A stretch of 32,808 nt of DNA from Halobacteriales archaeon QH_2_65_14 (GCA_003021285.1 PXQO01000083.1:1-32808), one strand, 5' to 3'; shown: positions 1 through 32,808, counted from the stretch's first letter. Notes: generated from the letters alone by a model not told the origin. A program made the numbers and translations.

Positions 1-35
1 CTGCTTCACGCACTGGCGTCCCGGGTGAACAAACC

Positions 36-1034
36 ATGTACCTCGGAATTGATGTCCACAAACGGTACGCACAGGTGGCAGTAATGGATGAGGCTGGAGC
101 GATCGTCGAAGAGGTTCGCGTCGAGAACGCGAACCTCGACGACCTCGCCCAGCGGTACGCTGGTGCGCAAGCCGCGATTGAAGCGACCAGCAATTACTAC
201 CACATCCACGATACGCTGTCCGAGCATTTGGATGTAACTGTTGCTCACCCGAAGAAACTGGGTCAGATCGCTGACACCGACAAGAAGACTGATCGCGTTG
301 ACGCAAAAGAACTCGCGCGGATGGTGCGGCTAAACTCAGTACCCGAGAGTTACGTTCCGACCGACGAGATCAGAAAAGCCCGCGCACTCGTGCGCGGGCG
401 ACAGACGTTGGTCGAAAACCGCACCAAGTACGCCAATAAGATCCACAGCCTCCTCTCCGATCACGGTGTCACGGAAGATCTGAAGCCGTTGACCGTGGAA
501 GGACGAGAGTTCCTCCGGGAACTCTCGCTCTCGACGCCGTGGGACTCACTACTTGAGTCGTATCTGGAGATGGTTGAGACGCTCACTGAAGAGATTCAAA
601 CCCTCGAAGAGACAATCGAAGAGCGCGCTGGGTCTCTGAACGAGACCCAGCTGCTGATGACGATTCCTGGCGTGAGCTACTACACGGCGTTGACGATCTA
701 CGCTGAGTTGGGCGAAATCGAGCGGTTCGACGGTGACAAAGAGGTCGTCAGCTACGTTGGATTAAATCCGGTGATCCGCGAGTCCGGCGACTCGCGGATC
801 GAGGGGAGTATCTCGAAACGTGGATCAGGACGCGTCCGGTGGCTGCTCGTTCAAGCTGCACACACCGCTGTTCACACCTGTAACGACGAGTATCTAAGTC
901 GGTTCTACGAGCGGCTAGCAAATCGAAAGAACTCACAGAAAGCGATAGTAGCGACAGCTCGGAAGATGCTAGTCTCGATCTATCATATGCTTGATCGAGG
1001 CGAAGTATACGATCCGCCAGGTGTGAGTGCGTAG
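36..1034 (+). mobile_element. IS110-family DEDD transposase (332 aa)
   Basis: MYLGIDVHKRYAQVAV N-terminal RuvC-like DEDD start, IADTDKKTDRVDAKELARM, and C-terminal Transposase_20 region IPGVSYYTALTIYAELGEIERF...YVGLNPVIRESGDS...SKRGSGRVRWLLVQAA. The left noncoding end is cut by the window edge. Confidence 0.95.
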
Positions 1035-1043
1035 ACGAAGGAA

Positions 1044-1072
1044 CTGAGGGCCGCCGAGCGGGCGGCCCTCAG
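1044..1072 (+). terminator. Perfect 12-bp stem-loop just downstream of the transposase stop
   Basis: CTGAGGGCCGCC-gagcg-GGCGGCCCTCAG, 9 nt after the stop codon. Could be a terminator or part of a structured IS-end RNA. Confidence 0.6.
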
Positions 1073-1228
1073 TGGCTGGCCGGGGCTCTCCAGGAGCAAC
1101 AGCTATCGCCAGACAGCGACCACACCGCCTGAAGATATCGGCCGCCTCCAGATTGGGTGAGCAGTAGACTACAAGACGGCACAACTATTTTATCGAAACA
1201 GGTGGTTTGTGTAGGTAGCAGTGTTTCC

Positions 1229-1339
1229 ATAGGTGGTTGTTGTGACTCTTTTGGGCCCTGCCCGGAATTATCCCTGTTTCGGCGGCTGAAACGGGAGAAG
1301 AGTGACTCCACGGCGGTACATAATCACAACAACCACTAT
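1229..1339 (-). repeat. Dispersed TIR element, copy A (111 bp)
   Basis: Left end ATAGGTGGTTGTTGTGACT, right end AATCACAACAACCACTAT (inverted repeats). On the minus strand reads ATAGTGGTTGTTGTGATTATGTACCGCCGTGGAGTCAC, matching copies B, C and D. Confidence 0.85.
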
Positions 1340-1464
1340 GAGGCGGGCGGGTCATTAGCCTAGCTGGAGACAGATTGCTGGTCACTAGCCCATCCGGAGC
1401 GGACGAGCGAATCGACAGCCCACCCGGGGGCGAGTGAGAAAGCCGATGGCACTCCGAAAACCGG

Positions 1465-3294
1465 TCAGTACGACCGCTCTTTCGGTTCGTAGGTCTCCTC
1501 GTGGCCTTCGAGAATGACGGGCTTGTAGTACAGTTCGGGCGACCCGCCGTTCCAGGCATAGAGGGTGTGTTTCAGCCAGTTCTCGTCGTCGCGTTCCTGG
1601 TACTGTTTGCGCCAGTGTGCGCCGCGGAACTCCTCGCGTGCGAGCGCGCCGACCGTAATCGCCTCCGCACAGTCGATGATGTTCCCGGTTTCGATGGTGT
1701 GAACGAGGTCAGTGTTGTAGGTCCGGGACGGGTCCCTGACGGCGACGTCCTGATAGAGCTTCCGGGCTTTGCGGATGTCCCTGAGAGCCTGCTTCAGTTT
1801 GCCCTCCTCGCGGAACACGTTCACGTTGTCCGTCATCGTTTCCTGGACCAGCGCCCGAACGTCGGCGTGGTTGATGCCGTCACGGTCGATAAGCGTCTCG
1901 ATGCGCTCGCGCTCGGCCTCGGCGGCGCGTTCGAGCACGTCCTGGGGCGTCGCGAGTGCACCGCCGTCGGTCGCGACGACGCCGGAGTCGTCTCCGACCT
2001 GCCCGAGGCCGACCGGCGAGTCGACGCCTCCCTCCTCGGACTTTGCCGACGGACCGGTCGGGACCTTCGCCTCCTCGTCGACAGCGCCCGCAGCGTGGCG
2101 GCCGGCCCGCGCCCCGAACACCATGAGTTCCGGCAGGGCGTTCCCCCCGAGGCGGTTCGCGCCGTGGAGGCTGTAACAGGCACACTCGCCGACGGCGTAC
2201 AGCCCGTCGATACAGCTCTCGCCGTGCTCGTCGACCTCGATGCCGCCCATCTGGTAGTGCTGGCCCGGCTTGACCGGCATCGGGTCGTCGAGGCCATCGA
2301 CGCCCTCGAAGTCCTCCGCGAGGTGGAGGATGTTCTCCAGCCTGTCGAGGATGCGCTCCTCGCCCAGGTGGCGCATGTCTAGGTGGACGTACTCGTCCTC
2401 GATTCCCCGACCCTCGTTGACCTCCGTCAGTTCGGCACGGGAGACGACGTCGCGCGAGGCGAGTTCGCCCTCGTTGTTCGCGTAGCCGTACTCGAACATG
2501 AACCGCTCCTCCTCGCTGTTGTAGAGGATACCGCCCTCGCCGCGCACGCCCTCGGAGATGAGCACGCCCGTCGAGGGCAGCGTCGTCGGGTGGAACTGGA
2601 CGAACTCCATGTCCTCCATGGGCGCGCCGGCCCGGAAGGCCATCGCCTGCCCGTCGCCGGTACACGAGATGGCGTTGGTCGTGTGGTCGAACACCTCGCC
2701 CAGGCCGCCCGTGGCGAGGATGACGCCCTCCGACGCGTAGAATCCCGAAATTTCGCCGGTCGCGATTTCGTACGCGACGACGCCGTGACACGTTCGCGAG
2801 CCGGGGTCGTCCTCGTCGGTGACAGCCAGCCTGGAGACGTACCACTCGTCGTACACCTCGATGCCGCGCTTGACCACCTGCTCGTACATCGTATGGAGGA
2901 GGTGGTGGCCGGTTTCGGCCCCGGCGTAGGTGGTCCGCGGGTGCGAGAGACCGCCGAAGGGCCGCTGTGAGACGGTGCCGTCTTCCTCGCGGGAGAACGG
3001 CATCCCCCAGTGTTCGAGCTGGATGACCTCCTCGGGGGCGGTCTTGGCGAACGCGTCAATCGCGGGAGCGTCCCCGAGGTAGTCCGACCCCTTCATGGTA
3101 TCGTAGGCGTGCAGGTCCCAGGAGTCCTCGGGGTGGAGCGCGGCGTTGATGCCGCCCTCTGCTGCGCCCGTGTGACTGCGCACGGGGTGGAGTTTCGTGA
3201 CGAGTGCCACGTCGGCACCGTTCTCGTGTGCCGCAATCGCTGCCCGGAGGCCGGCGCCGCCGGCACCGACCACGATGACGTCGTGTTCGTACAT
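1465..3294 (-). CDS. sdhA: Succinate dehydrogenase/fumarate reductase flavoprotein subunit
   Basis: MYEHDVIVVGAGGAGLRAAIAAHENGADVALVTKLHPVRSHTGAAEGGINAAL; active-site region and C-terminal domain present. ATG at 3294 preferred over the longer ORF start. Confidence 0.95.
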   Translation of the reverse strand: MYEHDVIVVGAGGAGLRAAIAAHENGADVALVTKLHPVRSHTGAAEGGINAALHPEDSWDLHAYDTMKGSDYLGDAPAIDAFAKTAPEEVIQLEHWGMPFSREEDGTVSQRPFGGLSHPRTTYAGAETGHHLLHTMYEQVVKRGIEVYDEWYVSRLAVTDEDDPGSRTCHGVVAYEIATGEISGFYASEGVILATGGLGEVFDHTTNAISCTGDGQAMAFRAGAPMEDMEFVQFHPTTLPSTGVLISEGVRGEGGILYNSEEERFMFEYGYANNEGELASRDVVSRAELTEVNEGRGIEDEYVHLDMRHLGEERILDRLENILHLAEDFEGVDGLDDPMPVKPGQHYQMGGIEVDEHGESCIDGLYAVGECACYSLHGANRLGGNALPELMVFGARAGRHAAGAVDEEAKVPTGPSAKSEEGGVDSPVGLGQVGDDSGVVATDGGALATPQDVLERAAEAERERIETLIDRDGINHADVRALVQETMTDNVNVFREEGKLKQALRDIRKARKLYQDVAVRDPSRTYNTDLVHTIETGNIIDCAEAITVGALAREEFRGAHWRKQYQERDDENWLKHTLYAWNGGSPELYYKPVILEGHEETYEPKERSY

Positions 3295-3630
3295 GGTTAA
3301 AGCGAGGGCGTCGATTCTCGTCGGGGCCACCCGCGTCACCGACTCCGGGCCACGCGGAAGAACCCGTCCATACCCGGTGTCAGGGAGCCCCGGAGAATAA
3401 ATGATTCGAAGCGCCCAGCCAGCGGTTGCCGTACAAACTACCACAGTATCCCCGCCAGGTGCCACTTCCGTCAGGCGGCCCCGTCCCGCCACTCCCGCCG
3501 GATAACACTGACTTATTCCGACCGGTCCCCGGGCCGTAGCCCGTTCCTACCGGAGCGAATCGAAACCAGCGAGAGAAGATATAACGGCCCTACACGGAAC
3601 CTTGATAATCGTTGATTAGAGTATATCGAG

Positions 3631-3987
3631 ATGATGTGTGAACTGGACCCGGTATTCACAGCGATGGCGAGCGAACGTCGTCGGACCGCGCTGTACTTCC
3701 TTCAGAAGCACCGCACAGTGTCGCTTCCCGACCTGGCCGAACTCGTCGCCGAACGCGAATACGGCAAGAATGTCTACGAACTCTCGGGCGACCGGGTTAA
3801 ACGCATCTACCTGGCGTTCTATCACGATCACATCCCCGTCCTAGAGAACGCCGACCTCGTCCGGTACGAACAGGAGAGCGACCTCGTGGTCAGAAGTGAG
3901 AATCTGCAGTCGAAAATCGAGAGTGCCCGCGAACAGCTTCAGATGCTCACGCTGCGCGAACCCGACGACAGCGGCTTACCGCACTGA
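3631..3987 (+). CDS. DUF7344-like haloarchaeal winged-helix (HTH) protein
   Basis: 118 aa; MASERRRTALYFLQKHRTVSLPDLAELVAERE...VKRIYLAFYHDHIPVLENADLVRYEQESDLV pattern. Upstream TATA-like agatataacgg near 3575. Confidence 0.75.
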   Translation: MMCELDPVFTAMASERRRTALYFLQKHRTVSLPDLAELVAEREYGKNVYELSGDRVKRIYLAFYHDHIPVLENADLVRYEQESDLVVRSENLQSKIESAREQLQMLTLREPDDSGLPH

Positions 3988-4048
3988 TCGCCACTGTACG
4001 CGTATTTTCGAATACCGCCGGCAACCGGGCCAGTCCGCGGAATTATCG

Positions 4049-5299
4049 TCAGTTGCGTCGGTCCTCGATTGCGACGCGACACATCCCGCCGAACCAGATG
4101 ACGAGGAGTGTCCCGACCAGGGCACGCGCCCAGCCGAGCGGGTCGTGGGGTCGCAGCCCGACTGGAACTCCCTCGTCGGCGTGGGGATACCGCGGTTGCA
4201 CCGGGGCAACCCCCTGCTGTTCGAGTTGTTGCCCGATCTCGACCGGGAGATACGTCTCGCTGGCATCGAGCGAGAGAAAGCCGTCACAGGCGTGGAAGAC
4301 GCCGTTGCCACAGGCCCGCTGTTCGGGGTCGTCGATGTCCGTCACGAGATTGTGAAGCAGTTCGTGCGCGACAGTGAACGCGCGGGTTTCGTGTGCTGGG
4401 TCCACGACCGCGACCGGGGACGTCGGTGCCGTCGCATGAGCGATGCCTTTCTTCGGGACCTCCATCCGGGTCACGACGACGAGGTGTCGCGTCGGACCCG
4501 AGTGATACCGGTCTCGGAAGAACGCCAGGTCGTGGTCCTCCCCGTCGTAGGCCGGGACGTCGCTCCCGACGCGTTCCTCGATGTGCAGCGTGATGCCCTC
4601 GCTTCCGTCGGGGTTTCCGACGGGCATCTCCGCAAACCACGTTTTCAGTCGTTTCTTCTCCCGCTCGCTCAGTTGCCGGGCGTCGTCGGCGTAGACGACA
4701 TCCAGGTAGATGTCCTTCCGGCCGGGGTCAGCGCCGGGAAGTGGGGTTCCGTCGGCCGTCCTCCCGCGGCGCTCCCAGTAGCTGTAGAGCCCGTCGTTTG
4801 ACCGGTCGTACAGGACGGGGATTTCCAGACGGTCGCGTTCGCCCGCGACGACGAGTTCGACGGTCATCGCCGGTTCGTGGTGGTCCTCGACCGCGAGTTC
4901 GACCCGGGAGCTGACCCCTCTCCCGGTCACGAGCGTCCGTTCGACCACGTCCCCGTCGACCAGGAGCCGGGCCGTTTCGCCGGGCTGGGGACACGTCTCC
5001 GGTTCGATCTCGTACTCGATTGTTACACTCTCGCCCGGGTGTATCCCCGACTTATCGCCGACTGCGAGTTCGACGTCGATGTCCCGTCCATTGCCTGACT
5101 TTCCCGGTGGCGTGTCAGCCGTTCCGGCCGGCGGCTGGTCGGTCAGTTCAGCCGCTCCGCAGTTGGGTGTCGGAGTCGAAAAGGGAGCGGAGATACCGTC
5201 AGCGAGGCCCGCTGGGCCGGCCGGGCCGGGCGGAACAGCGGCGACACCGGCGATGACGACAATTCCGGCCAGAGCGACCAGCGGGGCGAGACGGCGCAT
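4049..5299 (-). CDS. Secreted, membrane-anchored zincin-like (HExxH) metallopeptidase, uncharacterised
   Basis: 416 aa; N-terminal signal/TM (MRRLAPLVALAGIVVIAGVAAV), FTVAHELLHNLV (HELLH) motif, C-terminal TM WARALVGTLLVIWFGGMCRV. Confidence 0.7.
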   Translation of the reverse strand: MRRLAPLVALAGIVVIAGVAAVPPGPAGPAGLADGISAPFSTPTPNCGAAELTDQPPAGTADTPPGKSGNGRDIDVELAVGDKSGIHPGESVTIEYEIEPETCPQPGETARLLVDGDVVERTLVTGRGVSSRVELAVEDHHEPAMTVELVVAGERDRLEIPVLYDRSNDGLYSYWERRGRTADGTPLPGADPGRKDIYLDVVYADDARQLSEREKKRLKTWFAEMPVGNPDGSEGITLHIEERVGSDVPAYDGEDHDLAFFRDRYHSGPTRHLVVVTRMEVPKKGIAHATAPTSPVAVVDPAHETRAFTVAHELLHNLVTDIDDPEQRACGNGVFHACDGFLSLDASETYLPVEIGQQLEQQGVAPVQPRYPHADEGVPVGLRPHDPLGWARALVGTLLVIWFGGMCRVAIEDRRN

Positions 5300-5619
5300 T
5301 CTCTACTCCATATCGAATCACGGTCCGAGGGCGTAACAACAGCTTACTCGCGTCGAAAGCGTCGTACTCCTCCGACTCGTCGAGGTGCTGACAATCTGCG
5401 ACTACCCTGCTCGGGTTCGTCTGCGCCCCGGACCATACCCTGGGTAAGATTGTCGTTAACTTTAGCTGTTATTGCCGAGAATATACGTTTTCATTCAGGT
5501 GGTTACCGGGTACTTACGTACTGTCTATAGATTACTCACGCCACCGATGCCCACGTACTGTCTCCCTGACGCTGGCGGTTCCGATGACTCAGGATTGTCT
5601 TCCCGAAACGGAGGGACTC

Positions 5620-5712
5620 ATAGTTGTTGTTGTGATTAGTTACTGCCGTGGAGTCACAGATATCCCGTTTCAGGGGCCGAAAAGAGTCCTATCGGTCCGG
5701 CACCCGTGTCCT
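5620..5712 (+). repeat. Dispersed TIR element, copy B (one end intact, other end decayed)
   Basis: ATAGTTGTTGTTGTGATTAGTTACTGCCGTGGAGTCACAGATATCCCGTTTCAGGGGCCGAAA matches the minus strand of copy A. No recognisable AACAACCACTAT at the distal end; right boundary approximate. Confidence 0.75.
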
Positions 5713-5990
5713 CATTGCCGGCGGTGCGTCCGGTTCTCGGGACTGTACCGGTGACCGACGAACAGACACGTGGCGTGGCTCGCGAGCAACCCGAAAAACA
5801 CCTGGGTGTGTTCGACGACGAGGCCGCCGTACAGCATGGCGAGGATCGGGAACGGGAGGAGTATCGCGAACCAGAACGCTATCGCGTTGATGCCGGTGAC
5901 GGTCAAGTTTCGACAGGCCGATGCGACTGCCCCGACCTCCGGTGGGGTCTCGGGCGCGATTGCGCGTCCTTCGGCATTCGAGCTCGACAT
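5712..5990 (-). CDS. Small two-TM membrane protein of unknown function (92 aa)
   Basis: Two hydrophobic segments (INAIAFWFAILLPFPILAMLYGGLVV and VFFGLLASHATCLFVG). TATA-like sequence on the minus strand (cctttatagg) about 40-45 nt upstream of the start. Confidence 0.55.
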   Translation of the reverse strand: MSSSNAEGRAIAPETPPEVGAVASACRNLTVTGINAIAFWFAILLPFPILAMLYGGLVVEHTQVFFGLLASHATCLFVGHRYSPENRTHRRQ

Positions 5991-6302
5991 CCTTGCTCAC
6001 CTTACTACCCCCTTGACCCTCCACCCACCTATAAAGGTATGAGCGTTGACGTTAATTCAGGATATTTCGCATCTTTTGGCGTGAATTCACCCTCATAAAC
6101 AGTTTGAACGGCGTGAAAACTGCCGTAGAGGCCGGCTAAAACGGGAATACAGAGACGATCTAATAGCGGTCTCGTGGCTCGTTCCGGTCCTGCCTCGTCG
6201 CGTTGGCTGGTTCAGCGGCTGAAACCGAGATTCTCCCAGTGTGGGGAAATATATCGGAAAGGAATGAAACAACGCGCGGCCGCCCCAGCGGGTTTCGGCA
6301 CT

Positions 6303-7129
6303 TCACCAGAATTTGAGGTTGCTCTTGACGGCTTCGCGTTTGAGTTCCTGGATGTGTTCGGTCAGGGGGATGTCCTTGGGGCAGACCTCCGTACAGGAGA
6401 ACTGCGTCTGACAGCGCCAGACGCCGTGTTCCTGCTCGACAATTCTGAGCCGTTCCTCCTTGCGGTTCTCGCCCTCCCGTTCGTCCATCGCGAACCGGTA
6501 GGCCTTGTTGATGGCCGCGGGGCCGAGGTACTTGTTGTCGCTGGCCGCGATGTTGCACGAGGACATGCACGCGCCACACCAGATACATCGCGTCGAGAGC
6601 TTGATTTTCTCGCGGTTCTCGGGGCGCTGTTTCTGTTCGTCGAGTTCGCCGTCGGGGAGTTCGTCGGGGTCGAAAAACGGCCCGACCGCGTGCATCTGGT
6701 CGTAGAAGTGCTCCATGTCCACGACGAGGTCCTTCACGACGTCTTGCAGGCGAGGCGCTGACTCCCGTTGATGAACAGCGCGTCCGACCCACAGACGGCC
6801 TGCCGACAGGAGTGGCGAAAGGTCAGCGACGAATCGTAGGTATCCCGCGCGTAGATGAGCGCATCGAGGACGGTCATCCCCTCGTGGAACGGGACGGTAA
6901 ACGAGTCGAACCGGGGTTCTTCCTTGTCGGCGACTTCGGGGTCGTACCTGAAGACCTTGAGTTCGACCGTCTCCTCGGCTTCCCCGACCGCTTTTTCGAT
7001 CTCGCGCTGGCGCTGCTCCTGGCGCTGTCGTTTCCGCTCGCGCCGGCGCTCGCCCGGCGAAACCTCCTCTTTCGTTTCCTCTGTCTCTTCCGTTTCCGTC
7101 TCGGCCGTTTCTTCGATCTGTGTGCTCAT
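6303..7129 (-). pseudogene. sdhB: Succinate dehydrogenase iron-sulfur subunit, disrupted by an internal out-of-frame deletion
   Basis: Frame 1: MSTQIEE...CRQAVCGSDALFINGSQRLACKTS* (stop at 6734). Frame 2 continues DVVKDLVVDMEHFYDQM...CIWCGACMSSCN...QFSCTEVCPKDIPLTEHIQELKREAVK. The segment between CKT and xVVKDLVVDM present in SdhB homologs is absent. Confidence 0.85.
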
Positions 7130-7132
7130 AGT

Positions 7133-7498
7133 TCAGAACAGTCCACTCATTTCGATTGCGACGTACGTTCCCTGGACGATCAGCAGGATGCCCGAAAGCC
7201 CCAGGACGACTGCGACGATTTTCTTCTGTGTCCCTTCGAGACCCTGGTTGATGAGGGCGTTGTAGACGCCGTTGACGCCGTGGAACGTCGCGGTCACGAG
7301 GAACAGCCACATCAGCGAGAAGTAGCCGATCTCGCCCATCCGGGCCTCCGTGCCGGCGAAGGTAATCTCGGCGGCGTGGTTGACGAAGTGCAACATAACG
7401 AAGTGGAACGCCAGCACGCCGATGAGAAACACCGCAGTGACGCGCTGGAGGACCCACCGCCAGCTCCCGCGCTGGAACGATGAGTAGTGCTCCGCCAT
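7133..7498 (-). CDS. sdhD: Succinate dehydrogenase membrane anchor subunit
   Basis: 121 aa; WRWVLQRVTAVFLIGVLAFHFVMLHFVNH...ATFHGVNGVYNALINQGL; ATGA overlap with sdhC. Confidence 0.88.
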   Translation of the reverse strand: MAEHYSSFQRGSWRWVLQRVTAVFLIGVLAFHFVMLHFVNHAAEITFAGTEARMGEIGYFSLMWLFLVTATFHGVNGVYNALINQGLEGTQKKIVAVVLGLSGILLIVQGTYVAIEMSGLF

Positions 7499-7890
7499 CA
7501 GAGGACACCCCCGAGGAACGTCGGAATGCTGGCCAGCGCGATCAGCGCCGTCAGCACCAGCGACGCGTAGAAGCTCTTGTCCTGGCTCTCCAGCCCGATG
7601 CCCAGGTCGACCATCAACAGCCTGATCCCGTTCAGGATGTGGAACACGGCGACCGTCAGCAGTCCGATTTCGAGAAAGCGGACGATCAGCAGCGCTTCGA
7701 GCCCCTGCAGGGTGTCAGTGTACATCTCCGGCGACTGGGTTGCGGTACTCAACACGGCGATGTGCGTGAACAGGTAGCCGATGAGTATCCAGCCCGTGAA
7801 CTTGTGGAGTATCCAGGCCCACATGCCGGCGGAAAACTCCTTCCAGCGACCGAAATCCTCCACGACACCCCGGTCGTAGCTCTGACTCAT
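7498..7890 (-). CDS. sdhC: Succinate dehydrogenase cytochrome b subunit
   Basis: 130 aa; [27 protein letters not shown]...[16 protein letters not shown]. Confidence 0.9.
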
Positions 7891-7938
7891 ATGTGTGGAG
7901 CGTAGGATTCCCTCCCAATAGAAGTTTCTACACCGGAG

Positions 7939-7951
7939 CGTATATATTAAT
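7939..7951 (-). promoter_or_regulatory. TATA-like promoter element of the sdh operon
   Basis: Minus strand taatatatacgct about 50-60 nt upstream of the sdhC start, directly abutting repeat copy C. Confidence 0.5.
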
Positions 7952-8060
7952 AGTGGTTATTGTGACTCTTTACCGCCGTGCTGTCATAGTCCAGGTGTGT
8001 GAGACGGCGAAATGGGGGTGCACGTGTCCTGGTCACGAAAACAATCACAATAACCACTAT
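7950..8060 (+). repeat. Dispersed TIR element, copy C (111 bp)
   Basis: ATAGTGGTTATTGTGACTCTTTACCGCCGTG ... AACAATCACAATAACCACTAT; terminal inverted repeats near-perfect over 17-18 bp; same length as copy A, opposite orientation. Confidence 0.88.
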
Positions 8061-8094
8061 CAGTTGAAAACTTCGGGATGTGCGCGCCCCGCCG

Positions 8095-8529
8095 TCAGTC
8101 GTCCGTCGTTCGGGCGTAGAGACACCGGGCGTCCATCCACAGCACCACCTCGCCGTCCCCGTTGATCGTCTCGATCTCCTGTTTGACCATGCCGCGGTCC
8201 TCGTCCCACACCTCCTTCTCGCCGAGGGTGAGGCGTACCGAGAGCGTATCGCCGGGTGTGACTGGTCTGCGCCACTCCAGACCGTCCAGTCCGGGCGACC
8301 CCAGGGTCTCCGCGTCGACGAGATACCCATCGACGAGCATCCGCATCGTCATCGCTGCGGTGTGCCATCCGCTCGCGATGACCGTCTCGTAAGGCGCGTG
8401 GTGGTCGTCACCGAGGTGGAACGACTGCGGGTCGTACTGCTCGGCGAACTCGATGATCTCCTCTCGCGTCACCTCGTAGGAACCAAACTCCAGCGTCTCG
8501 CCGGGCGTCACTTCCTCGAACGTGTGCAT
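8095..8529 (-). CDS. MaoC-like (hotdog) dehydratase domain protein
   Basis: MHTFEEVTPGETLEFGSYEVTREEIIEFAEQYDPQSFHLG...VIASGWHTAAMTMRMLVDGYL...WRRPVTPGDTLSVRLTLGE. The 555-aa ORF track entry wrongly fuses it to btuF. Confidence 0.88.
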   Translation of the reverse strand: MHTFEEVTPGETLEFGSYEVTREEIIEFAEQYDPQSFHLGDDHHAPYETVIASGWHTAAMTMRMLVDGYLVDAETLGSPGLDGLEWRRPVTPGDTLSVRLTLGEKEVWDEDRGMVKQEIETINGDGEVVLWMDARCLYARTTDD

Positions 8530-8608
8530 ACGCGCTACTCGGAAGGGCAACACCAAGTACGCACCGTCCTGGCACTGCATGGACCCGCGGGTCACTCGTC
8601 GGGCACCG

Positions 8609-9735
8609 TCAGCGGGACCGCCGGGAGCGCGCCAGAAGTGCGACTGCCAGGAGCGCGGCCACGGCTCCGCCGACTGCAAAGCCTGCACCGTCGTCGTCCG
8701 CGTCCCCGTCAGTATCGTCGGCCGGCGTCGGCGTCGGCGTGGGCGACTCCTCGGGCGTCGGCGTCGGCGAGTCGTCCGGGGTGGGCGTCGGCGTCGGTGT
8801 GGGCGTCGGTGTAGGCGGGTTGCGTCCAGCGAGGCCATCGCCCCGGGGTGGAACGCCTCGGCCATCCGCTCCAGTGGGATGATGACCCGTGGCCCGTGCT
8901 GGCTGATGTAGTTGGGGTTGACCTCGATGATCTGGTCCTCCTCGACCGCGGTCGATTCCTGGAGTGCAGTCACGTCCGGAACCTCCGAGCCCTCGCTGAT
9001 GACGATCCACTCGGGGTCGTTGGCGGCGATGACTTCCTCGCTTATCTCGAAGTACCCGCCGTCCTCGGCTTCCAGCGCGATGTTCTCGCCGCCGGCCTTG
9101 GTGATCAGCTGGTTTTCGAGCGTCCCTTCGCCGGCGGTGAACGGGAACCCGAGGTCGTAGTACACGCGGGGCGGGTCCTCGCTCTCGACGGCGTTCTCGA
9201 TCTCCTCGATGGTCTCCCGGGTCTCGGTGATCGTCTCGCTTGCCCCCTCGCACGCGCCGACCATCTGGCCGACCCGGTCGAGTTCGTCGTATATGTCCTC
9301 GACCGAAACCAGCAGCGGCGAGCGGTAGACTGTCAGTCCCGCGTCACGGAGGCTCTGGACAGTTTCCTCGGTGATGATGTTGGGTGCGAGCACCAGGTCC
9401 GGTTCCAGCGCGACGACCTCCTCCTGGACCGGCTGACCGAACTCGTCGACGACGTGCTCGCGCTCCTCGCTGCCCTCCAGATAGGCGGTGAACTGATTGA
9501 CGGGCATCCCCGTCACCTTCTCGGACGCGCCGATCTCCCACATGTGCTGGGCGGCGCTCGGCCCGAGGACGACGACCTCCTCGGGTTCCTGCTCGACGGT
9601 GACCGTCTCGCCGGTCGCGTCCTCGATCTCGACCGGGAACTCACAACTACTCCCGAGGACCGGTCCCGTGACCAGCACGGCGAGGACCAGTCCTGCAACC
9701 AGCGCGACGAGCGCTACCGATCTTCGTTGTCTCAT
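8609..9735 (-). pseudogene. btuF: Cobamide/B12 ABC transporter substrate-binding protein with apparent frameshift before its PT-rich C-terminal anchor
   Basis: Frame 1 encodes signal peptide and PBP domain through MAEAFHPGAM; the other frame encodes NPPTPTPTPTPTPTPDDSPTPTPEESPTPTPTPADDTDGDADDDGAGFAVGGAVAALLAVALLARSRRSR*. The switch lies in about 8822-8860. Confidence 0.8.
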
Positions 9736-9794
9736 ACTCCTGGCTGGGGGCTTATGCAACAAATATTTACCTAAAGCAATTCGATTTTGAATCG

Positions 9795-10844
9795 ATGCGG
9801 ACCGTAGCGCGGGTAGGTCTCTGGTCGGGCGGCTTGCTTGCCGTGCTGTGTGGGGCAGTCCTCGCCAGCGCGGCGGTCGGTCCGGTTCGGATCGACCTGC
9901 CGACGGTCGCGAGAGCGACGCTCAACACGGTTGCAGTCCCGACAGAGGTCTCGTTCGGAGTGGGAGGCCCGTCAGTCGCAGGGGTCGGGGTACCACTACC
10001 GTCGATCAACGTCGGTTACACGCAGGTGTTCGCGTTTGCGGTTCCGGAGACCGAACAGACCATCGTCGGGAAAATCCGCCTGCCGCGTATCGTCCTGGGG
10101 GCAATCGTCGGGTTCGCGCTCTCGACGGCGGGCGCGGTCATGCAGGGCTTTTTCCGGAATCCGATGGCGGACCCCTCGATCATCGGCGTCTCGTCGGGCG
10201 CTGCCGTCGGTGCGGTCGCCGTCATCGCCTTCTCGCTGGCGGTACCGCTCCAGGCGGCCGCGTTCGTCACGGGCCTCGTGACCGCGTTCGTCGTCTACCT
10301 CATCGCGACGGAGAACGGACGGACGCCGGTTGCGACGCTCCTGCTGGCCGGCATCGCGGTCCAGACGTTCCTCGGGGCCGTCATCTCGTACATGCTGTTG
10401 CAGTCGGGCGAGAGCCTCGAAGAGGTCGTGCTGTGGCTGATGGGTCACCTGCACAACAGCCAGTGGGGCGAGGTCGAGGTGACGCTCCCGCTGGCGCTGG
10501 TCACGTTCGGGGTCCTGCTCGCGTACGCCCGTGACCTGAACGTCCTGTTGCTCGGGGAGGAGGACGCCCACGCGCTCGGCATCGAGGTCGAACGCACCAA
10601 GCGCATCCTGCTCGCCGGGTCTGCGATAATCACGGCCGCGGGCGTCGCGGTGGCCGGCGTCATCGCGTTCGTCGGCCTCGTCGTCCCCCACGTGATGCGG
10701 CTCGTCGTCGGACCCGACCACCGGATTGCGGACACGGCCGCCCGCGCCGGCCCGGCCGAGGTTCCGGTCGGCATCGTCACCGCCGCGGTCGGTGCGCCCT
10801 TCTTCCTGTTTCTGCTCCGCCGCCAGGAGGTGCACGCGCTGTGA
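9795..10844 (+). CDS. btuC: Cobamide/B12 ABC transporter permease (apparently lacking an internal C-terminal-region segment)
   Basis: FecCD family: LPRIVLGAIVGFALSTAGAVMQGFFRNPMADPSIIGVSSGAAVGAV...GVIAFVGLVVPHVMRLVVGPDHRI...PAEVPVGIVTAAVGAPFFLFLLRR. Confidence 0.9.
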   Translation: MRTVARVGLWSGGLLAVLCGAVLASAAVGPVRIDLPTVARATLNTVAVPTEVSFGVGGPSVAGVGVPLPSINVGYTQVFAFAVPETEQTIVGKIRLPRIVLGAIVGFALSTAGAVMQGFFRNPMADPSIIGVSSGAAVGAVAVIAFSLAVPLQAAAFVTGLVTAFVVYLIATENGRTPVATLLLAGIAVQTFLGAVISYMLLQSGESLEEVVLWLMGHLHNSQWGEVEVTLPLALVTFGVLLAYARDLNVLLLGEEDAHALGIEVERTKRILLAGSAIITAAGVAVAGVIAFVGLVVPHVMRLVVGPDHRIADTAARAGPAEVPVGIVTAAVGAPFFLFLLRRQEVHAL

Positions 10845-12022
10845 TCCGTCTCGACGGCGTCGGCCTGTCTTTCGGTGACGTGCCGGTCCTTGACGGCGTC
10901 GACCTGCGGGTCGAACCCGGCGAGTTCGTCGGCCTGGTCGGCCCCAACGGGGCAGGCAAGACGACCCTGCTCCGGACGATAAACGGCGCGCTCGACCCCG
11001 ACCGCGGCGAAGTCCGGCTCGACGACAGCCGCGTGGGCGACCTGGGTGCGAGAGCGGTCAGCCGACGGGTCGCGACCGTCCCGCAGGATACCCACGTGGG
11101 CTTTTCCTTCCGGGCGGAGCAGATCGTCGAGATGGGGCGGACGCCGCACCGCTCGCGGTGGAACTGGGGGGACGACCACGATCCCGTCGAGACCGCCCTC
11201 GAACGGACGGAGACGACCCACCTGCGCGACCGTCGGGTCGACGACCTGAGTGGCGGGGAACGCCAGCGCATCCTCCTGGCGCGCGCGCTGGCACAGGAAC
11301 CATCGGCCCTGTTGCTCGACGAACCCACGGCCAGTCTTGACGTCAATCACCAGGTGAGCGTGCTCGGCCTGGTCGCTGATCTCGTCGACGACGGCCGGGC
11401 CGCGCTGGCAGCCATCCACGACCTCGACCTCGCGGCCCGGTTCTGTGATCGACTCACGCTCCTCCACGAGGGACAGATACGTGTGCGGGGTCATCCCGAG
11501 CGGGTCCTGAACGACAGTTCCCTCTCGGCCGCCTTCGATACCGATGCCGCCGTGACGACGAACCCGGTTACGGGCACGCCGACCGTCGCAGCACTCGACG
11601 GCCGTCCCGACCGCGACTGTCGGGTGCACGTTGCGGGTAGCGGCGAGGGTGCAGCGGCGGCCCTGCGGACGCTCTGGCGGGCCGGTTTCGAGGTCACCGT
11701 CGGCCCTGCGCCCGAGGGCGACGTCGTCAGCGTCCTCGCCGAACAGCTCGACGTCGAGGCAGTCACCGCACCCGCGTTCCGGTCCCCCGACGAGTCGTTA
11801 CGGGTAGCGGCCCGCGACCTCGCCAGGGCGGCGGACGTCCTCGTCGTGACAGGCGGTCCCGGGAGCGACGCCGTCGGTGGGGACAGCGCGTCTGCTCCCC
11901 GCATCGACGCGACGCTCGCCAACCCTGCGACGGCCGCGGCCCGCGTCGACGGGGGCGAGCGGGACGCCGTCGAGGACGAGGCCGAACTCGTTGACGCCGT
12001 GCTCGCAGAGGTCCAACAGTGA
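10841..12022 (+). CDS. btuD: Cobamide/B12 ABC transporter ATP-binding protein with haloarchaeal C-terminal extension
   Basis: Walker A GPNGAGKTT, signature LSGGERQR, Walker B ALLLDEPTASLD; start overlaps btuC stop. Confidence 0.9.
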   Translation: MIRLDGVGLSFGDVPVLDGVDLRVEPGEFVGLVGPNGAGKTTLLRTINGALDPDRGEVRLDDSRVGDLGARAVSRRVATVPQDTHVGFSFRAEQIVEMGRTPHRSRWNWGDDHDPVETALERTETTHLRDRRVDDLSGGERQRILLARALAQEPSALLLDEPTASLDVNHQVSVLGLVADLVDDGRAALAAIHDLDLAARFCDRLTLLHEGQIRVRGHPERVLNDSSLSAAFDTDAAVTTNPVTGTPTVAALDGRPDRDCRVHVAGSGEGAAAALRTLWRAGFEVTVGPAPEGDVVSVLAEQLDVEAVTAPAFRSPDESLRVAARDLARAADVLVVTGGPGSDAVGGDSASAPRIDATLANPATAAARVDGGERDAVEDEAELVDAVLAEVQQ

Positions 12023-12084
12023 GCCGGTTTTCGGACACTGGGAAGAAGCGCGGCATCTAAGTACCTTCCACCAAACTCTTCGAT

Positions 12085-13466
12085 ATGTTCCCCACTGGGT
12101 CCAGCGGCCGGCTCCCGCACCCGGGTCCGACGGGGTGGCTCGCAGCCGCAGCCCTCGGCGTCTACGTGCTGGTCGTCGTCGGTGCGACTGCGTCCCTCTC
12201 CGACGCAGCACAGGCCTGCTCGTCCTGGCCGGCCTGTTCGGGCGGGACCGACGACCCCGCCGTGCTCGCATCCTCCGGACCGGGACGACGCGGCGGGTCA
12301 AACTTGCAACGGTGCTGGCACTCACACTCTACCCCGTACAGATGGCCGTCGGCGCGCTCCTCGCGACGACAGCGGGCGCGGCCCTCTTCCCCGGCGTTCA
12401 CCTTCTGATCGGCGTGAGTATCTTCGGGACGCTACTGCTCTCGCTCGCGTGGCATCTCGAACACGTGACCGGGAGCGATGACGAACCGCTCTCGCCCGGG
12501 CATCCCGGGCCAGCGGGGGCCAGTTCCGAGTCCCCCGAGAGCGACGAACCGGAGACGCCGGCCCCGACTGCCGTGTCGGGCGAGGCCGGGGGCGTCGGCC
12601 TCCGGACCCGTGCATTCGCGTACTTCCGCCTGATGAAACCTCGGCTGATGTGGTTGCTCTGTCTGGTCGCGGCCGCCGCGATGGCGCTCGCAGCAGCCAG
12701 CGGGTGGACGCTCACCGTCGACACCATCGTTCTCACGCTCGGTGGTGGCGTCCTCGCTATCGGTGCGAGCGGGACGTTCAATCACGTCCTCGAACGCGAC
12801 CGCGACCGGAAGATGTCACGCACCAGCGACCGTCCGGTCGCGACACATCAGGTCTCCGGGCGCAACGCCCTCGCCTTCGGCTTCGCGCTCACGGGGCTCT
12901 CTGTCCTGGTGTTCCTGCAGACGAACGTGCTCGCGGCCGCGCTCGGGTTCGTGGCCATCCTGTTTTACAGCGTCATCTACACGCTGGTCCTCAAACCCAA
13001 CACCGTCCAGAACACCGTCATCGGGGGTGTGGCCGGTTCCCTGCCGGCGCTCATCGGCTGGGCCGCCGTGACGGGCCGGATCGACGTGGCGGCACTCCTG
13101 CTGTCGGGGTTCATCTTCGTCTGGACGCCCGCACACTTCTACAACCTCGCGCTGGCCTACAAGGAGGATTACGCCCGGGGTGGCTTCCCGATGATGCCCG
13201 TCGTCAGGGGGGAGACGACGACTCGAAAGCACATTCTCCTGTGGCTCGGAGCGACGCTCGCGTTCGGAACCGCCCTCATCTGGGCGACGGGGCTGGGCTG
13301 GCTCACCGCCGCCACGACGGTCGTCGCCGGGGCCGTGTTCCTCCGGGCTGTCGTCCGACTGCACCACGAACAGTCCGAGGAGGCGGCCTTCCGGGCGTTC
13401 CACGCGTCGAATGCCTACCTCGGTCTGTTTCTCGTCGCCATCGTCGTCGACGCGATGGCCATATAG
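12085..13466 (+). pseudogene. ctaB: Protoheme IX farnesyltransferase with N-terminal CtaA-like region, interrupted by an internal frameshifting deletion
   Basis: Frame 1: MFPTGSSGRLPHPGPTGWLAAAALGVYVLVVVGATASLSDAAQACSSWPACSG. Other frame: RILRTGTTRRVKLATVLALTLYPVQMAVGALL...FRLMKPRLMWLL...FNHVLERDRDRKMSRTSDRPV... UbiA domain through 13466. Confidence 0.82.
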
Positions 13467-13468
13467 TC

Positions 13469-13575
13469 ATAGGTGGTTGCGATTATTCTCAGCCTCTCCC
13501 GGAAAATTGGAAGCAAAGGACCCAACCGTAGCGGTCCGTGACCGCCCGGCGGTACCGAGTCACAACAACTGCTAT
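13469..13575 (-). repeat. Dispersed TIR element, copy D (107 bp)
   Basis: ATAGGTGGTTGCGATTATTC ... CGGCGGTACCGAGTCACAACAACTGCTAT; same orientation as copy A; its end reaches the stop codon of the rhodanese gene. Confidence 0.8.
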
Positions 13576-14120
13576 CAGTTCACCTCGGTCCCTTCGAGTG
13601 GGTATCCGCGGTCGACCCACTCCCGGATTCCCTCTTTGAGTGCGTACACGTCGGTGTAGCCGTTCTCGATGAGCGACGCTGCACGGTTGGTCGAGAGCGT
13701 GTGCGGACAGGGACAGTAGGTGACGATCCGGGTATCCTCTGTGAGGGCATCGAGCGGATCGTCCTCCGGCAGTCCGTCCGGGGCGGGGCTGAACACCGCT
13801 CCAGCGATCCGGACCTCCTCGTCGTCGATAGGAGCGAGGGGAACCTCGGTTCCCCCGACGGCGTACATGTCGTACCCGTTCCGGTCCGTTTTCCCCGTCT
13901 CCTCGCCCGGCGTATTCTCCACGTCATCGGGGTACTCGTCCGGTTCCTCGACGTCTACCTCGGAGTCGGTCGCCTCCTCCCCGTCGCCGTTGCCGTTGCT
14001 GTCACCAGTATTTTCACCATCGCCGTCGCTGTCACCGTTGCCGTCACGGTCACCCAGACAGCCTGCCATTCCCACGATGCCCAGCATCCCGACCGCGCCG
14101 ATGAATCGCCGTCGTTGCAT
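13575..14120 (-). CDS. Tat-type lipoprotein with rhodanese domain (apparently missing the VDAR segment)
   Basis: MQRRRFIGAVGMLGIVGMAGC Tat/lipobox; GRDGNGDSDGDG linker; VRIAGAVFSPAPDGLPEDDPL...RIVTYCPCPHTLSTNRAASLIENGYTDVYALKEGIREWVDRGYPLEG. Confidence 0.82.
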   Translation of the reverse strand: MQRRRFIGAVGMLGIVGMAGCLGDRDGNGDSDGDGENTGDSNGNGDGEEATDSEVDVEEPDEYPDDVENTPGEETGKTDRNGYDMYAVGGTEVPLAPIDDEEVRIAGAVFSPAPDGLPEDDPLDALTEDTRIVTYCPCPHTLSTNRAASLIENGYTDVYALKEGIREWVDRGYPLEGTEVN

Positions 14121-14229
14121 TCGTAGCTGGTCGTTGTCGTCAGTAAGTAAACGTGTTTCCCCGAATCGTGACCGCTACTGCGAGCGAGCGGGTAGTGCTC
14201 AGATAAGCAATACTGGAGTTGTAAACAGC

Positions 14230-14362
14230 ATGAAAGCCCCGAAGCGCTCGCCGGCTCCGACTCACTGCGCTCCTCGTTGCACTGCGGTACGACGTAAGGA
14301 CCGCAGGCCCCAGGCCGAGGACCGCAACGAGTCGCGGGAGTTCAGCACGCCGGGGCTTTCAT
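14230..14362. repeat. 133-bp nested inverted-repeat element
   Basis: Perfect 12-bp outer arms ATGAAAGCCCCG (14230-14241) / CGGGGCTTTCAT (14351-14362); inner 8-bp arms CTCGTTGC (14273-14280) / GCAACGAG (14324-14331). Confidence 0.7.
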
Positions 14363-14457
14363 CCTGGTCGCAGTTCTCTTTGAGAATCTCTTCTCTGAAC
14401 AGTTCCAGCGAGCGCCCCCAAACATTGTTGAGGCGTCCGTTCGAACCCCGGAACGTC

Positions 14458-14688
14458 ATGTCCGACGTAGAAATCGAGTACTGCGTACCATGTGGCTTCA
14501 GAGACCGGGCGCTCGACGTCCAGGAAGCGATCCTGAACGGCGTCGAGCAAGAACTCGACGAACTCTCGCTCGTGATGGGCGACCACGGCGTGTTCAAGGT
14601 CAGGGTCGACGGCGACACCGTCTTCGACAAGGAAGAAGACGAGTTCGACGTCGATGGAATCGTCAGGAACGTCCGGAACGGCCTCTGA
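14458..14688 (+). CDS. SelT/SelW/SelH (Rdx) family thioredoxin-like protein, CxxC form
   Basis: MSDVEIEYCVPCGFRDRALDVQEAILNGVEQELDELSLVMGDHGVFKVRVDGDTVFDK. Confidence 0.88.
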   Translation: MSDVEIEYCVPCGFRDRALDVQEAILNGVEQELDELSLVMGDHGVFKVRVDGDTVFDKEEDEFDVDGIVRNVRNGL

Positions 14689-14718
14689 ACCGCCCGCTAC
14701 TCGAAGTCCGCTCGCCGT

Positions 14719-16473
14719 TCACTGTCGCCATCGTGCATCGGCGAGCGTCCGCTGGACGGCAGTTTCTCCGATCGCTTCGGCAAGCGTCTCGTAGCCGGCG
14801 CGCTCGCGGGCATCGGCCGCGTCGGCGACGAGGCGCGAGACGATGAACTCCGGGGTGGACCGCCCGACAGTCCCGAACCGGGGCTGGTAGTCGACCTTCA
14901 GTTCGAGTTCCGGTGTCAATCCTTCGGCGAAGATTCCGTCGGTCCGTGCCGCCTCGGGGAGCGGTTCGAGGTCGTCGGCGAGGTGCGTCACGAACACCCC
15001 GAGCGCATCCTTCTCGACCGTGAGCGTCACGAGCCCGTGGAGCAGTTCGGCAGCACTCCCCGGCTCGGTGATCGCCTCGAACTCGTCGACGAGCATCAGC
15101 GTCCGGCCGGTTTCGGTCACCGGCGGCACGACCGACCGGAGCGTCGATTCCAGCACGCCGGCGTTGAAACTCGCGTGTCGGCGGTGGAAGACGACTGCAT
15201 CAACTACACCGAGTTCCGCCCGCTCTGCGGGCACCGGCAACCCCATCGCGGCGAGTAACTGCACCAGACAGAGCGTCTCCAGAAGCGTCGTCTTCCCGCC
15301 GCTGTTTGCCCCGGTCAGCACTGTCACCCGGTCCCCGTCCGGCGGCGACGAGGAGCCTGGTCCCGCGAGTTCGTGGTCGCCGACGGCGTAGGTGACCGGC
15401 TGGACGCTCTCGCCAGCCTCTTCGAGAAAAAGGTTGCGAGCGTTCACTACCCCGACGACCCGCCTGTCGACGAACGTCGGACGGCGCAACTCGAACGCCA
15501 GCGCGAACCGCGCGAGCGAGAGCGAGAGCGCGATGTCGTCGACCGCGTCGACGGCCGCGTCGACCTCCCCGGCCGCCTCGTCCAGGACGCCCTCGAACTG
15601 CTCGGTGACCACCCGTTCGCGCTCGTCGGCGCTCTCGCGAAGCCGGCCGGCCAGTTCTCGGAGGGTCCCCCCGACGAACCCGCGGGCGTCAGTCGCCTCC
15701 GCGGGCATGGACTCGCGGACGAGCGACAGGTCGACGCCGGTTTCGGTGGCGACATGGCGCGACACCTCCTCCCTGAGTTCGTCGGCCGCCCGCGCCCCGC
15801 TCTGGACCGCATCGAGCACCGCCCCGGGTGTCGCGGCCATATCCTCGACGCCGCCGAGTTGTTCCCTGAGGGCATCGAGTTTTTCGTCCGCTCCCGTGCC
15901 CACTCCCTCGCCGCCTTCGAGCGCCGCGAGCGCCGACACTGCGCCATCGAGCGTCGCGGTGTCGAGGTCGGCCAGTGGCGCGAAGACGCCGCCAGTCCGT
16001 CCGAGTTCCCGGAGTTCGAGCGCCGCCTGCACGGCCGCGCGTTTGCCGCCGCCACGCTCGTCGAACCGCTGGAAGGTGTCGAGGACTGCATCGCGTTCCG
16101 TTTCCGACAGGGCCTCCCAGCTCTCGCGGGCTTCGAGGACGGCACCGATCCGGTCTTCCATCGCCTCGCGGGTTTCGAGGGGTGTGAGAATCCGGATGCG
16201 GTCGGCCGCGTCGGCAGTCACCGCGAAGGTGCTGATACTGTCGAGCAGCTTCTTGTACACGTCCCGCGCGTCCCGGGTGGCGAGGACGTCCATCGCCTCG
16301 CCGCCGTGGGCGTGGCGGAGTATCCGTGTCGCCCGCCCACGCGGGAGACCGGCGTCCGTGAGAGTCCGCACGTCGGCGGCTTCGATTGCCTCGATAGCTG
16401 CTGCTTCGCCGAGACTGTCGGCCAGAAGGTCCCGGGTTTTGGGCCCGATTCCCCAGTAGTCCTCCAGTCGCAT
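14719..16473 (-). CDS. HhH-containing MutS-related ATPase
   Basis: N-terminal MRLEDYWGIGPKTRDLLADSLG helix-hairpin-helix; MutS ATPase LTGANSGGKTTLLETLCLVQLLA...RTLMLVDEFEAITEPGSAAELL. Confidence 0.85.
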   Translation of the reverse strand: MRLEDYWGIGPKTRDLLADSLGEAAAIEAIEAADVRTLTDAGLPRGRATRILRHAHGGEAMDVLATRDARDVYKKLLDSISTFAVTADAADRIRILTPLETREAMEDRIGAVLEARESWEALSETERDAVLDTFQRFDERGGGKRAAVQAALELRELGRTGGVFAPLADLDTATLDGAVSALAALEGGEGVGTGADEKLDALREQLGGVEDMAATPGAVLDAVQSGARAADELREEVSRHVATETGVDLSLVRESMPAEATDARGFVGGTLRELAGRLRESADERERVVTEQFEGVLDEAAGEVDAAVDAVDDIALSLSLARFALAFELRRPTFVDRRVVGVVNARNLFLEEAGESVQPVTYAVGDHELAGPGSSSPPDGDRVTVLTGANSGGKTTLLETLCLVQLLAAMGLPVPAERAELGVVDAVVFHRRHASFNAGVLESTLRSVVPPVTETGRTLMLVDEFEAITEPGSAAELLHGLVTLTVEKDALGVFVTHLADDLEPLPEAARTDGIFAEGLTPELELKVDYQPRFGTVGRSTPEFIVSRLVADAADARERAGYETLAEAIGETAVQRTLADARWRQ

Positions 16474-16532
16474 CGAGTGGTCACAGTCAGCCCACCCCCT
16501 TAGCTATTTCTCACGCTCCCCGAGCCTGCCGA

Positions 16533-17036
16533 CTACGTAGCCACCAGCAGTAATTCGTCCCCGTCGACGGTCACACGGCGGATGCGCAGCTGTCCGTCGG
16601 CCTGTTTCCAGCTTGCTCCCTTCCCGTCGATGGCGGCGTGGGCCTCCTGTGCCCACCTCAGGAGCTTGTCGGTTTCGTTCAGTACTGCGTCCGGCGATTC
16701 TCCGCGCATGATGCGCAGAACGGCCCGATATCGCGTCTCGTTTTCGATGGCGTGGACCGGCGTCATTGTTCCGAACGCGACACTCGCGTGGTCGGTACCA
16801 CCGTCGTTGCGCATCGAGATGGTTTTCGTCCCGATTTTCACCTCGTCTGCGTCGTGTTCGTAGGTGGCCGACGCGTCGTACGTCGCCGCCGACACGCCGT
16901 CGACGGTGTTTGCGGCCCTGTTCGCGTCCGGTGGTGGCTGGTCGGGCAGTCCGAGCGCCAGTCCAGCGACGAGGACGCTGCCGAGCGCGACACCAGCCCA
17001 GACGTACCAGGCGTCGACCGGCGATTCGAACTCCAT
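16533..17036 (-). CDS. Haloarchaeal single-TM protein (DUF7283-like)
   Basis: MEFESPVDAWYVWAGVALGSVLVAGLALGLPDQPPPDANRAANTVDGV; position at the 3' end of the pilin-like cluster. DUF number recalled, not searched. Confidence 0.65.
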   Translation of the reverse strand: MEFESPVDAWYVWAGVALGSVLVAGLALGLPDQPPPDANRAANTVDGVSAATYDASATYEHDADEVKIGTKTISMRNDGGTDHASVAFGTMTPVHAIENETRYRAVLRIMRGESPDAVLNETDKLLRWAQEAHAAIDGKGASWKQADGQLRIRRVTVDGDELLLVAT

Positions 17037-17064
17037 GGTGAGCGTGAGTGCTTCGGCTTCGTAT

Positions 17065-20000
17065 TTACGTTCCCGGAGGGACCGTCGCCCCCCGGGGCCG
17101 GACGAACTTCCGGTCGTTCGGACAGCGGCCGTCCTCACACCCGTCTCCGGTTCCGGACAGACCGTCACAGTGGATTTCGCCGGCATCGAGTTGACCGACG
17201 ACGGGCCACGTCGGGGAGCATTCGGGGTCCTCGTCGTCGCGGTCACCGACACCGACGCCACCGGACGGAACGACCACGACGAGGATCGACCGTGCGGAGA
17301 AGTCGATGGGGTCGACGCGCCCGAGTGTCCGCTTCTCGCCCGCGATTTCCAGTTGCACACTCCGGTTCTCGCGCACGTACGTGGTCGCGGTCGTCGTGTC
17401 CGGCGTCCCCATGTTGGCTGTCGCCTCGAACCGGGCGTACTCCCCGTCCGCCTCGACGTCCCAGACGTTCATCGTCGCGAACCAGTATCCCGGGACTGGC
17501 AGGAGCGGGACGCCGGCGGGCACGCGGATCGGGGTGTCAGTGCCGTCGACCCACCGGCCGTAGTTGTCGTCGGTGATTTCGAACTCACCGTCGGGGAACT
17601 CCTCGAGTCGGTCCGCGAGGATGGACTCACCGACGTTCCCCAGGGCCTTGCGCGTCTCGTTATCGAGCGTCTCGACCACGTCCGAACTGTCCAGCGTCAC
17701 CGTTCCCTCGCTGGCCGCCGTGACGACCGCCGGCCTGGCAGCCGAATCGATTACTGTCGACCACTGGTCGTCGGCCATCCTGTCGGCGTAGGACGCCCTG
17801 AACCCGTCCGTGTCGAGCGCCGCCACGACCTCGTCGATTATCGGATCGGTCGCGTTCCCGTCCCCGATTGCGATTGCCGTCTCGGCCGTCGTCTCGTACC
17901 CGGCGAGTGCTCGACTGACCGCCGCCTCGATGTTCTCTACCGCCCGGGCGGCAGTCGTGTTCGGCCGGATCAGGCACGACCATTTCGTGCCACAGTCACG
18001 GGGTACTTCGGGTTCGTAGTCGTCTCCATAGCAGGTCGGACAGTAGATGTGGACGTCGTCCGGATAGAGGGACATTGCGATGTACTCTGCCACGCGGGTT
18101 TGGAAGGCGTCGATTTCAGCGGCCGTTTCGCGTTCCAGCTCGTCGGTCAGCCGCGCGAGTCGTTGTTCGTCGGCGTACTCCTCGTCCGTGTGTGCCTCCG
18201 CGGTCTGTGCCAGTTCCCCGGCCCGGAGTGCATCTCCGGCCATCCTGAACGATATCTCGGCGTCGGGGCTTCCCAGGCCGATGGCGTCGATCACCTTGCT
18301 CAACAGACCGTCCACTATCGACTGGTACGGCATCCGGAGGTTGTTCTCGTTTTTCATCGATAGCGGGGAGAACGTGACTCCCTCCTCGACCTGTGGGAGG
18401 TCGGCTTTCGTCACGTTCTCGTCGACGAAGTAGGTCGGTGCGCCGGACACCTCGTAGGTGAGATTGGTCGTCAGATCACCCGACTCTATCGGAACGGGAT
18501 CGGGTTCCTCGGCGCTTACGCCCTGCTGGAGTGCTGACACTGCGCTGTCCAGGCCACCATCGATGCCCGCGAGTTCGTCATCGAGGGCCCCCATCGCCTG
18601 GCTGTGTGCCGCTTCGAGCCCCTGCAACTTCCCGCCGAGTTCCGCGAAGTACGCGTGACGCGCCTCGTAGACGACCTTCTGCCCGACGCTCTCGTAGTCG
18701 TCGTCCCGTTCGAGAAACGCCATCTTCGTGCGGTTTACCTTCTCGTGGAGCCGTCCGAACGGACCGACGTCCTCCGCACGGCCCCGGTCCAGGAGTTCGC
18801 GCCGCTCGAACGTATGGTTCACCTCGGAGACAGTCTCCTGGATAGCCGTGATGTCCGCTGCCAGCGTTCGTTCGAGTTCCGTATCGAGAAACTCGGTGTG
18901 GTCGAGTGTGACGGTCTCCTCCTCCGGAAGGACTACCTCGTCGGGGTAGGTCGCGTTATCCACGCGTGTCTCGACCCAAAGCCGGACCCGCTCGGGGTCT
19001 GTCCCACCGAGAATCTCCGTGACTATCGGCGTGGCGGCCCCCTCGTAGTTCCGGAACGAGCCATTCCCGGGGACTGGGGCGTCCCGCTGACCGGGACCGC
19101 CGCTTTCGCCATCCTGGGGACCGGCGTCGTACTTGTACTCGATGCCGACTCCCTCGTTGACGTCGTCGATGTTGGCGTTCGGATTCGCCTCGCCCTCCTC
19201 GAACACTGTCTCGATGTCGACGGTGAACGAGCCTTGGTCGGACCTCGCCTTGGTCTCCTCGCGCTCCTGGGAGGCCCAGCACTGCTTCGTCAGTTCGATA
19301 TTGACCGTCACCCACCCGCTCAACTCGTAGTACTTCTCGTCCGCATCCAGTTGCTCGAACCCGCTGATGACGAACTTCACTCCCTCGTTGGTTCTGTCCG
19401 TCGATTTGTAGCCGTACCTGCAGTCGACTTCCGCGTCGAGTTCGCCGCGGTCGTAGGTGGATCGTATGTTGACGTCGAACGTGAACAGCCGGTCGATGAC
19501 GCTCCCAAACGAGTGGTTGTGGTCTGTCGCGGCCATCTCGCCCAGCGGATGGTAGGCCGTCTCGTTGACGCCGATAGTGTGGTTCGCGTCCATCCCGGGC
19601 GCGTCTCCAAGTAGTTCACTCGTCTCGGGTGCCGCGGGTAACTCGCCCGTCATCGGGTCGCCGAACACCCACTTGCTGGCTTCACAGAAGCCGTCCACTA
19701 TCCTCGGATCCAGAGACCCCCGGCTGTATCCCTCGTAGAGTTCCTGTGCGTCGCGTACCGCCATACACAGCCAACCCCGACGGATCGCATCGTTGAGCTG
19801 TGGGTCCGCCATCCCGAAGACGTCCCTCTGTGTCCGGTACACCCCATCGTTGACCGACGGCTCTACGTGCCTGTTCGCGATGACTTCAGTTATCGGCATG
19901 CCCCCGTACTGGGCGTATCCGCGCGCCCATCCCAGTGCGTAAATCCGTGCGTTGAACCGCTGGGAGAGCCCATCCTCGGTGATGCCGGCGTCGAGTTTCT

Positions 20001-20631
20001 CCTGGAACAGTTCCATCCGGTCGTGGAGTTGCATGATGGGCGTCGCAATCGCAACCCTCACCGATTCCGTCCGCTGGTGGGTCTCCATGCCGTCAGCCCG
20101 CAGAGTCGTCGTGATGCCCGATAGCTCGACCTGCAGGACCGCCGCTGGTTCCGCCGTGTCGTTTCCCGTGGGATTCGTTTCTGCCGAGAGCGTGACCCGT
20201 TCTATGGCGTTCTCGAAGGTCGTGGCGTTCTCGATGGCCGGGAGCGACACACTCGTTTCGGCAGAGCCGACGGTCTGTCCCGTCGCGTCCAGCCGTTGAC
20301 GGGCTTCGATGTACACGAGTGCCTTGAGATACGATTCGAACGGCGCATCTGAATCGAGGGCGTTACCGTAGGTGGTGTTGGCGACGCTCGTCAGGGGCTG
20401 TTGTGCCGCGCGCTCGGCCGCACGTGTCGCCGCGTCCCGGACCGCAGTCTGTATGGCTGCGTCCGTTCTGTCCATCGCCAGGTCGGCGTCGTCCTCGACT
20501 GATGCCGAATCCCGCGTCCCGAGATATCCGACAATCAGCAAACTCGATACGAGGACAACGACACAGATGACGGCAAACGGGACGTGTCCGCGCTCGTCTC
20601 CCGCCAGTCGATACAGTGGCCGGGACGTCAT
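17065..20631 (-). CDS. Very large haloarchaeal surface protein with pilin-like N-terminus (DUF7286-like)
   Basis: ATG at 20631 overlaps the upstream stop (ATGA); N-terminal hydrophobic segment GHVPFAVICVVVLVSSLLIVGYLGT followed by about 1150 aa extracytoplasmic-type sequence. Confidence 0.75.
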   Translation of the reverse strand: MTSRPLYRLAGDERGHVPFAVICVVVLVSSLLIVGYLGTRDSASVEDDADLAMDRTDAAIQTAVRDAATRAAERAAQQPLTSVANTTYGNALDSDAPFESYLKALVYIEARQRLDATGQTVGSAETSVSLPAIENATTFENAIERVTLSAETNPTGNDTAEPAAVLQVELSGITTTLRADGMETHQRTESVRVAIATPIMQLHDRMELFQEKLDAGITEDGLSQRFNARIYALGWARGYAQYGGMPITEVIANRHVEPSVNDGVYRTQRDVFGMADPQLNDAIRRGWLCMAVRDAQELYEGYSRGSLDPRIVDGFCEASKWVFGDPMTGELPAAPETSELLGDAPGMDANHTIGVNETAYHPLGEMAATDHNHSFGSVIDRLFTFDVNIRSTYDRGELDAEVDCRYGYKSTDRTNEGVKFVISGFEQLDADEKYYELSGWVTVNIELTKQCWASQEREETKARSDQGSFTVDIETVFEEGEANPNANIDDVNEGVGIEYKYDAGPQDGESGGPGQRDAPVPGNGSFRNYEGAATPIVTEILGGTDPERVRLWVETRVDNATYPDEVVLPEEETVTLDHTEFLDTELERTLAADITAIQETVSEVNHTFERRELLDRGRAEDVGPFGRLHEKVNRTKMAFLERDDDYESVGQKVVYEARHAYFAELGGKLQGLEAAHSQAMGALDDELAGIDGGLDSAVSALQQGVSAEEPDPVPIESGDLTTNLTYEVSGAPTYFVDENVTKADLPQVEEGVTFSPLSMKNENNLRMPYQSIVDGLLSKVIDAIGLGSPDAEISFRMAGDALRAGELAQTAEAHTDEEYADEQRLARLTDELERETAAEIDAFQTRVAEYIAMSLYPDDVHIYCPTCYGDDYEPEVPRDCGTKWSCLIRPNTTAARAVENIEAAVSRALAGYETTAETAIAIGDGNATDPIIDEVVAALDTDGFRASYADRMADDQWSTVIDSAARPAVVTAASEGTVTLDSSDVVETLDNETRKALGNVGESILADRLEEFPDGEFEITDDNYGRWVDGTDTPIRVPAGVPLLPVPGYWFATMNVWDVEADGEYARFEATANMGTPDTTTATTYVRENRSVQLEIAGEKRTLGRVDPIDFSARSILVVVVPSGGVGVGDRDDEDPECSPTWPVVGQLDAGEIHCDGLSGTGDGCEDGRCPNDRKFVRPRGATVPPGT

Positions 20632-21572
20632 GGGTCCCACGTCCTGACGGTCACAGTCACTTCGTGCATCCTGAGTGCTCGCGCTGCCGCCTGCGCGGTT
20701 TCGAAGGTCGCAACGAGTTCAGCGTTCAACTGGACGGCGAGAGCCCCGGTCAGGTACTTGTTCAGCGCCGCTGTGTCGGCGCTCTCCCGTTCGAGATTCT
20801 CCGCTATCGCCTCGTCGTCGGGACTGACGCGGTCGACGACTGTCGCCACCCGCCTGTAGCGGTAGACCGCGAGTTCCCGTTCCAGCCCGCTACTTTCGAG
20901 CGCCCGCTGTGATTCGAGACGGGGAACGAGGCGCTCTATCAGCGCCTCCGCGGCGATACGCGCGACAGTGCCGTAGTCGTCCTCGTTCTCGACAGCACCC
21001 AGCGCCTCCTCCCGGAGGTCGGGAATCCCGCTCGGGACGGCAAGGGTCGTGAGACTCGTTTCGACCTCGGGCGGCGGCTGTTGACCGACGGCGACCTCCC
21101 CGCGGATCGATGCGCCCTCGTAGGGTTGCCAGTCTCCGCTGACGCTGGACTCGAAACTCGATTCCACCAGGCTCGCCTGCACCGCTTCGTCGATTGACTC
21201 CACGTACTCGGAGCCCGCAATCGAGAGAGGCGTCGGCTCCGTGTGCACGTCGAATGCCACGTTCGAAACGGCTCCAGCGCCGACCTGCCCTGCGATGGGG
21301 CCGTGTGACACGCGCTGGAGTTCGTCGTCGCTGTACCCGTCGTCGCCGGGGAATTCGTCGGCAGCGAGGACGGGTTCCATCGAATAGCTCGCGTTCACCG
21401 TCGACGCACCGAGCGTCTCGGCAGTGTTCGGCCCCTGGCTCGGGTCGTGCGTGCGCTCTGTTCCGTCGGCGAAGGTCGCAAGGACCGCGATTGCGGCCAC
21501 GAGCACCAGGATGGCAAGGGAGACGTCTGCGACCGTGCTCACGCCCCGTCGCCCGCGAAGGCTCACTGTCAT
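20628..21572 (-). CDS. Pilin-like haloarchaeal protein (DUF7284-like)
   Basis: RRGVSTVADVSLAILVLVAAIAVLATFADG N-terminus; ATGA overlaps on both sides. Confidence 0.7.
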   Translation of the reverse strand: MTVSLRGRRGVSTVADVSLAILVLVAAIAVLATFADGTERTHDPSQGPNTAETLGASTVNASYSMEPVLAADEFPGDDGYSDDELQRVSHGPIAGQVGAGAVSNVAFDVHTEPTPLSIAGSEYVESIDEAVQASLVESSFESSVSGDWQPYEGASIRGEVAVGQQPPPEVETSLTTLAVPSGIPDLREEALGAVENEDDYGTVARIAAEALIERLVPRLESQRALESSGLERELAVYRYRRVATVVDRVSPDDEAIAENLERESADTAALNKYLTGALAVQLNAELVATFETAQAAARALRMHEVTVTVRTWDP

Positions 21573-22054
21573 TCCCAGACCACCACCGTGAGACGCCCCG
21601 GTCTGACGTCGCCGATGTCGACCCGGACCGGGACTGACCTGCTGACCGTCGTGGCAGACTCGGGAGGTTCTGCTCGCCTGCCTGGTTTCCCATCCTGCCC
21701 GAAGGTCGCCCTGTCGACTGTGCGAAGTCTGCCGTTCTCCCCGACAACCGTGACGGTTGCCCGAACCGACTGTCCCTCCGGAAGTGACTGTACCTTCACG
21801 GCCTCTCCGAGTGATGCGACTTCCGGGTCGAACACGCCGTCCTCGTGGATGTCGGCCCAGAGACCATTCATCGTAGCTTCCGCAACGTCGCGTTCGTCAC
21901 CCGAGTCGGAGATGACGTCCGTCGTGACGCCCGCATAGAGCGAGAGGGCTGCACAGATCGCTGCTATCGAGACCAGCGCGGCCAGCGGCTCTGTCTGCCC
22001 CCGCGTCGCTTCCCTCGACTTCCGTTCACCTGTCGTCCATGCCTGTTCTCCCAT
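21569..22054 (-). CDS. Pilin-like haloarchaeal protein (DUF7285-like)
   Basis: RGQTEPLAALVSIAAICAALSLYAGVTTDVI class III-like signal; overlaps next gene by ATGA. Confidence 0.7.
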   Translation of the reverse strand: MGEQAWTTGERKSREATRGQTEPLAALVSIAAICAALSLYAGVTTDVISDSGDERDVAEATMNGLWADIHEDGVFDPEVASLGEAVKVQSLPEGQSVRATVTVVGENGRLRTVDRATFGQDGKPGRRAEPPESATTVSRSVPVRVDIGDVRPGRLTVVVWE

Positions 22055-22114
22055 GGCTCGGGACCACGCTGGTCCCCTTTTCGTATTTAAACGCGAGGGC
22101 CAGCGTTGGACTGC

Positions 22115-22579
22115 TCACCGGGAATCACTCTCGACTTCGACGACGGGATTCCCGGCCGCATCCGGGACGAGTTCAAGTGTCAGCTTCTCAGTTCCCGGAC
22201 CGCCAGTCAGTTCGAGGTTGCCCCCGTCTGCGTGAACGACGGGTGCGTCCACGAACGTAACCTGTTCGGGCTGTCCATCGACACGGTACCGGACCCTCGT
22301 CCGGTTCGTGTCCGGGACCCTGGCGAACACGAGTCGGTCGAGAGGGTCCTCGATGAATCCGCCGTCAGGCAGGTCGACCTCGACGGTGCGTTGGGGTCCG
22401 TCCTGCCGCTCCTTCGGGAGTTGCTCGTTCTCGACCAGCGAGGTCGCTGCCGCCTCGATAGTTGCGATTTCGGATTCGACGTCCTGTTCGGTCTTGAGTG
22501 TCGAACCGTGGTCGACCGCCGGCATCGCCGTGGCCAGGATGGCCGCCGTCAGGACGACCGCGAGCACGTATCGTATCAC
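22115..22579 (-). CDS. Small secreted/TM protein at the 5' end of the pilin-like cluster
   Basis: N-terminal MIRYVLAVVLTAAILATAMPAVD; same strand and close spacing as the cluster; start codon is GTG. Confidence 0.65.
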   Translation of the reverse strand: MIRYVLAVVLTAAILATAMPAVDHGSTLKTEQDVESEIATIEAAATSLVENEQLPKERQDGPQRTVEVDLPDGGFIEDPLDRLVFARVPDTNRTRVRYRVDGQPEQVTFVDAPVVHADGGNLELTGGPGTEKLTLELVPDAAGNPVVEVESDSR

Positions 22580-22744
22580 GGCTGTTCACCCGCTTTCTCG
22601 GGGAATTCGGGCTCGAATCGGCTGTTCTCGGGCATAGGCCGCTTTCGGTGCGTCCTCGTATTTCAATCCACGCACCGGCCCAGGGAGACGCCGGTGACCC
22701 CACAAACGCTCGATTTTAAATGGGATGGGCGGACCAGCGAACCT

Positions 22745-23233
22745 ATGCGGGATTCGAACCTGTGGTGCGACGAGCGCGCGGTCGAGGGGTTACCGGTTCG
22801 GCTGGTTATCGCCGTCGCAGTCGGCGTGGCAGCCATGACCATCATGCTGGGACTCCTCGACGGCGTCGACGAGTTCGACGAGCGGGAGGTGACTGTCCAG
22901 CTCGACGAGGAGCTTCTCACTCCAGACGAGTTCGGGGAGTACGAACCGGTGCGGATTGCCGTCGTAACGGAAGACGGCGAACCGATCACTGACGCTGTGG
23001 TGATTGTCAGTGGCGGCTCCCTGCCGCTCGAAAACGGGCCGCTGGTCCGTCAGACAGGGAGCGACTCCAACGAGGTGACCGTTTCGGTGGCTACCGGGGG
23101 AGGGGCGGATGCAACCGTGGCGTTCAGAACCGGGCAGAACCGGGGCACCCTGCATATCGATGTGCGTCCGCCGCCAGGAACCGACCTCGTCGACGACCGG
23201 AACAATCCCCATCTGACGGTCGTGGACGGATAG
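22745..23233 (+). CDS. DUF7382-like haloarchaeal membrane protein with Ig-like/carboxypeptidase-regulatory-type domain
   Basis: RAVEGLPVRLVIAVAVGVAAMTIMLGLLDGV ... EPVRIAVVTEDGEPITDAVVIVSG...GTLHIDVRPP. Confidence 0.7.
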   Translation: MRDSNLWCDERAVEGLPVRLVIAVAVGVAAMTIMLGLLDGVDEFDEREVTVQLDEELLTPDEFGEYEPVRIAVVTEDGEPITDAVVIVSGGSLPLENGPLVRQTGSDSNEVTVSVATGGGADATVAFRTGQNRGTLHIDVRPPPGTDLVDDRNNPHLTVVDG

Positions 23234-23292
23234 TTCGCGGGGTAGCTGTTCGCGGACCTGACTCTCGCGGACTAGCCAGTTCGTCCCGCATT

Positions 23293-26028
23293 TCACTCCC
23301 AGAAGGACCGAGTTCTGGCGTACTCGCGTTCCCGCGAGAGGATGTCGCGGTAGAAGTCGTCCTCGTCCTCGCGGAGTTTGTTGATGATGCGCGCCGCGTT
23401 CCGCGGGCCGACCCCCCTCGCGGCGAGGGCGATGACCGCCTGCTTGCCGTGGCTCTGGACCAGGCTGGCCGCCTGATAGGCCCGCTCGGTGCGCTTGCGT
23501 TGCTCCTCGGTCTTGTCCTCGGCCCGAACCGCCTGGACGGTCTCCTCGTCCCACGGATTGAGCGCCCCAATCCGGGTCGACCCACACTCCGGACACGTCG
23601 GCTGGTCCCGGATTCGCTTGACCTGCTTCGTCCGTTCGTACTTCCTGCAGTGGAGACAAAAGAGGATAACGCGGTCCGTCTGAAGGCGCTCTTTGACCGT
23701 CCTGATGACGCTCGCGTCGGCGTTCTCGGGGGTCAGAAGCTCCGTACCGGACCCGCGGCCGCCAGTCCCCAGTGGCGTCAGTCCGCCGACCGTCTCGACG
23801 GCCAGTTCGCCGGACTGGATTCGTTCGAGGACGCGACTCGCTGCCTCGACTGCGAGTTCCTCGTGCAGGAGTTCGCGGAGCGCCTCCTCGTACACGGGAG
23901 TTCCTTCGAGGGCATCCATCAATCTGCCTCTCCCGAATCCCGGGCTGTTCGAGCCCCGCCAGCGCTTGAGCGCCCCGAAGGTCGTCGCGGTCTGTGCGAC
24001 CTTGAACTTGAGCGCGTCGGCATTCTTCAGGCTGAGTTCGATGATACTCCGCACGTGTTCGGGGTCAGTTTCCCGTAGCACCCGGATCACGTCGCTGCCG
24101 GAAACGCCGTGGGGGACGTCGAGTTCGATGCGGTACGGGTCCGATTCCAGTCCGATGGTCGAGCCGGTTTGTTGCCCGAGCAGAGCGGACACGAGCCGTC
24201 CGAGCGTTTCGTTTACCGTGTGACCGAAGCAGGCGTTGACCACCACCGAGTCGTACCGCCCCTGGAGGTCGCGTGCGACCGACTCGACCGTCCCGCCGGC
24301 CTCCAGCTGTTTGCCGGCGACCGACCGGAGCTGGCCGACGTCCTGGGCGACCGGCTCCCGGACCGGGATTTCCTGTCCAGTCCAGGAGGGAACCTCTCCG
24401 GCGGGGTCCTCGATGGGCGAGACCGTCACTACCTCGTCGTCCTCGTCCACGTCGGTGATCCGCCACATCTCGCCGCGCTGGACGAACACCTCGCCGGGTT
24501 CCGCGAAGTTGACGACGAACCGCTCGTCGAGCGTCCCGACCCGAGAGCCGCTCGCTACGTCCTCGACGTCGTAGGTCGCCTCGTCGGGAATCATCGAGAG
24601 GTTCCGATAGAAGTACTGCCAGGTGCCGCGGCGTTTCTCAAGCCGGTCGGCCTCCTCGTCGAGCCAGACGACGCGATTGCTGGCGAGTTCCCGCACCACG
24701 GCCTTGAACTTCTCCTCGTCGAGGTTCCGGAACGGGTACGCACGGGTGATGATTTCGTATGCACGCATGGCGCGTATCTCGCCGAAATCCATCACCAGCC
24801 CGGCTGTCTGGTTGGCCACAGTGTCGAGGCTATCGTGGTGAATGGCCGCCGGTTCGACCGCGCCGTTCCTGGCGCGGTGTGCGATGACCAGCGACTCCAG
24901 TACATCGTCGGGGTGGCTGGTGACGATGGTTCCCGAGGAGACGTCCCCCTCCCGGTGGCCGGCGCGACCGATGCGCTGGAGCAGTCGGGAGACCTGGCGC
25001 GGGCTGTTGTACTGGACGACGTGGTCGACGTGGCCGACGTCGATACCCAGCTCCATCGAGGACGTACACAGCAGGGCATCGAGTTCGCCCGCCTTGAACT
25101 GCGATTCGACCTCGATGCGGGCCTCCTTTGCGAGCGAGCCGTGGTGGATGCCGATGTTCGTCCCGAGTTCCTTGAGCCGCGACCCGAGCGCCTCGGCAGT
25201 CTGTCGCGTGTTGACGAACACGAGCGTCGCCTCGTGCTCGGCGACGAGTTCGTCGATTGCGTGGACGTGGCTGGCCACCGTCGGATCGGTGACCAGTTTC
25301 CGTGCGAGGCGCTCGTCCGCGTCTGTCTGTTCGGGCGCGTACACGTCGACTTCGAGTGCGCCCCCGACCTCGACTTCCGCGACGGTCCACTCCCGGTCGC
25401 CGGTGAGCAGGCGACCGATCTGATCCGGGTCGTGCACCGTCGCGGAGAGGCCGATGCGCTGGAACGGCCCTGCCAGTTCACGCAACCGTTCGAGCCCGAT
25501 GGCGAGCTGTGCGCCCCGCTTCGAGACGGCGAGTTCGTGAATCTCGTCGACGACGACGTGCTCGACGTCTCCGAGTGCGCGACGGAGTTTCTTGCCCGTC
25601 AACATCGCCTGCAACGTTTCGGGCGTGGTAACGAGCAGGTCCGGCGGGTCGTTTGCCTGCTGTTGTCGCTGATAGTCGGTCGTGTCACCGTGACGAACGT
25701 CCACCTCGACGTCGAGTGTCTCACCCCACCATTCGAGGCGGTCGCGCATGTCGCGGTTGAGCGCCCGGAGCGGCGTGATGTACAGCGCTCCGATCCCGAA
25801 CTGATCGCCACCGGCGAGCGCGTCGAAGATCGGGAGCGTTGCCGTCTCCGTCTTGCCGCTGCCAGTCGGGGCGACGACGACCACGTTCTCCCCGGCGGCA
25901 ATCGGGCCGAGTGCGCGGCGCTGTGGCTCCGTCGGCACATTGAACCCGCGTTCCGAGAGTGCCTGGCGCACCTCGTCACCGAGCGCAGTGAAGGCCCCTG
26001 CACCTGCGACGGCGTCGCCGTCTGTCAT
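23293..26028 (-). CDS. lhr: Lhr-type DEAD/DEAH superfamily 2 helicase
   Basis: Walker A APTGSGKTE, DEIH box VVDEIHEL, LSATV, motif VI QRIGRAGHR, C-terminal zinc motifs CLHCRKYER...CPECGSTRI. Confidence 0.92.
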   Translation of the reverse strand: MTDGDAVAGAGAFTALGDEVRQALSERGFNVPTEPQRRALGPIAAGENVVVVAPTGSGKTETATLPIFDALAGGDQFGIGALYITPLRALNRDMRDRLEWWGETLDVEVDVRHGDTTDYQRQQQANDPPDLLVTTPETLQAMLTGKKLRRALGDVEHVVVDEIHELAVSKRGAQLAIGLERLRELAGPFQRIGLSATVHDPDQIGRLLTGDREWTVAEVEVGGALEVDVYAPEQTDADERLARKLVTDPTVASHVHAIDELVAEHEATLVFVNTRQTAEALGSRLKELGTNIGIHHGSLAKEARIEVESQFKAGELDALLCTSSMELGIDVGHVDHVVQYNSPRQVSRLLQRIGRAGHREGDVSSGTIVTSHPDDVLESLVIAHRARNGAVEPAAIHHDSLDTVANQTAGLVMDFGEIRAMRAYEIITRAYPFRNLDEEKFKAVVRELASNRVVWLDEEADRLEKRRGTWQYFYRNLSMIPDEATYDVEDVASGSRVGTLDERFVVNFAEPGEVFVQRGEMWRITDVDEDDEVVTVSPIEDPAGEVPSWTGQEIPVREPVAQDVGQLRSVAGKQLEAGGTVESVARDLQGRYDSVVVNACFGHTVNETLGRLVSALLGQQTGSTIGLESDPYRIELDVPHGVSGSDVIRVLRETDPEHVRSIIELSLKNADALKFKVAQTATTFGALKRWRGSNSPGFGRGRLMDALEGTPVYEEALRELLHEELAVEAASRVLERIQSGELAVETVGGLTPLGTGGRGSGTELLTPENADASVIRTVKERLQTDRVILFCLHCRKYERTKQVKRIRDQPTCPECGSTRIGALNPWDEETVQAVRAEDKTEEQRKRTERAYQAASLVQSHGKQAVIALAARGVGPRNAARIINKLREDEDDFYRDILSREREYARTRSFWE

Positions 26029-26169
26029 TGGGACCGATTACGTGATTCGACTGATTAAGCCCGTCGGAGTACATCGGGGTGACTCGATATCGGTTCAACA
26101 GCGGCCGACGTCGCCTGCGGATAAGAACTGATCCGACCACGCCGAGAAGGTGAAGTATACCTGATGCTC

Positions 26170-26628
26170 TCAGCCCGTCGCCGACCCTGCGTGAGCTTCG
26201 ATGTTCTCCCAGACCTCTGTCATCCGCTCGCCGGTGAACGCAATGAGTTCCTCGACCGCTTCACCCCGGTCTTCGGGACAGCAGCCCAGGTCGCGGATGG
26301 CCTTGGTCGCCGAGAAGTGATGGACGTGGACGCGGTCGTCGCCGTCCTTCTCGTAGACGACCGTCGTACAGGGGAGCATGCCAGCGAGTTCGTGGTCGAT
26401 TTCGAGGGCGTCGCGGGCGATTTTCGGGTGACAGACGACCAGGAGGGCCGTGCGCTCGACTTCCTCGCCGAGCATCCCCTCGATCATCCGGTCGAGACGC
26501 GTGACTTTCACCGTCTCGAAATCGGCGAGTTCGTGTTCGAGCTGGACGAACGGGACGGCGTCCTCGAAGGGCATGTCCAGCGTCGTATGCATCGCCTCTT
26601 CGGCAGTCGGGGTCGTGGCCTGGCTCAT
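26170..26628 (-). CDS. DUF302 family protein
   Basis: MHTTLDMPFEDAVPFVQLEHELADFETVKVTRLDRMIEGMLGEEVERTALLVVCHPKIARDALEIDHELAGMLPCTTVVYE. Confidence 0.8.
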   Translation of the reverse strand: MSQATTPTAEEAMHTTLDMPFEDAVPFVQLEHELADFETVKVTRLDRMIEGMLGEEVERTALLVVCHPKIARDALEIDHELAGMLPCTTVVYEKDGDDRVHVHHFSATKAIRDLGCCPEDRGEAVEELIAFTGERMTEVWENIEAHAGSATG

Positions 26629-26745
26629 ACCCGAACAATGCGGCGTCACCCGGGATAAGTCTACTGAGACTGTGCAACCCCGGTTCAAACACGTGGGCTG
26701 GCGTGCAAACAAAAACGGGAAACGCCCGGCTTGCCGAGTGGCTGT

Positions 26746-27474
26746 ATGGAGTTTCACGCCGGCGTGCGCCTTGCCGAATCGTTGTCGGACTCGTTGCCTC
26801 CGCTCGCAGTAGACATCGACGGAACGCTGACCGACGAGAGTCGGGTTGTCGACCCGCGGGTCTTTCCGGTGTTGCAGGCCTGGCCGTCGACGCTCGTCAT
26901 CGCCACCGGCAAGGCGGTGCCCTATCCGGTTTCCCTCTGTGAATTCCTGGGCGTCGAACCGCGCGTCGTCGCCGAGAACGGCGGGGTCGTGGTTCCGAGT
27001 CGGACCAGCGGTTTGCTGTTCCGGGGGGATCGAGAGGCGGCGATGACGGTTGCCGAGGAGTACCGGTCGCGCGGCTACACGCTGGGGTGGGGGGAGTCGG
27101 ACCTGGTCAACCGCTGGCGTGAGACTGAACTCGCCGTGAGCCGCGAATCGCCGCTGGAACCGCTCGAAGAGATAGCCTCGAAGTACGGCCTCACCGTCGT
27201 CGATACCGGGTTTGCCTACCACGTCCACTCGTCCGACGTCGACAAAGGTGTCGGACTCGCCACGCTGGCGGACGAAATCGGATTCGATGCAGGGACGTTC
27301 GCGTACATCGGCGACTCCGAAAACGACAGCCCTGCCCTCGAAACCGCCGAGGTCGGGATTGCGGTCGACAATGCCCCCGAACCGGTGAAAGCCAGAGCGG
27401 ATTACGTGACGGAGGCCAGGTATGCCGATGGGTTCCTGGAAGCCGTCGAGTACCTCCAGGCAGACACCGGGTAG
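26746..27474 (+). CDS. Archaeal-type phosphoglycolate phosphatase (HAD)
   Basis: PPLAVDIDGTLTDESRVVDPRVF...IATGKAVPYPVSLCEFLGVEPRVVAENGGVV...YIGDSENDSPALETAEVGIAVDNA. Confidence 0.9.
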   Translation: MEFHAGVRLAESLSDSLPPLAVDIDGTLTDESRVVDPRVFPVLQAWPSTLVIATGKAVPYPVSLCEFLGVEPRVVAENGGVVVPSRTSGLLFRGDREAAMTVAEEYRSRGYTLGWGESDLVNRWRETELAVSRESPLEPLEEIASKYGLTVVDTGFAYHVHSSDVDKGVGLATLADEIGFDAGTFAYIGDSENDSPALETAEVGIAVDNAPEPVKARADYVTEARYADGFLEAVEYLQADTG

Positions 27475-27495
27475 ATCGGTCGCCCCCGCGAGTTT

Positions 27496-27506
27496 TTATC
27501 CGATGG
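27496..27506 (+). promoter_or_regulatory. TATA-like box with no intact ORF immediately downstream
   Basis: tttttatccg followed about 17-20 nt later by atgacctga (start codon then stop). Confidence 0.4.
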
Positions 27507-27680
27507 CGCACCCAGACGGCCCATGACCTGAGGGAAGCATCGCGGAGTGGCCAGCGGGAGCACGGCACACCACTTCGCGGGTGACTCGTGCCGTCTGTTC
27601 GCCAGATTCACGGAGGCAACCGTCGTACGCGGCGATCAAACCGGGGAAAGCTTTTATTCCGTGGGTCGTAATCCTCGCGC

Positions 27681-29300
27681 ATGAGCCCCGACCGGGCCAT
27701 CCTCAAGCGTGCCGTCGAACGCGGCGAGCGCGAGGGTGGCAGCGTCGAGTTCAAAGAGCGGCTCACGAAAGACCTCCACCTCTCCGACGGACGCCTCGAA
27801 AGTCTCGCGGCACAGCTTCGTCACCGTGTTCTCTCGGGTGACGGGGAAGCGACGTACGTGGTCGGTGTTACCGACGATGGGGGGATTGCCGGCATCCCCC
27901 CCGAGGAGTTCTCCGAGTCCATGGACGTGCTCTCACTGCTGGCACAGGAGGCCGGCGCACACATCGACGACGTCGAAACCTGGGCAGCGGATGGAGCAGG
28001 CGACGAAAATCGACTCGTCGGCGTCGCCACCATCAGCGAGGGGACAGTCATGGAAGACGACGAACACATCGTCGTGGGGACGGCGGGGCACGTCGACCAC
28101 GGGAAATCGACGCTCGTCGGGTCGCTGGTGACGGGACAGTCGGACGACGGCGAAGGTGGCACGCGAAGCTTCCTCGACGTGCAACCCCACGAGATAGAGC
28201 GTGGGCTGTCGGCCGACCTCTCGTATGGGGTGTACGGCTTCGACGACGACGGTCCCGTCCGGATGAACAACCCCCACCGGAAGGGCGACCGGGCGCGAAT
28301 CGTCGAGGAGGCCGACAGACTCGTCTCGTTCGTCGATACAGTGGGCCACGAGCCGTGGCTCCGGACCACTATCCGCGGAATCGTCGGACAGAAGCTGGAC
28401 TACGGGTTGTTGACCGTCGCTGCCGACGACGGCCCGACGAAAACGGCCCGGGAACACCTCGGCATCCTGCTCGCGACGGAACTCCCGACCATCGTTGCGA
28501 TCACGAAAGCCGATCTCGTCGACGACGACAGGCTCCAGGAGGTCGAACGCGAGGTCGAACGGCTCCTCCGGGACGTCGACAAGACGCCGCTGCGGGTCGA
28601 ACGCCACGGCATCGAGGCGGCAATCGAGGAGATCAGCGAGACTGTCGTTCCGGTCGTCACGACCAGCGCCGTCACGAAGGAGGGGCTCGAAACGCTGGAC
28701 AGGCTGTTCGAGAACCTGCCGAAGACGGGGATCGCACCGGAGGACGAACAGTTCCGGATGTACGTCGACCGGACCTACAACGTCACCGGCGTGGGCGCCG
28801 TCGCGTCGGGAACCATCAAATCCGGGACGGTCGAGGCCGGCGACCCGCTGCTCCTGGGTCCGATGCCGGACGGCTCGTTCCTGAACGTCGAGGCCCGGAG
28901 CATCGAGATGCACTACCATCGCGTGGACGAAGCAACCGCAGGCCGCATCGTCGGCATCGCACTCAAGGGCGTCGAGGAAGCACAGGTCGAACGCGGGATG
29001 GTCCTCCTCCCCAGGGAGGCGGACCCACAGCCTGTCCGGGAGTTCGAAGCCGAGGTGATGGTGTTGAACCACCCGACACGCATCGACGACGGATACGAAC
29101 CTGTCGTCCACCTCGAAACAGTCAGCGAAGCCGCCGCCTTCTACCCCGCCGGCGGACAGTTGCTTCCCGGGGATACGGGGATAACGAGAGTCCGGTTCAA
29201 ATTCCAGCCGTACCTCGTCGAGGAGGGACAGCGATTCGTCTTCCGCGAGGGCCACAGCAAGGGCGTCGGAACCGTCACGGACGTGACCCCCGGACGCTGA
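27681..29300 (+). CDS. GTPBP1-like translational GTPase
   Basis: VGTAGHVDHGKSTLVGSLVTG, VDTVGHEPWLRTTIRG, ITKADLVDD; EF-Tu domain 2-like C-terminal half. TATA-like cttttattcc upstream. Confidence 0.88.
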   Translation: MSPDRAILKRAVERGEREGGSVEFKERLTKDLHLSDGRLESLAAQLRHRVLSGDGEATYVVGVTDDGGIAGIPPEEFSESMDVLSLLAQEAGAHIDDVETWAADGAGDENRLVGVATISEGTVMEDDEHIVVGTAGHVDHGKSTLVGSLVTGQSDDGEGGTRSFLDVQPHEIERGLSADLSYGVYGFDDDGPVRMNNPHRKGDRARIVEEADRLVSFVDTVGHEPWLRTTIRGIVGQKLDYGLLTVAADDGPTKTAREHLGILLATELPTIVAITKADLVDDDRLQEVEREVERLLRDVDKTPLRVERHGIEAAIEEISETVVPVVTTSAVTKEGLETLDRLFENLPKTGIAPEDEQFRMYVDRTYNVTGVGAVASGTIKSGTVEAGDPLLLGPMPDGSFLNVEARSIEMHYHRVDEATAGRIVGIALKGVEEAQVERGMVLLPREADPQPVREFEAEVMVLNHPTRIDDGYEPVVHLETVSEAAAFYPAGGQLLPGDTGITRVRFKFQPYLVEEGQRFVFREGHSKGVGTVTDVTPGR

Positions 29301-29387
29301 CCGGTTCGACCGGATTCACCAGGTCACACGAATCGACCAGCGCACGCCGGAACGAGCGCACGGAGACGAACTCCCATCACTGACCAG

Positions 29388-30056
29388 TCAGGGGGTAGAA
29401 CCGGATATCGTCCAGGGTTCGTCCAGCAGGTCGGCGACCGAATCGAGGACGAAATCCGGTGTGGGTGTCGGCTCGTCCGGTTGCCCGTCCGGGAGCCAGG
29501 CAGCACGCATGCCGGCCGCCTGCGCACCCTGCACGTCCGCATCGAGGGAGTTCCCGACGTAGACTGCGCGTTCGGGCCGCGTTTCGAGTCGGTCCAGCGC
29601 TACCTCGAACGGTTCGGGGTCGGGCTTGGCCGGGGCATCGTAGCCGGCGTGCACGACGGTTTCGAAGCAGTCGACCCCGAGGGAATCGAGTTTCGTCGAC
29701 TGCATCCCCGGTGCGCCGTTCGTCACCGCCCCGAGATGGTACTCGCGCCCAAGCGTCTCCAGTGCCTCCCGGGCACCCTCACAGAACCGGACGTTGCTAT
29801 GGTCGCGTTCCTCGGCGTAGGCGGGGTCCCTCCCGGACTCGCGGGCTATCGCCGCGAAGATACGTTCGCGCAGGCTCTGCATGTCGTCGCTTTCGTCGAG
29901 AAAGTCCTCGAACCGCGCGACGTACTCCGCAGTGGAGAAAAACGGTTCGACCCCGGCCCGCTCGAACACGAGCGAGAGCAGTTCGTCGGGTCCGCGCCGG
30001 TACTCGCAGATCGTTCCGTCGATGTCGAACAACAAGGCGTCAATCGGTTCGGCCAT
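29388..30056 (-). CDS. HAD-superfamily hydrolase
   Basis: IDALLFDIDGTICEYRRGPDELL...LGAVTNGAPGMQSTKLDSLGVDCFETVVHAGYDAPAKPDPEPFEVAL...AVYVGNSLDADVQGAQAAGM. Confidence 0.88.
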   Translation of the reverse strand: MAEPIDALLFDIDGTICEYRRGPDELLSLVFERAGVEPFFSTAEYVARFEDFLDESDDMQSLRERIFAAIARESGRDPAYAEERDHSNVRFCEGAREALETLGREYHLGAVTNGAPGMQSTKLDSLGVDCFETVVHAGYDAPAKPDPEPFEVALDRLETRPERAVYVGNSLDADVQGAQAAGMRAAWLPDGQPDEPTPTPDFVLDSVADLLDEPWTISGSTP

Positions 30057-30158
30057 CGTCAGTCGATACGTAATCCGTCGACAAAAGGGCGACGACGTTG
30101 CATCGACGGGGATTCGGCAGTCGCAAACGCTTAATCCGTGACGTGTGAGTACCCACAC

Positions 30159-31085
30159 ATGGACATCGCTGTACTGGGGGCAGACAGTGTCGGTCGGGTG
30201 GTTGCGCGCCTCTGTTCGCTCTCGGGGGACGAGGTCAGGCTCCACTCCCACGATGCAACTATCGTCATGGACAGCATCGACGTCGTCGAACGGGAACTGG
30301 ATGATGCTCAGGCCGCCGGGGAACTCGACGAGTCAGCGCGGGACGACGCAATCGACCGTCTGGAGGCGACGACGGGGCTCGAAGCAGCCGTCTCCGACGC
30401 CGACGTGGTCATCGAGACGACGACTGCCGATACGACCGCGCTCCAGGAGCGGTTCGCCGAGGTTGAGCCGCTCGTGGGGCGGGAGACGCTGATAACGACT
30501 GCCTCGCCGCTTTCATCCATCACCGCGGCGGCCGCCGGTCTCCGTCACCCCGACCGCGCGCTGGGGTTGCACTTCCCACAGCGCTCCGACGGCGCGCTCG
30601 TGGAGGTCGTCGTCGCCGAACAGACGACGATGGATGCGGTGCAGAGAGCCGAACGGTTCGTCGATGGTCTGCCGGGTGAGTGGATACGAGTGCGGGACGG
30701 GCCGGGGAATGCGTCGATGCGCCTCGCGCTCGCTCTCGAAGTGGAAGCAATGCGGATGGTCGAGACCCACGTGGCCGACGTGGAAGCCATCGACGTGGCG
30801 CTGAAGCAGGGGTACGGGTCGGAAGTGGGACCGCTCGAACGGGCCGACCGGGCAGGTCTCGCCGAACGTCTCGAAACGCTGGAGTATCTCGCCGACGAAG
30901 TCGGACCACGGTTCTCGCCGCCCGAAATCCTCGTCAGCCTCGTCTCGGCGGGAAACACGGGAGTCGACGCCGGCGAGGGGTTCTACGTCTGGGAGGGCGG
31001 GGAGCCAACGGAAAGTGCGTTCCAGGACCCGACAGTTCCACGACGCGAAGAGGGGCTGGACGACCCGGCAGGGGAGCGGCAGTGA
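30159..31085 (+). CDS. 3-hydroxyacyl-CoA dehydrogenase-like protein
   Basis: MDIAVLGADSVGRVVARLCSLSGDEVRLHSHD...VVIETTTADTTALQERFAEVEPLV...GLHFPQRSDGALVEVVVAEQT. Confidence 0.85.
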   Translation: MDIAVLGADSVGRVVARLCSLSGDEVRLHSHDATIVMDSIDVVERELDDAQAAGELDESARDDAIDRLEATTGLEAAVSDADVVIETTTADTTALQERFAEVEPLVGRETLITTASPLSSITAAAAGLRHPDRALGLHFPQRSDGALVEVVVAEQTTMDAVQRAERFVDGLPGEWIRVRDGPGNASMRLALALEVEAMRMVETHVADVEAIDVALKQGYGSEVGPLERADRAGLAERLETLEYLADEVGPRFSPPEILVSLVSAGNTGVDAGEGFYVWEGGEPTESAFQDPTVPRREEGLDDPAGERQ

Positions 31086-31238
31086 GACTGTCCGAGGGAG
31101 CACCTCGGGCGAAGTTACACAGTAGCTGTTTCGGCCACCTGACCGTCCAACGCGGCGGTCTCCCGGAGTACACGCACCCGACAGCTTCGGGAAACGAACT
31201 TGACAAGGGTTAAAACCCGCGACACGAAACCCAGAGTC

Positions 31239-31418
31239 ATGAGCGAAGGGCAGCAAAAACGAACCCAGAAGTGCATCTCGTGTGGTATCAACATCACGGG
31301 CACGACGGCGGCGTCGTTCAAGTGTCCCGAGTGTGGATACCAGATATACCGGTGTTCGAAGTGTCGCAAGCAGAGTAACCTCTATCAGTGCCCCGACTGC
31401 GGGTTCACAGGACCGTAA
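31239..31418 (+). CDS. Small double zinc-finger protein (HVO_2753-like)
   Basis: 59 aa with [10 protein letters not shown]...[17 protein letters not shown]...CPDCGFTGP; located 2 nt upstream of the aEF1B gene. Confidence 0.88.
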
Positions 31419-31420
31419 CC

Positions 31421-31687
31421 ATGGGAGACGTCGCAGCAGCTATCAAGGTGATGCCACAGAGCCCGGACATCGACCTGGAGGAACTCCAGGACCGTCTCGA
31501 AGCAACCCTGCCCGAGGGTGCCGAAATCAGTGGCGTCGAGCGCGACGACGTCGCGTTCGGCCTCACGGCCCTCATCCCGACGGTCATCGTCCCCGACGAG
31601 GAGGGCGGCACCGAGACCGTCGAGGAAGCGTTCGCCGGCGTCGACGGCGTCGAGAGCGTCTCCGTCAAGAACGTCGGTCGCCTGTAG
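31421..31687 (+). CDS. Translation elongation factor aEF-1 beta
   Basis: [63 protein letters not shown]...[12 protein letters not shown]. Confidence 0.93.
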
Positions 31688-31729
31688 ATTCGCCTTTTCG
31701 GCGGCCGGTACCAGCCGCACTGACACCGC

Positions 31730-32572
31730 TCAGTGAAGCGGTTCGGGACTCGGCGGTGCCCGTCGTTTGTGGGCGCTGGCCTCGAACATCGCCCGGACGT
31801 CCTCGACGACACGTTCGTCAACACCGACCTGTCGGGCAGTCGCACTCGTCGAAAGCGGGCCGTCGACGTGGAGTGCGAGGATCGAATCGAGTGTGTCGTA
31901 GCCGATGCCGAGTTCCGCCTCGTCGGTCTGTGTGTCCCAGAGTCCGGCGGTGGGGGTCTTGTCGGCCAGTTCGCCCGGGACACCGAGATGCCGTGCAAGC
32001 TGGCGCACCTGCTGTTTGTAGAGGTTGCCGATGGGATGACAGTCCACTGCGCCGTCGCCGTACTTGGTGAAATAGCCCACGGCGGCCTCGCTCCGGTTCC
32101 CGGTGCCGACGACGAGCCCATTGCGCCGGTTGGCTTCGAAGTATCCGAGGACGGCCCGGAACCGTGCCCGGAGGTTGCCGACGGGCACCTGTAGCTCCGC
32201 GGCGTCTTTCCCCGCCTCGACGTTGGGATTGGCGTCCAGAACCGCATCGACGAGCGGATCGATGCCGACGACGTCGTACTCGATGTCGAGTAGCTGGCTC
32301 GCAACGCGCTCGGCGTCGCTCATGTTCTGTTCGGTGTTTACCTTGCTCGGCAGGACGAGTCCGTACACGTTGCCCGTCCCGAGGGCCTCGACAGTCAGGT
32401 GGGACGTCAGCGTGCTGTCGATGCCCCCCGAAAGCCCGATGACGGCCACGTCCGCTCCCGACACCTCGTACTGTCGCGAGATGAACGAGGTGATGTGCTC
32501 GCGGTACTGTTCGAGTTCGTCCGTCGAGAACGTCAGGTCGAGTGGATTCTCGGCCCGCGCAATGTCAGGCAT
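31730..32572 (-). CDS. nadE: NAD+ synthetase
   Basis: VIGLSGGIDSTLTSHLTVEALG (PP-loop), GLVLPSKVNTEQNMSDAERVA, VGTGNRSEAAVGYFTKYGDGAVD, HPIGNLYKQQVRQLARHLGVP. Confidence 0.95.
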   Translation of the reverse strand: MPDIARAENPLDLTFSTDELEQYREHITSFISRQYEVSGADVAVIGLSGGIDSTLTSHLTVEALGTGNVYGLVLPSKVNTEQNMSDAERVASQLLDIEYDVVGIDPLVDAVLDANPNVEAGKDAAELQVPVGNLRARFRAVLGYFEANRRNGLVVGTGNRSEAAVGYFTKYGDGAVDCHPIGNLYKQQVRQLARHLGVPGELADKTPTAGLWDTQTDEAELGIGYDTLDSILALHVDGPLSTSATARQVGVDERVVEDVRAMFEASAHKRRAPPSPEPLH

Positions 32573-32663
32573 GGTCGTGGCTAGGTGAGAAGCGTGTTAA
32601 AACCGACTGAACCGGAACGATTGACTGCCAGGTCGCTGAAACTGGACGTTCGTTCACCTAATT

Positions 32664-32760
32664 CGAGGCGGAGGCCCACCCTCAAGGAGCGCAGGGGTTC
32701 CGGCCCCCCGCGGAAGCACAAGCGAGTAGGGTGGGGAGGAAGCCGACACTTTCCCATCTA
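32664..32760 (+). mobile_element. Relic of an IS200/IS605 (IS1341-type) right end / omega-RNA-like stem-loop, no tnpB
   Basis: CCCACCCT (32675-32682) pairs with AGGGTGGG (32728-32735), enclosing a second GC stem gcgcaGGGGttccggCCCCccgc. Plus-strand frame reads RRRPTLKERRGSGPP, resembling the PTLKER tail I recall from haloarchaeal TnpB proteins. Confidence 0.45.
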
Positions 32761-32808
32761 AGATACTGACCATAGCCAGTCCTGACACCCCAACCGTAGC
32801 CTTTACAA

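Follow-up and report, generated by a model that had tools for sequence, protein, structure and literature searches.

An order-wide class of short haloarchaeal mini-transposons with 3-bp TSA target duplications

Related repeats and the four copies in the window

The pneumococcal RUP (107 bp) and the Neisseria Correia/NEMIS elements are short, non-coding repeats with terminal inverted repeats (TIRs) and a fixed short target duplication, and they are mostly intergenic; RUP and Correia elements duplicate TA, and RUP has an IS630 partner. The family described here is alike in class and near-equal in length, a likeness drawn by description only, but duplicates TSA. Duplications of 3 bp with the form TNA are made by the ISL2 and IS1031 groups of the IS5 family and by PIF/Harbinger elements. 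This trait is shared with the present family, although an IS5-type transposase matching its ends was not found in the genomes and loci searched. REPINs are palindromic, have a fixed length of about 100 bp, and lack a linked carrier, in which they resemble our elements; to our knowledge, however, target duplications and exact TIRs of this kind are absent from REPINs, whereas the present family has both.

Within the haloarchaea, the SMR-A repeats of Haloquadratum walsbyi comprise HqIRS42, HqIRS43, and HqIRS55 (PMC3119063). In 2011, the mobilisation of SMRs was called enigmatic, target duplication was reported to be absent, and SMR insertion into the near-terminal palindromes of IS605/PATE elements was described (PMC3119063). 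Like SMR-A, the elements studied here measure about 110 bp, have prominent TIRs, occur in many copies, and lack coding capacity.

The window, i.e., the whole stretch of 32,808 nucleotides that was analysed, corresponds to contig C83 in the draft genome of a member of the Halobacteriales (G000; 1.96 Mb, 64% complete), referred to below as the source genome. Four copies of a dispersed element had been pointed out in it, and we saw again both ends of A (1229-1339), C (7950-8060), and D (13469-13575) and the single end of B (from 5620). Coordinates of the copies listed here are those of the cores without target duplication, and bit scores refer to the family model R1.

1230 to 1338, minus strand: copy A, 109-bp core whose left TIR has one inserted base; the duplication has decayed, with CCA/TGA as flanks; 84.7 bits
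5621 to about 5688, plus strand: copy B, a remnant with a single end, belonging to the 81-bp size class; its right TIR of about 13 bp is missing, and the left flank is TCA; intact 81-bp form in L045; 22.7 bits
7951 to 8059, plus strand: copy C, from a second subfamily (TIR TAGTGGTTATTGTGA), core of 109 bp; flanks TAA/TCA; 92.3 bits
8000 to 8002, plus strand: empty TGA target site, located midway along copy C
13467 to 13469, no strand assigned: left TCA target duplication of copy D
13470 to 13574, minus strand: copy D, 105-bp core, 3-bp duplication intact; 44.8 bits
13575 to 13577, no strand assigned: right TCA target duplication of copy D, on the minus strand the TGA stop of a rhodanese-domain gene (13575-14120)

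The best further match to R1 in the window had an E-value of 0.38, and only copy D has an exact duplication pair (TCA/TCA). At the contig edge, 195 bp to the left of copy A, the plus strand carries an IS110-family transposase gene (36-1034; PF01548 and PF02371), of which no second copy was present in the stretches of the source genome examined.

Element ends, target duplication, and insertion sites

The true ends of the element are TAGTGGTTGTTGTGA...TCACAACAACCACTA, spanning 108-109 bp. Oriented copies run from TAGTGGTTGTTGTGA through the left box TTACCGCCG and an interior of variable sequence to a GAAAATA-like right box and TCACAACAACCACTA. The general layout is a 15-bp TIR of the class TASnGn6GTGA with a left subterminal box cTctTTACCGCC, then the variable interior, and finally the right box GAAAATAnTCAC with the second TIR behind it. 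The terminal repeats and the two subterminal boxes are conserved, and the internal hairpin is not. The original prediction had placed the start of the TIR one base early, at an A that belongs to the duplication. Its view that the repeats are more than chance is borne out by the scan of the source genome, where at least 40 A-type copies were found (89-100% identity among the matches listed), together with 193 TIR ends at up to two mismatches as against none for the reversed pattern. Among 54 short pairs of ends in about 632 kb of this genome, 33 measure 108 bp and seven 109 bp, and one 81-bp and five 48-bp forms are also included. The 48-bp forms, which consist of TIR, 18 bp, and TIR, were seen at L027 and L050 of the source genome and at L324 and L326 of G186, a genome from a different haloarchaeal family whose 48-bp form has another TIR; with TSA or near-TSA flanks in both families, they are among the shortest mobile elements seen.

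Consistent target-site duplications, which the original prediction could not find, do exist. When the element is taken to start at TAG, 39 copies of the source genome have TCA/TCA or TGA/TGA flanks and seven have the mixed pair TCA/TGA; mixed or decayed duplications make up about 15% of its copies. The duplication had been missed because its A and T lengthen the apparent repeat: since the TA at the element ends abuts TSA, a repeat extended outward reads ATAG...CTAT and the duplication is lost. Exact duplications were found in 47 of 56 copies from sister genomes, and all 12 copies of H. walsbyi, which were located by a model blind to flanks, have exact TSA pairs. Lengths of 1-2 or 4-9 bp were ruled out, and exact duplications of 4 bp or more were never seen. 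According to 93 distinct sites, the duplication is 3 bp long and reads TSA (TCA or TGA) within a weakly palindromic 9-bp target, GWC-TSA-GWC.

Copy C is uninterrupted at its target and reads ...GTGTGTGAGACGG..., while in six other C-type copies of the source genome (L227:2803, L227:9402, L246:12210, L223:8865, L230:9062, and L238:7896) an A-type element sits exactly at this TGA position. The nested sites read TGA-element-TGA or, on the other strand, TCA-element-TCA, with one right-hand copy mutated to TGG, and at least two of these insertions were independent since both relative orientations occur. Empty-site orthologs had been proposed as a check; here, the nested copies supply clean empty sites, and one empty target is copy C itself. 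Genome G044 has composites of 206-218 bp and one of 319 bp that enclose one or two additional mini-elements; most of these composites lie between TSA pairs themselves.

With respect to genes, 26 insertion sites lie on a TGA stop, 44 are intergenic, and three are coding, whereas 69% of random TSA sites are coding in 1.31 Mb with the elements removed; genes were called with a home-made, simple codon-usage gene finder, which called 76% coding and probably missed some genes. About a third of the copies thus sit exactly on TGA stops, which are restored by the duplication (26 of 69 insertions, as against an expectation of 8% unweighted and 15% target-weighted), among them copy D in the window on the stop of the rhodanese gene. 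The frames that end at a duplication are deemed real genes because Pfam domains lie within them, namely in nine of the first 10 frames and in 19 of 30, often finishing within 5-25 residues of the stop; the genes with an element on the stop include those for a hydantoinase, methionine synthase, a histidine kinase, a HalX regulator, and an archaeal histone (G268). The excess over expectation, and the presence of upstream frames open for at least 100 codons at 54% of sites compared with 15-20% of controls (p 6e-9), could be taken to mean that the elements actively seek gene stop codons. We regard this as very unlikely, since the target-weighted rate per site is 0.019 at stops and 0.015-0.018 at 1-80 nt downstream (p = 0.34), and on this local control, active targeting was rejected despite the p value of 6e-9; moreover, GAC-TGA matches the target preference, and the duplication renders the insertion harmless. 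With the same rate at downstream sites, the pattern is explained by tolerance plus target preference. The TSA duplication allows an element to land on a TGA stop and leave the protein unchanged, and such harmless landing may aid high copy number in gene-dense genomes.

Spread across haloarchaea and probable relation to SMR-A

Three sister genomes of the genus contain 179-304 TIR ends each, with interiors about 71% identical to those of the source genome. A strict pattern (TCA, TASnGn6GTGA ends with 64-88 bp between them, TCA) matches nine of 394 genomes of the order, and its reversed control is zero for every genome listed. Of 295 haloarchaeal genomes, 66 are matched by a family model based on 21 diverse members, and these belong to 32 of 88 genera; the weaker of the 66 matches rest on rough E-values, and most matches are 107-109 or 79-81 bp in size. 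Related families with other TIRs (TACTGGTGGCTGTA, TACTGCCGGACGTGA, TACGGTCGTGCGTGA, TACTGTCGG...) have the TNA duplication and a similar length in common, and hybrid-TIR copies were found among them; length and boxes are conserved across at least five families. No elements were found in viral contigs, phages, and plasmids, where exact TIR 15-mers gave only scattered single matches in viral contigs, and the H. walsbyi plasmid PL47 (L378, NC_008213) contains no TIR element of 76-125 bp. The larger plasmid PL100 has been reported free of SMRs (PMC3119063).

Haloquadratum walsbyi C23 (G202) is among the 66 matching genomes; its element, the TAGTGATTAGTGCGA element, has the same 108-bp architecture, and the C23 members of the family probably correspond to the SMR-A repeats. 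They are relatively frequent and have prominent TIRs and 108-bp cores, or 110 bp if ATAG...CTAT is counted. The TIRs of SMR-A were reported as unrelated to known transposons; no related transposon was found within the data examined here. Whereas SMR-A was described without target duplication, here it is 3 bp long and exact in 12/12 H. walsbyi copies. The published lack of duplication may stem from where the repeat ends were drawn, since counting the A and T of the duplication into the repeat gives 110 bp and no duplication. The original prediction had called the family undescribed-looking, and this must be qualified: the published C23 genome already contains this class, although identity with SMR-A is only probable. 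As for insertion into hairpins, the signal in H. walsbyi is weak (10 sites, p 0.014), and in other genera no hairpin excess was seen at 33 CTSAG-type sites (p 0.57).

The elements form a genuine class of mini-transposons that extends across the order and bears clear signs of past mobility; they represent a clarified form of the MITE/SMR kind, now defined by their ends, their 3-bp duplication, a 9-bp palindromic target, and a spread over at least 32 genera. With these features defined, the enzyme can be searched for by co-occurrence, and the system can be tested in cultured, transformable haloarchaea.

Mode of transposition, carrier search, and companion elements

The four copies are best read as a family of non-autonomous DNA transposons of the MITE/SMR type, moved by a trans-acting transposase that cuts TSA sites, a reading to which we assign a probability of about 0.88. 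They are short and non-coding, occur in many dispersed copies, and have terminal inverted repeats and a target-site duplication of fixed length. Past mobility follows from the ends, the duplication, the target, the empty sites, the nesting, and the order-wide spread. The transposase would act in trans and make a cut staggered by 3 bp at a TSA site (GWC-TSA-GWC being preferred), the repair of which would leave TCA or TGA on either side. The chemistry is predicted to be cut-and-paste by a DDE-type enzyme, to which the subterminal boxes may serve as binding sites. Insertions last almost solely outside coding sequence, with TGA stops among the tolerated sites since the duplication rebuilds the codon.

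The original prediction had left the choice between a MITE and an RNA-forming unit. The former is favoured by the many copies and their TIRs, by the exact 3-bp duplications, and by the empty sites and the nesting. That selection instead acts on the hairpin, and that the units are a structured non-coding RNA or an RNA-processing element, might be suggested by the GTTTC...GAAAC hairpin of copy A and its relatives and by single-strand folding that beats shuffles (z -5.2). We hold this to be extremely improbable, since a covarying helix is absent outside the TIRs. In the 21-member alignment, 49 cells of the TIR stem changed on both sides as against 16.6 in shuffles, and one-sided G-U cells are very few, whereas the central stem is paired in 72% of cells with both-sided change at only two of five pairs, RNAalifold retains only the TIR stem, and an Rfam search of the window gave no match. 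Such both-sided change with scarce G-U fits identical protein-binding ends and is as would be expected if one protein must read both. Because the TIRs co-vary with almost no G-U, the internal hairpin lacks covariation support, and RNAalifold keeps the TIR stem alone, the DNA reading is preferred.

The earlier statement that no carrier transposase could be found still stands after a wider search, which covered parts of each genome and used the profiles of two transposase families; this is in keeping with the 2011 description of SMR mobilisation as enigmatic. TIR-agnostic scans, which asked only for TIRs starting with TA and for exact TNA duplications, detected no carrier of 0.4-4.5 kb in 1.54 Mb, mainly from G000, G106, and G044, and none in 0.8 Mb of H. 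walsbyi; altogether, about 2.3 Mb of element-bearing genomes was free of a carrier, 0.4 Mb of it from G044, which is 99% complete. The TIR/duplication signature was absent from 37 PF01609 (DDE_Tnp_1) loci, at which the script used did recover ordinary IS elements with 8-bp duplications as a positive control, and the PF01609 transposases of G106, G108, G109, G137, G186, G044, and G099 were accordingly dismissed as carriers; the PF01609 search of the source genome gave none, and PF13586 (DDE_Tnp_1_2) is absent from five element-bearing genomes. Two long pairs of ends were also rejected: 5621-8059 in the window joins an end of copy B to an end of copy C, and a transposase was not found in the interval, while a 3.3-kb pair on contig C67 encloses ordinary genes and a run of N.

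Three observations weigh against the preferred reading. An autonomous element with these TIRs was not found in the sequence scanned, which leaves the trans-acting transposase putative; about 15% of the copies in the source genome have mixed or decayed duplications; and the near-constant length across diverged families is more uniform than random deletion derivatives of a parent transposon would be expected to give. A narrower form of the same explanation holds that these SMR-like elements have a dedicated, unlinked mobilising enzyme, much as RAYTs mobilise REPINs, and that a TIR-bearing carrier never existed. The scans and transposase loci just described point in this direction, as does the constancy of length across diverged families; against it, the scans took in parts of each genome with profile tests of only two transposase families, and MITEs commonly lose their carriers. 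We therefore regard this form as possible but tentative, and somewhat more doubtful still is an order-wide superfamily of length-locked mini-transposons (108, 80, and 48 bp) whose dedicated enzyme is not encoded by a TIR-bearing carrier. If the length-locked reading were true, length and boxes would be selected because the enzyme acts on the two ends of a single short DNA simultaneously.

Companion elements were also observed. In the 6-Mb genome G044 (L308-L347), a second TSA-flanked mini-element family (TACTGTCGG...) is often nested in the 108-bp family; its ends gave 93 matches in forward and 180 in reverse orientation. A further family of about 108 bp with GACAGCCAGACGTGA... ends is inserted at the centre of copies of the TACTGGTGGCTGTA family, with an apparent TA duplication (L260:9248-9465 and L090:69-287).
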